Assembly (NCBI RefSeq): GCF_002834145.1
Contig: NZ_PHNT01000011.1
Coordinates: 62,001 to 126,000, forward strand
Reading direction: 5' to 3'
DNA length: 64,000 nucleotides
Source of the DNA: Roseovarius salinarum
Lineage (GTDB): Bacteria; Pseudomonadota; Alphaproteobacteria; Rhodobacterales; Rhodobacteraceae
Part shown: in pieces, positions 1 to 64,000 of the stretch
How positions within the stretch are numbered: the first letter of the stretch is position 1
Layout: each line of letters begins with the position of its first letter
The notes under the pieces: generated by a model
The model's database searches: none
What the model was told of the DNA's origin: nothing
The model's input: the letters and a program-made list of their open reading frames with translations, nothing else
Position numbers and translations under genes: made by a program

Positions 1-1203
1 CAGGCCGCCGCCGACGATCCGTCGCGGGACGCCGAGAAACCCGTTTCGCTGCCGGGCGCGACCGCGAACGCCGAATGGCGCCAGCGGCCGGGCACCGAGG
101 CCACGCGCACCGACCATCCCGCTCTGGCCGCCGGCTTCGGTCCGGCCTGGTCGGTGTCGATCGGCGCGGGTGACGAGCGCCGCGCCCGGGTGACGGCCGA
201 CCCCGTGGTCGCGGGCGGGCGCATCTTCACGCTGGATTCGCAGGCCCAGGTGGCGGCGGTGTCCACCTCGGGCAAGATGCAGTGGACCCGCAGCCTGGTC
301 CCGGCGACCGACAATCCCGGTGATGCCACCGGCGGCGGGCTGGCCTTCGGCGAGGGCAAGCTCTTCGTCTCCACGGGGTTTGGCGAGCTCACCGCGCTCG
401 ATCCGGCCACGGGCAAGGAGATCTGGCAACAGGACCTGCAGGCCACCGGCAACGGCAACCCCACTGTCTATGACGGGCTGGTCTACCTCGTGGCGGGCGA
501 CGAGATCGCCTGGGCCCTCGACGCCGACACCGGGCGCATCAAGTGGCAGCTTTCGGCGACGCCCGACATCAACAACGTCATGGGTGGGCCGGCGCCGGCG
601 CTGTCGTCGAAATATGCCGTTTTCGCCTTCGGGTCCGGCGAGGTGCAGGGCGCCTTCCGCAAGGGTGGCCTGCGTCTGTGGGACACGCAGATCGCGGGCC
701 AGCGTCTGGGCCGCGCGCGCAGCCGCATCGCCGACATCACCGGCGACCCGGTGATCGATGGCGGCCGCATCTACGTCGGCAGCCACTCGGGCCGCACGGT
801 CGCGCTCAAGCTGGCCGATGGCGAGCGGCTGTGGACCGCCACCGACGGGCCGCTCAGCCCGGTCTGGCCGGCGGGCCGGTCGCTCTACATGATCACCGAC
901 CGCAACGAACTGGTCCGGCTGAACGCGTCGGACGGCCGGCGCGTGTGGGGCACCCGGCTGCCGTTCTTCGTCAAGGACAAGCCGCGCCGCCAGAACGAGG
1001 TCTTCGCGCACTATGGTCCCGTCATGGCGGGCGGGCAGCTGATCGTTGCCTCCAACGACGGGCTGATCCGCGTCTTCGATCCGGTCTCGGGCAAGTTGGC
1101 CCGCACGGTCGAGATCCCGGGCGGCGCCACCACCAACCCAGTCGTGGCCGGGCGCACGCTCTACCTGGTGTCGGCCAAGGGGCAATTGCACGCTTTCCGC
1201 TGA
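1..1203 (+). CDS. bamB: Outer membrane assembly protein BamB-like PQQ beta-propeller (5' truncated)
   Basis: Likely the BamB subunit of the beta-barrel assembly (BAM) complex, a periplasmic lipoprotein scaffold for outer membrane protein insertion. The reading frame is open from the first base, so the true start and lipoprotein signal lie upstream of the window; a start at 154 would cut into the first propeller blade. The visible 400 residues carry repeated PQQ-like blade motifs of the type GxLxALDxxTGxxxW (for example around 390-435 and 505-550), as expected for an eight-bladed propeller. It ends 49 bases before der, and bamB-der is a common bacterial gene order. Other PQQ-repeat proteins are possible, but the der neighbour favours BamB. 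Confidence 0.85.
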   Translation, partial: QAAADDPSRDAEKPVSLPGATANAEWRQRPGTEATRTDHPALAAGFGPAWSVSIGAGDERRARVTADPVVAGGRIFTLDSQAQVAAVSTSGKMQWTRSLVPATDNPGDATGGGLAFGEGKLFVSTGFGELTALDPATGKEIWQQDLQATGNGNPTVYDGLVYLVAGDEIAWALDADTGRIKWQLSATPDINNVMGGPAPALSSKYAVFAFGSGEVQGAFRKGGLRLWDTQIAGQRLGRARSRIADITGDPVIDGGRIYVGSHSGRTVALKLADGERLWTATDGPLSPVWPAGRSLYMITDRNELVRLNASDGRRVWGTRLPFFVKDKPRRQNEVFAHYGPVMAGGQLIVASNDGLIRVFDPVSGKLARTVEIPGGATTNPVVAGRTLYLVSAKGQLHAFR

Positions 1204-1252
1204 CGCGGAATTGCTGTAACGGGGCGGATCAATCCGAACCGGAGCCTGTGCG

Positions 1253-2731
1253 ATGAGCTTCACGCTTGCCATCGTGGGCCGCCCCAACGTGGGCAAGTCC
1301 ACCCTGTTCAACCGCCTCGTGGGCAAGCGCCTGGCGCTGGTGGACGACCAGCCCGGCGTCACCAGGGACCTGCGCGAGGGCGAAGGGCACCTCGGCGATC
1401 TGTCGTTCACCGTGATCGACACCGCCGGCCTGGAGCAGGCGACCGACGACTCGCTCGAGGGCCGGATGCGGCGGCTGACCGAGCGCGCGGTCGACATGGC
1501 CGACGTCTGCCTGTTCCTGGTGGACGCGCGCACCGGCATCACCCCCACAGACGAGGTCTTCGCCGAGATCCTGCGCAAGCGTGCCGAGCACGTGATCCTC
1601 GTGGCCAACAAGGCCGAGGGCGCGGCGGCCGAGGCCGGGGCCCTGGAGGCCTGGGGGCTGGGGCTGGACGCGCCGGTGGAGCTGTCGGCGGAACACGGCG
1701 AGGGGCTTGCCGATCTTTATGCCCGGCTGGTCCCGCTGGCCGAGGCGCATGCCGCCACCGACGCGGCCGTGCAGGCCGCGCCGGACACGGATGTCGCCGT
1801 CGAGGTCGACGACGCGGAGGCGGCGGATGCCGCGCAGGACAGTCATCGCCCCACACCCGACCGCCCGCTGCAGGTGGCCGTGATCGGGCGGCCCAACGCC
1901 GGCAAGTCGACGCTGATCAACACGATCCTGGGCGAGGACCGGCTTCTGACCGGCCCCGAGGCCGGCATCACGCGCGACTCGATCTCCTTGAGGCTGGACT
2001 GGGGCGCGTTGCCCGTGCGGTTGTTCGACACCGCCGGCCTGCGCAAGAAGGCGCGCGTCGAGGGCAAGCTCGAGAAACTCTCGGTGGGCGACGCGCTGCG
2101 CGCCGTCAAGTTCGCCGAGGTGGTCGTCGTCCTGCTCGATGCCGCGGTGCCCTTCGAGCAGCAGGACCTGCGCATCGCCGACCTGGCCGAGCGCGAGGGG
2201 CGGGCCGTCGTCATCGCGGTCAACAAGTGGGATCTCGAATCCGACCGGCAGGGCAAGCTGCGCGCGCTGCGCGAAAGCTTCGAGCGGCTGCTGCCGCAGT
2301 TGCGTGGTGCGCCGCTGGTCACGGTGTCAGCAAAGACTGGCCGCGGCCTCGACCGGCTGCGCGAGGCCATCGAGCAGGCACATGCCGTCTGGAACCGCCG
2401 GGTGCCCACCGCGCAACTCAACCGCTGGCTGGCCGGCATGGTGGAGGCGCATCCGCCGCCCGCGCCGGGGGGCAGACGGATCAAGCTGCGCTACATCACC
2501 CAGACCAAGACGCGGCCGCCGGGGTTCGTCGTGATGTGCTCAAACCCCGCAAAGCTGCCCGAGGCGTACCGGCGGTACCTGATCGGCGGATTGCGCACCG
2601 ATTTCGACATGCCGGGCACGCCGATCCGCCTGACGGTGCGCGGCCAGTCCGACAAGAACCCCTACAAGGGCCGAAAGAAAACGACGCCGTCGAAGTTGCG
2701 CAAGCATCTGGGCAAGGGAACGGCCGGGTAG
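1253..2731 (+). CDS. der: Ribosome-assembly GTPase Der (EngA)
   Basis: Essential double-GTPase that acts in 50S ribosomal subunit maturation. Two tandem G domains are visible: a P-loop GRPNVGKS at residues 9-16 and a second, GRPNAGKS, at about 212-219. Each is followed by a DTAGL switch II motif and an NK-type base-recognition motif (NKAE in the first, NKWD in the second). The C-terminal KH-like domain ends in the conserved region with FxGRPxR-type chemistry (KNPYKGRKK near the end). At 492 residues it is normal for alphaproteobacteria; the linker between the G domains is long, acidic and alanine-rich (about residues 170-200). It follows bamB closely and converges on the next minus-strand gene. 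Confidence 0.97.
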
Positions 2732-2767
2732 CCACCCGCGGCGGGGGAAAATTTGTGCGCCGGCCGC

Positions 2768-3478
2768 TCAGGCCCGTTGGCGATCCTGCCGCACCAGCCC
2801 GGCGACAAGCACCGCGATGCCCACGGCGGCCAAGCCGGCCACGGGCAGGTTCAGCGGTGCCGCGTTTTCCGCGAGGATACCCACCAGCGCCCAGGCCAGC
2901 CCGACGGTGTAAAGCGGCGTGCCCGGGCGCAGGGCCTGAACCGCAACGCCGATGGCCAGCGCGAGCGCGATCATCGCCAGCGCGGCCGTGCGCTGCCCGA
3001 TCACGCCGTGCCCGGCCAGAACCATCCCCAGCGCCACGCAGGCGGCGGCGGTCAGCCAGCCGGAATAGAGGCCAATGGGGGCCTGCAGCCACCAGCCGTC
3101 GCGCCGCCCGGCCCGCATCAGCGCCGCCAGCGCCGTGGCCAGCATCGCCCAGATCAGCACGGTCGCCCAGACGGGCGTGATCTGGGCCACCGGGATCCAT
3201 GCGGCACCCATCACGAGGCTGGCGAACAGCGGCCAGCGCGCCGTGTCCCAAGCCGGATCGACGTCGCGGTACAGCAGGCCGAACCCCGTTCCCGCGATCA
3301 TCCAGAGGTAGATCAATCCCCAGATCGCGAAGGCCCAGCCGGCCGGTTGCACCGGCGCGTCCACCTGCGGCACCGGGAACTGGTCGGGCCGGAACCCGGC
3401 AAATCCGTCTGTGACAAGCGGCGAGGCCGCGAAGGCCGCTGCGGCGGTGAGCGTGAGAATGGCTTTCATGCGTTCCAT
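2768..3478 (-). CDS. TspO/MBR-related tryptophan-rich membrane protein
   Basis: A 236-residue integral membrane protein with about six or seven hydrophobic segments, several rich in tryptophan. The segment PAGWAFAIWGLIYLWM near residue 46 resembles the TspO/MBR (tryptophan-rich sensory protein) signature PxGxxFxIWxxIY. Classical TspO has five helices and about 160 residues, so this is one of the longer related proteins rather than a canonical TspO. TspO proteins bind porphyrins and act in tetrapyrrole and stress responses; whether this one does is inference. The start is uncertain between 3478 and the in-frame ATG at 3469; neither has a clear Shine-Dalgarno site. It is transcribed toward der. 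Confidence 0.65.
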   Translation of the reverse strand: MERMKAILTLTAAAAFAASPLVTDGFAGFRPDQFPVPQVDAPVQPAGWAFAIWGLIYLWMIAGTGFGLLYRDVDPAWDTARWPLFASLVMGAAWIPVAQITPVWATVLIWAMLATALAALMRAGRRDGWWLQAPIGLYSGWLTAAACVALGMVLAGHGVIGQRTAALAMIALALAIGVAVQALRPGTPLYTVGLAWALVGILAENAAPLNLPVAGLAAVGIAVLVAGLVRQDRQRA

Positions 3479-3654
3479 GGGTGTTAGATGGGGACGGGCG
3501 CGCGCAGGTCAAACCCTGCTCGACCTGCGAGGGGCGCGCGACTCTTGCGTCGCGCCTGCGGCTCTTGCAATTTTCGCGCGTGCCTTCACATTCCTGACGT
3601 ATGCCGGGCGGTATGGCTCGGCCGTCGGAACCGGCGAAGACGGGGGTGGATGTC

Positions 3655-4653
3655 ATGACGATCAGGGAGTTCACCAAGGCGTACACAGGCAAGAGCGACC
3701 TGCGCGGTGCGCTCAGCCTTTTCGGCACGCTTGCTGTCTACCTCGCCGCGCTGACGCTGGGGGTCTGGGCCGTGCAGGCGACGGGTCAGCCTCTGGCGGC
3801 GGTTCCGGCGGTGGTCGTGCTCGCCTTCGCCTCCGTCCGGCTCTACGTGTTGCAACACGACTGCGGGCACGCCTCGCTGTTCGCGACCCGGCGATGGAAC
3901 GACTGGGCGGGCTACCTGCTGTCGGTCTTCTCGCTCACGCCGTTCCGGGTGATGCAGTACAACCACAACCTGCACCATGCCTACCTCGGCAATCTCGACC
4001 ACCGCGAGACGACCGAGGTCTACACCATGACGCTGCGCGAATGGCAGGCGGCCCCGTGGCACAGGCGGCTGTGGTATCGGCTTTACCGCAACCCTCTGGT
4101 GATGCTTTCGCTTGGCGGTGTCTACACGTATTTCATCGCCTACCGCTGGCCGCGCAACACCGGGCGCGTGGGCGCCGCCGGCGTGATCGCGCACAACCTG
4201 ATGCTGGCGGGCTACGTCGCGGTGGTCTACCTGGCCGCGGGCTGGACTGGCCTGGGCGTGCTGGGGTCGAGCGCCGTCCTGGCCGGCGTGATCGGTGTCT
4301 TCCTCGTCTACCTGCAACACAACTTCGAGGACACCTACTGGGACCGCAAGCCCGACCTTGATTTCCGCCGCGCGGCGCTTGAGGGGTCGTCGTCGCTGGA
4401 TCTCGGCTGGTGGTGGGATCTGGGCACCGGCAACATCGCCTACCACGACCTGCACCACTTCAACCCGTCGATCCCTTCCTACAACCTCCGCCGCTGCCAG
4501 AAGGCGTTGCCGCCCGACCTGCAGTCGCACGACGTGATCCGCTGGCCCGAGGCGCTGGCAAGCTTCCGGCTCAAGCTCTGGGACGAGGACACCGGCAAGC
4601 TGGTTCCGTTTCCCCGCGCGGGCGCCAGCCAGGGCGCCGTGCCCGCGGAATAG
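3655..4653 (+). CDS. Membrane fatty acid desaturase
   Basis: Integral membrane di-iron desaturase, presumably acting on an acyl chain. All three histidine boxes are present: HDCGH (about residues 68-72), HNLHH (104-108) and HDLHH (264-268), separated by hydrophobic segments that can form four transmembrane helices. I chose ATG 3655 because a purine-rich GGGGTGGA lies just upstream and the protein then begins MTIREF; an in-frame ATG at 3601 would add 18 unconserved residues. The 332-residue length suits the omega-6/delta-12-like bacterial desaturases. Box spacing alone does not fix the substrate or regiospecificity; a carotenoid or sphingolipid-type substrate cannot be excluded. Confidence 0.85.
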   Translation: MTIREFTKAYTGKSDLRGALSLFGTLAVYLAALTLGVWAVQATGQPLAAVPAVVVLAFASVRLYVLQHDCGHASLFATRRWNDWAGYLLSVFSLTPFRVMQYNHNLHHAYLGNLDHRETTEVYTMTLREWQAAPWHRRLWYRLYRNPLVMLSLGGVYTYFIAYRWPRNTGRVGAAGVIAHNLMLAGYVAVVYLAAGWTGLGVLGSSAVLAGVIGVFLVYLQHNFEDTYWDRKPDLDFRRAALEGSSSLDLGWWWDLGTGNIAYHDLHHFNPSIPSYNLRRCQKALPPDLQSHDVIRWPEALASFRLKLWDEDTGKLVPFPRAGASQGAVPAE

Positions 4654-4659
4654 GTGGAC

Positions 4660-4690
4660 CGCCCCGGGAACCGGCCGTGACCGCGGGGCG
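4660..4690. terminator. Candidate hairpin between convergent genes
   Basis: Arms CGCCCCG (4660-4666) and CGGGGCG (4684-4690) are perfect reverse complements with a 17-base loop. They fill the 37-base gap between the desaturase and the convergent glycosyltransferase. There is no U-tract, so this is only a weak bidirectional terminator candidate. Confidence 0.3.
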
Positions 4691-5755
4691 TCAACTGCGC
4701 ACGCGGGCGTCTCGGCCCTCGGCCCAGAGGTCGTCGTAGACCCGTGCGATGCCCGCGGCCTCGGCCTCGGCGCTGAACGTGGATTCCGCCACGGCGCGTG
4801 CGGCGCGGGACACGGCGGCGAGCCGGGCCTTGTCCCCCAGCAGCGCATCAACCGCGCCGGCCGTCGCTTCGGCGTCGTCGGGCGCCACGATGGTGCCGGC
4901 CGCTCCGTCCTGCGTGAAGCGGCGGTAATAGCCCGCGTCGGTGCCCACGAAGGGCACGCCGCTGGCCATCCCCTCGAGCGGGGTCATGCCATAACCTTCG
5001 TAGCGTGGCAGCTGCACCACTGCCGAAAGCGCACGCATCAGCGCGGGCAGCGCCTGCGGCGCCACCTCGCCGGGAAACAGGATTCGGTCCGACAGCCCCG
5101 CGGCGGCGATCCGCGCCTGCAGGTCGGCCAGGAATGCCCGGTCCGGTCGGGCTGCACGCCCGATCACCAGGGCGGTCAGCCCCGGGTGGTCGGGCAGCAG
5201 CCGCAGCATCGCGTCGACGAAGCGGTCGGTGCCCTTCTCGGGGCGTATGCGCCCGATGGTGGCCACGCCGGCGCGCCCCGGAAACCCGGTGGCGGCCCAG
5301 GCAGCCGCGCGGTCGGGGGCGGGGGTGAAGTTTTCGGTGTCCACCCCGTGCGGGACGACCGCCCGGACGTGGGGCACGAACGCCGCTGCCCGCTCGGTGG
5401 TGGCGATCACCGCGTCCATCCGCGCGATCAGCCAGCGGGGCAGGGTCGAGTGATACCGCTGCGCGGCCGAGGTGAAGACCACCCGCACCGGCAGGCGCAG
5501 CACGTCGCGTGCCCAGAGCGCCGCGCGCATCTCGGGATTGCGGCGAACGTGCCAGATGGTGAAGGCCCGCCCGGGGGCCGGGGTGCGGGAGTCACGGATG
5601 GCCTGCGCGCGGCTCACGGGCGCGGGGCAGCCCGGCAAGGGGTGACCGGCCAGGCGCAGGTCGAAGTGGGCGGCCTGCCGGCGGATCACACTCGCGGCGG
5701 TGGCCGAGACCCCGGTGAAGTTGCGGTTGAAGTTCGTGACGATCAGTTCGGGCAT
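4691..5755 (-). CDS. Glycosyltransferase family 4 (GT-B), probable LPS core
   Basis: A 354-residue GT-B retaining glycosyltransferase. The C-terminal half has the group-1 hallmarks: GRIRPEKGTDRFVDA (nucleotide-sugar domain entry), a pro-rich membrane-facing segment, and the E-x7-E motif region RYEGYGMTPLEGMASGVPFVGTD. The open frame continues far upstream, but that extension lies inside waaA. The start at 5755 (MPELIVTNFNRNF) is chosen because it has a GAGG site, matches the expected N-terminus and overlaps the end of waaA by only 13 bases. Translational coupling to the Kdo transferase gene suggests it adds a sugar to the lipopolysaccharide inner core. The exact sugar is not deducible. Confidence 0.85.
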   Translation of the reverse strand: MPELIVTNFNRNFTGVSATAASVIRRQAAHFDLRLAGHPLPGCPAPVSRAQAIRDSRTPAPGRAFTIWHVRRNPEMRAALWARDVLRLPVRVVFTSAAQRYHSTLPRWLIARMDAVIATTERAAAFVPHVRAVVPHGVDTENFTPAPDRAAAWAATGFPGRAGVATIGRIRPEKGTDRFVDAMLRLLPDHPGLTALVIGRAARPDRAFLADLQARIAAAGLSDRILFPGEVAPQALPALMRALSAVVQLPRYEGYGMTPLEGMASGVPFVGTDAGYYRRFTQDGAAGTIVAPDDAEATAGAVDALLGDKARLAAVSRAARAVAESTFSAEAEAAGIARVYDDLWAEGRDARVRS

Positions 5756-7077
5756 GCCTGCCTCGTCCGCTGCCCTCCCGGGGCGTCGACGAGACCCAGC
5801 GCATGGGCCAGGGTTCGGCCCAGTTCGTCGAGCATGTCGTCCTGCCGCCGTGCGAAGGCGTGGGCGTTCTCGCGCAGGGCGGCGGCCTGGGCGGGCGCGG
5901 CGATCAGCCGGTGCAGAACCGCGCCCAGTTCGCCGGCATCGGCCACCTCGACGCCCGCGTCGGCGGCGTGCAGGTCGGCGTAGGCCTGCGCGAAATTGGC
6001 GTGAAGCGGGCCGTGCAGCACGGCCGAACCCGCCTGCGCGGGCTCGTAGGGGTTGTGACCGCCGACATCCGTCAGCGACCCGCCGAGGAACGTGAGCGGC
6101 GCCAGCGCGTACCAGAGCCCGGTTTCCCCCAGCGTGTCGGCAAGATAGACCTGCGTGTCCGCCCCCGGCAGGCCGCCCGTGCTGCGCCGGGCGACGGTCA
6201 GCCCCGCATGCGCGATCATCTCGGCCACCGTGCCGCCGCGTTCGGGATGGCGCGGCACGAGGATCAGCAGCGCGCTTCGGTGATCGGCCAGCAGGCGGCG
6301 GTGCGCGCCCAGCGCGACCTCTTCCTCGCCCGGGTGCGTGGAGCTTGCCACCCAGACCGGCCGATCGCCGAGCATGCCGGCCAGACGGGCATGCGCGTCG
6401 GCGTCGAACGGCAGGGGGCCGGCCGCCGCCTTGAGGCTCTGCCCCGCCCGTGCGCCCGCGATCCCCAGCGCCTGAAGGTTGGTGGCCGTGCGCGCGTCCT
6501 GGCAGTGGATCATCGCGAACTGCCCGAGCAGGAACCGCGCGGTCCGCGGCACCCGCCGCCACCGGCGCAGCGACCGGTCGGACAGGCGCGCGTTGACAAG
6601 CGCCAGCGGCACGCCCCGGTCACGCGCCGCCGCGATCATCTGCGGCCAGAGTTCGCTTTCCACGAAAACGCCCGCGTCCGGCCGCCAGTGATCGAAGAAG
6701 CGGCGCAGCGCGGCCCGCGAGTCGAGCGGGGCGAACTGGTGGCTGCAGCGCGGCGGCAACCGTTTCGCGATCACCTGCGCCGAGGTCGCCGTGCCCGAGG
6801 TCATCAGGAACGACAGCTCCGGGCAGTCGCGGCCCATGTGCTCGATCAGCCGCAGTACCGACAGGCTTTCTCCCACGCTGGCGGCGTGAAACCACACCAG
6901 CGGGCCGTCGGGGCGCGGTGCCGTGGCGTGGCCCAGACGTTCGCGGATGCGCGCGGGCTCGGTGCCGTGGGCGGCCAGCCTGGGCCGGACGTGCCGGGCA
7001 AAGGCCAGTGGCGCGATCAGGTTCGCCCCGGCGGCGTAGAGACGCACCGGAAGGGGCCGTCGCGGCGGCGCGGCCAT
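5743..7077 (-). CDS. waaA: 3-deoxy-D-manno-octulosonic acid (Kdo) transferase
   Basis: Adds Kdo from CMP-Kdo to lipid A precursor at the cytoplasmic face of the inner membrane, the first step of LPS core assembly. The family motif FHAASVGES lies near residues 63-71, after a short hydrophobic N-terminal anchor. The C-terminal half has the usual GGS and HNPYEPAQ features (GGSLTDVGGHNPYEPA) that form the sugar-nucleotide site. Length (444) is normal. It starts one base into the moaA stop codon (TGATG on the minus strand) and overlaps the next glycosyltransferase, so moaA-waaA-glycosyltransferase is probably co-transcribed. Confidence 0.95.
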   Translation of the reverse strand: MAAPPRRPLPVRLYAAGANLIAPLAFARHVRPRLAAHGTEPARIRERLGHATAPRPDGPLVWFHAASVGESLSVLRLIEHMGRDCPELSFLMTSGTATSAQVIAKRLPPRCSHQFAPLDSRAALRRFFDHWRPDAGVFVESELWPQMIAAARDRGVPLALVNARLSDRSLRRWRRVPRTARFLLGQFAMIHCQDARTATNLQALGIAGARAGQSLKAAAGPLPFDADAHARLAGMLGDRPVWVASSTHPGEEEVALGAHRRLLADHRSALLILVPRHPERGGTVAEMIAHAGLTVARRSTGGLPGADTQVYLADTLGETGLWYALAPLTFLGGSLTDVGGHNPYEPAQAGSAVLHGPLHANFAQAYADLHAADAGVEVADAGELGAVLHRLIAAPAQAAALRENAHAFARRQDDMLDELGRTLAHALGLVDAPGGQRTRQACPN

Positions 7078-8084
7078 CAGCCGCCCGTGTGGCTCATGTG
7101 CCGCGATACGCGGCCGTCCACCGTCTGGCGGGAATAGTCGAAGTCGTGGCCCTTGGGCTTGCGCGCGATCGCGGCGCGAATCGCATCCTCGAGCGGTTCG
7201 TCATTGCCCGGGTTGTTGCGCAGCGGGGCGCGCAGGTCGGCCATGTCCTCCTGGCCCAAGCACATGTAAAGCTCGCCCGTGCAGGTCAGCCGGACGCGGT
7301 TGCAGCTTTCGCAGAAATTGTGGCTGAGCGGCGTGATGAAGCCGATCTTCTGGCCCGTCTCCTCGGCCCGCACGTAACGCGCCGGCCCGCCCGTCCGCTC
7401 GGCCAGGTCGGTCAGCGTGAAACGTTCGGCCAGCTGCGCCCGCAGATCGGTGAGTTTCCAGTACTGGTCGATCCGGTCCTCGTTGCCGATGTCGCCCATC
7501 GGCATCACTTCGATGAAGGTCAGGTCCATGTCGCGCTCGGCGCACCAGTCGACCAGCGGGAACAGTTCGTCCTCGTTGAACCCCTTGAGGGCGACCGTGT
7601 TGATCTTCACCCGCAGCCCGGCCTTCTGCGCCGCGTCGATGCCGCGCATGACCTGCGGCAGGCGACCCCAGCGGGTGACATCGGCGAATTTCTTCTCGTC
7701 CAGCGTGTCGAGCGAGATGTTCACGCGCCGCACGCCGGCATCGTGAAGCGGCTGCGCGAAGCGTTCGAGCTGGCTGCCGTTGGTTGTCAGCGTCAATTCG
7801 CGCAGCGCGCCCGACTCCAGGTGACGCGTCATGGCGTCGAAGAACGTCATGATGCCCTTGCGCACCAGCGGCTCCCCCCCGGTGATGCGCAGCTTTTCCA
7901 CGCCCATGCGCACGAAGGTCGTGCACATCCGGTCGAGCTCCTCGAGCGTCAGGAGTTCCTTCTTGGGCAGAAAGGTCATGTTCTCGGACATGCAGTAGAC
8001 GCAGCGGAAATCGCAGCGGTCCGTGACGGAGACACGCAGGTAGGAAATCGCGCGCTGGAACGGGTCGATCAACGGTTCGGTCAT
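7077..8084 (-). CDS. moaA: GTP 3',8-cyclase (radical SAM) MoaA
   Basis: First enzyme of molybdenum cofactor synthesis; with MoaC it converts GTP to cyclic pyranopterin monophosphate. The radical SAM cluster motif CxxxCxxC is at C24, C28 and C31, and the second [4Fe-4S] site is C258, C261 and C275 (CxxC-x13-C). ITGGEPLVR near residue 67 is the SAM-binding GGE motif. The protein ends in the required Gly-Gly dipeptide. Its 335 residues are typical. It is the first gene of a minus-strand run with waaA and is divergent from a lipoprotein gene across an 85-base gap that must hold both promoters. Confidence 0.97.
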
Positions 8085-8169
8085 GTCACGAAACTATGCT
8101 CGCGTGCGGGCACGGGCAAGGTGTTCTTTGACGATTGAAGCCGCCGGGCGCGGCGCGTAGTCTGTCGGC

Positions 8170-8667
8170 ATGACACGACTTGTGACGGTAATGACGGCGC
8201 TCGCCCTTGTCGCGGGCTGCGCGCGGATCGCCGACATCGTGCCCGGATTGTCGCGTCCCGGGGCGGACAGGGGCGCGTCGGCCGGCATCGAAGAGGACAC
8301 CGGCACGCGCCCACGCGCGCGGCCCGACGGCATGTCACGCAGCGCCGCCGCGCTGGACACCGCCAGCCCGGAATCGCGCAACGCTGCCGCGCAGGATGCG
8401 GCGGCGCCCGCGCAGCGGCTGGGCAGTACCGTCGCCACGCTCGGCGCGCCGGGCGAGGAGGGGTTCTGGATCAAGACCCCGCTGGCCGATGCACCGGGGC
8501 GGGGCCGGGTCTATTACCCGGGCTCGGACAAGTCCGTCGGCGTCGACCTTATCCCGCTCGACGCGGCACCGGGGGCTGGCAGCCGGTTGTCGCTGTCCGC
8601 GATGCGAATGCTCGACGCGCCGCTGAGCGGGCTTCCCGAGGTCGATGTTTTCCGGCTGACCGAGTAG
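8170..8667 (+). CDS. Small lipoprotein of unknown function
   Basis: A 165-residue protein that I do not recognise. The N-terminus (MTRLVTVMTALALVAGC) is a lipoprotein signal peptide with lipobox LVAGC; the lipidated residue would be Cys17. The mature part starts with a disordered arginine/alanine-rich stretch (about 20-85). A more ordered C-terminal region follows that looks like a small beta-fold (GFWIKTP, VGVDLIPLD, RLSLSAMRMLDAPL). Such lipoproteins next to glmS occur in Rhodobacterales, but no function can be assigned from sequence. It ends seven bases from the convergent glmS. Confidence 0.7.
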   Translation: MTRLVTVMTALALVAGCARIADIVPGLSRPGADRGASAGIEEDTGTRPRARPDGMSRSAAALDTASPESRNAAAQDAAAPAQRLGSTVATLGAPGEEGFWIKTPLADAPGRGRVYYPGSDKSVGVDLIPLDAAPGAGSRLSLSAMRMLDAPLSGLPEVDVFRLTE

Positions 8668-8674
8668 GTCGCGT

Positions 8675-10498
8675 TCACTCAACCGTGACGGATTTGGCCA
8701 GGTTTCGGGGCTGGTCCACGTCGGTGCCCTTGGCCACGGCGGTGTGGTAGGCCAGAAGCTGCGCGGGCAGCGCATACAGGATGGGCGTGAGGGCCGGATC
8801 CACCTGTGGCAGGATCACCTGCCGCCAGACGCCGTCGTCCTGCTGCTGCGCGCCCTCGGCGTCGGTGATCAGCAACACCCGGCCGCCACGCGCCATGACC
8901 TCCTGCATGTTGGACACGGTCTTGCCGAACAGCGCGTCGCAGGGCGCCATGACGATGACCGGCATGGTCTTGTCGATCAGCGCGATGGGCCCGTGCTTGA
9001 GTTCGCCTGATGCATAAGCTTCGGCATGTATATAGCTGATTTCCTTCATTTTCAACGCCCCCTCAAGCGCGAGAGGATACATCAGCCCGCGCCCCAGGTA
9101 GAGCGCGTTCCCGGCCTCAGCCAGCGCCCGGGCGGCTTCGCGGAACTCCGAATCCCTGGCCAGCACGCGATTGAGTATGGCCGGCAATCCGCGTAGGGCC
9201 GACAAGCGGTCCGCCAGCGCCTCGGCGTCCAGCTTCCCGCGGTCGCGGCCCGCGCGCAGCGCCATCAGCAGCAGCACCGTGAGCTGGCAGGTGAACGCCT
9301 TGGTCGACGCCACGCCGATCTCGGCCCCCGCCAGGATCGGCAGGGCCACGTCGCTTTCGCGCGCGATCGAGCTTTCGGGAACATTGACCACCGACAGCAG
9401 GCTGTCCGCGCGCCCCGAGGCGTAGCGCAGGGCGGCCAGCGTGTCGGCCGTTTCGCCCGATTGGCTGACGAACAGTGCCGCCGTGCGATCCGGGATCGGC
9501 GGATGCCGGTACCGGAACTCGGAGGCGATGTCGACGTCCACCGGCAGGCCGGCAAGCTGCTCGAACCAGTATTTCGCGGTCAGGCAGGCGTAATAGGCCG
9601 TGCCACAGGCCACGAGGACCATGCGGTCAATGCCGGCGAAGTCCACGCCAGTGCCGGGCAGAACGACGTCGCGGCCGTCCTCCGTCAGGTAATGGCGCAG
9701 CGCGTCGCTGATGACGGTGGGTTGCTCGGCGATTTCCTTGGCCATGAAGTGGCGGTGCCCGCCCTTGTCGATCTGCGCCGGGTCGATCTCGATGCGGCGC
9801 ATCTCGCGGTTGGCGATGTTGCCGTTTTCATCAACGATTTCAACGCTGTCACGGGCGATGATCGCGCAATCGCCCTCTTCGAGGTAGGTGATGCGCTCGG
9901 TCAGCGGCGCCAGCGCGATGGCATCGGAGCCCACGAACATCTCGCCGTCGCCGTGCCCGACGGCCAGCGGGCTGCCCTTGCGCGCGGCGATGAGCAGGTC
10001 GGGTTCGCCGTCGAACAGGAACAGCAGGGCGTAGGCCCCTTCGAGCCGGGCGATGGTGCGCATCGCGGCCTCGCGCGGGGGATGGCCCGCCTCGAGGTAA
10101 TGCTGCGCCAGCAGCGCGACCGTCTCGGTGTCGGTGTCGGTGCTGTGGCCGGTGCCCAGCTCGGTCAGTTCCGCGCGCAGCTCGCGGTAGTTCTCGATGA
10201 TGCCGTTGTGGACCACGGCCACGGGGCCGGCCCGGTGCGGGTGGGTGTTGGCCAGGTTGGGCGCACCGTGGGTGGCCCAGCGGGTGTGCCCGATGCCCGC
10301 CTTGCCCGCCAGCGGTTCACGCACCAGAAGGTCCGAGAGGTTGACCAGCTTGCCGACGGCGCGGCGCCGCTCCAGGTGGCCGTCGTTCACGGTGGCCAGC
10401 CCGGCGCTGTCATACCCGCGGTATTCCAGCCGCTTGAGCGCCTCGACAAGGATCGGCGAGGCTTCGTGCCGGCCCAGGATCCCTACAATTCCGCACAT
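8675..10498 (-). CDS. glmS: Glutamine-fructose-6-phosphate aminotransferase GlmS
   Basis: Makes glucosamine-6-phosphate from fructose-6-phosphate and glutamine, the entry to UDP-GlcNAc for peptidoglycan and lipid A. The protein begins MCGIVGI, with the N-terminal nucleophile Cys2. The glutaminase domain (about 1-240) contains the RWATHG and DNGIIEN-like motifs (VHNGIIENY). Two SIS domains (about 280-425 and 455-590) follow, with the C-terminal LAKSVTVE closing the active site. Length 607 is normal. Its ATG overlaps the glmU stop (ATGA on the minus strand), so the two consecutive pathway steps are translationally coupled. No glmS ribozyme would be expected or is seen. Confidence 0.98.
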   Translation of the reverse strand: MCGIVGILGRHEASPILVEALKRLEYRGYDSAGLATVNDGHLERRRAVGKLVNLSDLLVREPLAGKAGIGHTRWATHGAPNLANTHPHRAGPVAVVHNGIIENYRELRAELTELGTGHSTDTDTETVALLAQHYLEAGHPPREAAMRTIARLEGAYALLFLFDGEPDLLIAARKGSPLAVGHGDGEMFVGSDAIALAPLTERITYLEEGDCAIIARDSVEIVDENGNIANREMRRIEIDPAQIDKGGHRHFMAKEIAEQPTVISDALRHYLTEDGRDVVLPGTGVDFAGIDRMVLVACGTAYYACLTAKYWFEQLAGLPVDVDIASEFRYRHPPIPDRTAALFVSQSGETADTLAALRYASGRADSLLSVVNVPESSIARESDVALPILAGAEIGVASTKAFTCQLTVLLLMALRAGRDRGKLDAEALADRLSALRGLPAILNRVLARDSEFREAARALAEAGNALYLGRGLMYPLALEGALKMKEISYIHAEAYASGELKHGPIALIDKTMPVIVMAPCDALFGKTVSNMQEVMARGGRVLLITDAEGAQQQDDGVWRQVILPQVDPALTPILYALPAQLLAYHTAVAKGTDVDQPRNLAKSVTVE

Positions 10499-11853
10499 CA
10501 GTCTGCCCCTTCGGCGGCTTTTTTCTTCCGCGCCTTTAGAATTTCCAACAATTTGCGGGCCATGCCGGGTTTGTTGACCTGCCGGGCGCGCGCCAGCGCC
10601 AGCGCGCCGGCCTCCACGTCCTCGGTGATGACCGAGCCCGAGCCGGTCATGGCGTCGTCACCCAGGGTGACGGGGGCCACCAGCATGGTGCTGGAGCCGA
10701 TGAAGGCATTGCGCCCAACCTGCGTGCGGTGCTTGGAGACACCGTCGTAGTTGCAGGTGATCGTGCCCGCCCCCACGTTGGTTCCCGCGCCAAGCTGCGC
10801 GTCGCCGATGTAACTGAGGTGATTGACCTTCGCCGCTTCGCCCAACCCGGCGTTCTTGACCTCGACGAAGTTGCCGACGCGCGCGCCGGCGGCCAGTTCG
10901 GTGCCCGGCCGCAGCCGGGCATAGGGGCCGACCACCGCGCCACGGGCGAGGTGCGTGCCCTCGAGGTGCGAAAAGGCGCGGATGCGCGCGCCGCCCGCCA
11001 CGGTCACGCCGGGGCCGAAGACGACGTTGGGTTCGATCACCGTGTCGGGGCCGATCACGGTATCGAAGGCGAAGTGCACGGTCTCTGGCGCGGTCAGGGT
11101 CACGCCGTCGTCCATCATCTGCGCGCGGGCGCGCGCCTGAAAAGCGGCCTCGGCGGCGGCGAGGTCCGTGCGGGAATTCACGCCCAGCGTCTCGGCCGCG
11201 TCGCAGGTCACCGCGGTCGCCGTCAGCCCACGCGCGCGGGCCAGCCCGACGATGTCGGTGAGGTAGTATTCGCCGGCGGCGTTGTCGTTGCCCACCGCCT
11301 CGATCAGTTCGAACATCAGTGCTGCCGGCGCGGCCACCACGCCGCTGTTGCACAGCGCGATGGCGCGTTCGTCCGGCCCTGCGTCCTTGAACTCCACGAT
11401 CCGGTCGAGGCGGTCGCCCTCCATCACGAGCCGGCCGTAGCGGCCGGGGTCGGCGGGCTCGAACCCGAGAACGACGATGTCGTGTTCGGCGCGCGCGCGT
11501 TCCATGCGCGCCAGTGTTTCGGGGCGGATGAAGGGCGTGTCGCCGTAGAGCACCAGCGCATCGCCCTCGTGCCCCTCAAGGGCGGGCGCCGCCTGCGCCA
11601 CGGCGTGGGCGGTGCCAAGCTGCTCGGCCTGCACGACGACGCGCGCGTTGCGGTCGACGGCCCGGGCGGCGTGGCTCACCGCCTCGGCGCCGTGGCCGGC
11701 CACGACGACCGTGCGCGCCGGCGCGATCTGGCGGCCGGCCATCAACGCATGCGCCAGAAGGGGGGCGCCGGCGACCTCGTGCAGAACCTTCGGGCGGTCC
11801 GATTTCATCCGCGTGCCTTTGCCGGCGGCGAGGACGATCAGCGCAGTGGCCAT
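10498..11853 (-). CDS. glmU: Bifunctional GlmU (UDP-GlcNAc pyrophosphorylase / GlcN-1-P acetyltransferase)
   Basis: Catalyses the last two steps to UDP-N-acetylglucosamine. The N-terminal uridyltransferase domain has LAAGKGTRMKS at residues 8-18 and YGDTPFIRP near 105. The C-terminal half is a left-handed beta-helix with hexapeptide repeats, including the acetyltransferase motif HLSYIGDAQLGAGTNVGAG and NYDG. Its 451 residues are normal; the tail ends in a short basic stretch. It is the first gene of glmU-glmS and is divergent from gph across 157 bases. Confidence 0.97.
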   Translation of the reverse strand: MATALIVLAAGKGTRMKSDRPKVLHEVAGAPLLAHALMAGRQIAPARTVVVAGHGAEAVSHAARAVDRNARVVVQAEQLGTAHAVAQAAPALEGHEGDALVLYGDTPFIRPETLARMERARAEHDIVVLGFEPADPGRYGRLVMEGDRLDRIVEFKDAGPDERAIALCNSGVVAAPAALMFELIEAVGNDNAAGEYYLTDIVGLARARGLTATAVTCDAAETLGVNSRTDLAAAEAAFQARARAQMMDDGVTLTAPETVHFAFDTVIGPDTVIEPNVVFGPGVTVAGGARIRAFSHLEGTHLARGAVVGPYARLRPGTELAAGARVGNFVEVKNAGLGEAAKVNHLSYIGDAQLGAGTNVGAGTITCNYDGVSKHRTQVGRNAFIGSSTMLVAPVTLGDDAMTGSGSVITEDVEAGALALARARQVNKPGMARKLLEILKARKKKAAEGAD

Positions 11854-12010
11854 GACGTTTCCCTTTGTAATCTCGCGCCGCCCGTTCTATCGCGTTCGGG
11901 GCGCCGTGCAAGGCGGGTGCGGTTCAAAGAAGATTGCGGCATGTGTCAGCGGTGCGCGGGACTTCGCCGGCGCGGCGGCGCGGCCGGGGGAAGGATCGGG
12001 AAGTTTTTCG

Positions 12011-12682
12011 ATGCGGACTGTTGTCTTCGATCTCGACGGGACGCTGGCGGACACCAGCGGCGACCTGATCGCGGCGGCCAACGCCTGTTTCCGGGCGATG
12101 GGCGAGGGCGATGTGCTGGACGTGGGCCGCGATGCGTGCACCGCCTTTCGCGGGGGGCGAGCGATGTTGAGCGCCGGGCTGGCGCGTTTGGGGCGGCCCG
12201 AGGCCGAGGCGGCTGCGGCCGTCGAGGCGTGGTATCCGCGGCTGCTGCGTTTCTACGAAGCCGAGATCGACGTGCACACGCGGTTCTATCCCGGCGCGCT
12301 CGATGCCGTCGGGGCCCTGCGTGCGGCCGGCTACAGGGTGGGGATCTGCACCAACAAGCCCGAGGCGCTCGCCGCCCTGCTGCTGGAGCGACTGGGCGCC
12401 CGCGCGGCGTTTGCCGCGCTGGTGGGCGCAGACACCCTCCCGGTGCGCAAGCCCGACCCGGCACCGCTGCGCGAAACCGTCCGCCGGCTGGGTGGCGCGA
12501 TGGACCGGGCCGTGCTGGTGGGCGACACGGTGACAGACGTCGACACCGCGCGCGCGGCCGGGGCGCCATCGATCCTGGTCACCTTCGGGCCGAACGGGCG
12601 CGAGGTCGCCACCCTGGGCGCACAGGCGCTGATCGGTCATTTCGATGAGCTTCCCGGCGTGATCCGGCAGCTTATCGGCTGA
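12011..12682 (+). CDS. gph: Phosphoglycolate phosphatase (HAD family)
   Basis: A 223-residue HAD phosphatase, probably removing phosphate from 2-phosphoglycolate. The nucleophile/acid pair is in FDLDGTLADT (Asp7, Asp9); the lysine motif is RKPDP and the last motif is VGDTVTDVDTA. The cap between the core motifs is the small helical C1 type used by Gph enzymes. The frame is open some 400 bases upstream, inside the antisense of glmU; I chose ATG 12011 because the HAD motif I begins five residues later. Related sugar-phosphate HAD enzymes (GmhB-like, pyrophosphatase PpaX) cannot be fully excluded. Confidence 0.85.
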   Translation: MRTVVFDLDGTLADTSGDLIAAANACFRAMGEGDVLDVGRDACTAFRGGRAMLSAGLARLGRPEAEAAAAVEAWYPRLLRFYEAEIDVHTRFYPGALDAVGALRAAGYRVGICTNKPEALAALLLERLGARAAFAALVGADTLPVRKPDPAPLRETVRRLGGAMDRAVLVGDTVTDVDTARAAGAPSILVTFGPNGREVATLGAQALIGHFDELPGVIRQLIG

Positions 12683-12729
12683 CCGCGCGCCGGGCGGCCA
12701 TTGACCTGACCTTGCCCCCGGCCCAAAAC

Positions 12730-13938
12730 ATGCGCATGAGCGAGGTCTTCAAGGGCAGTTTCACCCAGCAGGAACCGATCCCCGAGGACGGGATCGCGGC
12801 CGCCGTGGAGGTAATGCGCCACGGTCGGTTGCACCGCTACAACCTGGCCGATGGTGAACCGGGCGAAACGGCGCTGCTGGAGCAGGAGTTCGCCGCGCTC
12901 ACGGGCGCGGACTACGCGTTGGCCGTGGCCTCGGGCGGCTACGCCATGGCGACGGCGCTGCGCGCGGTGGGGGTGCAGCCGGGCGACGCCGTGCTGTCGA
13001 ACGCCTTCACGCTGGCCCCTGTGCCCGGCGCGATCGCCAGCGTGGGTGCCCGCCCCGTCTTCGTCGGCGTGACCGGGGATCTGACGATCGACCTGGACGA
13101 TCTCGAGGCGAAGGCGGATCAGGCGCGCGTGCTTCTGCTGAGCCACATGCGCGGCCACATCTGCGACATGGATCGGCTGATGGCGATCTGCGACGCGGCC
13201 GGCGTGACCGTGATCGAGGATTGCGCGCATACCATGGGGGCCACCTGGCGCGGCGTGCCATCGGGGCGGCACGGGCTGGTGGGGTGCTATTCCTGCCAGA
13301 CCTACAAGCACGTCAATTCCGGCGAGGGCGGCCTGCTGGTCAGCGACGACGCCGGTGTGATGGCGCGCGCCGTGCTGCTGTCTGGCAGCTACATGCTTTA
13401 CGAGCGCCACCTTGCGGCCCCCCCGCCGGACGCCTTCGAGCAGGTGAAATACGACACGCCCAACATCTCGGGGCGGATGGACAACCTGCGCGCGGCGATC
13501 CTGCGGCCGCAACTGGCGCGTCTGTCCGAGCAATGCGCGGCCTGGACGGCGCGCTACCGCGTGGTCGAGGACGGGCTGCGCGGCACGCCGGGCCTGACGG
13601 TGATCGAGCGGCCCGAGGAAGAGGGCTTCGTCGGCTCCTCGATCCAGGTCCTGCTGCGGGACTGGCCGGATGCAGCGATGGAAGAGGTGATCGGGCGGTG
13701 CGCGGCGCGCGGCGTCGAGCTGAAGTGGTTCGGCGCGCCCGAACCACGCGGGTTCACCAGCCGCTACGCGCACTGGCACTATGCCCCGAGCGCCGCGATG
13801 CCCGAGACCGACCGCGTGCTCCGCGGTCTTCTGGACATGCGGCTGCCGCTGACCTTCAGCCTCGGGGATTGCGCGCAGATCGCCCGGATCATCCGCGCCG
13901 AGGTGGGGGCCGTGCACCAGGCGGGTGTCGGCGGCTGA
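12730..13938 (+). CDS. DegT/DnrJ/EryC1/StrS-family PLP aminotransferase
   Basis: A 402-residue fold-type I PLP enzyme of the nucleotide-sugar aminotransferase family. ASGGYAMATALRA near residue 60 binds the cofactor phosphate, VIEDCAHTMGA (about 157-167) supplies the ring-stacking Asp, and the Schiff-base lysine is Lys193 in SCQTYKHVNSGEGG. The track of open frame begins at a TTG (12712), but ATG 12730 or 12736 is more natural. It sits alone: no nucleotide-sugar genes flank it, so the usual O-antigen or antibiotic-sugar role cannot be inferred from context. A stand-alone role on another amino-sugar or keto substrate is possible. Confidence 0.8.
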   Translation: MRMSEVFKGSFTQQEPIPEDGIAAAVEVMRHGRLHRYNLADGEPGETALLEQEFAALTGADYALAVASGGYAMATALRAVGVQPGDAVLSNAFTLAPVPGAIASVGARPVFVGVTGDLTIDLDDLEAKADQARVLLLSHMRGHICDMDRLMAICDAAGVTVIEDCAHTMGATWRGVPSGRHGLVGCYSCQTYKHVNSGEGGLLVSDDAGVMARAVLLSGSYMLYERHLAAPPPDAFEQVKYDTPNISGRMDNLRAAILRPQLARLSEQCAAWTARYRVVEDGLRGTPGLTVIERPEEEGFVGSSIQVLLRDWPDAAMEEVIGRCAARGVELKWFGAPEPRGFTSRYAHWHYAPSAAMPETDRVLRGLLDMRLPLTFSLGDCAQIARIIRAEVGAVHQAGVGG

Positions 13939-14026
13939 CCGCGCGGGCGGTTGCCACTTGCACGGGTATCCCGGCCAGGGTGAAGAGGCTGCGCGCGGGA
14001 TTGACCGGCGGGCTGTTTCGGGGCTA

Positions 14027-14048
14027 TTATTGAACGGGCGTTCAATAA
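14027..14048. promoter_or_regulatory. Palindromic operator upstream of the leucine catabolic cluster
   Basis: Perfect 10-base arms TTATTGAACG (14027-14036) and CGTTCAATAA (14039-14048) are separated by GG, and end 27 bases before the liuA start codon. The form (TTGAACG-N2-CGTTCAA) is typical of TetR-family operators such as those of fatty-acid and branched-chain catabolic repressors. Inference: binding would block transcription of the cluster until an acyl-CoA inducer appears. No TetR gene is in the window. Confidence 0.7.
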
Positions 14049-14075
14049 ACGCCGGAGACGGGAGGGAAGGCAACG

Positions 14076-15239
14076 ATGTTCAACGCGGTGATGCAGTTCG
14101 ACCTGGGCGAGGACGTGAACGCCCTGCGCGAGATGGTGCACAGGTGGGCGCAGGAGCGGATCAAGCCCAGGGCCGCCGAGATCGACGCGACAAACGTCTT
14201 TCCCAACGACCTGTGGCCCGAGATGGGCGAGTTGGGCCTGCTGGGCATCACCGTGCCGGAGGAGCAGGGCGGCGCCGGCATGGGCTATCTGGCGCATGTC
14301 GTGGCGGTCGAGGAGATCGCGCGCGCCTCGGCCAGCGTGTCGCTGAGTTACGGCGCGCATTCCAACCTGTGCGTCAACCAGATCAAGCTCAACGGCACCG
14401 ATGCGCAGAAGGCGAAATACCTGCCCGGGCTGGTCTCGGGCGACAGCGTGGGCGCGCTGGCGATGTCCGAGGCCGGCGCGGGCAGCGACGTGGTGGGCAT
14501 GAAGCTGCGCGCCGAGAAGCGCAACGACCGTTACGTGCTCAACGGCACGAAGTACTGGATCACCAACGGCCCGGATGCCGACACGCTGGTGGTCTATGCC
14601 AAGACCGACCCCGAGGCCGGCGCCAAGGGCATCACCGCCTTCCTGGTGGAAAAGGAGATGAAAGGGTTTTCCACCAGCCCGCATTTCGACAAGCTGGGCA
14701 TGCGCGGCTCGAACACCGCCGAGCTGGTGTTCGACGACGTCGAGGTGCCCTTCGAGAACGTCCTGGGCGAGGAGGGCAAGGGTGTGCGCGTGCTGATGTC
14801 GGGGCTGGACTACGAGCGCGTGGTGCTCGCCGGCATCGGCACCGGGATCATGGCCGCCTGCCTGGACGAGATCATGCCGTACATGGCCGAGCGCAAGCAG
14901 TTCGGCCAACCCATCGGGAACTTCCAGCTGATGCAGGGCAAGATCGCTGACATGTACACGGCGATGAACTCGGCGCGGGCGTATGTCTACGAGGTCGCCA
15001 AGGCCTGCGACCGGGGCGAGGTCACCCGGCAGGACGCCGCGGCCTGCGTCCTGTATTCTTCGGAGGAGGCGATGAAGCAGGCCCATCAGGCGGTGCAGGC
15101 GATGGGGGGCGCGGGGTTCCTGAACGATGCCCCGGTCGCGCGCATCTTCCGCGACGCCAAGCTGATGGAGATCGGCGCCGGCACGTCCGAGATCCGCCGC
15201 ATGCTGGTGGGTCGCGAGATGATGGGGGCGATGGCATGA
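14076..15239 (+). CDS. liuA: Isovaleryl-CoA dehydrogenase
   Basis: FAD acyl-CoA dehydrogenase that oxidises isovaleryl-CoA to 3-methylcrotonyl-CoA in leucine degradation, giving electrons to ETF. The ACAD signatures are present: [13 protein letters not shown] (about residues 126-138) and, near the C-terminus, [11 protein letters not shown] with [17 protein letters not shown]. At 387 residues it matches the family. The isovaleryl assignment comes from context: the same-strand cluster encodes both methylcrotonyl-CoA carboxylase subunits, a methylglutaconyl-CoA hydratase and HMG-CoA lyase. A strong GGAGGGAAGG site precedes ATG 14076, just after the palindromic operator. Confidence 0.93.
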
Positions 15240-15270
15240 GGCGCGCACCGGACCGATGGGCGGGGCGGTG

Positions 15271-15588
15271 ATGCCGCGCTGGCTGGTCTTCGCGCCGCTT
15301 CTGGCGCTGGTCGGCGCCGCGGCCGTTTTCGGCCTGACGCTGGGCTGGAAGGCCGCGACGACGACCGAGACGCAGGTGATCGACCGCATCGCGCAACGCT
15401 ACCTGGCCGAGCACGGGGCGGGCGCAGCGGCCTCGGACTGCGTCGCACGGCCCGCGCGGTCCGACGGGCTGTGGCTGGTCGTGTCCTGTCGCCCGGCGCG
15501 TGGCGCGGGCGCCTATGCCTATTTCGTGGACCGGTTCGGCCGGCTGGCACACGCCGCGCGGCCCGGGGGCAGGGGAGAGGACGCATGA
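15271..15588 (+). CDS. Small membrane-anchored hypothetical protein
   Basis: About 105 residues; not recognised. One N-terminal transmembrane helix (MPRWLVFAPLLALVGAAAVFG) is followed by a soluble domain with two cysteines (in SDCVARP and VVSCRP), which could form a disulfide if periplasmic. It lies between liuA and the acyl-CoA synthetase and overlaps the latter's start by an ATGA junction, so it is translated as part of the operon. The start is uncertain: ATG 15271 is preceded by GGGGCGG, while an in-frame ATG at 15256 would add five residues. Its place in leucine catabolism is unexplained. Confidence 0.65.
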   Translation: MPRWLVFAPLLALVGAAAVFGLTLGWKAATTTETQVIDRIAQRYLAEHGAGAAASDCVARPARSDGLWLVVSCRPARGAGAYAYFVDRFGRLAHAARPGGRGEDA

Positions 15589-17177
15589 CGGCCCCCGCAC
15601 CGATGCTTCCGCGTGTGCCCAGCTACGCCGCGTTGCGCGACGGATTCCACTGGGATCTGCCCGACCGCCTGAACATGGCGGCGCAGGTTTGCGATGACTG
15701 GGCCGATGCCGCGCCGGACCGCGTGGCGATCGTGGAACTGGCGGATGGGCGCCGTGACGTCACATATGCGCGCCTGCGCGTAATGGCCGACGCGCTGGCC
15801 CATGCCCTCGTGGCCCGCGGCGTGAACCGCGGCGACCGCGTCGGCGTGCTGCGCAGCCAGGATGCGTGGTGTGCTGCCGCGCATGTCGCGATCTGGAAGA
15901 TCGGCGCGATCTCGATCCCGCTGTTCAAGCTGTTCAGGCACGAGGCGCTGGCCAGCCGGCTGGGAGATGCCGGCGCCGACCGTGTGGTGACCGATGCCGA
16001 CGGCGTGGCGATGCTGGACGGTCTGGACGGTGTCGCGGCGCTGGTGCCCGAGAATGAAACATTGCCCGGGGGGCGTTTCGAGACCGCGGTGACCGGGCCG
16101 GAGGACCCGGCGGTCCTGATCTACACCTCCGGCACGACCGGAAGCCCCAAGGGCGCGCTGCACGGCCACCGGATGCTGACAGGCCACTTGCCGGGCGTCG
16201 AGATGAGCCACGATTTCCTTGGCCGGCCGGACGATTGCCTGTGGACGCCGGCGGACTGGGCGTGGATCGGCGGGCTGTTCGATGTGCTCATGCCCGGGCT
16301 CGCGATCGGCGTGCCGGTGGTGGCCGCGCGCATGGCGCGGTTCGATGTCGACGATTGCCTGAAGATCGTCAGGCAAGGCGCTGTGAGAAATATCTTTTTC
16401 CCGCCCACCGCGCTGCGGATGCTCAAGGCCGCGGACGCGGGCATCGACGGGCTGCGGTCGGTCGCCTCGGGCGGCGAGCCGCTGGGGCCAGAGATGCTGT
16501 CGTGGGGCCGCGATGCCTTCGGGCTGACGATCAACGAGTTCTACGGCCAGACGGAGTGCAACATGGTCGCCAGCTCCTGCGGCGCGCTGTTCGATCCGCG
16601 CCCGGGGTGCATCGGCCGGCCGGCGCCGGGGTTCGAGCTGGCGGTGCTGGACGGTGACGGCTGCCCGCTGGGCGGCAACACCGAGGGCGATGTGGCGATC
16701 CACCGCGGCCCGGCGTCGATGATGCTGGAATACTGGCACAAGCCCGAAGCGACCGCCGCGAAGTTCCGCGGCGACTGGATGCTCACCGGCGACCGGGGCG
16801 TATGGGAGGGCGGCTTCCTGCGCTTCATGGGGCGCGAGGACGACGTCATCACGACCGCCGGCTACCGTGTCGGCCCGGCCGAGATCGAGGATTGCCTGCT
16901 GCAGCACCCGGCGGTGGCGACCGTGGGCGTTGTGGGCAAGCCCGACAGTCTGCGCACCGAGATCGTGAAGGCGTATGTCGTGCCGAAACCGGGCGAAACA
17001 CCCTCCGGAACGCTTGCCGAAACCTTGCAGGATTTCGTCAGGGACCGGCTTTCGGCGTATGCGTACCCGCGCGAGATCGCGTTCCTGGACGACCTGCCGA
17101 TGACGGTGACGGGCAAGGTGATCCGCAAGGATCTCAAGGCGCGTGCGGCGCGCGAAGCCACCGGGGAAGCGCCATGA
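15585..17177 (+). CDS. Acyl-CoA synthetase (AMP-binding, medium/branched-chain type)
   Basis: Adenylate-forming ligase that activates a carboxylic acid to its CoA thioester. Motif A8-type YTSGTTGSPKGALHGH (near residue 182) binds ATP; NEFYGQTECN and LTGDRGVWEGGFLRFMGREDDV are the later AMP-binding motifs; the catalytic lysine is in MTVTGKVIRKDL near the C-terminus. At 530 residues from ATG 15585 it resembles the ACSM/medium-chain group. The frame is open earlier, but the ATGA overlap with the previous gene and a GGAGAGG site fix the start. Within this cluster, isovalerate or another short branched acid is a likely substrate, by inference. Confidence 0.85.
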   Translation: MTAPAPMLPRVPSYAALRDGFHWDLPDRLNMAAQVCDDWADAAPDRVAIVELADGRRDVTYARLRVMADALAHALVARGVNRGDRVGVLRSQDAWCAAAHVAIWKIGAISIPLFKLFRHEALASRLGDAGADRVVTDADGVAMLDGLDGVAALVPENETLPGGRFETAVTGPEDPAVLIYTSGTTGSPKGALHGHRMLTGHLPGVEMSHDFLGRPDDCLWTPADWAWIGGLFDVLMPGLAIGVPVVAARMARFDVDDCLKIVRQGAVRNIFFPPTALRMLKAADAGIDGLRSVASGGEPLGPEMLSWGRDAFGLTINEFYGQTECNMVASSCGALFDPRPGCIGRPAPGFELAVLDGDGCPLGGNTEGDVAIHRGPASMMLEYWHKPEATAAKFRGDWMLTGDRGVWEGGFLRFMGREDDVITTAGYRVGPAEIEDCLLQHPAVATVGVVGKPDSLRTEIVKAYVVPKPGETPSGTLAETLQDFVRDRLSAYAYPREIAFLDDLPMTVTGKVIRKDLKARAAREATGEAP

Positions 17178-17204
17178 CCGCTTGGCATGCCTCCATCGGC
17201 GGCT

Positions 17205-17232
17205 GCCGGGCCGTGCACGTGGCCGGCCCGGC
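17205..17232. terminator. GC-rich hairpin between convergent genes
   Basis: Arms GCCGGGCC (17205-17212) and GGCCCGGC (17225-17232) with a 12-base loop lie between the acyl-CoA synthetase stop and the convergent ompW stop. There is no T-run; it may terminate or buffer both transcripts. Confidence 0.35.
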
Positions 17233-17242
17233 GAACCCGGGA

Positions 17243-17848
17243 TCAGAACTGGTGGACGTAGGCCAGACCGAAGACCGTCGGGTCGATCTCGGCCTTGCCG
17301 ATCGTCACGCCGCCCAGCTTGACGTCGCTTTCGATGTTCATCCAGCGCACGTCGGCGCGGATCGCGCCCTTGGGGCCGACGGGGATGTCGATGCCCGCGT
17401 GCAGCGCCATGCCCCAGGAATCGTCCAGATCGAGCGGGCCGAGCACGGAGGTGTCGTCGAAGAAGTGGGTGTAGTTGATGCCCGCGCCCACGAAAGGCGA
17501 GACGCCGCCGCCGGTGGGGAAGTGATACTGCAGCGACACGGTGGGCGGAAGGTGCTTGGTCGAGCCGATGGTGCCAAGCGGGCCAAGCGCGATGTCATGG
17601 TCGAACGGGGTCGCGGCCAGCACCTCGATCCCGACGTTGTCGGCGACGAAGTATTCGAAGGTGAACGTGGGCTGGGCGTTGTCGTCCACGTCAAGCGGCA
17701 GGCCGGCGGCAACGCCGTTGTTGGACTTCGGCGCGACCTGGTGGAAGCCGATGCCGATGGTCATGTCGCCCTTGGACTGCGCGAGCGCCGGCCCGGCGGC
17801 CGTCGTGGCCAGAAGGGCGGCGAGGGCGGCGGATGCGGTCTTTTTCAT
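17243..17848 (-). CDS. ompW: Outer membrane protein OmpW family
   Basis: A 201-residue eight-stranded outer membrane beta-barrel. Signal peptide MKKTASAALAALLATTAAGPALA is cleaved after ALA; the mature protein shows alternating strands, including the OmpW-type LPPTVSLQYHF and SPFVGAGINYTHFF segments, and ends in a terminal phenylalanine (YVHQF) as barrel proteins require. I chose ATG 17848 (AGGAGTG just upstream, proper signal peptide) rather than the longer open frame to 17935. It is an insertion in opposite orientation between two parts of the leucine cluster. A consensus FNR site lies about 59 bases upstream of its start, matching the oxygen-linked control known for ompW in enterobacteria. 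Confidence 0.88.
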   Translation of the reverse strand: MKKTASAALAALLATTAAGPALAQSKGDMTIGIGFHQVAPKSNNGVAAGLPLDVDDNAQPTFTFEYFVADNVGIEVLAATPFDHDIALGPLGTIGSTKHLPPTVSLQYHFPTGGGVSPFVGAGINYTHFFDDTSVLGPLDLDDSWGMALHAGIDIPVGPKGAIRADVRWMNIESDVKLGGVTIGKAEIDPTVFGLAYVHQF

Positions 17849-17906
17849 TGGTCTATCACTCCTTTGAACACCGCGCGGACCGTGTGTTGCGCCGCATGCG
17901 GAAACC

Positions 17907-17920
17907 TTGATGTGAATCAA
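17907..17920. promoter_or_regulatory. FNR/FnrL-type binding site upstream of ompW
   Basis: TTGAT-GTGA-ATCAA is an exact match to the FNR half-site consensus TTGAT-N4-ATCAA. It lies 59 bases upstream of the ompW start and about 102 bases upstream of the divergent liuB start. Anaerobic regulation of ompW is the natural reading; effect on liuB is possible. Confidence 0.75.
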
Positions 17921-18021
17921 ATCGGGGCGGTGCACCGGACGATACGGCCGGACCGTGGCGCCGCGGCAACACCGGCCGCCATGCCGTTGCGATACCGGAA
18001 CGAAACGAGGGAGGCCCGGAA

Positions 18022-19626
18022 ATGAAGATCATGAGCGCCGCGCAGGCGGCCTCGGCCGAGTTCGCGGCCAACCGGGCCGCCCATCTGGAGGCTCTGGACA
18101 CCGTGCGCGCCGCGGCGGAAACCGCGGCGGCCGGGGGCGGGCAGGCCGCGCGCGAGCGGCACGAGGCGCGGGGCAAGATGACGCCGCGCGACCGGGTGGC
18201 GGGGCTTCTGGATCCCGGCAGCCCGTTCCTGGAGATCGGCGCGACGGCCGCCCACGACATGTACGACGGGGCCGCCCCCTGCGCCGGGGTGATCGCAGGG
18301 GTGGGCCGGGTCCAGGGCCTCGACTGCATGGTGGTGTGCAACGACGCCACCGTGAAGGGCGGCACCTATTACCCGATGACCGTCAAGAAACACCTGCGCG
18401 CGCAGGAGATCGCCGAACAGTGCCACCTGCCGTGCATATACCTGGTGGACTCGGGCGGCGCGAACCTGCCCAACCAGGACGAGGTGTTCCCCGACCGCGA
18501 CCATTTCGGGCGCATCTTCTTCAACCAAGCCAACATGTCGGCCAAGGGCATCCCCCAGGTCGCGGTGGTCATGGGATCCTGCACCGCCGGCGGTGCCTAT
18601 GTGCCCGCGATGTCGGATGTCACCATCATCGTGAAGGAGCAGGGCACGATCTTCCTTGCCGGTCCGCCGCTGGTGAAGGCGGCCACGGGCGAGGAGGTCA
18701 CGGCCGAGGACCTGGGCGGCGGCGACGTGCACACGCGGCTGTCGGGCGTGGCGGATTACCTCGCCGAGGATGACGCGCACGCGCTGGCGCTGGCGCGCCG
18801 GGCGGTGGCCGGGTTCAACCGGTCGCGGCCGGCGACGGTGGAGTGGGCGAGCCCCGAGCCGCCCGCCTACGACCCCGAGGAGATCCTGGGCGTCGTGCCC
18901 GCCGACCTGCGCACGCCCTACGACATCCGCGAGGTGATCGCGCGCATCGTCGACGGGTCACGCTTCGACGAGTTCAAGGCGCGCTTCGGCGAGACGCTTG
19001 TCACGGGCTTTGCCCATGTGCAGGGCTGCCCGGTGGGGATCGTGGCCAACAACGGCGTGCTGTTCTCCGAGGCCGCGCAGAAGGGCGCGCATTTCGTGGA
19101 ATTGTGCAGCCAGCGGCAGATCCCGCTGGTGTTCCTGCAGAATATCACCGGCTTCATGGTGGGCCGCGCCTATGAAAACGAGGGTATCGCGCGCCACGGC
19201 GCCAAGATGGTCACGGCGGTGGCCACCACGCAGGTGCCCAAGATAACGATGCTGGTCGGCGGCTCCTTCGGGGCGGGCAACTACGGCATGGCCGGGCGTG
19301 CCTACAGCCCGCGGTTCATGTGGACGTGGCCCAACAGCCGCATCGGCGTGATGGGCGGCGAGCAGGCCGCGGGCGTGCTGGCGACCGTCAAGCGCGACGC
19401 CATGGAGCGCAAGGGAAAAGGCTGGTCGGCGGAGGAGGAGGCCGAGTTCAAGCGCCCCACCATCGAGATGTTCGAGCGCCAGAGCCACCCGCTCTATGCC
19501 AGCGCGCGGCTGTGGGACGACGGGGTGATCGACCCGCGCAAGTCGCGCGAGGTGCTGGCGCTGTCGTTGCGCGCGGCGCTGTGCGCGCCCATCGGGGAGA
19601 CCCGCTTTGGCGTGTTCCGGATGTAG
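18022..19626 (+). CDS. liuB: Methylcrotonyl-CoA carboxylase carboxyltransferase (beta) subunit
   Basis: Transfers CO2 from carboxybiotin to 3-methylcrotonyl-CoA, making 3-methylglutaconyl-CoA. Both crotonase-like carboxyltransferase halves are visible. The first has [16 protein letters not shown] (about residues 184-199). The second has the oxyanion region [16 protein letters not shown], with [21 protein letters not shown] following. The 534-residue length and overall sequence fit MccB rather than propionyl-CoA carboxylase PccB, and the neighbours agree. A GAGGGAGG site precedes ATG 18022. It is divergent from ompW; the biotin-carrying partner lies downstream beyond a strong hairpin. Confidence 0.95.
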
Positions 19627-19627
19627 C

Positions 19628-19684
19628 CCCGGCCCCGCCCCGGGCGCGCCCGCCCGCCCACCCCGCACCCGGGGCGGGGCCGGG
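19628..19684. repeat. 17-base perfect inverted repeat between liuB and liuD
   Basis: Arms at 19628-19644 (begins CCCGGCCCCG) and 19668-19684 (ends GGGGCCGGG) are perfect reverse complements around a 23-base C-rich loop. It starts one base after the liuB stop codon. It can form a very stable GC stem-loop in RNA, either a terminator/attenuator inside the operon or a 3' stabiliser of the liuB message. No U-run follows directly. Confidence 0.6.
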
Positions 19685-19727
19685 CGCGGGCGCGGCGCCG
19701 TCCGAGCCCGTCGCCGGGGTTGGGGCA

Positions 19728-19751
19728 ATGAGTATTTTGGGCAAGATGAAG
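19728..19751 (+). other. Rhodobacterales-type intergenic motif (GAGTATTTT...AAGATGAAG)
   Basis: The AT-richer string beginning ATGAGTATTTTGG and ending CAAGATGAAG stands out from the GC-rich gap. From memory, closely similar strings recur in intergenic regions of Roseobacter-group genomes, often after hairpins; I cannot verify copy number here. It sits 44 bases upstream of liuD. Confidence 0.4.
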
Positions 19752-19794
19752 TGTGCGCACCGTTCGTGCGGGCCCCACGAGCGAGAGGATCGAT

Positions 19795-21747
19795 ATGTTC
19801 GACAGGATACTGATTGCCAACCGCGGCGAGATCGCCTGCCGCGTGATCGACACGGCGCGCGCCATGGGCGTGGAGACGGTGGCCGTCTACTCCGATGCCG
19901 ACCGCGCCGCGCGGCACGTGGCGCTTTCGGACCGGGCGGTGCGCATCGGCGGGCCGGCGCCCTCGGACAGCTATCTGAAAGCCGAGGCCATCATGGATGC
20001 CGCCCGCGCCACCGGTGCGCAGGCGATCCACCCCGGTTACGGGTTCCTCAGCGAGAACCCCGGTTTCGTCGAGGCCGTGGAGGCCGCGGGGCTGACCTTC
20101 ATCGGCCCCTCGGCGGCGGCGATCCGGGCGATGGGGCTCAAGGACGCGGCGAAAAAGCTGATGGAGGAGGCCGGCGTGCCGGTCGTGCCCGGCTATCACG
20201 GCGACAACCAGGACCCCGAGCACCTGTCCGGCGCGGCCGAGGCGATCGGCTATCCCGTGCTGATCAAGGCGGTCGCGGGCGGCGGCGGCAAGGGCATGCG
20301 GCTGGTGGAGCGCCCGGAGGACTTCATGGACGCGCTCGCCAGCGCGCGCGGCGAGGCGGCGACCGCCTTCGGCAACGACGCGGTGCTGATCGAGAAATTC
20401 ATCGCCAAGCCGCGCCACATCGAGGTGCAGGTCTTTGGCGACGGTGCGCGTGCCGTGCATCTGTTCGAGCGCGACTGTTCGCTCCAGCGCCGCCACCAGA
20501 AGGTGATCGAGGAGGCGCCGGCGCCCGGCATGACCGAGGCGATGCGCGAGGCCATGGGGCAGGCGGCGGTGCGCGCGGCCGAGGCCATCGGCTACAAGGG
20601 CGCGGGCACGGTGGAATTCATCGTGGATGCCAGCGACGGGCTGCGCCCCGACGCGTTCTGGTTCATGGAGATGAACACGCGGCTTCAGGTGGAGCACCCG
20701 GTAACCGAGGCGGTGACCGGCGTCGATCTCGTGGAATGGCAGCTGCGCGTGGCGGCGGGCGAAGGATTGCCGGCGCGGCAGGACGATCTTTTCCTCGACG
20801 GTCATGCCTTCGAGGCCCGGCTTTATGCCGAGGACGTGCCGAAGGGGTTCCTGCCCGCCACGGGGCGGCTCGATCACCTGAGGTTTCCCGGCTCCGTGCG
20901 CGCCGACACGGGCGTGCGCAGCGGCGACGAGATCAGCCCGCATTACGACCCGATGATCGCCAAGCTCGTCGCGCGCGGACCGACGCGCGCGGTGGCCCTG
21001 CGCCGGCTGGCGGCGGCGCTGGGGCGCACGGAGGTCGCGGGCACCGTGACAAACCTGGCGTTTCTCGGGGCCCTGGCACATCACGCGGGCTTTGCCGCCG
21101 GCGACGTCGACACCGGGCTGATCGCGCGCGACCTCGATGCGCTGGCGGCCGCGCCGGCGCCGCGGGCTGCCGAAGTGGCGCTGGCCGCGCTGGCCGCGGC
21201 GGGTTTGCTGGATGTCGAGGATCCGGCCACGGGGTTCACCCTTTGGACACCGCTGGCGCGCGACGTCATCCTGCGCCGCGACGGGGCCGAGCGGATCGTG
21301 CGCATCCGCAGCCGTTCGGCCGATGCCCATGACGTGGTGGTCGACACCGAAACGGTCGCCGCGCGGCGTGTCGGCGGGCGCTGGCAACTCGACGGCGCGG
21401 CGGCGCCCGAGGTCGCGGTGACGCCGGGGCGCGTGACCGTTTTCTCGCAATACGGGCTGGGATTCGAGGTGGTCGAGCCGCTGGAGCGGGCGCAGGCCGC
21501 GGCCGGTGACGCCGGGATGATCGAGGCGCCCATGCCCGGGCTGGTCAAGACCTTGCTGGCCGAGCCGGGCCAGAGCGTGGCCCGGGGAGACCGGCTGGCG
21601 GTGCTGGAGGCGATGAAGATGGAACATTCGCTGCTGGCGGCGCGCGACGGCGTGGTGGCCGAGGTCATGGTGGCCGAGGGCGACCAGGTGGCGGCCGGTG
21701 CGGGCCTGATCGCGCTGGCCGAAGAAACCGGGGAGGGGGCGGCATGA
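19795..21747 (+). CDS. liuD: Methylcrotonyl-CoA carboxylase biotin-containing (alpha) subunit
   Basis: ATP-dependent biotin carboxylase fused to a biotin carrier domain; carboxylates its own biotin for the LiuB partner. It opens with FDRILIANRGEIACRVI, followed by HPGYGFLSEN, the ATP-grasp glycine loop GGGGKGMRL (near residue 162) and EMNTRLQVEHPVTE. The biotinylated lysine is Lys608 in EAMKMEH, in the last 60 residues. From ATG 19795 it has 650 residues, normal for MccA; the longer frame to 19753 would add an unconserved 14-residue leader. It ends in an ATGA overlap with the GST gene. BirA, which would biotinylate it, is elsewhere in the window. Confidence 0.96.
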   Translation: MFDRILIANRGEIACRVIDTARAMGVETVAVYSDADRAARHVALSDRAVRIGGPAPSDSYLKAEAIMDAARATGAQAIHPGYGFLSENPGFVEAVEAAGLTFIGPSAAAIRAMGLKDAAKKLMEEAGVPVVPGYHGDNQDPEHLSGAAEAIGYPVLIKAVAGGGGKGMRLVERPEDFMDALASARGEAATAFGNDAVLIEKFIAKPRHIEVQVFGDGARAVHLFERDCSLQRRHQKVIEEAPAPGMTEAMREAMGQAAVRAAEAIGYKGAGTVEFIVDASDGLRPDAFWFMEMNTRLQVEHPVTEAVTGVDLVEWQLRVAAGEGLPARQDDLFLDGHAFEARLYAEDVPKGFLPATGRLDHLRFPGSVRADTGVRSGDEISPHYDPMIAKLVARGPTRAVALRRLAAALGRTEVAGTVTNLAFLGALAHHAGFAAGDVDTGLIARDLDALAAAPAPRAAEVALAALAAAGLLDVEDPATGFTLWTPLARDVILRRDGAERIVRIRSRSADAHDVVVDTETVAARRVGGRWQLDGAAAPEVAVTPGRVTVFSQYGLGFEVVEPLERAQAAAGDAGMIEAPMPGLVKTLLAEPGQSVARGDRLAVLEAMKMEHSLLAARDGVVAEVMVAEGDQVAAGAGLIALAEETGEGAA

Positions 21748-22412
21748 TCACGCTGCACCACGTGCCGCAGTCGCGCTCGATGCGGGTGCTGTGGCTGCTG
21801 CACGAACTGGATGTCGATTTCCGCGTCGTCGAGCACCCCTTCGACAAGTCTTTGCGCTCGCCGGAGTTCCTGACGCTGTCGCCCGCCGGCCGGGTGCCCG
21901 CGCTCGAGATCGACGGCGAACGGATGTTCGAATCCGGGGCGATGGTCGAATACCTGTGCGAACGCTTCCCCGACGCGGGCCTTGGGCGGGGTCCGGGTGA
22001 CATGGACCGCATGGCGTGGCTGGTCTGGGTCCATTTCGCGGAAACCGTCAGCCAGCACACGGCGGCGCTGACCCAGCAGCACGTGGCCCTTTACGAGGAG
22101 TGGATGCGCAGCCCCACCGTGATGAAGCTGGAAGCGGCACGGGTGAAGAAATGTTTCGCGGCGATCGAGGCGCGCCTGAGCACGCCGGTGGAAAACCGCG
22201 ACTACCTGCTGACCAGTGGCTTCTCGGCCGCCGATATCGCCGTGGGACAGGCCGTCTACATGGCCCTGCACTTCGCGCGGCTGGACGGTTTCCCCGAGAC
22301 CGCGCGCTGGTACGACCGCATCACCGACCGCGGCGGGTTCCGCGCGTCCCTGCCCGGGCCGGAGAGCGGGCTGATCTACAACCGTGACTTCTACGAGGTG
22401 CCCGATGCCTGA
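21744..22412 (+). CDS. Glutathione S-transferase family protein
   Basis: A 222-residue GST with an N-terminal thioredoxin-like domain (about 1-80; LHHVPQSRSMRVLWLLHELDV, then the GSH-binding FESGAMVEYL) and an all-helical C-terminal domain (about 90-220). The catalytic serine is probably one of the serines in VPQSRS. Its start overlaps the liuD stop (ATGA) and its end overlaps the HMG-CoA lyase start, so it is an integral operon member. Its task in leucine catabolism is not established; detoxifying reactive unsaturated acyl-CoA intermediates is a possibility only. Confidence 0.88.
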   Translation: MITLHHVPQSRSMRVLWLLHELDVDFRVVEHPFDKSLRSPEFLTLSPAGRVPALEIDGERMFESGAMVEYLCERFPDAGLGRGPGDMDRMAWLVWVHFAETVSQHTAALTQQHVALYEEWMRSPTVMKLEAARVKKCFAAIEARLSTPVENRDYLLTSGFSAADIAVGQAVYMALHFARLDGFPETARWYDRITDRGGFRASLPGPESGLIYNRDFYEVPDA

Positions 22413-23259
22413 GCGCGTGGAAATCTTCGAGGTCGGCCCGCGCGACGGGCTGCAGAACGAGAAACGCGGGATCGCGACAGAGGACAAGATCGCGCTGGTC
22501 GATTGCCTGAGCCGCGCGGGGTTCCGGCGGATCGAGGTGGCCAGCTTCGTCAGCCCCAGATGGGTGCCGCAGATGGCCGACAGCGCCGAGGTGCTGGCGG
22601 GCATTGCCCGGGCGCCGGGGGTGTCCTATGCGGCGCTCACGCCCAACATGCGGGGGCTGGAGCGCGCGCTGGCGGCCAGGGCCGACGAGGTGGCGGTGTT
22701 CGGCGCGGCCTCCGAAGGGTTCTCGAAGGCCAACATCAACGCCACGATCGATGAAAGCCTCGACCGTTTCGCGCCGGTCGTGGAGGCGGCACGCGAGGCC
22801 GCGTTGCCGGTGCGCGGCTATGTTTCCTGCGTGACCGACTGCCCCTACGACGGGCGCATCGACCCGGCCGCCGTGGCGCGGGTGGCCGGACGCCTGTTCG
22901 GGATGGGCTGCACCGAGATCAGCCTTGGCGACACGATCGGCCAGGGCACGCCGGAGCGTGTGGGCGCGATGCTGCAGGCGGTGCGCGACGTCGTTCCCGT
23001 CGATCGACTCGCGGGGCACTACCACGATACCTCGGGGCGGGCGCTGGACAACATCGAGGCGTCGCTCGATGCCGGGCTGCGCGTTTTCGACGCCGCCGTG
23101 GGCGGCCTGGGCGGCTGCCCCTATGCCCCGGGCGCGGCCGGCAACGTGGCGACCGAGGCGGTGCATGCCCGGTTGACGGCGCTGGGCTTCGAGACCGGGC
23201 TGGAGGCGGACGTGCTGGACCAGGCCGCGGACATGGCGCGTGCCATGCGGGGCGGGTGA
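22405..23259 (+). CDS. hmgL: Hydroxymethylglutaryl-CoA lyase
   Basis: Cleaves HMG-CoA to acetyl-CoA and acetoacetate, the last leucine-specific step. A TIM-barrel of the HMGL-like family: EVGPRDGLQNE at about residues 7-17 holds the catalytic Arg-Asp pair, GCTEISLGDTIGQGTP is the central motif, GHYHDTSG supplies metal-binding histidines, and GGLGGCPYAPGAAGN has the signature cysteine. The start at 22405 (MPERVEIFEVG) overlaps the GST stop by eight bases; the upstream extension of the open frame is inside the GST gene. Its 284 residues are typical of bacterial LiuE/MvaB enzymes. Confidence 0.96.
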   Translation: MPERVEIFEVGPRDGLQNEKRGIATEDKIALVDCLSRAGFRRIEVASFVSPRWVPQMADSAEVLAGIARAPGVSYAALTPNMRGLERALAARADEVAVFGAASEGFSKANINATIDESLDRFAPVVEAAREAALPVRGYVSCVTDCPYDGRIDPAAVARVAGRLFGMGCTEISLGDTIGQGTPERVGAMLQAVRDVVPVDRLAGHYHDTSGRALDNIEASLDAGLRVFDAAVGGLGGCPYAPGAAGNVATEAVHARLTALGFETGLEADVLDQAADMARAMRGG

Positions 23260-23432
23260 GCGCGGGATACGCATCACCGCCGCGCCGAGGTGCCACTCGT
23301 CCGGGTGTGATCGGGCGGGGCGCAATGACAATGGCCGGCTTGCAAGCGCGTCGGACCACGGCGCCAGCCGGGAGTTGACTGGAAGCTCCGGCGCACGGGG
23401 CCGGGCGGGGAGACAGGGAAAGGAACTGCGCG

Positions 23433-24218
23433 ATGTACGAAACGATTTCCATCGAGACCGATGCGCGCGGTGTGGCCACGCTGTGGCTGGACCGCGCCGA
23501 AAAGCACAACGCGATGTCCGCAAGGATGATCGCGGAGCTTCACGCCGCCGCCGATGCGCTGGGCGCGGACGATACGGTGCGTGCGGTGGTCCTGGCGGCA
23601 CGGGGCAAGAGTTTCTGCGCCGGCGGCGACCTGGCCTGGATGCGCGACCAGATGGAGGTGGACGCGGCCACGCGCGGGCGCGAGGCGGGCAAGCTGGCCT
23701 ACATGCTGCAGGCGCTCAACACCCTGCCCAAGCCCCTGATCGGGCGGGTCCACGGGGCGGCGTTCGGTGGCGGTGTCGGGCTGGCCAGCATCTGTGACGT
23801 CACCGTGGGCGCCGATCACGTGAAGATGGGGCTGACCGAGACGCGGTTGGGGCTGATCCCGGCCACCATCGGGCCCTACGTCTGTGCCCGCATGGGCGAG
23901 GCGCGCGCGCGCCGTGTCTTCATGTCCGGGCGCCGTTTCGGTGCAGCCGAGGCCGTGGAACTGGGGTTGCTGGCGCGCGCCGTGCCGGAGGCGGAGCTGG
24001 ATGCCGCGGTGGAGGCGGAGGTCGTCCCCTATCTCGACTGCGCGCCGGGCGCGGTGGCGCGCGCGAAAGGGCTTTTGCGGGCGCTGGGCCCCGCCATAGA
24101 CGAGGGCGTGATCGAGCGCACCATCGCCGCGTTGACCGCCTGCTGGGAAGGCGACGAGGCGCCGGAAGGAATCGCGGCCTTCTTCGAGAAGCGTGCGCCG
24201 GCGTGGAAAGCCGGCTGA
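23433..24218 (+). CDS. liuC: Methylglutaconyl-CoA hydratase (enoyl-CoA hydratase family)
   Basis: Crotonase-fold protein of 261 residues, expected to hydrate 3-methylglutaconyl-CoA to HMG-CoA. KSFCAGGDLAWMRD (about residues 57-70) is the oxyanion/active-site loop, and AFGGGVGLASICDVTVG is the second oxyanion motif, followed by TRLGLIPATIGPY with the catalytic glutamate region. The substrate assignment depends on the cluster: all other steps from isovaleryl-CoA to acetoacetate are present and only this hydration was missing. A 173-base gap separates it from hmgL, with AAAGGA before ATG 23433, so it might have its own promoter. Confidence 0.9.
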   Translation: MYETISIETDARGVATLWLDRAEKHNAMSARMIAELHAAADALGADDTVRAVVLAARGKSFCAGGDLAWMRDQMEVDAATRGREAGKLAYMLQALNTLPKPLIGRVHGAAFGGGVGLASICDVTVGADHVKMGLTETRLGLIPATIGPYVCARMGEARARRVFMSGRRFGAAEAVELGLLARAVPEAELDAAVEAEVVPYLDCAPGAVARAKGLLRALGPAIDEGVIERTIAALTACWEGDEAPEGIAAFFEKRAPAWKAG

Positions 24219-24460
24219 GGCAGCCGCCCCCCTTTTCGGTGCGCGCCGGGGAACTAGATCTGACACAGGTGAAACTTTGGCGTCAGACGCGGATCGGCGT
24301 GTAATGTATGCAATCGCATGCATCCGGGGCGAGCGAAGCACGCAGCTTCTTGAATGTGTCCCGGGCTTGGTTGACCCCGCCGGGGGGCGGGGGTAAACCT
24401 GAGGCCGCATCCGCAGCCAGCCCAAGGCGCGCGCAACGCGCCCGAAAGGAGCCAGACCTC
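24219..24460 (+). promoter_or_regulatory. Upstream region and candidate promoter of the nuo operon
   Basis: This 242-base gap between liuC and nuoA is one of the longest non-coding stretches in the window. TTGACC (24371-24376) and TAAACC (24394-24399) are spaced by exactly 17 bases and could be a sigma-70-type promoter with a weak -10 box. The spacer can itself fold (CCCCGCC/GGCGGGG). Farther upstream are two small dyads: TCTGAC (24259-24264) with GTCAGA (24282-24287), and ATGCA/TGCAT at 24308-24323. Either could be a regulator site. No FNR consensus is seen here. Confidence 0.4.
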
Positions 24461-24826
24461 GTGGAAGATTTGCTTAGGGAATACGCGCCGATCCTTGTCT
24501 TTCTTGCGATCGCGGTGGGCCTCGGCCTTATCCTTATCCTGGCCGCTGTCGTTCTGGCGGTGCGCCATCCCGATCCCGAGAAGGTCTCGGCTTACGAATG
24601 CGGGTTCAACGCATTCGACGATGCGCGGATGAAGTTCGATGTCCGGTTCTACCTGGTCTCGATCCTGTTCATCATCTTCGACCTCGAAATCGCGATGCTG
24701 TTCCCCTGGGCGGTGGCGTTCAAGGACATCAGCATGGTCGCCTTCTGGTCGATGATGGTCTTCCTGGCCGTTCTGACGGCGGGCTTCGCCTATGAATGGA
24801 AGAAAGGAGCGATGGAATGGGAGTGA
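24461..24826 (+). CDS. nuoA: NADH-quinone oxidoreductase subunit A
   Basis: Membrane subunit at the hinge between the peripheral and membrane arms of complex I. The 121-residue protein has three transmembrane helices and the family motifs [12 protein letters not shown] (about residues 46-57, the quinone-site loop) and [24 protein letters not shown] sequence in helix 2. I read the start as GTG 24461 with AAAGGAG upstream, giving [12 protein letters not shown], the expected N-terminus; the open frame extends 51 residues farther without conserved sequence. It is the first gene of the nuo operon and overlaps nuoB. Confidence 0.96.
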
Positions 24827-25425
24827 ACGACGACGCGGACGCCCTCGTCACCGAGACCCAGCCGCACCAGTCCGACCGCGTCAAGAGCGGCCCGTCGATG
24901 CAGGTGGCCGGTGCCGACGCCAGCGACACCACCGACGTGGCGACGCAGGAGTTGAACCGCGAGCTGCAGGACAAGGGGTTCCTGGTCACCTCGACCGAGG
25001 ACATCATCAACTGGGCACGCACCGGTAGCCTGCACTGGATGACCTTCGGGCTGGCCTGCTGTGCCGTCGAGATGATGCACACCTCGATGCCGCGCTACGA
25101 CATGGAGCGGTTCGGCACCGCGCCGCGCGCCAGCCCGCGCCAGTCCGACCTGATGATCGTGGCCGGAACGCTGTGCAACAAGATGGCGCCGGCGCTGCGC
25201 AAGGTCTATGACCAGATGCCCGAACCGCGCTACGTCATCTCGATGGGGTCCTGCGCCAACGGTGGGGGATACTACCACTACAGCTATTCCGTGGTACGCG
25301 GCTGCGACCGGATCATCCCGGTTGACGTCTACGTGCCCGGATGCCCGCCGACGGCCGAGGCACTGCTTTACGGTATCATGCAGCTGCAGCGGAAGATCCG
25401 GCGCACCGGGACGATCGTGCGCTGA
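24817..25425 (+). CDS. nuoB: NADH-quinone oxidoreductase subunit B
   Basis: Carries iron-sulfur cluster N2, which reduces quinone. Cluster ligands are seen in [10 protein letters not shown] (the tandem cysteines), GSCANGGG and VPGCPPT. The 202-residue protein has an N-terminal extension of about 50 residues (polar, low complexity) before [15 protein letters not shown]; such extensions occur in alphaproteobacterial and mitochondrial homologues. ATG 24817 is chosen because GGAG sits seven bases upstream; it overlaps the nuoA end by ten bases. Confidence 0.96.
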
Positions 25426-25446
25426 ACGGCGCAAGGGGGGCGAGAC

Positions 25447-26052
25447 ATGAGCGAGGCACTCAAGGAACTGGGCACCCACATCGAGGCGCGCCGCCCCGAC
25501 TGCGTGCGCGCGTGGCACGTCGACCGCGGGGAACTGACCGTGGACGTGACGCTTGCCAACATCGTCGGGCTGACCGAATTCCTCAAGGCGGACCAGACCT
25601 GCAAGTTCTCCACGCTGGTGGACATCACCGCGGTGGATCATCCGGAGCGCCCGAAGCGCTTCGACGTGGTCTACCACTTCCTGTCGATGTACCAGAACCA
25701 GCGCATTCGCCTGCGCGTCGCCACGCGCGAAGAGGACATGGTGCCCTCGATCACCGGGGTGCATCCCTGCGCCGACTGGTTCGAGCGCGAGGTCTTCGAC
25801 ATGTTCGGCATCCTGTTCTCGGGGCACCCGGATCTGCGCCGGATCCTGACGGACTACGGCTTCCGCGGGCACCCGCTGCGCAAGGATTTCCCCACGACGG
25901 GGTATACCGAGGTGCGCTACGACGAGGTGGAGAAACGCGTGGTCTACGAGCCGGTGAAACTGGTGCAGGAATACCGGCAGTTCGATTTCATGTCGCCGTG
26001 GGAGGGCGCGGACTACATCCTGCCCGGCGACGAAAAGACAGAGGAGGCGTAG
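25447..26052 (+). CDS. nuoC: NADH-quinone oxidoreductase subunit C
   Basis: Thirty-kilodalton subunit of the complex I connecting module, lining the quinone chamber with NuoD and NuoB. The family signature [37 protein letters not shown] is clearly present between residues about 117 and 150. At 201 residues it is a separate NuoC, not fused to NuoD as in enterobacteria. GGCGAGAC precedes ATG 25447. Two tiny ORFs separate it from nuoD. Confidence 0.97.
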
Positions 26053-26084
26053 CGCGTCATGGACAACCAGCGGGGGGTGCCGGC

Positions 26085-26252
26085 GTGATCTGGATCATCG
26101 TTCTGTCGGCGCTGTTCGTGATCCCGTTCTGGCGGCTGCTGCCCGACTACGGCATGCCCGCCTGGCTGGCGGTCTTCGCCGTCATTCCCGTCGGCGCGCT
26201 GGTGCTTCTTTACGCGATGGCCTTCTGGGCCCGGCGCACCGGAGAGCGGTAG
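26085..26252 (+). CDS. Small two-helix membrane protein in the nuo operon
   Basis: A 55-residue ORF from GTG 26085 that encodes two closely spaced hydrophobic helices ([15 protein letters not shown] and [20 protein letters not shown]) and a basic tail ending RRTGER. It begins 32 bases after nuoC in a gap too large to be a simple spacer, with GGGGGG a few bases upstream. The predicted topology is a hairpin with both ends on one side. Homologues are not known to me. It could be a small complex I accessory protein or assembly factor, but only position supports this. Confidence 0.55.
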
Positions 26253-26253
26253 G

Positions 26254-26424
26254 ATGGCAGCGCCCTGCGCCGATATCCTGTTGCCGAGGCCGCGCGCGGG
26301 GCAGGAAAAAGCACAAGCCATGTCGCGTGGCCGGATGGCGGCCCGGCGGCGTTGCAACGATGTCCAGGGCGCCGCGGCGGACCCGGACGGGACCAAGCGG
26401 GGCGAGAGCCCGGCAAGGGGGTAG
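26254..26424 (+). CDS. Possible 56-residue arginine-rich protein
   Basis: An ORF that starts one base after the stop of the preceding small membrane protein and stops one base before the nuoD start, so it fills the gap exactly. The product would be strongly basic (runs such as AARRRC) with two cysteines. Nothing in it resembles a known family. In DNA this GC-rich an ORF of this size can arise by chance; the tight junctions on both sides and GGAGAGCGG just upstream are the only positive evidence. Confidence 0.3.
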
Positions 26425-26425
26425 A

Positions 26426-27640
26426 ATGGACGGAAAATTCGACGAGGCCCTGACCGGCGAACAGAAGATCCGCAATTTCAACATCAACTTCGGGCCCCAG
26501 CACCCGGCGGCGCACGGCGTGCTGCGCCTGGTGCTGGAACTGGACGGAGAGATCGTGGAGCGCTGCGATCCCCATATCGGCCTGCTTCACCGCGGCACCG
26601 AGAAGCTGATGGAAAGCCGGACGTATCTGCAGAACCTGCCCTATTTCGACCGGCTGGATTACGTGGCGCCGATGAACCAGGAACACGCCTGGTGCCTGGC
26701 GATCGAAAAACTGACCGGGGTCGAGGTGCCGCGGCGCGCGCAGTTGATCCGGGTGCTGTTCTGCGAGATCGGGCGCGTGCTGAACCATCTTCTCAACGTG
26801 ACGACGCAGGCCATGGACGTGGGCGCGCTGACACCGCCGCTGTGGGGCTTCGAGGAGCGCGAGAAGCTCATGGTCTTCTACGAGCGCGCCTGCGGCGCGC
26901 GGCTGCACGCGGCCTATTTCCGGCCCGGTGGCGTGCACCAGGACCTGCCGTCGGAGTTGCTTGACGACATCGAGAGCTGGGCCAAGGCGTTCCCCTCGGT
27001 GATCGACGACATCGACGGGCTTTTGACCGAGAACCGTATCTTCAAGCAGCGTAACTGCGACATCGGCGTGGTGAGCGAGCAGGACGCGCTCGACTGGGGC
27101 TTTTCCGGCGTGATGGTGCGCGGGTCGGGCCTGGCCTGGGACCTGAGGCGCGCCCAGCCCTACGAGTGCTACGACGAGTTCGATTTCAGGATCCCGGTGG
27201 GCAAGAACGGCGACTGCTATGACCGCTACCTCGTGCGGATGGAGGAGATGCGCCAGTCCACCGCGATCATCCGCCAGTGCATCGAGAAGCTGCGCGCGCC
27301 GGAGAACCAGGGCGATATCCTGTCCCGCGGCAAGATCACCCCGCCCACCCGCGGCGAGATGAAGACCTCGATGGAGGCGCTGATCCATCACTTCAAGCTC
27401 TACACCGAAGGCTTCCACGTGCCCGAGGGTGAGGTCTATGCCGCGGTCGAAGCGCCCAAGGGCGAGTTCGGTGTCTATCTCGTGGGCGATGGCACGAACA
27501 CGCCCTACCGCGCCAAGCTGCGCGCGCCGGGCTTTTTGCACCTGCAGGCCATGGATCATGTCGCCGGCGGCCATCAGCTGGCCGACGTGGCGGCGATCAT
27601 CGGCACGATGGACGTGGTGTTCGGGGAGATCGACCGCTGA
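26426..27640 (+). CDS. nuoD: NADH-quinone oxidoreductase subunit D
   Basis: Forty-nine-kilodalton subunit, related to NiFe-hydrogenase large subunits, that forms the quinone-reduction site with NuoB. Conserved [17 protein letters not shown] lies near residues 18-34, with [12 protein letters not shown] after it and DVVFGEIDR at the very C-terminus. ATG 26426 (AAGGGGG upstream) gives 404 residues, the usual length; the longer open frame adds 33 arginine-rich residues that are not part of the family. Its stop overlaps the next start (TGATG). Confidence 0.97.
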
Positions 27641-27798
27641 TGACCACCTTCACGATCGACCTCTGGCTGCTTGTCGTCGGCGCGATCGCCGGCGCCGGCG
27701 CGGCCATTGGCGCGACGGGGCGGGGGCGTGTGCTCAAGGGTGGCGTGATCGGTGCCGCGCTCGCTGTCCTCGCCGGGGTCGTTCGGGGGTATCTGTGA
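27640..27798 (+). CDS. 52-residue glycine/alanine-rich membrane protein
   Basis: ATG 27640 shares a base with the nuoD stop codon (TGATG), which strongly implies coupled translation. The product has two hydrophobic segments (LWLLVVGAIAGAGAAIGA and GVIGAALAVLAGVV) separated by a basic loop GRGRVLKG, with small residues spaced as in glycine-zipper helices. It is short enough to be missed by normal gene calling. Function unknown; helical-hairpin proteins of this kind often pack against larger membrane complexes, which is inference here. Confidence 0.6.
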   Translation: MTTFTIDLWLLVVGAIAGAGAAIGATGRGRVLKGGVIGAALAVLAGVVRGYL

Positions 27799-27853
27799 TC
27801 GTGTTGCGGTTTCCGCATATCCGGCGGCGCGCCTTCACCGAACGGGGGGCGTC

Positions 27854-28222
27854 ATGACGCTGGCGTCTCTGGCGACGGCTCTTGCCGGGATCGGCGCGGC
27901 GGTCATGGCCGTGCTGGCGCTGCTGTTCTGGCGCGACCCGGCGCAGGCGATGCGGCTGACCACCCACAGGGCGGAGGCCCTGCCCCAGGTCATGGTGGAC
28001 CGCTACGCCGCCTTCGGCGTGCTGGCGGTGGGGGCCGCGCTTTCGGGCGACCCGGTCGTCATCGCGTGGCTGTTTTCCGCCTTCGCCCTGATGGGGTTCG
28101 CCGACGCCTGGATCTATGCCCGCGCCGGCTACGCGTTCGCCAAGCACCTCGCCGCGGGCGTCGCGGCGCTGGTCGTGGTCGCCGTCGCACTGGCCGGCCG
28201 GGCGGGGGAGGGGAACCTATGA
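27854..28222 (+). CDS. Hypothetical multi-helix membrane protein
   Basis: A 122-residue protein with three to four hydrophobic helices (about residues 5-28, 55-72, 78-95 and 102-118). ATG 27854 follows a GGGGGGC site; the open frame extends 34 residues upstream but without hydrophobic or conserved content. Its stop overlaps the start of the next lipoprotein gene (ATGA). I do not recognise the family. Its place between nuoD and nuoE matches the unidentified reading frames reported inside the R. capsulatus nuo locus. Confidence 0.7.
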   Translation: MTLASLATALAGIGAAVMAVLALLFWRDPAQAMRLTTHRAEALPQVMVDRYAAFGVLAVGAALSGDPVVIAWLFSAFALMGFADAWIYARAGYAFAKHLAAGVAALVVVAVALAGRAGEGNL

Positions 28223-28509
28223 CCCCGATGCGCCGCATCCCTTTGGCGGCACTGGGCCTGCCGGTGGTTCTGGCGGCCTGCGCCATGCCGCCGCGTGGTG
28301 TTTCCGACGCGGATCTGGCCGCCTACGCCTCCGCCGTTGCCAGCATCGGCTGCGAGATGCGTTACGAATCCGACTACCTGCCGGTCGAGCTGCAGACGGG
28401 GCTGAGCCGCGCGCAGGTCGTCGGCATCACCGAGTACCACCTTGCCGCGGGCAGCGCCGAGCCGCTGCCCGGTGGCGGGGCCAAACTGATCACGGGAGCC
28501 TGTGCCTGA
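28219..28509 (+). CDS. Small lipoprotein in the nuo operon
   Basis: A 96-residue lipoprotein: signal peptide with basic MTPMRRIP start and lipobox LAAC (lipid-modified Cys21). The mature part of about 75 residues is helical and has exactly two further cysteines, Cys45 and the penultimate Cys95, suited to one disulfide in the periplasm. ATG 28219 overlaps the preceding stop (ATGA); the stop is immediately followed by the nuoE start codon. The family is unknown to me. It is one of several exported two-cysteine proteins encoded in this operon. Confidence 0.7.
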   Translation: MTPMRRIPLAALGLPVVLAACAMPPRGVSDADLAAYASAVASIGCEMRYESDYLPVELQTGLSRAQVVGITEYHLAAGSAEPLPGGGAKLITGACA

Positions 28510-29613
28510 ATGCTACGCCGTCTTCACCCCGAGCAGCCTGACAGCTTCGCCTTCACGCCCGAGAACCAGGCCTGGGCCGAGGCGCAGATCACGAAATATC
28601 CGCCGGGCCGGCAGGCCAGCGCGATCATTCCGCTGCTGTGGCGCGCACAGGAGCAGGAGGGCTGGCTGTCGCGGCCGGCCATGGAATACGTGGCCGACAT
28701 GCTGGACATGCCCTACATCCGCGCGCTCGAGGTGGCGAGCTTCTACTTCATGTTCCAGCTTTCGCCGGTGGGCAGCGTCGCGCACGTCCAGATCTGCGGC
28801 ACCACCAGCTGCATGATCTGTGGCGCCGAGGACCTTGTTGGCGTGTGCCGCGAGAAGATCGCCGAAAATCCGCACGAACTCAGCCCCGACGGCAAGTTCA
28901 GCTGGGAAGGGGTCGAATGCCTGGGCGCCTGCGCCAACGCGCCCATGGCCCAGATCGGCAAGGACTACTACGAGGATCTGACCGCCGAGCGGCTGGGCGA
29001 GATCCTCGATCAGCTTGCCGCGGGCAAGGTGCCGACGCCGGGGCCGCAGAACGGGCGCTATGCCAGCGAGCCGCTGACCGGGCTGACGAGCCTCAAGGAA
29101 TTCGACAGCGGGCACACCAAGTACAATGCCAGTGTTCAGCGGGCCGAGGACGCCGGCGACACGATCAAGCGCATCGACGGCAGCGAGGCGCCGCTTTACA
29201 CGCCGTGGATCGACAAGGGCGCGCGGCACGATCCCGCGCCGCCCGACGTCGCGGTGCGCGAGACGCCCGCCGAGATCGGGGCGGCCGAGGCGCCGGCGGC
29301 GGAAACCGTCAAGGACAAGACCGAGCCCGCTGAAACCGGTGCGGCCGAGACGGAAACCGGCCGCAAGCCCGAGGTCCTGTCGGCCCCGCAGGCCGGGGGC
29401 GCCGATGATCTCAAGAAGATCAAGGGGGTGGGTCCGAAGCTGGAAAAGCTGCTCCACTCCATGGGGTTTTACCATTTCGACCAGATCGCCAAATGGACGG
29501 ACGAAGAGGTGCAATGGGTTGACGCCAACCTCGAAGGGTTCAAGGGACGCGTCAGCCGTGACGACTGGGTTGAACAAGCCAAGATGCTGGCCAGGGGCGA
29601 AACCGACGCCTAG
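28510..29613 (+). CDS. nuoE: NADH-quinone oxidoreductase subunit E with C-terminal helix-hairpin-helix domain
   Basis: Twenty-four-kilodalton subunit of the NADH dehydrogenase module. Residues 1 to about 175 are the thioredoxin-like NuoE core, with [2Fe-2S] ligands in CGTTSCM and CLGACANAP. The protein is 367 residues, roughly twice the usual length. An extension of about 125 residues, Ala/Glu/Pro-rich from about 240, leads to a helix-hairpin-helix domain at 299-363 ([17 protein letters not shown] at its start). The same domain type occurs as a tail on ribosomal protein L21 in alphaproteobacteria. The next gene repeats this domain. The extension is characteristic of Rhodobacterales NuoE; its role is not known to me. 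Confidence 0.95.
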
Positions 29614-29675
29614 GCCGGGCAAGGAGGGCGGCGGAAGCTGAAACGCGCGCCCATCGTAGTCAGGGAGGACTGACA

Positions 29676-30365
29676 ATGGCGAACGACAAAACCTGGAGTA
29701 CCTGCTCGATCACCAGCTGGGTCGTGGCGGCCGCGGCTGGCGTCGTGGCGATCGTGATGACGTGGAGCGCGCTGTCGGCGGTGGCGGCGCTGCTGATCGG
29801 CGTCGTGCTGGCCGTTCTGCTGGGCCTTGTGCTCACGCGGCTGTTCTGCACGGGCGGCGAGGCCGGTACAGGCGCACAGGCCGGCGCCGCGTCGACTGGC
29901 GCCGCGCGCCCGGTGCCCGAGGCGGAACCGGCACCTGCACCGAAGCCCGAGCCGGCACCGGAGCCCGAACCGGCGCCGGAGCCCGAAACTGCACCGGAAC
30001 CCCAACCGGCGCCGAAGCCCGAGCCGGCGCCGCAATCGCCGGCCGCCCGACAGGCGCCGGCAGAGCCGACCGAGGGCAGCCGGCCCGAGACGTTGTCGGC
30101 ACCGCGCGGTGGACAGCCCGACGACCTGAAACAGATCAAGGGCGTGGGACCGAAACTTGAAGAAGCCCTCAACGAGCTGGGGATTTATCATTTCGACCAG
30201 ATCGCCAACTGGTCCGAGGCCGAGGTGGCCTGGGCCGACGAGAACCTCGTGGGCTTCAAGGGCCGGGTGAGCCGCGACGACTGGGTGTCGCAGGCGAAGA
30301 CCCTCGCGGCCGGTGGCGATACGGAATTTTCCAAGCGCGTCGAGGATGGCGACGTTTACGAGTGA
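29676..30365 (+). CDS. Membrane-anchored protein with Pro/Glu repeats and helix-hairpin-helix domain
   Basis: A 229-residue protein in three parts. Two adjacent transmembrane helices (about residues 8-55) are followed by a proline-rich stalk with repeated PEPAPEPEPAP-type units (about 75-125) and a helix-hairpin-helix domain at 149-214. By hand alignment the last domain matches the NuoE tail at about 47 of 66 positions, and the short lead-in PExLSAP is shared too. The stalk would hold the domain away from the membrane on the cytoplasmic side if topology is as drawn. It overlaps the next gene by ATGA. Function unknown. Confidence 0.75.
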   Translation: MANDKTWSTCSITSWVVAAAAGVVAIVMTWSALSAVAALLIGVVLAVLLGLVLTRLFCTGGEAGTGAQAGAASTGAARPVPEAEPAPAPKPEPAPEPEPAPEPETAPEPQPAPKPEPAPQSPAARQAPAEPTEGSRPETLSAPRGGQPDDLKQIKGVGPKLEEALNELGIYHFDQIANWSEAEVAWADENLVGFKGRVSRDDWVSQAKTLAAGGDTEFSKRVEDGDVYE

Positions 30366-30613
30366 CGAGGAGGGTCGCGGAGTTGGCACCGCACGACACG
30401 CAGGAGCGGCACCTCGCCCGCAAGAGCCGCACAGTCGCGATCGTGATCGCGGCGGCCACGATACTGTGGCTCGGGGTTCAGTGGCTTGGCGCCGCGATGG
30501 GCTGGCCCGCGCGGTTCGTGTTCCTTGCCGATTTCGCGGCCATCGCCGCTTTCGTCTGGGCGCTTGTGGTGATCCATCAAATCTGGCGTGCGCGCCGGGA
30601 CAATCGGGGGTAG
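30362..30613 (+). CDS. DUF5337-like two-helix membrane protein
   Basis: An 83-residue protein with a charged N-terminus (about 25 residues) and two transmembrane helices (about 28-48 and 53-73), ending in a basic RARRDNRG tail. I believe it belongs to DUF5337, a small family seen in Rhodobacterales nuo operons, but cannot check this. It overlaps the previous stop (ATGA) and ends just before nuoF. Its conserved position suggests a complex I accessory or assembly role. Confidence 0.7.
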
Positions 30614-30620
30614 CATCCGA

Positions 30621-31916
30621 ATGCTGAAAGACCAGGACCGCATCTTCACCAACCTCTACGGGATGCACGACCGTACCCTGAAGGGCGCCATGGCGCGGGG
30701 CCACTGGGACAACACGGCGAAGATCCTGCAGAACGGGCGCGACTGGATCGTCGAACAGATGAAGGCCAGCGGCCTGCGCGGCCGCGGCGGCGCGGGCTTT
30801 CCCACCGGGTTGAAGTGGTCCTTCATGCCCAAGGAAAGCGACGGGCGCCCCGCCTACCTCGTGGTCAACGCCGACGAGTCCGAGCCGGGAACCTGCAAGG
30901 ACCGCGAGATCATGCGCCACGATCCGCACACGCTGATCGAAGGCTGCCTGATCGCGAGCTTCGCGATGAACGCGCACGTCGCCTACATCTACATCCGCGG
31001 CGAATACATCCGCGAGCGCGAGGCGCTGCAGGCGGCGATCGACGAGGCATACGAGGCCGGGCTGATCGGGCGCAATGCCTGCAACTCGGGCTTCGACTTC
31101 GACGTCTACCTGCACCACGGCGCCGGCGCCTACATCTGCGGCGAGGAAACCGCGCTTCTGGAAAGCCTCGAGGGCAAGAAGGGCATGCCGCGGATGAAGC
31201 CGCCGTTCCCGGCGATGGCGGGTGTCTACGGTTGCCCCACGACGGTCAACAACGTCGAATCCATCGCGGTGGTGCCGACCATACTGCGCCGCGGGCCGGA
31301 GTGGTTCGCGGGGTTCGGGCGCCCCAACAACACGGGCACCAAGATCTTCGCGGTTTCGGGGCACGTGAACACGCCCTGCGTGGTGGAAGAGGAGATGTCG
31401 ATTTCCTTCGAGGAGCTGATCGACCGGCACTGCGGCGGCGTGCGCGGGGGCTGGGACAACCTCAAGGCGGTGATCCCGGGCGGCTCTTCCGTGCCCTGCG
31501 TCCGCGGCGAGAACATGCGCGACGCGCTGATGGATTTCGACGCGCTGGCCGAGAAGAAGTCGAGCCTCGGCACGGCGGCGGTCATCGTGATGGACAAGGA
31601 TACCGACATCATCAAGGCGATCTGGCGGCTGGCCAAGTTCTACAAGCACGAAAGCTGTGGCCAGTGCACCCCTTGCCGCGAGGGGTCGGGCTGGATGATG
31701 CGCGTGATGGAGCGGCTCGTGAAGGGGGACGCGGACCCCGAGGAGATCGACATGCTCTTCGACGTCTCCAAACAGGTCGAGGGCCACACGATCTGTGCAC
31801 TGGGCGACGCGGCGGCCTGGCCCATCCAGGGGCTGATCCGCAACTTCCGCGACGAGATCGAGGACCGCATCAGGGCCAGGCGCGCCGGCCGCGTCGGCGC
31901 CGTGGCCGCGGAATAG
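30621..31916 (+). CDS. nuoF: NADH-quinone oxidoreductase subunit F
   Basis: Fifty-one-kilodalton subunit that binds NADH, FMN and cluster N3. [16 protein letters not shown] (about residues 52-67) binds [25 protein letters not shown] continues the FMN site, and the [4Fe-4S] ligands are in [12 protein letters not shown] plus a downstream cysteine in TICALGD. The start at 30621 gives [14 protein letters not shown], the family N-terminus, and 431 residues. Three exported small proteins follow before nuoG. Confidence 0.97.
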
Positions 31917-31929
31917 GAAAGGGCAGGGC

Positions 31930-32265
31930 ATGAAACACGCGATCGCAATCCTGACACTGGCTGCCGCGGCATCCACCGCCGCCGCGCCGGCGCTGGCCGA
32001 GACGTTGCGCGGCGAGACCTACACCGGCGCGGTGACCGAGCGTCTGATCGAGGAACAGCCCGCCGATGCGCGGATCGCCCAGGTGTTCGTGACGGTCACC
32101 CGCAACGACCGCGGCGCCATCGCCGAGGGTGCGCTGGAGCGGGCGGCCGCGTTCGCCGCCGGGGCGGGTTGCCGCGACGGCGACGTGCTGACGATGATCC
32201 GCGCCGCGCGCGAGGCGGCGCAGGTTGACTTCGAATTGCTTTGCCGCAGGCCGGAGGCCCAGTGA
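31930..32265 (+). CDS. Secreted hypothetical protein in the nuo operon
   Basis: A 111-residue protein with a Sec signal peptide (MKHAIAILTLAAAASTAAAPALA, cleaved after ALA). The mature domain of about 88 residues has a strand (QVFVTVTRND), a helix (ALERAAAFAAGAG) and exactly two cysteines, in AGCRD and LLCRR. Its layout resembles the other exported proteins flanking nuoG. Not recognised at family level. Its stop overlaps a GTG start of the next lipoprotein gene. Confidence 0.65.
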   Translation: MKHAIAILTLAAAASTAAAPALAETLRGETYTGAVTERLIEEQPADARIAQVFVTVTRNDRGAIAEGALERAAAFAAGAGCRDGDVLTMIRAAREAAQVDFELLCRRPEAQ

Positions 32266-32648
32266 CGAAGATTGGAGTGGATATCGTGACAGGCGTTCGC
32301 CGGCACAGCGCGCGCGCGGCGGCGCTGATCGCGTTGCCGGCGCTTCTGGGCGGCTGTGGCAACATGACCGAGTTCAGCGACCGGATGTATTTCGACGGGA
32401 ACTATTATCCGGCCAAGGTCAAGCACGATCGCGAGAACCGGCGCATCTTCACGCTGACCGTGCGGCGTATCGGGCAGGGCATCGAGGGCGCGCGCGAGGC
32501 GGCCCGCTACGAGGGCACCCGCTATTGCGTGGACGAATACGGCACGTCCGAGATCGCCTGGGTGGTCGCCCCCGACGCGCCGTTGGAGGAGCTGCCGATC
32601 AGCGACGGCAAGATGGTGTTGCAAGGAAAGTGTGAACGGTGGGATTGA
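32262..32648 (+). CDS. Small lipoprotein in the nuo operon
   Basis: A lipoprotein of up to 128 residues. Lipobox ALLGGC lies in a hydrophobic stretch following RRHSARAAALIALP. The mature domain contains a strand (RRIFTLTVRRIG), a helix (IEGAREAARYEG) and two cysteines (RYCVDEYG and QGKCERWD). The start is unsettled: GTG 32262 overlaps the previous stop with GGAGG four bases before it, while GTG 32286 has GGAG eight bases before it and gives a cleaner signal peptide. The stop overlaps the next start (TGATG). Confidence 0.65.
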   Translation: MTKIGVDIVTGVRRHSARAAALIALPALLGGCGNMTEFSDRMYFDGNYYPAKVKHDRENRRIFTLTVRRIGQGIEGAREAARYEGTRYCVDEYGTSEIAWVVAPDAPLEELPISDGKMVLQGKCERWD

Positions 32649-33085
32649 TGGCGGTGCATAAGGCGTCGGCGACGCGGGCCGGGCGGCTGGCCGCGGCGGC
32701 GCTGGCGTGTGCGCTGATTGCCGCACCGGCGGCGCAGGCCGGCAAGCCGGGCCTCGCGCAGGAGGACGACATCAATGCCGGGCTGCTGGCCGTGGGCATC
32801 GCCGACGAGATCCGCGACCACTGCCCGACGATAAGCGGCCGCGTGTTCAAGGCGCTGTTCTACATGAACGGGCTCAAGCGGATGGCACGTGAGCGCGGCT
32901 ACACCGACGACGAGATCGACGCCTACGTGGACAGTGATGCCGAAAAGGCGCGGATGCGCGAAAAGGGCGAGGCCTATCTCGCCCGGCACGGCGTGGACCG
33001 CGACACCCCCGAAACATTCTGCGATCTGGGCCGGGCGGAAATCGCGCGCGGCAGCCGGATCGGATCATTTCTCAGAGCAAGGTGA
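32648..33085 (+). CDS. DUF5333-like exported protein
   Basis: A 145-residue protein with an N-terminal signal peptide (hydrophobic core about residues 14-30, AQA cleavage site). The helical domain contains REIRDHC-like and [12 protein letters not shown] segments, each carrying one cysteine, and [12 protein letters not shown] believe this is DUF5333, a Rhodobacterales family found next to nuoG, but cannot confirm. Start 32648 is chosen because it overlaps the previous stop (TGATG). The two cysteines would allow one periplasmic disulfide. Confidence 0.7.
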
Positions 33086-33090
33086 GCGTA

Positions 33091-35115
33091 ATGGCTGACG
33101 CGCGCAAGATCATCATCGACGGCGAAGAGCACGAGGTCGACGGGGCCATGACCCTGATCCAGGCCTGCGAGGAGGCCGGCATCGAGATCCCCCGCTTCTG
33201 TTACCACGAACGCCTGTCGATCGCGGGCAACTGCCGGATGTGCCTTGTCGAGGTGCAGCCCGGCCCGCCGAAACCGGCGGCAAGCTGCGCGATGCAGGTC
33301 AAGGACATGCGCCCGTTCCCCGACGGGTCGCCGCCGCAGGTCAAGACCAACTCGCCCATGGTCAAGAAGGCCCGCGAAGGGGTGATGGAGTTCCTGCTCA
33401 TCAACCATCCCCTCGATTGCCCGATCTGCGACCAGGGTGGCGAATGCGACCTGCAGGACCAGGCGATCGCCTACGGCGTCGATTTCTCGCGCTTCCGCGA
33501 ACCCAAGCGCGCGGTGGACGACATCGACCTCGGCCCGCTGGTCGAAACCCACATGACGCGCTGCATCTCCTGCACGCGCTGCGTGCGTTTCACCACCGAG
33601 GTGGCGGGCATCACGCAGATGGGTCAGACCGGCCGCGGCGAGGATGCCGAGATCACCACCTACCTTAGCGGGACGCTCGATTCCAACATGCAGGGCAACA
33701 TCATCGACCTGTGCCCGGTCGGGGCGCTGACGTCCAAGCCCTATGCCTTCACCGCCCGGCCGTGGGAACTGGCCAAGACCGAGACCATCGACGTGATGGA
33801 TGCGCTGGGGTCCAGCATCCGCGTGGACACCAAGGGCCGCGAGGTGATGCGCATCCTGCCGCGCAACCACGATGGCGTGAACGAGGAATGGATTTCCGAC
33901 AAGACCCGATTCGTGTGGGACGGCCTGCGCCGTCAGCGGCTGGACCAGCCCTATGTGCGCCGCGACGGGCGCCTCCGGCCCGCGACCTGGCCCGAGGCGC
34001 TGTCAGCCGTGACCGATGCGATCCGGGGAGCGAAAAAGCTGACCGGGCTGGTGGGCGACCTTGTGCCGGTCGAGGCCGCCTTCGCGCTCAAGCAGCTTGT
34101 CGAGGGGCAGGGCGGCACGGTGGAGTGCCGCACGGACGGCGCCAGTCTGCCTGCCGGCAACCGCTCGGCCTATGTCGGCACGGCGCGGGTCGAGGACATC
34201 GACACCGCGAAGGCCATCTACCTGATCGGCACCGACCCGACGGTGGAGGCCCCGGTGCTCAATGCGCGCATCCGCAAGGCGTATCTGGCCGGCGCGCAGG
34301 TGCGCCACGCCGGGCCGGAAGCCGAGCTGACCTACGAGGCCGACAAGATGGGCGCCGGAAACCGTTACGTCATGCGGATGGTCAACGAGGCCGAGCCCAC
34401 CGAGGACGCGATCGTCATCGTCGGCCAGGGTGCGCTGCATGGCGAGCAGGGCGAGGCGATCCTGAGCCAGGCCATGGCGCTGACCGAGAAGCTGGGTGGC
34501 AAGATGCTGGTGCTGCACACCGCCGCGGCCCGCGTCGGCGCGATGGACGTGGATGCCACCACCGAGGGCGGCATCGAGGCGGCCATGGACGGTGCCGACG
34601 TGGTCTACAACCTGGGCGCCGACGAGATCCAGATCACCCCCCGCGATGCGGGTGGCCCCTTCGTCATCTACCAGGGCAGCCACGGCGACCGCGGCGCCCA
34701 CCGGGCCGACGTGATCCTGCCCGGCGCGGCCTACACCGAGGAACAGGGGCTGTTCGTCAACACCGAAGGGCGGCCGCAACTGGCGCTGCGCGCGGGCTTC
34801 GCCCCCGGCGAGGCCAAGGAGAACTGGGCGATCCTGCGGGCGCTGTCGGGCGAACTGGGCGCGACCCAGCCGTGGGACAGCCTGCCGCAGCTGCGCCAGA
34901 AACTGGTGGAGACGGTGCCGCTCCTCAAGCGGGTCGACGAGGTTCCCGAGAACGCATGGACGCCGCTGGCGCCGGTCAAGCCCGGTTCGGGGCAGATGGC
35001 CCCCGCGGTCACCGACTTCTGGTTGACCAACCCGATCGCGCGGTCGAGCGCGCTGATGGCCGAGATGTCGGCCCGCTTCAAGGCACGTCGGCAGGGGGCG
35101 ATGGCGGCCGAGTGA
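33091..35115 (+). CDS. nuoG: NADH-quinone oxidoreductase subunit G
   Basis: Seventy-five-kilodalton iron-sulfur subunit that relays electrons from NuoF/E to NuoI. An N-terminal ferredoxin-like [2Fe-2S] domain ([19 protein letters not shown] region), then [14 protein letters not shown] and the [4Fe-4S] motif [11 protein letters not shown], lead into a molybdopterin-oxidoreductase-like domain without cofactor. The 674-residue length is that of alphaproteobacterial and mitochondrial homologues. ATG 33091 follows AAGGTGAG; an in-frame GTG at 33082 is less likely. Overlaps the next start by TGATG. Confidence 0.97.
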
Positions 35116-35525
35116 TGCGGGCCGCGGCGCGGATATCCACGCTCGCGCCGATGGCGGTGCTGGGGCTGGCCGCTTGCGGCGAGGGGGCTGCAACCGGCGG
35201 GGCGGTAAGCCGGTCCGCACCGGATTACCGCGGCGTCGAAACACGCCTGCTGGACGGCGACCTGGTGAATTTCCATGTCAGCCTGTCGAAAGCCGACGAT
35301 GCGGAGGCCGTGCGCCGCTATGCCGAGTGTGCCGCGGCGCAATACGCCCTGATCCGCGGTTACGGGTTCGCCCGCCACGTGCGCACGAATGTCACGCGCG
35401 AGGGTGGCATCTGGCGCGCGGATGCGGTTTACACGATCTCGGCGGCACTGCCGCAGGGGCTCAAGACAATCGACGCCGAAGTCGTCGCCGCCAACTGCGC
35501 GGAAAACGGAATACCGATGGTGTGA
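35115..35525 (+). CDS. Lipoprotein with two-cysteine periplasmic domain, nuoG-nuoH interval
   Basis: A 136-residue lipoprotein: hydrophobic signal and lipobox LAAC ([10 protein letters not shown]). The domain contains [11 protein letters not shown] (strand), then [23 protein letters not shown] (helix with one cysteine) and [12 protein letters not shown] (second cysteine). This order recalls the CC0125/CC1285-type lipoprotein domain in which a strand is followed by a helix ending in a GY/GF turn; that resemblance is by eye only. It starts within the nuoG stop codon (TGATG) and ends seven bases before nuoH, so it is co-translated with complex I subunits. Confidence 0.7.
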
Positions 35526-35532
35526 GGGACTG

Positions 35533-36570
35533 ATGGCCGAATTCTTCTCAACCCCGCTGGGGACCTTCGTGATCATCCTGGCCCAGTGCCTGGCGGTGCT
35601 GGGCTTCGTGATGATCTCGCTGCTGGTCCTGGTTTACGGCGACCGCAAGATCTGGGCCGCCGTGCAGATGCGCCGCGGGCCGAACGTGGTCGGCGTCTAC
35701 GGGCTATTGCAGACCATCGCCGACGCGTTGAAATACGTCGTCAAGGAGGTGGTGATCCCCGCCGGCGCCGACAAGGCCGTCTTCATCCTCGCCCCCCTGA
35801 TCAGCTTCGTGCTGGCGGTGATCGCCTGGGCGGTGATCCCGTTCAACGAGACCTGGGTGCTGGCGGATCTGAACGTGGCCATCCTTTACGTGTTCGCGAT
35901 CTCCAGCCTCGAGGTCTACGGTGTCATCATGGGCGGCTGGGCGTCCAACTCCAAGTATCCCTTCCTTGGCTCGCTGCGCTCGGCCGCGCAGATGATCTCC
36001 TACGAGGTGTCGATCGGCCTTATCATCATCGGCGTCATCATCTCTACGGGCTCGATGAACTTCGGCAACATCGTTGCCGCGCAGGATGGCCCCTACGGCT
36101 TCTTCAACTGGTACTGGCTGCCGCACCTTCCGATGGTGTTCCTGTTCTTCATCTCGGCGCTGGCGGAAACGAACCGCCCGCCCTTCGACCTGCCGGAGGC
36201 GGAGTCCGAGCTGGTCGCCGGCTACCAGGTGGAATACTCGGCCACGCCCTTCCTGCTGTTCATGGCCGGTGAATACATCACCATCTTCCTGATGTGCGCG
36301 CTTACATCGTTGCTGTTCTTCGGCGGCTGGCTGTCGCCCATTCCGGGCCTGCCCGACGGCGCGCTTTGGATGGTGGGCAAGATGTTCATCTTCTTCTTCA
36401 TTTTCGCGATGATCAAGGCAATCACCCCGCGCTACCGTTACGACCAGTTGATGCGCATCGGCTGGAAGGTGTTCCTTCCGCTGAGCCTGGCCTGGGTGGT
36501 GATCGTGTCGTTCCTCGCGAAGTACGAGGTCCTGGGCGGTGCCTGGGCCCGCTGGAGCATGGGAGGCTGA
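35533..36570 (+). CDS. nuoH: NADH-quinone oxidoreductase subunit H
   Basis: Membrane subunit that links quinone chemistry to proton pumping and forms much of the quinone channel. Eight transmembrane helices over 345 residues. Family motifs are [18 protein letters not shown] (near residue 33), the cytoplasmic acidic loop [21 protein letters not shown] (split here by no gap), and [17 protein letters not shown] near the C-terminus. ATG 35533 follows GAGGGA. A methyltransferase-like gene starts four bases after the stop, in the same frame. Confidence 0.97.
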
Positions 36571-36573
36571 CGG

Positions 36574-37341
36574 TTGGGGATCGATTTCGTCCTCTTCGAC
36601 AGGCTCGTGGAGCTGTCCACCCGGTACCGGCCCGCGGAGCGGTCCCTGATGCTCGGGCGCCAGGGATTCCGCATCCAGACGACGTTCCGGCAGGAGTACG
36701 AAAGAACCCTGCGCCGCCACGGCATCGACGGCCGGCGGTTCGATTTCCTGCAGGACGACGGTTACGCCGAGACGCTGATGCGCAAGCTGGGCTTCGGCGA
36801 GGTCGAGACGATGGACTTTTCCGATTACGAGGGCGCGAGCATCCTGCACGACCTCAACCGGAAGCCGCCGCGGGAACTGGAAAACAGTTTCGATTTCATT
36901 TTCGACGGCGGCACCCTGGAGCATGTGTTCAACGTGCCCCAGGCGCTGGAGGGCGTGTTCCGCATGCTGCGGCCGGGCGGCCGGATCGTATCGGCCAACG
37001 GGCTGAACGGCTGGCACGGCCACGGCATGTACCAGTTCAACCCCGAACTCGTCTGGACGTTCTGGAAACGTGCCTGCAATTGCCGGGTCATCGACTGCCG
37101 GGCATTGCCGGAGACCCCGCATTCGCAGTACGGCCCGGTGGTGTTCAACGACCCCGCCGAGCGCGGCCACCGTCTGCGTCTGAAGGACAAGATCGGACCG
37201 GAACGCACCTACCTCTACTACGAGGTCGAGAAGACCGCGGAGTCGCACCTGCCCGATTTCGCGCTTCAAAGCGACTACGAGGCGAAATGGCAGGGCCATG
37301 ACACCGCCGGGGTCACCCGGTTCGCGGAAACAAGGAGCTGA
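36574..37341 (+). CDS. SAM-methyltransferase-like protein inserted between nuoH and nuoI
   Basis: A 255-residue protein whose C-terminal motifs fit class I SAM methyltransferases: FDFIFDGGTLEHVFN (about residues 106-120) and RMLRPGGRIVS (about 130-140). The usual glycine-rich motif I is not canonical; LMLGRQGF at 25-32 may replace it. Start: TTG 36574 with GGGAGG seven bases upstream; the frame is closed by the nuoH stop just before, so little alternative exists. It ends three bases before nuoI and has normal base use. A methyltransferase here is unusual. Modification of a complex I subunit is conceivable (mitochondrial NDUFAF7 and NDUFAF5 are methyltransferase-fold assembly factors), but this is inference. 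Confidence 0.7.
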   Translation: MGIDFVLFDRLVELSTRYRPAERSLMLGRQGFRIQTTFRQEYERTLRRHGIDGRRFDFLQDDGYAETLMRKLGFGEVETMDFSDYEGASILHDLNRKPPRELENSFDFIFDGGTLEHVFNVPQALEGVFRMLRPGGRIVSANGLNGWHGHGMYQFNPELVWTFWKRACNCRVIDCRALPETPHSQYGPVVFNDPAERGHRLRLKDKIGPERTYLYYEVEKTAESHLPDFALQSDYEAKWQGHDTAGVTRFAETRS

Positions 37342-37344
37342 GGC

Positions 37345-37839
37345 ATGGCGAACATCGACTATGGACGCGCGGCGGGCTATTTCCTGCTCAAGGATTTCTT
37401 CAAGGGGTTCGGGCTGGGGCTGAAGTATTTCTTCTCACCCAAGGCGACGGTGAACTATCCCCACGAGAAGGGGCCGCTCAGCCCGCGCTTTCGCGGCGAG
37501 CATGCGCTGCGCCGTTACCCCAACGGCGAGGAACGCTGCATCGCCTGCAAGCTCTGCGAGGCCATTTGCCCGGCGCAGGCGATCACGATCGACGCCGAGC
37601 CGCGCGACGACGGCTCGCGCCGCACCACGCGCTACGACATCGACATGACCAAGTGCATCTACTGCGGTTTCTGCCAGGAGGCCTGCCCGGTGGATGCCAT
37701 CGTTCAGGGTCCCAACTTCGAGTTCGCGACGGAGACGCGCGAGGAACTCTTCTACGACAAGCAGAAGCTGCTGGACAACGGCGAGCGCTGGGAGGCAGAG
37801 ATCGCCCGCAACCTCGAACTGGACGCGCCCTACAGATGA
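37345..37839 (+). CDS. nuoI: NADH-quinone oxidoreductase subunit I
   Basis: Twenty-three-kilodalton ferredoxin-like subunit with clusters N6a and N6b. Two CxxCxxCxxxCP motifs are visible: [12 protein letters not shown] (near residue 63) and [12 protein letters not shown] (near 102). At 164 residues it has the usual N-terminal amphipathic helix ([14 protein letters not shown]). ATG 37345 follows AAGGAG. Its stop overlaps the next start by ATGA. Confidence 0.97.
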
Positions 37840-38249
37840 CGGAGTCTTCCAACCCCTTCGAGCTGATGATGCGCCAGGCGCATGAGATGGCCAAGGCGGT
37901 CAATCCCACGCTCGAGTCCTTTTCGCCGAAGGAATTCGAGAAGCTGTGGCCAACCGTTCCCCGGGATGTCATGGAGATGTGGTTCGGGCGCGGGGTCAAC
38001 AAGGAAGGGCTGGATTCGAAGACCCGGCTGCTCCTGACGCTTGCGGGGTTGACCATGCTGGGGGCGCAGAGCGACACCCAGATCCGGATGACGGTGCGCC
38101 ACGCCCGCGAGGCCGGCGCCACGCGTGACGAGATTGCCGAGACCATCGCGCAGATGTCGATGTTCGCCGGCATACCCTCGATGACCCGGGCGATGGAGTT
38201 CGCGCGCGAGGTTCTGGACGAGGACGATCAAGAGGACGACAAGACATGA
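37836..38249 (+). CDS. Carboxymuconolactone decarboxylase-like protein without cysteines
   Basis: A 137-residue all-helical protein of the CMD/AhpD-like fold: [20 protein letters not shown], then [23 protein letters not shown] and [18 protein letters not shown], the typical core order. The AhpD redox motif CxxC is absent (the protein has no cysteine), so a peroxidase role is unlikely. CMD-type lactone decarboxylation or a structural role remain open. A short N-terminal segment ([19 protein letters not shown]) is additional and resembles a phasin-like helix. It overlaps both nuoI and nuoJ by ATGA, so it is firmly part of the operon. Confidence 0.8.
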
Positions 38250-38854
38250 CCATCGCTGCGCTGGCCTTCTACCTGTTCGCCGTCTCCATCCTGGCGGGGG
38301 GGCTTTTCACCGTGATCAGCCGCAACCCCGTGCACTCGGTCCTGTGGCTGATCCTGTCGTTCATCAGCGCGGCGGGGTTGTTCGTGCTGCTGGGCGCGGA
38401 GTTCGTGGCGATGCTTCTCATCATCGTCTACGTGGGCGCGGTGGCGGTGCTGTTCCTTTTCGTGGTGATGATGCTCGACGTGGATTTCGCCGAGCTGAAG
38501 GCGCAGATGGCCAAGTACGTGCCACTGGCGCTGCTGATCGGGGTGATCTTGCTGATGCAGTTCGCCCTGGCCTACGGCGCCTGGACCTCGGCCGAGGGGG
38601 CCGAAGCCGCGCGTGCGGCCGTGATCCCGCAGGAGCGGCACAACACCGAGGCCCTTGGGCTGCTGCTGTATGACCGATACATCCTTCTGTTCCAGCTTGC
38701 CGGGCTGATCCTTCTGGTGGCGATGGTCGGCGCGATCGTCCTGACCTTGCGGCACCGTCAGGACATCAAGCGGCAGGACGTGCTGGCGCAGATGTACCGC
38801 GACCCGGCCAAGGCGATGGAACTGCGCGACGTGAAACCGGGGCAAGGCCTCTGA
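38246..38854 (+). CDS. nuoJ: NADH-quinone oxidoreductase subunit J
   Basis: Membrane subunit with five transmembrane helices next to the quinone-proximal end of the pump. Family features are [27 protein letters not shown] (split over helices 2-3, near residues 29-55) and the conserved [21 protein letters not shown] in helix 3. The 202-residue length is normal. A 79-base gap with a strong stem-loop separates it from nuoK. Confidence 0.96.
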
Positions 38855-38862
38855 CCGGCCGC

Positions 38863-38883
38863 CGCGCCGGGCCGCCCGGCGCG
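38863..38883. other. Intercistronic stem-loop between nuoJ and nuoK
   Basis: Perfect 9-base arms CGCGCCGGG (38863-38871) and CCCGGCGCG (38875-38883) flank a 3-base loop. It lies in the only sizable gap of the nuoH-nuoN half. Likely an RNA processing or stability element rather than a full terminator, since nuoK-N follow directly. Confidence 0.45.
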
Positions 38884-38933
38884 CGCGGCGCACGAAACGA
38901 CAAGACGGACGGGCAACGCCCGGAGGGACAGAC

Positions 38934-39239
38934 ATGATCGGACTTGAACATTACCTGACGGTGGCGGCGACCCTGTTCGTCATCGGCATCTTCGGCCTAT
39001 TCCTCAACCGCAAGAACGTCATCATCCTGCTGATGTCCATCGAGTTGATGCTGCTTTCGGTCAACATCAACCTGGTGGCCTTCTCCAGCTTCCTCGGCGA
39101 CATGGTGGGGCAGGTGTTCACGCTGTTCGTGCTGACCGTCGCCGCGGCCGAGGCCGCGATCGGGCTGGCGATCCTGGTGTGCTTCTTCCGCAACCGCGGC
39201 ACCATCGCCGTGGAAGACGTCAACGTGATGAAAGGCTGA
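38934..39239 (+). CDS. nuoK: NADH-quinone oxidoreductase subunit K
   Basis: Small MrpC-like antiporter subunit of 101 residues with three helices. Two membrane glutamates that belong to the proton path are visible, in [13 protein letters not shown] (about residue 36) and [12 protein letters not shown] (about 72). GGAGGG precedes ATG 38934. It is followed four bases later by nuoL. Confidence 0.97.
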
Positions 39240-39243
39240 CGCG

Positions 39244-41343
39244 ATGGAAACGATCATCCTCTTCGCGCCGCTGGTCGGCGCCATCATCGCGGGCTTCGGC
39301 TGGCGCATCATCGGCGAGACGGGTGCGCAGTGGGTCACCACCGGCCTGCTGTTCCTGTCGATGGTGCTGTCGTGGGTCGTCTTTCTCGGCCATGACGGCC
39401 AGACGCATCACATCCACATCCTCGACTGGATCCGCTCGGGCACGCTGGACACGACCTGGTCGATCCGGCTCGACCGGCTGACGGCCGTCATGCTGATCGT
39501 GATCACCACGGTGTCGGCCTTCGTGCATCTCTACAGCTTCGGCTACATGGCGCACGACGAGAATTTCCGCGAGGGCGAAAGCTACAGGCCACGCTTTTTC
39601 GCGTATCTGTCGTTCTTCACCTTCGCGATGCTCATGCTGGTCACGGCGGACAACCTGGCGCAGATGTTCTTCGGCTGGGAGGGCGTGGGCCTGGCCTCCT
39701 ACCTGCTGATCGGCTTCTACTTCCGCAAGCCGTCGGCCAATGCCGCGGCGATCAAGGCGTTCGTGGTCAACCGGGTGGGCGACTTCGGCTTCGCGCTTGG
39801 CATCTTCGCCCTGTTCTTCCTCGCGGACTCGATCAAGTTCGACGACATCTTCGCAATGGCCCCGCAGCTGGCCGAGACCCAGCTGACCTTCCTGTGGACC
39901 GACTGGAACGCCGCGAACCTCGTCGCCGTGCTGCTGTTCATCGGCGCGATGGGCAAGTCGGCGCAGTTCATTCTGCACACCTGGCTGCCCGACGCGATGG
40001 AGGGCCCGACCCCGGTGTCGGCGCTGATCCACGCCGCCACCATGGTGACCGCCGGCGTGTTCCTTGTCTGCCGGATGTCGCCGGTGTTCGAATACGCCGA
40101 CGCGGCCAAGAATTTCGTCGTCTACATCGGCGCGATCACGGCGTTCTTCGCGGCGACCGTGGGGCTGGTGCAGAACGACATCAAGCGGGTGATTGCCTAT
40201 TCCACGTGTTCGCAGCTCGGCTACATGTTCGTGGCGGCGGGCGTGGGTGTCTACTCGGTGGCGATGTTCCACCTGCTCACCCACGCCTTCTTCAAGGCGC
40301 TGCTGTTCCTGGGCGCGGGCTCGGTCATCCACGGGATGCACCACGAACAGGACATGCGCAACTATGGCGGGCTGCGCCACAAGATGCCCTGGACCTTCTG
40401 GTCGATGCTGATCGGCACGCTGGCGATCACGGGCGTGGGCATCCCGCTGACCGGGATCGGCTTCGCCGGGTTCCTCAGCAAGGACGCGATCATCGAAAGC
40501 GCCTATGCCGGCACCGCCGGTGGCTTCGGCTTCTGGGCGCTGGTCATCGCGGCCCTGTTCACCAGCTTCTACAGCTGGCGGCTGATGTTCATGACGTTCT
40601 GGGGCAAGCCGCGCGGCGACAAGCACACGCATGAACACGCGCATGAAAGCGGGGCGAACATGCTGGTGCCGCTGGGCGTGCTGGCCATCGGCGCGGTTTT
40701 CTCGGGCATGGTGTGGTACAACAGCTTCTTCGGGCACACCGACACCGTCGCGAAGTTCTTCGGCGTTCCCTACGCCGAGGCCGGTGCGCATGGCGAGGAC
40801 GCGGGCCACGGCGAAGAGGCCGCGGCCGGCGCTGAGAAGGACAAGACGGCCAACGACGGCAAGCACCATTACGTCTTCGCCGGCGCGCCCGGCGAGGGCG
40901 CGATCCATGCCGCGCCGGGCAACGACGTGCTGACCGAGGCGCACGCGGTGCCCAAATGGGTCAAGGTCAGCCCCTTCATCGCGATGCTGCTGGGGCTTGC
41001 GACTGCCTACTGGTTCTACATCGTCAACCCGGCGATGCCGCGCTGGCTGGCCGAGGTGCAGCGGCCGCTGTACCTGTTCCTGCTCAACAAGTGGTACATC
41101 GACGAGATCTACGACTACGCCATCGTGCGCCCGGTCAAGGCGCTGGCGCGGGCTCTGTGGCGCGGCGGCGACCTGGGCGTGATCGACGGTTTCCTGAACG
41201 GTGTCGCGATGGGCGTCGTGCCCTTCTTCACGCGCCTCGCGGGCCGTGCCCAGTCGGGATACATCTTCACCTATGCCTTCGCCATGGTTATCGGGATTGC
41301 TGTCCTGATCACCTGGATGTCGTTCGCCGGAGGGGCTGAATAA
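39244..41343 (+). CDS. nuoL: NADH-quinone oxidoreductase subunit L
   Basis: Distal proton-pumping, MrpA-like subunit with the long lateral helix at its C-terminus. Key membrane motifs include [17 protein letters not shown] (catalytic glutamate), [39 protein letters not shown] (lysine and broken-helix region, in separate segments) and [11 protein letters not shown] histidine/glutamate-rich soluble loop occurs around residues 460-470 and another charged loop near 515-560. Length 699 is slightly above typical. TAATG overlap with nuoM. Confidence 0.97.
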
Positions 41344-42887
41344 TGGACAACCTGCTTTCCATCACCACCTTCATCCCCGCCATTGCGGCCGCGATCCTGG
41401 CGGTGTTCCTGCGCGGCGACGACGAAGCGGCACAGCGCAACGCCAAGTGGGTGGCGCTGATCGCGACCACGCTGACCTTCATCGTCTCGCTGTTCATCCT
41501 GGTGCAGTTCGACCCCAACGAGACCGGTTTCCAGTTCGTCGAGGAACGCGAATGGCTGCTGGGGCTGAACTACAAGATGGGCGTGGACGGGATCAGCGTG
41601 CTGTTCGTGCTGCTGACCACCTTCATCATGCCGCTGACCATCGCGGCGTCATGGCACGTCACCACGCGCGTGAAGGAATACATGATCGCCTTCCTCGCGC
41701 TCGAGACGCTCATGCTGGGTGTCTTCATGGCGCTCGACCTGGTGCTGTTCTACGTCTTCTTCGAGGGCGGGCTGATCCCGATGTTCCTGATCATCGGCAT
41801 CTGGGGCGGCAAGGAACGCATATATGCCGCGTTCAAGTTCTTCCTCTACACCTTCTTCGGCTCGGTGCTGATGCTGGTGGCGATGGTGGGCATGTTCGTG
41901 GATGCCGGCACGACCGACATCCCCACGCTGATGAGCCACCAGTTCGGCACGGAAACCTTCAGCCTGCTGGGCGTGCAGATCGTTGGCGGCGTGCAGACGC
42001 TGATGTTCCTTGCCTTCTTCGCCAGTTTCGCGGTGAAGATGCCGATGTGGCCGGTGCACACGTGGTTGCCGGACGCGCACGTGCAGGCGCCCACTGCCGG
42101 GTCGGTGGTGCTGGCGGCGATCCTGCTGAAGATGGGAGGCTACGGCTTTCTGCGCTTCAGCTTGCCGATGTTCCCGGTGGGCGCCGAGGTGATGACGCCG
42201 CTTGTGTTCTGGCTGTCGGCCATCGCCATCGTCTACACGAGCCTCGTCGCGCTGGCGCAGGAGGACATGAAGAAGCTGATCGCCTATTCCTCGGTCGCGC
42301 ACATGGGGTTCGTCACCATGGGCATCTTCGCGGCCAACCAGCAGGGCGTGGACGGTGCGATCTTCCAGATGATCAGCCACGGCTTCATCTCCGGGGCGCT
42401 CTTCCTGTGCGTGGGCGTGATCTATGACCGGATGCACACGCGGGCGATCGACGCCTACGGCGGGCTGGTGAACCGCATGCCGGCCTATGCGCTGGTGTTC
42501 ATGCTGTTCACCATGGCCAATGTCGGGCTGCCCGGGACATCCGGGTTCGTCGGCGAGTTCCTGACGCTCATGGGGGTCTTCCAGGTCAACACCTGGATCG
42601 CGGCGGTGGCGGCCACCGGCGTGATCTTCTCGGCGTGCTATGCGCTTTGGCTCTATCGCCGGGTGGTGTTCGGCGATCTGATCAAGGAAAGCCTGAAGTC
42701 GATCACCGACATGGGCGCGCGCGAACGCGCGATCTTCGCGCCGCTGGTGGCCATGACCCTGCTCCTGGGTGTCTACCCCAGCCTCGTGACCGATATCATC
42801 GGCCCGTCGGTCGAACACCTGATTGCCAACTACGACACCGCCCTGGCCGAGGCGCAAGCCGCCAGCCAGGTGGCGGCGTCGCATTAA
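41343..42887 (+). CDS. nuoM: NADH-quinone oxidoreductase subunit M
   Basis: Proton-pumping MrpD-like subunit with 14 helices over 514 residues. [30 protein letters not shown] (in two helices) holds the catalytic glutamate. The lysine/broken-helix region follows in [18 protein letters not shown] and [15 protein letters not shown], with the [12 protein letters not shown] segment next. The start shares a base with the nuoL stop. It lies 12 bases before nuoN. Confidence 0.97.
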
Positions 42888-42899
42888 CTGGAGGCCCTG

Positions 42900-44336
42900 A
42901 TGATCCAGGCTGATCTCAACGTTGTCCTGCCGGAGATCGTGCTCGCGGTCTACGCGATGGCGGGCCTTCTGCTGGCCGTCTACACCCGCAAGGACCAGCT
43001 TGCCGGCGTGCTGGTGTGGCTCACCGCGGCGCTGTTCACGGCGCTGGCGATATGGATCGGCGTCACCGGCGACGGCGCGCGCGTGGCGTTCGGCGGCATG
43101 ATCCACGACGACGGTTTCGCGCGCTTCGCCAAGGTGACGATCCTGCTGTCTGCCGCGGCGGTTCTCGTGATGGGGCAGGATTACATGGCGCGGCGCGACA
43201 TGCTGCGCTTCGAGTTCCCGATGCTTGTGGCGCTGGCCGCGGTGGGCATGATGGTCATGGTCAGCGCGGGTGATTTGATGGCGCTCTACATGGGGCTGGA
43301 GCTGCAGAGCCTCGCGCTCTACGTCGTCGCCAGCCTGCGCCGCGACAGCGTGAAATCCACCGAGGCCGGGCTCAAGTACTTCGTGCTCGGTGCGCTGAGC
43401 TCGGGCCTGCTGCTTTACGGCGCCTCGCTGACCTACGGCTACGCGGGAACGACGCTGTTCTCCGGCGTGATCGACGCGGCCTCGGGCCAGGCACCGATGG
43501 GCCTGCTGTTCGGCCTGGTTTTCGTGCTGGCCGGTCTGGCGTTCAAGGTCTCCGCCGTGCCGTTCCACATGTGGACGCCGGACGTCTACGAGGGCGCGCC
43601 GACGCCGATCACCGCCTTCTTCGCGACCGCGCCGAAGGTGGCGGCGATGGGGCTTTTCGCGCGCGTGGTGCATGACGCCTATGGCGGGGTCGTGGGCGAC
43701 TGGCAACAGATCGTCGCTGTGCTGAGCCTGTTGTCGATGTTCCTCGGCGGCGTGGCGGCGATCGGGCAGACCAACATCAAGCGGCTGATGGCCTATTCCT
43801 CGATCGCGCACATGGGCTATGCCCTGATGGGGCTCGCCGCCGGCACGGCCTTCGGCGTGCAGGCGATGCTGATCTACATGGCCATCTACGTGACCATGAA
43901 CATCGGCACCTTCGCCTTCATCCTGAGCATGGAAAAGGACGGCAAGCCCGTCACCGAGATCGCGGCGCTGAACATGTATTCGGTCTCTCACCCGGGACGG
44001 GCCGCGGCGATGCTGGTGCTGTTGTTCAGCCTCGCGGGCGTACCGCCGCTGGTGGGGTTCTTCGGCAAGCTCTACGTGCTGCGCGCGGCCTACGAGGGCG
44101 GTCTGATCTGGCTTGCGGTGGCCGGGGTGGTCGCCTCGGTGATCGGTGCGTTCTACTACCTGCGTATCGTCTATTACATGTATTTCGGCGAAGAGTCCGA
44201 AGGCATCGACGCCGGCCGCTCGCCGGTGCAATGGGGGCTTCTCATGGCGAGCGCGGTGATCATGGTGGTGGGCATCATCAACCTGTTCGGCATCGAGGGC
44301 GCGGCGCAGGCCGCGGCGGCAACGCTTGTCAACTGA
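42900..44336 (+). CDS. nuoN: NADH-quinone oxidoreductase subunit N
   Basis: Third antiporter-like pump subunit, 478 residues, 14 helices. [19 protein letters not shown] (near residue 132) has the conserved glutamate; [31 protein letters not shown] and [14 protein letters not shown] are family signatures. GGAGGCC precedes ATG 42900. It closes the nuo operon; birA follows after 63 bases, a gene order common in alphaproteobacteria. Confidence 0.97.
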
Positions 44337-44399
44337 GCGTCGCCGCGCCGCGGCGCGCGGCCCGGACCTGGCGCGTGACGTGGCGCCAGAGTGGGCACC

Positions 44400-45149
44400 A
44401 TGACACGATGGCCCGACGGCTATGGCCGGCGCGTGCTGGACCGGGTCGACAGCACCAATGCCGAGGCCGCGCGCATCGCGCGCGGCCTGCCCGGGCCGGA
44501 ATGGATCCTTGCCCTCGAACAGACGGCCGCGCGCGGCCGGCGCGGCCGCGCCTGGGCCAGCGCGCACGGCAACTTCGCGGCCACGCTTGTGCGTCCCGCG
44601 CAAGAGCCGCCCGCGCAGCTTTCGCTGCGCTCGTTCGTGGCCGCGCTGGCGCTGCACACGGCGCTGGCGAAGGTCACCGGCCGGCCCGAGCGCTTCGCGC
44701 TCAAGTGGCCCAACGACGTGCTGCTCGACGGCGGCAAGCTGGCGGGCATCCTTCTGGAAAGCGCGGGGGGTGACCGCGCCGGCGGGGTTCTGGCCATCGG
44801 GTTCGGCGTGAACCTGGCCGAGGCGCCCGCGGCCGACGCGCTGGAACCCGGCGCCGTTCCTCCGGTTTCGCTGCTGTCCCTTACCGGTGTTTCGGTGACG
44901 CCCGAGGAATTCCTCGACCGTCTCGCGCCGGCCTTCGCCGACTACGAGCGCCAGCTTGTCACCTACGGATTTGCCCCCGTGCGCGCCGCCTGGTTGCAGC
45001 GCGCCGCACGCCTGGGCGAGGTGATCCGTGCGCGCACGCACTCCGAGGAGATTGCGGGCATCTTCGAAACGGTGGACGCCGCCGGCAATCTTGTTCTATC
45101 CACGGCCGGTGGCCGCCGCGCCATCGCGGCGGCCGAGGTATTCTTCTGA
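44400..45149 (+). CDS. birA: Biotin-[acetyl-CoA-carboxylase] ligase
   Basis: Attaches biotin to acceptor lysines via biotinyl-AMP. The active-site loop GRGRRGRAW is at about residues 46-52 (RGRRGRAW), followed by KWPNDVLLDGGKLAGILLE with the catalytic lysines. At 249 residues it lacks the N-terminal winged-helix domain of E. coli BirA, so it should be ligase only, not a repressor; in alphaproteobacteria biotin genes are usually controlled by BioR instead. Potential substrates include LiuD in this window and acetyl-CoA carboxylase. It is followed closely by coaX. Confidence 0.93.
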   Translation: MTRWPDGYGRRVLDRVDSTNAEAARIARGLPGPEWILALEQTAARGRRGRAWASAHGNFAATLVRPAQEPPAQLSLRSFVAALALHTALAKVTGRPERFALKWPNDVLLDGGKLAGILLESAGGDRAGGVLAIGFGVNLAEAPAADALEPGAVPPVSLLSLTGVSVTPEEFLDRLAPAFADYERQLVTYGFAPVRAAWLQRAARLGEVIRARTHSEEIAGIFETVDAAGNLVLSTAGGRRAIAAAEVFF

Positions 45150-45167
45150 GACAACGGAGGCGCGGCC

Positions 45168-45938
45168 ATGCTTCTGGCCATCGACTGCGGCAACACCAAC
45201 ACCGTTTTCGCCGTCTGGGACGGGACGCGTTTCCTGTGCACGCTGCGGACCTCCACCCACCATGCGCGCACCGCGGATGCCTATTTCACCTGGTTCTCGA
45301 CGCTGGTGAAGCACTACGGGATCGACTTGGACATCACCGACGTCATCATTTCCTCGACTGTGCCGCGGGTGGTGTTCAACCTGCGTGTCTTCGCGGACCG
45401 GTTCTTCGGCTGCCGGCCCCTGGTGGTCGGCAAACCCGAGTGTGCGCTTCCGACGCCGCCGCGGGTGGATGAGGGCACGACGGTGGGGCCCGACCGGCTG
45501 GTCAATGCCGCCGGTGCCCATGATCGCCATGGCGGCGACCTGATCGTGGTGGATTTCGGCACCGCCACGACCTTTGACGTGGTGGCGCACGATGGCGCCT
45601 ACGTCGGCGGCGTGATCGCGCCCGGCGTCAACCTGAGCCTGGAGGCGCTGCACGCCGAGGCGGCGGCACTGCCGCATGTCGACGTGACCAAGCCGCAGAA
45701 GGTCATCGGGACGAACACGGTCGATTGCATGCAGTCGGGCGTGTTCTGGGGCTACGTCGGGTTGGTCCACGGTGTCTGCGAACGGATCCGCGCCGAATAC
45801 GAGAAACCGATGCGGGTCATCGGCACCGGCGGGCTGGCGCCCTTGTTCGCGCAGGGTGAACTGTTATTCGACCACATCGAGGAAGACCTGACGATGCACG
45901 GCCTGACCGTGATCCACGACCACAACAAGAAAGGCTGA
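45168..45938 (+). CDS. coaX: Type III pantothenate kinase
   Basis: First enzyme of CoA synthesis, of the ASKHA fold. MLLAIDCGNTNTVFAVWDG at the N-terminus is the phosphate motif with catalytic Asp6. VGPDRLVNAAGAH (near residue 106) and DFGTATTFDVV (near 127) bind pantothenate and ATP; GGVIAPGVNLSLEALHAEAAALP follows. The 256-residue length is normal, and the enzyme class needs a monovalent cation. GGAGG precedes ATG 45168; rnj begins six bases after the stop. Confidence 0.96.
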   Translation: MLLAIDCGNTNTVFAVWDGTRFLCTLRTSTHHARTADAYFTWFSTLVKHYGIDLDITDVIISSTVPRVVFNLRVFADRFFGCRPLVVGKPECALPTPPRVDEGTTVGPDRLVNAAGAHDRHGGDLIVVDFGTATTFDVVAHDGAYVGGVIAPGVNLSLEALHAEAAALPHVDVTKPQKVIGTNTVDCMQSGVFWGYVGLVHGVCERIRAEYEKPMRVIGTGGLAPLFAQGELLFDHIEEDLTMHGLTVIHDHNKKG

Positions 45939-45944
45939 CACCCC

Positions 45945-47618
45945 ATGAGCAGCGAGCGACTGATCTACCTCCCCCTCGGCGGGGCGGGCGAAATCGGGAT
46001 GAACGCCTATGTCTACGGCTGGGGCGCGCCCGGCAAGGAACGCCTGATCGTCGTGGACATGGGCGTGACGTTTCCCGACATGGACACGACACCGGGCGTC
46101 GGCCTGATCTTTCCCGACATCGCCTGGCTGGAAGAGCGACGCGACCGGATCGAGGCGGTGTTCGTCACCCACGCGCACGAGGACCACGTCGGTGCGGTTG
46201 CGCACTACCACGAGAAGCTGGGCGCGCCGCTGGTGCATGCGCGCGCCTTCACGGCCAACATCGCGCGCGGCAAGATGGCCGATCTCGGCGGTGACGAACG
46301 CGCCGTGCACACAGCCGACCCCTGGCCGGAGACGATCGCGGCGGGCCCCTTCACCGTCGGCTTCGTGCCGATTTCGCATTCCATTCCCGAAACCTCGGGG
46401 CTGGTGATCGACACACCCGCCGGGCGGCTCGTGCACACCGGCGATTTCAAGCTCGACCCCGCGCCCGTGGTGGGCGAGCCGTGGGATCCGGAGCTGTGGG
46501 AGAAGATCGCGGCACCGGGCATCAAGGCGCTTGTGTGCGATTCCACGAACGTGTTCAGCCCGCACGAGGGCCGCTCGGAAAGTTCGCTGGCGCCCGCGAT
46601 CACCCGTCTGGTGCAGGAGGCACGCGGCATGTTCGTGGCAACGACCTTTGCCAGCAACATCGCGCGGGTCAAGACGCTGGCCGAGGCCGGGCAGGCCGCG
46701 GGCCGTTCCGTCTGCCTGATGGGCCGGGCCATGCGCCGGATGATCGAGGCGGGCGTCGAAACCGGGGTCCTGCGCGATTTCCCCAGGACGATCGCGCCCG
46801 AGGATGCGGCCCAGATCCCGCGCGAGAACCTGATGCTGATCGTCACCGGCAGCCAGGGGGAGCGTCGCGCGGCCAGCGCGCAGCTGGCGCAGGGCAAGTA
46901 CAACGGGATCGAGCTGAAGGCGGGCGACACCTTCCTGTTCTCGTCCAAGACGATCCCGGGCAACGAGCGCGGCGTGATCCGCATCATGAACCAGTTCAGT
47001 GAAAAGGGTGTCGACGTGGTCGATGATTCCAGCGGCGACTACCACGTCTCGGGCCACGCCAACCGCCCCGACCTGCAGACGGTGCACCGCCTGATGGGGG
47101 CCGACGTCGTGATCCCGATGCACGGCGAGCACCGCCACCTGCGCGAGCACGCGGCGCTGGCCGGGCAGGGCGGCGCACAGGGCATGCTGGCGCCCAACGG
47201 CACAATGGTGGACCTTACCGGCGATCACGCGCAGGTGGCCGAGTACGTGGAAACCGGGCGGACCTACCTTGACGGGACGGTACAGATCGGCGCGCTCGAC
47301 GGCATCGTGCGCGATCGCATCCGCATGGCGCTGAACGGGCACCTGATGATCAACGTGATCCTCGACGAGGACGACGAGCCGCTGGGCGAGCCGTGGTGCG
47401 ACCTGATGGGCCTGCCAGAGACCGGCCAGAGCCGCGTGCCGCTGTCGGAGGTGATCGAGGCCGATCTCGACCAGTTCATGGGCCGGGCGAAAGCAAGGGT
47501 CCTGACCGACGACGACAAGATCGAGGAAGGGCTGCGCCGCGTGGCGCGCCAGACCGCGCAGAGGGAAATCGGCAAGAAACCCGAGGTGACGGTCGTCATC
47601 AGCCGCCTGAGCGGATAG
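45945..47618 (+). CDS. rnj: Ribonuclease J
   Basis: Metallo-beta-lactamase/beta-CASP ribonuclease with 5'-exo and endo activity in RNA decay and rRNA maturation. THAHEDHVGAV places the zinc motif HxHxDH at about residues 76-81; HTGDFKLD follows; PMHGEHRHLREHAALA is the beta-CASP motif near residue 387; a C-terminal domain of about 100 residues completes 557. RNase J replaces or complements RNase E functions in alphaproteobacteria. It is transcribed with birA and coaX and ends at a hairpin before the convergent helicase. Confidence 0.95.
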   Translation: MSSERLIYLPLGGAGEIGMNAYVYGWGAPGKERLIVVDMGVTFPDMDTTPGVGLIFPDIAWLEERRDRIEAVFVTHAHEDHVGAVAHYHEKLGAPLVHARAFTANIARGKMADLGGDERAVHTADPWPETIAAGPFTVGFVPISHSIPETSGLVIDTPAGRLVHTGDFKLDPAPVVGEPWDPELWEKIAAPGIKALVCDSTNVFSPHEGRSESSLAPAITRLVQEARGMFVATTFASNIARVKTLAEAGQAAGRSVCLMGRAMRRMIEAGVETGVLRDFPRTIAPEDAAQIPRENLMLIVTGSQGERRAASAQLAQGKYNGIELKAGDTFLFSSKTIPGNERGVIRIMNQFSEKGVDVVDDSSGDYHVSGHANRPDLQTVHRLMGADVVIPMHGEHRHLREHAALAGQGGAQGMLAPNGTMVDLTGDHAQVAEYVETGRTYLDGTVQIGALDGIVRDRIRMALNGHLMINVILDEDDEPLGEPWCDLMGLPETGQSRVPLSEVIEADLDQFMGRAKARVLTDDDKIEEGLRRVARQTAQREIGKKPEVTVVISRLSG

Positions 47619-47640
47619 GGGAAATCCGGCGCGGCGCCCC

Positions 47641-47667
47641 GGCGCCGCCCGGTGGTCGGGCGCCGCC
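47641..47667. terminator. Hairpin between convergent rnj and helicase genes
   Basis: Arms GGCGCCGCCCG (47641-47651) and CGGGCGCCGCC (47657-47667) pair with one internal mismatch around a GTGGT loop. It occupies most of the 51-base gap between two converging stop codons. Without a T-run it is a probable but not certain bidirectional terminator. Confidence 0.5.
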
Positions 47668-47669
47668 GG

Positions 47670-49193
47670 TCAGCCCGCGCGGCGCTCCTCGAAGCTCAGC
47701 GCGATGAACTTGGGCATGTGATCGCCCATGCCCACGACCGCCTCATCGCCGCCCTTTTCGCCCTTTTCGGACTTGCGCTTGCCACCCCGGCGGCCCCGTG
47801 CCGGTTTCGGCTTTTCGGCGTCCGCCTTGTCGGCCCCGGCCGTCCCGGTGTCGGCCGTTTCCCTGCTCTCCGTCGCGGCGGCGGCGGGCGTGGCATCCTG
47901 ATCGGTCTTGCCGTCCTGCGCGCCCTCGGTGGCCTTCGTCTCGCTGCCCTTCGCCTTGGACGGTTTGCGCCGGCGGGGTTTGCGCGGCTTGTCGTCGGTC
48001 TCCGCCGTGTCCTGATTGCCGCCCGCCTCGGCAGGCACGGTGCTGCCCAGCGGGTTGTCCGCGCGCGGGATATCCTTTTCCAGCAGCTTCTCGACGCCGT
48101 CGAGGCTTTTCTCGTCGCGCGGGGTGCAGATGGTGATCGCCGTGCCTTCGCGGCCCGCGCGACCCGTGCGGCCGATACGGTGCACGTAGTCCTCGGCATG
48201 GCCGGGCACGTCGTAGTTGATGACATGGCTGACGTCGGGGATGTCGAGACCGCGCGCGGCGACATCCGAGGCGATCAGCAGCCGCAGGCTGCCATCGCGG
48301 AAGCCGTCGAGTGTCTTGGTTCTCTGGCTCTGGTCGAGGTCGCCGTGGATCGGCGCCGCATCGTAGCCGTGTTTCTTCAGGCTCTTGGCGAGGACGTCGA
48401 CATCGGCCTTGCGGTTGCAGAAGATGATGGCGTTCCTGAGCTTGTCGCCCTCGCCGTCGATCAGCGCGCGCAGCAGGTCGCGCTTCTCGCGGTCCTCGCG
48501 GTCGCGGCGCGAGCCCTTGAACATCACCACGCGCTGTTCGATCGTTTCCGACGCGGTGGCCTGCCGGGCGACCTCGATGCGCACCGGCGCCTGCAGGAAG
48601 GTGTTCGTGATCCGCTCGATCTCGGGCGCCATGGTGGCCGAGAAGAACAGCGTCTGGCGGGTGAAGGGGGTCAGGCCGAAGATCCGCTCGATGTCGGGGA
48701 TGAAGCCCATGTCGAGCATGCGGTCGGCTTCGTCCACGACCATCACCTTGACGTCCGACAGGATCAGCTTGCCGCGCTCGAAATGGTCGAGCAACCGGCC
48801 CGGCGTGGCGATCAGAACGTCAACACCCTTGTCGATCAGCTTGTCCTGTTCCTTGAAGCTGACGCCGCCGATCAGCAGCGCCTTGGACAGCTTGAGGTAC
48901 CTGGAATAGGTGTCGAAGTTCTCGGCCACCTGCGCCGCGAGTTCGCGGGTGGGGCACAGCACCAAGCTGCGCGGCATCCGCGCCCGCGCGCGCCCGCGTG
49001 CCAGCAGCGACAGCATCGGTAGCGTGAAACCGGCGGTCTTGCCGGTGCCCGTCTGCGCGATGCCCAGCACGTCGCGTCCTTCGAGCGCGGGGGGAATCGC
49101 ACCTTCCTGGATCGGGGTGGGCGTTTCGTAGCCGGCTTCCTCGACAGCCTTGAGAACCTTCGGGTTCAGGTTGAGGTCAGAAAACTTTGTCAT
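47670..49193 (-). CDS. DEAD-box RNA helicase (RhlE-like)
   Basis: ATP-dependent RNA helicase, 507 residues. All core motifs are present: Q motif with PTPIQEGAIP, AQTGTGKTAGF (Walker A), PTRELAAQ, VVDEADRMLDMGF (DEAD), SATM and HRIGRTGRAGREG. The tail (about 385-490) is a lysine/arginine/alanine-rich low-complexity region, probably disordered RNA-binding, and ends in a conserved VGMGDHMPKFI segment seen in alphaproteobacterial homologues. Start 49193 (MTKFSDL) is chosen over the open frame to 49292. A role in ribosome assembly or cold adaptation is typical of RhlE. Confidence 0.9.
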   Translation of the reverse strand: MTKFSDLNLNPKVLKAVEEAGYETPTPIQEGAIPPALEGRDVLGIAQTGTGKTAGFTLPMLSLLARGRARARMPRSLVLCPTRELAAQVAENFDTYSRYLKLSKALLIGGVSFKEQDKLIDKGVDVLIATPGRLLDHFERGKLILSDVKVMVVDEADRMLDMGFIPDIERIFGLTPFTRQTLFFSATMAPEIERITNTFLQAPVRIEVARQATASETIEQRVVMFKGSRRDREDREKRDLLRALIDGEGDKLRNAIIFCNRKADVDVLAKSLKKHGYDAAPIHGDLDQSQRTKTLDGFRDGSLRLLIASDVAARGLDIPDVSHVINYDVPGHAEDYVHRIGRTGRAGREGTAITICTPRDEKSLDGVEKLLEKDIPRADNPLGSTVPAEAGGNQDTAETDDKPRKPRRRKPSKAKGSETKATEGAQDGKTDQDATPAAAATESRETADTGTAGADKADAEKPKPARGRRGGKRKSEKGEKGGDEAVVGMGDHMPKFIALSFEERRAG

Positions 49194-49384
49194 GTGTATC
49201 CGTGGTTCACGGACACGTCCTGGCCCGTGCGTCTGATCGGGTCGGGCCCGGATGGCCCCTGCGTCGTCACATCTGCGACCCGTGCGCCGCATTTACCGGA
49301 AAAGGCGGGGCGGGGTCAATGCGGCCGCGCAGATTCGCCACAATGGGTCGTGCGGCGACAGTACGGGTTGCCTGCGGGCAACAA

Positions 49385-50350
49385 TCAGGCCGCACCGGGA
49401 AAATGGCGGGCCCGTTTCGCGTCGAGATCGAGGCGCAGCGCGTGCAGCAGACCGTGGTCGTCAAGCCGCGCGCACAAAGCCGGCGTGGCGGTGCAGACCT
49501 CTTCGAAGAATGCGCGCAGCGCGGCCTCGCCCCCGCTTTCCTCGATCGCGCCAAGCAGCTGGTTCATGGTCAACCCGGCACCATCGGGGCGCGGTGCGGG
49601 CTTGAGCCCCGGGCGATAGGCCCCCTTTTCCATGCGGAACGCGTAATGGCGCAGGAAGCTGTCGATGTCGGGGGCGTGGACATGCGCCAGCCGGGTCCGG
49701 GGCAGTTCCGCGCAATCCGGGTCCGGTTTGCCGTCGCGGATCGCGTTGTGGATGCGCAAGGTCACCTCGTCGCCGGCGCTGTCCGTGCGCACGAAGACCT
49801 TGCCCGCGACGTGGCTCAGGAACCCGCCGTCCAGATGTTCGCCATAGGTGGGGTAGATCGCGTCGGTCTGCGCGCGCCGCCTCGGTCGGTCGATGGAAAA
49901 GCCCTTGCACCAGGTGACCGGGTCGTCCGGCGCGGCGGGGTCGGGCGCCAGCGCCTCGACCGGGCGAACACGCGCGCTGAGCGTTGCCGCGGGCAGCGCG
50001 GCAAGCTGCTCCGGCAGGGGGGCTTCGGGCCACAGGAACTCGTCCACGTCGATATGCACCAGCCAGTCGACCTCGGGCCCGCGCCGCAGGCAGCGCGTGG
50101 CGTTGGCGGTCTGGCGCACCTGGTGCTTCTTCGGCCGGCCGCCCAGGCCCTGCCAATAGGGGGCGTCGCACAAGGTCACGCGGCATTTCGGATGCGCCTT
50201 GAGCGCGGCCCGCGCCGCCGGGTCGTCGGCGTCGAGGTAGACATGCACGCGGTGCGCGCCCAGGTCGACGTGATGGGCGGCGAAATCCAGGATCGTTCGC
50301 GTGTCGGCCTTGACCGTGGCGACAAGGCCCCAGGTGGGGGGGCGGTTCAT
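49385..50350 (-). CDS. Glycosyltransferase family 2-like / DUF23-type protein
   Basis: A 321-residue cytosolic GT-A-like glycosyltransferase. The N-terminal segment WGLVATVKADTRTILDFAAHHVDLGAHRVHVYLD-type layout (split over residues about 6-40) is the glycan-chain nucleotide fold, and HIDVDEFLWP (about residue 103) provides the DxD metal motif. C-terminal HVHAPDIDSFLRHYAFR is a family feature of Rhodobacterales glycosyltransferases acting on surface polysaccharide. I took ATG 50350 (MNRPPTWGL); an in-frame start at 50386 is possible. Substrate unknown; there is no polysaccharide cluster around it. Confidence 0.75.
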   Translation of the reverse strand: MNRPPTWGLVATVKADTRTILDFAAHHVDLGAHRVHVYLDADDPAARAALKAHPKCRVTLCDAPYWQGLGGRPKKHQVRQTANATRCLRRGPEVDWLVHIDVDEFLWPEAPLPEQLAALPAATLSARVRPVEALAPDPAAPDDPVTWCKGFSIDRPRRRAQTDAIYPTYGEHLDGGFLSHVAGKVFVRTDSAGDEVTLRIHNAIRDGKPDPDCAELPRTRLAHVHAPDIDSFLRHYAFRMEKGAYRPGLKPAPRPDGAGLTMNQLLGAIEESGGEAALRAFFEEVCTATPALCARLDDHGLLHALRLDLDAKRARHFPGAA

Positions 50351-50495
50351 GCGGCGGAGTGTGGCCGGGCGCGGCCCCGGGCGCAAGCGTGATCGGGCGC
50401 CCGCGCAGGCCGTTCCGGCGGGCGCCTCCGGCGGGGGAATTTCCGGCAGGATGACCCGCAGGGCGCGCCGCGGGCGTGCGCGGCGGCCTGCCCTG

Positions 50496-52112
<1,617 letters not shown>

Positions 52113-52154
52113 ATAGGCGAGGCGCCGGGCAAGGGCAATCGCGGCCCGCCCGCT

Positions 52155-53168
52155 TCAGCGCGCCGAGGCGCGCTTGAGCAGCGCGGCGGTGTCGGGGTGG
52201 TTGAGCAGGGTCTCGCGCACCTCGAAATCCAGGTGGGGCCGGCCGGTGTGGGCTGGCAGCCCGCCGGCCAGCTTGCCGGCCACCTCGACGGGCAGGGCCG
52301 GGCGCGTGTGGGAATCGACCAGGAGGGTCTCGGCCGCGATCCCCTCGGCATAGATGATCTGGTGTTCGTCGAAGAGGATCTGGAAGTAGTCGACGAATCC
52401 GCCCGGCTGTTGCACCACCGTTGCGCCGTTCACAAGGTGCCGCGCGCGAACCAGCACGGGCTTGCGCCCGGCGCCGATCGCGTCCGAGCGCTGGTAGATG
52501 AACAGGCGATGGTCGGGACTGACCACGAGGTCGTGTTCGTTGCACAGGGCGCCGGCCTTGATGCGGATCGGCGCGAACTCTCCCACCGCGCGGACGGTGG
52601 ATTGGCCGATCCAGCGAATCGCCTGCGGACCGTCGTCACGGGTCAGGACGACGTCGCCGACCGAAAGCCGCTCGATCCGTTCCTGACGCCCCGAGGCCAG
52701 CGTGATGTGCGTCCCGCGGGTGAAGGCGACGCAGGCGACCTCGGCCATGCGCCGGCGGGCGCTGTCACGGTCCAGCCGCACCAGCGTGTAGTCGGTGCGC
52801 GGCGTTATCGGGGCCAAGGGGACCGCATAGACCGCGGCGACCCGGCCGTTCTCGTCGAGTTCGACGAGAACCAGAAGCTCGATCGTCGCGCCCGTTGCCG
52901 CCATCAGCGTCAGGCAGCTGTCGACGCGGACAGCCGCGCCCGGGGCGCCCTGGGCCGTGTCGCTATCCAGCGTGAAATGGCCATCCTCGCAGGGCAGCAG
53001 GGCAAGCCTTTCGCGCCGCGCGTTGGGGTGCAACTGGTAGGTGTCGCCGAGGTCGAGCTCGTCGGCGAACGACAGCGCGTCGCCGAGGTTCGCACCGTCG
53101 GTGACCGTGAGATCATCGGCAAGGTGGACACGGACGGACTGCGCGGGGCGCCTGGCGGAACGGGTCAT
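52155..53168 (-). CDS. Hint-domain protein with an atypical first residue
   Basis: A 337-residue protein. Residues 1-140 are a beta-rich domain of unknown type. A Hint (hedgehog/intein-like) domain spans about 145-290: FTRGTHITLASGRQERIERLSVGDVVLTRD, SPDHRLFIYQ and the later GxxVDYFQILFDEHQIIYAEG segment. In related Rhodobacterales proteins the domain starts CF(T/A)xGT; here that cysteine position is Ala148 (AFTRGT) with Cys146 two residues earlier, so self-cleavage is doubtful. No export signal is evident, though C-terminal secretion signals are possible. The gene is alone and divergent from an SDR. Confidence 0.75.
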   Translation of the reverse strand: MTRSARRPAQSVRVHLADDLTVTDGANLGDALSFADELDLGDTYQLHPNARRERLALLPCEDGHFTLDSDTAQGAPGAAVRVDSCLTLMAATGATIELLVLVELDENGRVAAVYAVPLAPITPRTDYTLVRLDRDSARRRMAEVACVAFTRGTHITLASGRQERIERLSVGDVVLTRDDGPQAIRWIGQSTVRAVGEFAPIRIKAGALCNEHDLVVSPDHRLFIYQRSDAIGAGRKPVLVRARHLVNGATVVQQPGGFVDYFQILFDEHQIIYAEGIAAETLLVDSHTRPALPVEVAGKLAGGLPAHTGRPHLDFEVRETLLNHPDTAALLKRASAR

Positions 53169-53333
53169 GGGCGGCTTGGCCTTTCACTGGCGACGGGAGT
53201 GTTCGACTGGCAACGTGTCTAGACTACGAATTTGGCGGCAAGCGGTCAAAGCTCTGGTGTTTTGCTGGCATCCCTGCGCCAAGGGGTGCTAGGCGAAACC
53301 CCGATGACTGCGCGAAACGAACGGGAGGATGCG

Positions 53334-54113
53334 ATGGATCTGGGGATCAAGGGAAAGCGCGCGCTGGTCTGCGCGTCGTCGAAGGGGCTGGGGCTTGGCT
53401 GTGCCCGGGCGCTGGCCGAGGCGGGCGTGAACCTGGTGATGAATGCCCGTGGCGCGGAGGCGCTGGAGGCCGCCGCGCAAGCCATCCGCGACGATTTCGG
53501 CGTTGCCGTGGAAACGGTCGCCTGCGATGTCACCACCGAAGCCGGCCAGGGCCAAGTGCTGGAGGCCGCCGACGCCGCCGACATCCTGGTGACCAACGCC
53601 GGCGGCCCGCCGCCGGGGATGTGGACGGACTGGGACCGCGAGGATTTCATCAAGGCGCTGGACGCCAACATGCTGACACCGATCGCGCTCATGAAGGCAT
53701 TGTTGCCGGGAATGATGGAGCGCGGCTGGGGCCGCGTGGTCAACATCACCTCGCAGTCCGTCAAGGCGCCGATCGCGGTGCTGGGGCTTTCCAATTCGGC
53801 GCGCGCGGGGCTGACGGGCTACGTGGCTGGCACCGCGCGGCAGGTTGCCGGCCACGGTGTGAACATCAACAACCTGCAACCGGGCATTCACGCGACGGAC
53901 CGCGCCGAGGCGCTGGACCGCGGCGTGGCCGAGCGCGAGGGCATCGGCATGGACGAGGCAAAGGCGCAGCGCTGCGCGACGATTCCCGCGGGCCGCTACG
54001 GCACGAAGGAGGAGTTCGGAGCCGCCTGCGCCTTCCTGTGCAGCCAGCACGCCGGTTTCATCGTGGGCCAGAACATCCTGCTCGATGGCGGCGCCGTGAA
54101 CGCGACGATGTGA
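53334..54113 (+). CDS. SDR-family protein lacking the catalytic Tyr and Lys
   Basis: A 259-residue Rossmann-fold protein of the short-chain dehydrogenase family. The cofactor loop is ASSKGLGLG (about residues 14-22), NAGG is at 88-91 and the catalytic serine appears in NITS (Ser140). The expected YxxxK is LSNSAR: by spacing Tyr153 is Ser and Lys157 is Arg. The C-terminal FIVGQNILLDGG is normal. Related 'SDR' proteins with this LSN-x-x-R pattern exist, so it is a subfamily trait rather than damage. GGGAGGA six bases before ATG 53334 fixes the start. Substrate unknown. Confidence 0.8.
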   Translation: MDLGIKGKRALVCASSKGLGLGCARALAEAGVNLVMNARGAEALEAAAQAIRDDFGVAVETVACDVTTEAGQGQVLEAADAADILVTNAGGPPPGMWTDWDREDFIKALDANMLTPIALMKALLPGMMERGWGRVVNITSQSVKAPIAVLGLSNSARAGLTGYVAGTARQVAGHGVNINNLQPGIHATDRAEALDRGVAEREGIGMDEAKAQRCATIPAGRYGTKEEFGAACAFLCSQHAGFIVGQNILLDGGAVNATM

Positions 54114-54194
54114 CCGGCGCTGCGGCTCACGGGCCGGTCACTTTCGCGTAGGGCGCGCACCGCCCGCTGGCGATGCGGCCGCGGCGCTGCTAAC

Positions 54195-54228
54195 GGCAGG
54201 GTGACGCGTCAAGACCGGAGACCCTGCC
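54195..54228. promoter_or_regulatory. Inverted repeat enclosing the ribosome binding site of the SSS transporter gene
   Basis: Perfect 8-base arms GGCAGGGT (54195-54202) and ACCCTGCC (54221-54228) enclose an 18-base loop holding the palindrome GACGCGTC and the CCGGAG ribosome binding site; the second arm abuts the ATG at 54229. As RNA it would place the ribosome binding site in a loop; as DNA it could be an operator. Confidence 0.5.
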
Positions 54229-55620
54229 ATGACATCGCCCGCCCAGACCGCCGCCGTGCTCGCCGCCTTTGGCCTGGTCATCCTGATCAGCCTGGCGGCC
54301 GCGCCGCGGCGCGCCACCGTGGCGGGGTTCTTTCGCGGCGGTTCCGCCGACGGCCGGGCACCGGGGCTGTGGGTGCTGGTGCTCAGCCAGGTGACGACGT
54401 GGATCTTCGCGCGCTCGCTCATGAACGCGGCGATCCTGGGGTATTTCTTCGGCATCTGGGGTGTCCTGGCCTATGCCGCCTACTACGGCTCGTTCCTGAC
54501 GGGTGGTTTCATCGTCGGCCGGCTGCGCGCGGGCGGCGCTGGGTCGGTGCAGGATTGGCTGGGCGCGCGCTTCGGGGCCGGCGGGACGCTGTGCTACAAC
54601 CTCGTGATTGCCTTGCGCCTGCTGTCGGAGGTCTTTGCCAACCTTCTCGTCGTCGGGCTGATCTTTGGCGCGGTGCTGCCCGAAACCCCCGCCACGCGGG
54701 AGCTCGCAATCGTCGTCGTGGGGCTGCTGGCGCTGGCCTACAGCGCCTGGGGCGGGCTGAGCGCGGCGTTGCGCACCGATGTCGTGCAGATGCTGGCCTT
54801 TGTCGCCGTGCTGCTGGCCGCCCTCGTCGCGCTGCTGGTCAGCCCGGGCTTCGACCTCGGGGCGGTGCTGACCGCGCCGGGCACGCTCGGGGCGTGGCCG
54901 GGACAGGTGCTGGTGCTGGTCGCGCTGCTGCAGGTCTTTTCCTACCCCGTCCACGACCCGGTGATGATGGACCGTGGCTTTCTCGCGGACCGGGCGACAA
55001 CGCGCGCGGCGTTCCTGCACGCCTTCTGGATCTCGGCGCTGTGCATTCTTGGCTTCGGTCTGTTCGGCGTGCAGGCCGGGCTGGCCGGTGCGGCCTACGA
55101 GGGGCAACTCATCGGGACATGGGCGATGATCTTTCCGCCGTGGCTGTTCGTGGCGCTGATGGTGTCGTTGCTGGTCAGCGCGCTCAGCACGCTCGATTCG
55201 GCGCTGTCCAGCGCCGCGCGGCTGGTGGTGGACGAACTCCGGCTGGCCCCGCGCAGCCTGGCGGGCGGGCGCGCGGCGATGGTCGTTTTCGCGATTCTGG
55301 GCGGCGCGCTGACGCTGTGGGGCAACCAGACGCTGTTCGACGCCGTGGCCGTCAGCGGGACGGCCAGCATGTTCCTCACGCCGGTCCTGGTGACGGGATT
55401 GGTGATGGGCCGGCCGGTCGCGCTCTGGGCCTATATCGTTGCCTTCGCCGCCGCGATGCTGGGCGCGGCCACCTATTTCGCCCGCGACACCGCGCTCGTC
55501 GGCGCGCTGCTGCCCGATGGGCACAAGTACGAACAACTGCTGGTGATCTGCGCGGTGGTGCTCATCGCGGGCTTCGCCGCTGTCATCGCCGGGTCCAGAA
55601 GGGTGCGCGCCGGCCACTGA
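54229..55620 (+). CDS. Sodium:solute symporter (SSS) family transporter
   Basis: A 463-residue integral membrane protein with about 13 helices of the LeuT-like SSS fold. WGGLSAALRTDVVQMLAF (near residue 175) is the conserved SSS signature in helix 5, and LLVSALSTLDSALSSAARL (near 320) is the sodium-site helix 8 with its S/T pattern. The substrate is not deducible: family members carry amino acids, acetate, urea or sugars. It stands alone after the SDR and before an ABC ATPase, with its own structured leader. Confidence 0.85.
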   Translation: MTSPAQTAAVLAAFGLVILISLAAAPRRATVAGFFRGGSADGRAPGLWVLVLSQVTTWIFARSLMNAAILGYFFGIWGVLAYAAYYGSFLTGGFIVGRLRAGGAGSVQDWLGARFGAGGTLCYNLVIALRLLSEVFANLLVVGLIFGAVLPETPATRELAIVVVGLLALAYSAWGGLSAALRTDVVQMLAFVAVLLAALVALLVSPGFDLGAVLTAPGTLGAWPGQVLVLVALLQVFSYPVHDPVMMDRGFLADRATTRAAFLHAFWISALCILGFGLFGVQAGLAGAAYEGQLIGTWAMIFPPWLFVALMVSLLVSALSTLDSALSSAARLVVDELRLAPRSLAGGRAAMVVFAILGGALTLWGNQTLFDAVAVSGTASMFLTPVLVTGLVMGRPVALWAYIVAFAAAMLGAATYFARDTALVGALLPDGHKYEQLLVICAVVLIAGFAAVIAGSRRVRAGH

Positions 55621-55704
55621 CCCGGCGCCGGATCCGCTGGCGGGCACGACCGATCCCGCGCAACGCACGGCAGTTGCGCGCTTGAACCGTGGGCGACGGG
55701 TTGC

Positions 55705-55720
55705 TATCTGCGACCAGATA
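55705..55720. promoter_or_regulatory. Short dyad upstream of the orphan ABC ATPase
   Basis: TATCTG (55705-55710) and CAGATA (55715-55720) are perfect inverted repeats with CGAC between them, 43 bases before the ABC gene start. A possible operator; its regulator is unknown. Confidence 0.3.
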
Positions 55721-55762
55721 CGAGAACCCGATCAAATGGGTCGGGCACCCTGAGAGGCCGGC

Positions 55763-56866
55763 TTGGACGCATCCCCGCAGACAGACACGAACGCGCCGCG
55801 GCTGGAAATCCGCAACCTCGTGCGTGACTACGACGGCCGCCGCGTGGTCGATGACGTGTCGCTGACCGTCATGCCGGGGCAGGTGACCTGCCTGCTGGGG
55901 CCGTCGGGCTGTGGCAAGTCGACCACGCTGCGCGCCATCGCGGGCGTCGAGATGCAGGATGCCGGAGAGATCCTGGTGGACGGCGCTCTTGTCTGCGACA
56001 CCGTGTATCGCGTGCCCCCCGAACGGCGCCACATCGGGCTGATGTTCCAGGACTTCGCGCTGTTCCCGCACCTGACGGTGGCCGAGAACGTGGGGTTCGG
56101 GCTGTCCGCCGACAAGGCGGCGCGCGAGAAGCGGGTCGACGAGATGCTGGCGCGTGTGGGCATGCGGGCCTATGCGCGCAACTACCCGCACGAACTTTCG
56201 GGCGGTGAGCAGCAGCGCGTGGCACTGGCCCGCGCGCTGGCGCCGAGGCCGCGCATCATGCTGATGGACGAACCCTTTTCGGGCCTGGACAACCGCCTGC
56301 GCGACGGCATCCGCGACGAAACCCTCGACATCCTGCGCGAGGAGGACGCGGCCGTCCTGCTGGTCACGCACGAGCCCGAGGAGGCGATGCGCATGGCCGA
56401 CGAGATCGCGCTGATGCGTGCGGGACGGATCGTGCAGAAGGGTGCGCCCTACAACATCTACAATGCGCCGGTCGACCGCGATGCCGTCGCCTTCTTCAGC
56501 GACATCAACGTGATCCGCGGCACCGTGAACGGCGCGCTGACGGAAACGCCCTTCGGGCAGTTCCTCGCACCCGGCGTGCCGGATGGCGCCGAGGTGGACA
56601 TCGTGATCCGCCCCCAGCACATCAAGATCGATTTCGACCGCGGCGGCCACGGCCCCAACCCCACGCCGCAGGACGGCACGCCCGCGCGCGGCGTGGTGCG
56701 GCGCGCGCGTTTCATCGGTTCCGAAAGCCTGGTGGAGTTCCGCATGGACCATGACGGATCCATCCTGAAGGCCACCGTGCCCAACGTGTTCCTGCCGAAA
56801 CCGGGCAAGGCCTTGTGGCTGATGATCCGGCGCGACCGCTGTTTCGTCTTTCCCGCCCACGACTGA
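55763..56866 (+). CDS. ABC transporter ATP-binding protein (FbpC/PotA-like) without permease
   Basis: A 367-residue importer-type ATPase. Walker A GPSGCGKST at residues 46-54, signature LSGGEQ at 145-150, Walker B LMDEP at 167-171 and the switch histidine in VTHEPEEAM. The C-terminal 130 residues are a TOBE-like regulatory domain (DIVIRPQHIKI), as in Fe(III) or polyamine importers. No permease or binding protein is next to it, so it may serve permeases elsewhere. The likely start is TTG 55763 with GAGAGG six bases upstream, and no good ATG is available. Confidence 0.85.
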   Translation: MDASPQTDTNAPRLEIRNLVRDYDGRRVVDDVSLTVMPGQVTCLLGPSGCGKSTTLRAIAGVEMQDAGEILVDGALVCDTVYRVPPERRHIGLMFQDFALFPHLTVAENVGFGLSADKAAREKRVDEMLARVGMRAYARNYPHELSGGEQQRVALARALAPRPRIMLMDEPFSGLDNRLRDGIRDETLDILREEDAAVLLVTHEPEEAMRMADEIALMRAGRIVQKGAPYNIYNAPVDRDAVAFFSDINVIRGTVNGALTETPFGQFLAPGVPDGAEVDIVIRPQHIKIDFDRGGHGPNPTPQDGTPARGVVRRARFIGSESLVEFRMDHDGSILKATVPNVFLPKPGKALWLMIRRDRCFVFPAHD

Positions 56867-56980
56867 ACGGGCCTGCGCGCTGGCCGGCGGCCCCCGAATC
56901 CGGGTAAAATCCGCGCATCCCGCCCGATTGACGCTTTCATCCCCCGGCGCGAGCGACTAGATACGGGAAACGGGATTATC

Positions 56981-57000
56981 CGGGGCCGCTTGCGGCCCCG
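56981..57000 (+). promoter_or_regulatory. Stem-loop in the tatA leader
   Basis: Perfect 9-base arms CGGGGCCGC and GCGGCCCCG with a TT centre lie 18 bases upstream of the tatA start and just before its GGGAGA ribosome binding site. It may terminate upstream transcription weakly or modulate tat translation. Confidence 0.4.
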
Positions 57001-57018
57001 AGACTGGGAGACAAGACT

Positions 57019-57243
57019 ATGCTGAACAACATCGGCCTTCCTGGCCTTCTTCTGATCGCCGTGGTGGTGCTCGTGCTCTTCGGCCGCGGCAAGATCTCCT
57101 CGCTCATGGGCGAGGTGGGCAAGGGCATCACCTCGTTCAAGAAGGGCGTCAGCGAAGGCAACAAGGAACTCGAAGACGAAAGCGAACAATCGGCCGAGAC
57201 GGCCAAGGACGTCACGCCCGAAGATGAAAAGGACAAGGCCTGA
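57019..57243 (+). CDS. tatA: Twin-arginine translocase subunit TatA
   Basis: Pore-forming Tat component, 74 residues. A short N-terminal membrane helix ([17 protein letters not shown]) is followed by the hinge FGRGKI and an amphipathic helix ([16 protein letters not shown]), then a charged tail. The family phenylalanine-glycine hinge is intact. ATG 57019 follows GGGAGA. tatB starts six bases after the stop. Confidence 0.96.
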
Positions 57244-57248
57244 GGGCC

Positions 57249-57989
57249 ATGCTTGATCTGGGCTGGACCGAGCTTCTGGTCATCGGCATCGTCGCGCTGA
57301 TCGTCGTTGGCCCCAAGGATCTGCCGGGCATGTTCCGCGCGGTTGGCAACTTCGTGGGCAAGGCCAAGCGCATGGCGCGCGACTTCTCCAAGGCGATGAA
57401 CGACGCCGCCGACGACTCGGGCATGCGCGACGTCTCCGATACCTTCCGCAAGGCGACCAACCCCATGGGCAGCGCCATGGACGAGGTGAAGTCGGCGACG
57501 AAAAGCTTCACCCAGCAGACGATGGAAAGCGGCCTGCCCAAGGACCGCGAGAACGACGAAGACGGCGCGGCCGGCAAATCGGGGCTTTCGGACGAGCGGC
57601 GTGCCGCCGCGGAACGTATCCGCGAACACTCTGCCGAGAAGGCCAATGCCCGCCGCGCGGCGGAGGCCGCCGAATCCGAGGCCGCGGACGCCGGCGGCGA
57701 AACGGACGCCACGGGCGACAGCGGTGGGAAACGGGCCTCCGGCACGGCCGCTTCGGGCGGCAAAGGCGCATCGACCTCGGGCAAGGGCAAATCCGGTGCC
57801 GAGTCGGGCGGCGAATCCAGGAACGCGGGCAAGGGCAAATCGGGGTCTGCCACGAAGACGAAATCGGCCTCGGCCCGGAACACCGGCACCAGGACCACCG
57901 GCACGAAGGCCAAGGGTGCCTCCGCGTCGAAGGGTGGCAAGAAGAAGACGGCCGCCGGCAGCAGCGCCGGCACGGCTGAGGACACGTGA
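57249..57989 (+). CDS. tatB: Twin-arginine translocase subunit TatB with a long disordered tail
   Basis: Receptor subunit of the Tat translocase. [33 protein letters not shown] is the TatB N-terminus (split: residues 1-20 and 21-33), with the conserved glutamate at position 8 and GP hinge. The amphipathic helix runs to about residue 65. The remaining 180 residues are a low-complexity Lys/Ser/Gly/Ala/Thr tail, far longer than the E. coli tail. Length 246. The stop overlaps the tatC start (TGATG). Confidence 0.93.
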
Positions 57990-58915
57990 TGAGCCCCAGC
58001 GACGAGATCGAGGACAGTTCCGCCCCCCTGATCGAACACCTGACCGAGTTGCGCCAGCGGCTCATCCGGTCGGTGGTGGCCTTCATCATCGGGATGGTGA
58101 TCTGTTTCACGGTCGCCACGCCCATATTCAATTTCCTCACTGCGCCGCTGTGCCGGGTGCTGGCCGAGCGCGGGCAGGACTGCGGACTCATCTTCATCAG
58201 CCCGCAGGAAGGTTTCTTCGTCGCGGTCAAGGTGTCGCTGCTCGGCGGCTTCATCCTTGCCTTTCCCTACATCGCGGCGCAGATGTGGCGCTTCGTGGCG
58301 CCGGGTCTCTACAAGTCGGAAAAGGGTGCCTTCCTGCCGTTTCTCGTGGCGTCGCCCTTCATGTTCCTGCTGGGCGCGGCGTTTGCCTTCTACGTGGTCA
58401 CGCCGCTGGCCTATGACTTCTTCCTCGGTTTCCAGCAGTTCGGCAATGAAGGCGAGGCGGTGCCCGCGGGCGATCCGCAGAATGCCGCGCCGCTCAGCGT
58501 CGTGTTCCAGGGCTCGGCGCAGGAATACCTCAACCTTACGATCAAGTTCATCGTCGCCTTCGGGCTTTGCTTCCAGTTGCCGGTGCTGCTGACGCTCATG
58601 GGCAAGGCCGGTCTGGTCAGCGCCGAGGGGCTGGGACAGGTGCGCAAGTACGCCATGGTCGGCATCCTCGTGCTGGCCGCGCTGGTGACGCCGCCCGATG
58701 TCATCACCCAGGTGATCCTGTTCGTTGTGGTCTACGGCCTTTACGAGGTCTCGATCTGGCTGGTGCGCCGCGTCGAAAAGGACCGCGAGGCGCGTCTGCG
58801 CGCCGAAGGGCTGTGGTTCGAGGACGACGACGAGACGGACCTCGACGATGATCCGATGGCGGCCGAGTTCGACGATGACGACGACGATGACGGCGACGGG
58901 GACCGCGAGCGGTGA
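57989..58915 (+). CDS. tatC: Twin-arginine translocase subunit TatC
   Basis: Signal-peptide-binding core of the Tat translocase, six helices over 308 residues. LIEHLTELRQRLIRS (about residues 11-25) is the conserved signal-binding cytoplasmic segment; FISPQEGFFVAVKVSLLGG and the helix-5/6 region GLVSAEGLGQVRKYAMVG are family features. A long acidic tail (Asp-rich, from about 275) ends the protein. An in-frame GTG three bases upstream exists, but the TGATG overlap favours ATG 57989. The DUF815 gene starts within its last codons. Confidence 0.96.
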   Translation: MSPSDEIEDSSAPLIEHLTELRQRLIRSVVAFIIGMVICFTVATPIFNFLTAPLCRVLAERGQDCGLIFISPQEGFFVAVKVSLLGGFILAFPYIAAQMWRFVAPGLYKSEKGAFLPFLVASPFMFLLGAAFAFYVVTPLAYDFFLGFQQFGNEGEAVPAGDPQNAAPLSVVFQGSAQEYLNLTIKFIVAFGLCFQLPVLLTLMGKAGLVSAEGLGQVRKYAMVGILVLAALVTPPDVITQVILFVVVYGLYEVSIWLVRRVEKDREARLRAEGLWFEDDDETDLDDDPMAAEFDDDDDDDGDGDRER

Positions 58916-59751
58916 GCGACGATCCACTTGAGCGCATCGCCGCCGCGCTCGAGCGGATGAGCCCGGCGCCCCTCGAGGCGCCGGACTTCTCCACGGCGGG
59001 TGCATACGTCTGGCAGATGGATCCCGAGCGGCTGGAACCGGTCGACAGCGTCAACCGCGTGGACATGTCCCTGCTCAAGGGCATCGACCGGGCGCGCGAC
59101 ACGCTGCTGGAGAACACCCGCCAGTTCGCCCGCGGTCTGCCAGCCAACAACGCGTTGCTGTGGGGCGCGCGGGGCATGGGAAAGTCAAGCCTGGTCAAGG
59201 CGGTGCATGCCGCCGTGCAGGCCGAGCACGCCGATCTAAAGATCGTGGAGTTGCACCGCGAGGATCTGACCAGCGTGGGCCGCCTGTTGAAGTTGCTGCG
59301 CGTTGCCGAGGCGCGGTTCGTGCTGTTCTGCGACGACCTGTCGTTTTCCCATGACGACCAGCACTACAAGTCGCTCAAGGCCGTGCTCGACGGCGGGATC
59401 GAGGGGCGGCCCGGAAACGTGGTGTTCTACGCCACCTCCAACCGCCGCCACCTGATGCCGCGCGACATGATCGAGAACGAGCGCGCGACCGCCATCAGCC
59501 CCAGCGAGGCGACAGAGGAAAAGGTCTCGCTTTCCGATCGCTTCGGCCTCTGGCTGGGCTTCCATCCCTGCGACCAGGACGAGTATCTGGCGATGATCCG
59601 CGGCTACTGCGATGCCTATGGTGTCGAGATCGACGAGGACACGCTGCGCGCCGAAGCGATCGAATGGCAGGCCACGCGCGGCGCGCGTTCGGGCCGGGTG
59701 GCCTGGCAGTATTTCACCGATCTCGCGGGTCGCCGCGGCGTGGCGATCTGA
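58912..59751 (+). CDS. DUF815 AAA+ ATPase
   Basis: A 279-residue P-loop ATPase of the DUF815 family. Walker A GARGMGKSS at residues 85-93, Walker B FVLFCDD at about 136-142, the sensor-1-like YATSNRRHL (about 178-186) and an arginine-finger region near SDRFGLWLGF. GTG 58912 overlaps the tatC stop (GTGA), which couples it to tatABC. The function is not established; DUF815 proteins are widespread in alphaproteobacteria and this linkage suggests a link to Tat or the cell envelope, by inference. Confidence 0.85.
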   Translation: MSDDPLERIAAALERMSPAPLEAPDFSTAGAYVWQMDPERLEPVDSVNRVDMSLLKGIDRARDTLLENTRQFARGLPANNALLWGARGMGKSSLVKAVHAAVQAEHADLKIVELHREDLTSVGRLLKLLRVAEARFVLFCDDLSFSHDDQHYKSLKAVLDGGIEGRPGNVVFYATSNRRHLMPRDMIENERATAISPSEATEEKVSLSDRFGLWLGFHPCDQDEYLAMIRGYCDAYGVEIDEDTLRAEAIEWQATRGARSGRVAWQYFTDLAGRRGVAI

Positions 59752-59805
59752 GCGCCGCGGTCCAGCCTGTCCGGGGCCGCCCTTCTTCCTGCCGCAAGCA
59801 TCCCG

Positions 59806-59846
59806 GGGTGAGGCCGAAGGCCGAGGCGGGGGCGATGCCCCCTCAC
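59806..59846. terminator. Structured convergent intergenic region between DUF815 and nlpD
   Basis: Arms GTGAGG (59808-59813) and CCTCAC (59841-59846) enclose two smaller hairpins, GGCC-GAA-GGCC and GGGGGC-GAT-GCCCCC. The region sits in the 105-base gap between two converging stop codons and is the best terminator candidate there. Confidence 0.45.
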
Positions 59847-59856
59847 GCCCGGCGGC

Positions 59857-61098
59857 TCATTCCAGGTAAGGCATCGGGTCGACGCTGTCGAAGCCCTCGC
59901 GCACCTCGAAATGCATCGCCTGCGCGCCATCCTCGCGGATGCTTGCCAGCGTCTGGCCGCGGCTGACGCTGTCGCCCTTTTCGACGGTCACCCCGGCCAC
60001 GCTGGAATAGACGGTCAGCAGGTCGCCCGAGTGCTTGACCACGATGATCGGCACGCCGTTGGTATCCTCGGTGATCGCGGCGACGGTGCCGTCGTCCGCC
60101 GCCCGCACCGGCGTGCCGGGGCTTGCCGCGATGTCGATCCCGTCGTTCTTGTCCTTGGCATAGGCACGCACGATGGTGCCCTTGACCGGGTAGGCCAGTT
60201 GCCCGTCGCCGCCCGCCTCTGGCGTCGGCGTCCCGGTGTCGGACGCGGAATCGCTTGCGCTTTCCGCGCTCAGGTCCGGCGCCTCCTCGGCGCGGGCCAG
60301 GGCGTCATCGGGCTCGCCGGTGCCCTCGATCTCGCCGGCTGTCGGGGTCTCCTCGTCGGGCAGGGGATCGTCCGCGCTGGGTGGCGTCGGCGTCTCGGAG
60401 CCCTGGCCCGGCGCCTGCGACGGGGCGCCGGTGGCATCGAGCGGCGCGTCTTCCTCGCCGGGCAACGCCACGGGGATCATCAGGTATTGCCCCTCCCGCA
60501 CGGAAAAGTCGGGGCCGAGACCGTTCCATTCGGCCAGGCTGCGAACCGACACGTCGTAGAGCCGGGCGATGGTATAGGCCGTCTCGCCGCGTTCGACACG
60601 GTGGCGCACGGGCTGCGCGCCGCTGCGGTCGGACGCCTGCGGCGCGTCGCGCCCTTCGGCACCGTCGGCCGCGTCGATCGCGGAGTCCGCAAGCGCCGTG
60701 ATGTCCACCTCGCCCTCGGGCCGGATCGGCCCGCCTTCGGGTTCGGCCACGCGGGTGTGCAGCGCGACGACTTCGCCCGCGCGCAGCGGATCGTCGGGCT
60801 GAAGGCCGTTGAACCGCGCCAGATCCTGCGCGTTCACGCCGACGCGTGCGGCGACGTCCGCCACCGTGTCGCCGGACCGCGCGACCGCGACCTGGTATCC
60901 GGGATAGGAGATCACGCCGCGCGGGTCCGGGTCCGGCCGCTCGGCGGTGGCCTGGCTTGCCGCTGCGTCGGTGTCGAAGGCGTTGCCCAGCCCGCCGCGC
61001 AGGTCGAAATTCAGGGGTTGGTTGCACGCAGACAGCGCGGTGACACCGGCCAGAAGGGCCGCCATCGGCAGGAAGTCTCGAATACGGGAAAGGATCAT
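59857..61098 (-). CDS. nlpD: NlpD-like LysM/M23 murein hydrolase activator lipoprotein
   Basis: A 413-residue outer-envelope lipoprotein (lipobox LSAC, lipid-modified Cys25). Two LysM peptidoglycan-binding modules (about 68-112 and 165-210) are joined by acidic Pro/Glu-rich linkers to an M23 domain (about 303-413). The M23 zinc ligands are degenerate: HxxxD is Asn318-Asp322 (NDGID) and the last HxH is AMH at 394-396. That is the pattern of NlpD/EnvC activators of amidases rather than active endopeptidases. It follows pcm and surE on the minus strand, an order found in many proteobacteria. Confidence 0.9.
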   Translation of the reverse strand: MILSRIRDFLPMAALLAGVTALSACNQPLNFDLRGGLGNAFDTDAAASQATAERPDPDPRGVISYPGYQVAVARSGDTVADVAARVGVNAQDLARFNGLQPDDPLRAGEVVALHTRVAEPEGGPIRPEGEVDITALADSAIDAADGAEGRDAPQASDRSGAQPVRHRVERGETAYTIARLYDVSVRSLAEWNGLGPDFSVREGQYLMIPVALPGEEDAPLDATGAPSQAPGQGSETPTPPSADDPLPDEETPTAGEIEGTGEPDDALARAEEAPDLSAESASDSASDTGTPTPEAGGDGQLAYPVKGTIVRAYAKDKNDGIDIAASPGTPVRAADDGTVAAITEDTNGVPIIVVKHSGDLLTVYSSVAGVTVEKGDSVSRGQTLASIREDGAQAMHFEVREGFDSVDPMPYLE

Positions 61099-61162
61099 CT
61101 CGCTCTCGTCCTCGTCATTGCCCCTTGTGGCCGGGGTCTTGGCCTCTGGCGCCGGGCGCCTG

Positions 61163-61819
61163 TCAATGCTCGCGCCCGAGTCCCTCGACCAGAGGCACGA
61201 AACGCACCGAGCGCAGTTCTTCGTACTCCAGGCCCTCGTCCGTGCGGGTCACGCGGATCAGGCTCTGCACGGTATCGGACTGACCGACCGGTACAACCAT
61301 GATACCGCCCTTTCGCAGTTGCGCCAATAGGGGGCCGGGCGGGTCCTCGGCGGCCGCGGTCACGAGGATACGGTCGAAGGGCGCCTGGTCGGGCAGGCCG
61401 AAGCTTCCGTCGGCGGTCAGCGCGGTGATGTTGGTCAGGTCGAGCCGGCGGAAGATATCGCTGGCGGTGGCCACCAGCGCGCGGTGGCGGTCCACCGTGT
61501 AGACGCGCCGCGCCAGCTGGCTGAGGATCGCCGCCTGGTAGCCCGAGCCGGTGCCAACCTCGAGCACCTTGTCGCGCGGCCCCGGTTTCAGCGCCTGCGT
61601 CATCAGGCCGACCACCGAGGGCTGCGAGATCGTCTGCCCGCAGGCGATGGGCAGGGGCATGTCCTCGTAGGCGCGGGCGGCAAAGACGCCACGCGTGAAC
61701 TGGCGACGGTCGATCTTCTCCATGGCCGTGAGCACGCGCGTATCGGTGACCCCCTTGGTGCGCAGCGCAAAGAGGAACTGCATCTTGCGGCGGGCGGTCT
61801 CGTCGGCGTCCTCGCTCAT
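61163..61819 (-). CDS. pcm: Protein-L-isoaspartate O-methyltransferase
   Basis: Repairs isoaspartyl residues in aged proteins using SAM. A 218-residue enzyme with [12 protein letters not shown] (about residues 80-91, SAM motif I), [16 protein letters not shown] upstream of it and [13 protein letters not shown]. The longer open frame to 63457 runs through surE and is not real: the expected N-terminus [11 protein letters not shown] begins at ATG 61819, which overlaps the surE stop (ATGA). Confidence 0.93.
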
Positions 61820-62598
61820 TCGATGGCCTTCAGCGCCTCCAGCGCGTCGTGGGCGGTCAGGTCGGCCCGCATCGGCGTGACCGAGATGTAGCCCTGCAGG
61901 TTCACGTCCGCGTCGGTGCCGGGGTGGGTGGGCTGCTGCTGCGGCGCGCCGGTGACCCACAGGAAACGCCGCCCCGAGGGCGCGTGGTGCGGTTCCACCC
62001 CGAATCCCATGTCGCGGCGGAATCCCTGTGGTGCGACACGAAGGCCCTTCACGCGGTCGGCGGGGACGGGCGGAAAGTTGATGTTGTAGAAGATGCCGTA
62101 ATCGTCGGCGGTCCAGACCCCGCGATCGAGCAGGGCACGCAGCGTGGTCAGCCCGTGCACGCGCGCGGCCTCGAATATGTCCGAGACCTCGCGCAGCTCC
62201 GGGCCGAAATACTGGCTCAGAGCCACGGCCGGCACGCCCTGAAGCGCGGCCTCCATCGCGCCGCCCAGCGTGCCCGAATAGAGCGCGTTCTCGGCGGCGT
62301 TGTTGCCGCGGTTGACGCCCGACAGCACGAGGTCGGGGCGGGCGTCCTTCATGACGTCGTGCAATCCTGCAAGCACGCAGTCGGCCGGGCTGCCCTCGGC
62401 GGCGTAGCGGCGTTCGCCAAGCTTGGCGACCATCATCGGCCGCGTGAAGGAAATTGCATGCGCCACGCCCGATTGCTCGAAGGCCGGCGCAACGATCCAG
62501 ACCTCGCCCGTCGGGCCGGCAAGGTCGCGGGCGATGCCCTCGAGAACCTCGAGCCCCGGCGCGTTGATACCGTCGTCGTTGGTGATGAGAATGCGCAA
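61816..62598 (-). CDS. surE: 5'-nucleotidase SurE
   Basis: Stationary-phase survival nucleotidase acting on nucleoside monophosphates. [14 protein letters not shown] at the N-terminus holds the metal-binding Asp pair; [25 protein letters not shown] (residues about 86-110) is the family signature. No ATG fits: the TTG at 62598 gives the standard [10 protein letters not shown] start and 260 residues, with GGAG eight bases upstream. The ATG at 62658 would add 20 residues that are not conserved. surE-pcm-nlpD lie in tandem. Confidence 0.92.
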
Positions 62599-62694
62599 GG
62601 CCCGCTCCGCTGACTGCTCTGCCCGCGCCTGTGTATCCGCGCGCCCGCCCTTGGGCAAGCGGCGCCGCGAAAGGTTCCGGCGGCCAGGGGCCGA

Positions 62695-63369
62695 TCAGGA
62701 GGGCACGCCTGCCTCCGCCAGCAGGCGGCGTGCCTCGTCGGCGGGGGCGGCCAGCGCGCCGCGATCCTCGCCGGGGAAGAAACGCGCGCGCGTCGCAGTG
62801 GCCATCGGCGCGGGCTCGAGGATGTGAACCCGCGGTCCGGTGCGTTCGGTCTCTGCCTGCCAGCTGCGCGCCAGGGCGATCTGCGCGGCCTTGGTGGCGC
62901 CGTAGGCGCCGAAGAACTTGTCGCCCGCGCGCGGGTCGTCGAAGAACAGCGCCTGGCCCGTCTCGCCCAGAAGCGGCGCCACGAAGGTGATGAGGCGCCC
63001 CACCGCGCCGGCGTTGCAGGCAAGTGCCTTGTCCCAGTCGGCCGGGTCGAGCTGGCCCGCCGGCGCCAGCGGCGGCGCGTGCACGGCCGCGTGCGCCCAG
63101 ACGGCAATGCGGCCCCACCGGTCGAAGATACTGCGGCAAAGCTGGGCCATCGCGTCGGCGTTGGTGATGTCCATCGGCGCCAGCGTGGCCTGGCCACCGG
63201 CCCGCCGGATCCGGTCGTCGAGTTCTTCGAGCGCGCCGGTGGTGCGCGCCACGGCCACCACGTGATGACCGGGCGCGAGAGCCTCGGCCAGCGCGGCGCC
63301 AAGGCCGCGCGACGCGCCGGTCACCAGCGCGACGGGGCGGGCGGGGGCGGAAGGCGTTGCGTCGGTCAT
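62695..63369 (-). CDS. SDR-family oxidoreductase
   Basis: A 224-residue short-chain dehydrogenase with intact catalytic residues. [13 protein letters not shown] (about residues 16-28) binds the nucleotide, and YGATKAAQ (Tyr and Lys of YxxxK) is near residue 155. It is shorter than typical (about 250). Substrate not deducible; the protein falls in the YciK/'NAD(P)-binding' type. The gene is divergent from bioY across 109 bases. Confidence 0.85.
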
Positions 63370-63478
63370 GGGCGGTCAAATCCCACTCCGCGCGGGCCAG
63401 TTCAAGCCCAAACGCTTGACTTTCGCACGGTGGACGCGAAAAAGGCGGGTGACACATGAAAGACGAAAGGACGACCCC

Positions 63479-64000
63479 ATGCGCGACAAGGTTCTCGCCA
63501 AGGCCGTGATCGGCCAGGACACGCTGCTGCGGCAGGCGGCCCTGGTGCTCGGCGGCTCGCTTTTCATTGCCGTGGCGGCCCAGATATCGGTGCCGTTCTT
63601 CCCGGTGCCCATGACCCTTCAGACGCTGGCCATCCTGATCGTCGGGCTGACCTTCGGGTCGCGGCTGGGCGCGGTCACGCTTCTTGCGTACCTTGGCGAA
63701 GGGGCGATGGGGCTGCCGGTCTTCGCGAACGGCGGCTTCGGGCTTGCCACGCTCGCCGGCCCCACCGCCGGTTTCCTCGTCGGCTTCGTGGGCATGGCCT
63801 GGCTGGCAGGCCTGGCGGCCGAAAAGGGGCTGGCGCGCGGGGTCGTCACGACGACACTGTGCTGCATGGCGATCTCGGTGCTGCTCTACATCCCCGGCGC
63901 TGCCTGGCCGATGGCCGTGGCAGAAGCGGCTGGCGTGAGCGGCAAGTGGGTCGGCTCCTCGGCCGGCGCGATCTGGACCTACTGGGTCAGCCCCTTCCTG
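63479..64000 (+). CDS. bioY: Biotin transporter BioY (3' truncated)
   Basis: S-component of the biotin ECF importer, cut at the window end after 174 codons. Hallmarks: [19 protein letters not shown] (about residues 36-54), GLPVFANG, and [12 protein letters not shown] (near residue 93), all in hydrophobic helices. The frame is ATG 63479 with GAAAGG seven bases upstream. No consensus BioR operator (TTATnnATAA) is seen before it. Biotin uptake would feed BirA and LiuD. Confidence 0.93.

Follow-up and report, generated by a model that had tools for sequence, protein, structure and literature searches.

Protein-O of Dinoroseobacter shibae, the closest described relative of the protein discussed here, was found by cryo-EM as a subunit of the photosynthetic core complex RC-LH1 (PDB 8yy9, 8yz2, 9jpb and 9km0; ABV93056.1). 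According to that report (PMC12079452), protein-O has a two-helix hairpin that sits between LH1 and the reaction centre, and a disulfide on the cytoplasmic side joins Cys10 to Cys59, a feature termed unique among reaction centres; the traced residues comprise Met8–Cys59 only. The report places its gene between nuoE and nuoF and states the likeness of its C-terminal domain to that of NuoE, and the bare observation of a NuoE-like tail encoded at the nuoE–nuoF location is thus already in print for D. shibae. Protein-U/Y of the Rhodobacter sphaeroides RC-LH1 possesses a similar transmembrane hairpin in a similar place, with a sequence that PMC12079452 calls quite distinct. For complex I of P. denitrificans, the passages of PMC11522691 covered here count 17 subunits as known and add PIMT as newly identified; subunit E exceeds its mammalian counterpart by only 29 residues in this account, and no such tail on it is reported.

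The locus described here lies in a window, the whole stretch of DNA that was analysed, of 64,000 nucleotides from Roseovarius salinarum; the parts described from nuoE to nuoF are on the forward strand. The gene nuoE (28510–29613) encodes subunit E of the NADH-quinone oxidoreductase, 367 residues long with its C-terminal tail (PF01257, E 9e-52), and is an ordinary member of NF009040/PRK12373, the NuoE proteins with a C-terminal extension, which it matches over its full length, tail included, at 581 bits (curated cut-off 514 bits). Alignment with the 239-residue subunit E of PDB 8qby, which we take to be P. denitrificans complex I and in which NuoE is without a tail, covers residues 1–234 only. 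Past the end of this match there follow an acidic, alanine-rich linker (residues 236–298; 29215–29403), so that approximately 64 residues separate residue 234 from the tail, and then a helix-hairpin-helix (HHH) tail domain (residues 299–363; 29404–29598). The next gene (29676–30365) occupies the nuoE–nuoF interval and encodes 229 residues: a transmembrane hairpin (29703–29849) flanked by Cys10 and Cys58, a Pro/Glu stalk (residues 59–148; 29850–30119) with the C-terminal end RPETLSAPRGGQP, a second HHH tail domain (residues 149–213; 30120–30314), and a short C-terminal piece (30315–30362), to which the ends of D. shibae protein-O and of NuoE tails in other families are similar. The two cysteines are the counterparts of the disulfide-forming pair described in PMC12079452, and approximately 90 residues of sequence span the distance from the second helix to the domain. 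Downstream lie a gene for a small DUF5337 membrane protein (30362–30613; PF17272, E 6e-32), whose start overlaps the stop codon of the preceding gene, and nuoF (30588–31916, with the start codon as in the open reading frame list). Small genes are interleaved among the nuo genes at 28219–28509, 30362–30613, 31930–32265, 32241–32648 and 32639–33085; they include DUF5337 and DUF5333, and others look lipoprotein-like or secreted by eye.

The tail domains of NuoE and of its neighbour are the same domain, identical at 47 of 65 positions (47 of 66 in the count of the preliminary description), and BLASTP of domain plus linker aligned 57 identical residues in 85 (E 1e-37). The common linker PExLSAP, read as KPEVLSAP in NuoE and RPETLSAP in the neighbour, was borne out as well, as were the two hydrophobic helices and Pro/Glu-rich stalk of the neighbour and the occurrence of the same tail on ribosomal protein L21; a search of the genome with its own NuoE tail matched three proteins at E ≤ 1: NuoE itself, the neighbour and, at its end, L21. 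Against the NCBI models for alphaproteobacterial L21 (NF008915/NF008916), S2 (NF008966) and phasin PhaH (NF045508), where the same domain ends a flexible linker, both tails align with the C-terminal parts, with scores under the whole-protein cut-offs. L21 tails are approximately 52–54% identical to those of NuoE and protein-O; for S2 and PhaH the likeness is the model match alone.

When the domain profile was searched against all PDB sequences, two very strong matches were found. One is 8yy9 chain O (E 4e-42), whose annotation reads “Reaction center protein O chain”; the other, 9wqv chain a (E 6e-40), is annotated “NADH:ubiquinone oxidoreductase 41 kd complex i subunit”. With the whole neighbour as query, phmmer aligned 8yy9 chain O over residues 2–228 (E 3e-49). 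A further protein-O relative is 9lts chain A, “Protein LRC”, of 76 residues; 9wqv and 9lts are both photosynthetic complexes, since each holds reaction-centre cytochrome and M chains. The nuoE neighbour of one genome in our sample, G035, is identical to 8yy9 chain O at 239 of 239 residues. A hairpin profile grown from the window joined 70 of 73 transmembrane hairpins, the D. shibae-identical copy among them, and 0 shuffled ones; at the level of sequence, the transmembrane hairpins of the tailed neighbours form one family. We regard it as almost certain that the window neighbour belongs to the protein-O family of two-helix membrane proteins. It has in common with D. shibae protein-O a pair of transmembrane helices, the cysteines Cys10 and Cys58/59, a linker that is long and flexible, an HHH domain at the C-terminus with a TEFSKRV end, and the nuoE–nuoF location, and differs from it in being without an RKGxW peptide, discussed below, and in coming from a genome in which no reaction centre was found. 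The window NuoE is without the TEFSKRV end present on some other tailed NuoE. The preliminary description, made from sequence alone, was thus right about the sharing of the domain and missed the relation of the neighbour to protein-O and RC-LH1.

The distribution of both tails was tabulated for 114 of 120 same-family genomes, each with nuoE and nuoF on one contig. Left out were G022 and G102, whose NuoE lies at a contig end, G032 and G119, in which no NuoE reached the cut-off, and L042 and L108, whose contigs have no nuoF; G015 was counted as PufX-positive with a PufX match under the curated cut-off. Membrane and soluble copies were classed by a simple hydropathy rule, which gave 75 membrane copies in 73 loci, two loci having two.

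Protein-O relatives occur in RC-LH1 structures, as a purely photosynthetic protein would, acting in RC-LH1 assembly or as a quinone channel as proposed for D. shibae, its place in the nuo operon being incidental. The window's genome argues against this reading: it is 99.96% complete and holds no match to the reaction-centre family PF00124, and its protein-O homologue is therefore not an RC-LH1 subunit. PF00124 matches were found in 47 of the 120 genera. Of the 70 non-phototrophs, 40 have a tailed neighbour; the corresponding counts are 16 of 21 for PufX-negative phototrophs and 17 of 23 for PufX-positive phototrophs. Photosynthesis is therefore not its sole role, and a link to the PufX-type photosystem was dropped on the latter two counts. 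Phototrophy and the tailed neighbour were not significantly associated in these loci (Fisher p 0.07; Pagel-type p 0.20). A cysteine pair, defined as two Cys 40–66 residues apart and before the domain, is found in 52 of 73 tailed neighbours; because it is so widely kept in non-phototrophs (33 of 40, next to 13 of 16 PufX-negative and 6 of 17 PufX-positive neighbours), the hairpin disulfide is probably a photosystem-independent feature of the family. PufX-positive protein-O (for example in L084, L091 and L096) is often without the pair, which is kept in 6 of 17 versus 46 of 56 others (Fisher p 0.0005, uncorrected for phylogeny). A role in photosynthesis only is hardly credible, and is already contradicted by the absent PF00124 match and the 40 non-phototroph genera, unless the loss of photosynthesis is very recent in every one of them.

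Both tails are present in 64 of the 114 loci, the NuoE tail only in 27, the neighbour tail only in 9 and neither in 14 (Fisher p 0.0075). In the same order, the counts are 38, 24, 2 and 6 for non-phototrophs, 14, 2, 2 and 3 for PufX-negative phototrophs, and 12, 1, 5 and 5 for PufX-positive phototrophs; seven of the nine neighbour-only loci are from phototrophs. The association beyond phylogeny is weak: on a NuoE+NuoF tree, approximately 2.6 independent pairs changed the same way versus 1.3 the opposite way (median sign-test p 1), and a Pagel-type model favoured dependent evolution of the two tails only at p 0.03. The NuoE tail is missing in 15 of 44 phototrophs versus 8 of 70 non-phototrophs (Pagel-type p 0.009; independent pairs not significant). 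Among 80 named loci 63 have both tails, a sample chosen by the domain itself and hence no test.

These counts bear on the tether or docking pair put forward in the preliminary description. In its strict form, the neighbour would be an anchor of complex I whose tail docks on the NuoE tail and holds the NADH module. The adjacency of the genes, the common compartment and the raw co-occurrence agree with such an anchor, as does the rarity with which non-phototrophs with a tailed neighbour miss the NuoE tail (2 of 40). However, 36 of the 114 loci have only one tail, and the combination named beforehand as speaking against a pair, a tail-less NuoE beside a tailed neighbour, was encountered in nine; a strictly obligate pair was rejected on these counts as unlikely. 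Tailed NuoE of other families without an HHH neighbour, and a solved complex I with a tail-less NuoE, likewise oppose it. We consider an obligate tether very unlikely.

Within genomes, the two tails resemble each other more than they resemble their counterparts in the nearest genomes. The identity between the NuoE and neighbour tails is 0.704 in the same genome (n = 64), whereas comparison with the three nearest genomes gives 0.672 (Wilcoxon p 0.0007; with L080 removed, p 0.0012), and the observed own-genome pairing value was reached in 0 of 5000 permutations; orthologous tails in the three nearest genomes are 0.695 and 0.702 identical, level with the own-pair value. The L21 tail did not follow this behaviour: own and cross identities are 0.541 and 0.545 against the NuoE tail (n = 28), and 0.520 and 0.518 against the neighbour tail (n = 22), whereas in the same comparison set the NuoE–neighbour pair gave 0.724 own versus 0.690 cross (4 of 5000 permutations; n = 21). 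This set used 29 of 30 fetched loci and the L21s most like the window's. The NuoE and neighbour tails thus change together within genomes, the L21 tail standing apart, and a partner in common with the L21 tail is unsupported, there being no own-genome tie. The two tail classes are nevertheless incompletely merged and keep some identity of their own; the domain tree requires 41 NuoE/neighbour label changes versus 55 (48–62) with shuffled labels. Co-variation by column exceeded z = 3 in 5 of 64 columns. Whether a domain is of the long or the short variant shows no correspondence between the two copies (54 pairs: 36 long–long, 15 mixed, two short–short and one unclassed).

A second proposal in the preliminary description was that both tails bind a common third partner such as nucleic acid or a ribosome. 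Many HHH domains bind DNA or RNA, and the KGVGPK hairpin of the tail is presumably of HHH type. On this proposal, the tails of NuoE, protein-O, L21 and S2 would serve the translation or insertion of membrane complexes close to the membrane; the presence of this tail on L21 and in the model for S2 is in keeping with it, as are the weaker matches of the PDB-wide tail profile search, ribosomal eL32 (E 5e-5) and RadA (E 0.015). The eL32 match is PDB 9l94 chain Q, and HHH extensions on ribosomal proteins may recur. In Pfam, the tails reached HHH_5 only below threshold (16.7 and 20.3 bits versus a cut-off of 27). An AlphaFold2 model of the NuoE tail, built from an alignment of the window plus 33 rows from the named loci, comprises five helices at a mean pLDDT of 85.6; a Foldseek search of the PDB with it returned nothing at E ≤ 0.001. 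The non-significant matches are headed by a trypanosome mitoribosome assembly chain (E 0.31), a point for the ribosome proposal; an EphB2 SAM domain (E 0.45) and the acidic repeat AR2 of NusA (TM 0.59/0.72, E 0.58) come next. The crystal structure of AR2 includes a protein partner, SuhB. By fold, AR2 belongs to the best-matching short domains of solved structure, at an E value that is non-significant, and the tail profile matches it weakly (E 0.77–0.97); membership is not claimed. The median net charge is −2 for NuoE tails and −1 for neighbour tails (window, −1 and −5, respectively). The mostly neutral-to-acidic charge, an indirect kind of evidence, together with this list of folds leans towards protein binding. 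Given also that the tails do not track the L21 tail of their own genome, nucleic-acid or ribosome binding found little support and is quite unlikely.

The concerted change of the tails could also reflect copying without any joint role. Under this main rival to a shared function, the NuoE tail has a function of its own and the neighbour tail is overwritten now and then by gene conversion, as the two domains are only approximately 0.7 kb apart; their likeness is upheld by recombination and the same fold constraint. Copying of this kind is directly visible in L080, where a tract of approximately 300 nucleotides (linker end, domain and C-terminus) is near-identical between the two genes, 57 of 58 shared-residue codons being identical, and the flanks are unrelated; the tract is a fresh copy, and part of the concerted change is accordingly DNA copying. 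L022, L031 and L080 form own-genome sister pairs on the domain tree. Over all own pairs, 1575 of 2737 shared codons are identical versus 1447 expected from codon usage, a slight excess that leaves room for older copying. Single-tailed loci are also in keeping with conversion, and the Pagel-type model sets gain of the NuoE tail almost solely where the neighbour is tailed. In the window itself 24 of 44 shared codons are identical versus 27.7 expected; no recent copy is visible there, as shared codons are at chance level, and any conversion must be old, yet 47 of 65 residues are still kept. Conversion would, moreover, have to accommodate a second common element of different sequence. On balance, we hold copying without a joint role to be less likely than not, and close behind the model given below.

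This second element is the conserved peptide VKPSxxLPGxxELAxRKGxWxYxG, in short RKGxW, which ends several neighbours that are without the HHH domain. Of 116 loci, 29 have it: 21 on the neighbour, seven on both proteins and one on NuoE alone. In many of these 29 it precedes an HHH domain; in L036, a tail-less NuoE ends in it too. NuoE and the neighbour thus hold a second tail element in common in seven loci. A whole-genome search returned 41 places in 30 of 120 genera, two of them outside the nuoE/neighbour pair. In G035 (L128, 1211–2218), the peptide stands before an ABC transporter ATPase domain; a match in G004 was dropped, as it looks like a GntR-type regulator by eye. A DxDxDG segment, which we take to be a motif resembling a calcium-binding loop, lies at most 60 residues before the tail in 14 of 75 membrane neighbours (for example in L014, L015 and L043) and in 1 of 93 NuoE tails. 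Because the tails co-evolve, the L21 tail stands apart and a second peptide is common to both proteins in some genomes, a functional link between the copies is plausible; this is the part of the earlier tether and docking idea that finds support, and the obligate pair is the part that is unlikely.

Across the class, a draw of 190 genomes gave 18 with the domain at E ≤ 1e-6, three of these in the window's own family. Among the fetched loci from outside the family, four have the domain on NuoE; a nuoF match comes next in all four, no HHH neighbour was found in any, and three of the four tails have the TEFSKRV end. As tailed NuoE in these other families are without an HHH neighbour, the domain probably originated on NuoE and was passed on to the membrane protein. 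Other arrangements were seen in the fetched loci. In 8 of 116 loci (L014, L015, L027, L035, L043, L047, L053 and L112), a third gene with an HHH tail, and without a transmembrane helix, follows the membrane neighbour and precedes nuoF, several being phasin-like by eye; that of L014 matches the PhaH model NF045508 weakly (74.9 bits versus a cut-off of 250) and largely via the tail. Membrane proteins with two HHH domains in tandem occur in another alphaproteobacterial family (L271/L284, 177–1697; L268, 790–1875), and HHH tails are also present on a DUF2189 membrane protein (L130, 710–2041) and, by eye, a protein with one transmembrane helix and a coiled-coil-like region (L133, 1432–2028). In L280 (550–2465; G141), NuoE and the neighbour have L21-like tails that are mutually identical at approximately 56 of 64 positions by eye. 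A close tail copy amid alphaproteobacterial titles in L163, a contig filed as a Hydrogenophaga MAG, is probably a binning error.

Taken together, a model for the two tails emerges, which we put forward tentatively and at somewhat short of an even chance: the NuoE and protein-O tails would be two copies of one cytoplasmic sticker, binding each other or one common partner. The tail of NuoE is cytoplasmic by the place of NuoE in complex I. That of protein-O is taken to be cytoplasmic because the disulfide at the ends of the hairpin is (PMC12079452). The NuoE tail would be the older, the membrane protein having later taken a copy; both domains would then be held in the cytoplasm on long flexible linkers as matching stickers, bind each other or one common protein, and so keep complex I near the membrane assembly that holds protein-O. 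This assembly would be RC-LH1 in phototrophs, and another one in non-phototrophs such as the window's bacterium. Against matching stickers stand the 27 NuoE-only and nine neighbour-only loci, the weak co-occurrence beyond phylogeny (median sign-test p 1; Pagel-type p 0.03), the separate identity that the two copies keep on the domain tree (41 versus 55 label changes), the unpaired long and short variants, and the tail-less NuoE of 8qby, presumably the P. denitrificans enzyme. Copying between tandem genes could by itself explain the likeness (1575 versus 1447 of 2737 codons). That the tails bind, what they bind and to what purpose are accordingly worded here as suggestions. In the literature covered, with subscription journals largely outside its reach, no paper on the function of the tail was found, PMC12079452 being the one relevant report; new here are the missing reaction-centre match in the window's genome, the distribution in non-phototrophs, the concerted change of the tails, the L080 copy, the second peptide and the tailed NuoE of other families.

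Read family-wide, the model would have complex I joined to another membrane energy complex via matched tails, which we consider unlikely as a whole. If true, phototrophs would possess a loose assembly of complex I and RC-LH1, which could serve quinol channelling or reverse electron flow to NAD; the protein-O of non-phototrophs would tie complex I to another partner, and the role in the photosystem would have come later by recruitment. Structures would miss such links, as only Met8–Cys59 of protein-O has been traced (PMC12079452). D. shibae is a natural test organism, since G035, the genome with the identical protein-O, has a tail as well as the second peptide on NuoE and on protein-O alike. 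A subunit known from photosystem structures is a member of a nuo-operon family that is present in many non-photosynthetic genera as well, and the same tail is found on the NADH module of complex I; whether dedicated tails hold respiratory and photosynthetic complexes together is thereby made a testable question.
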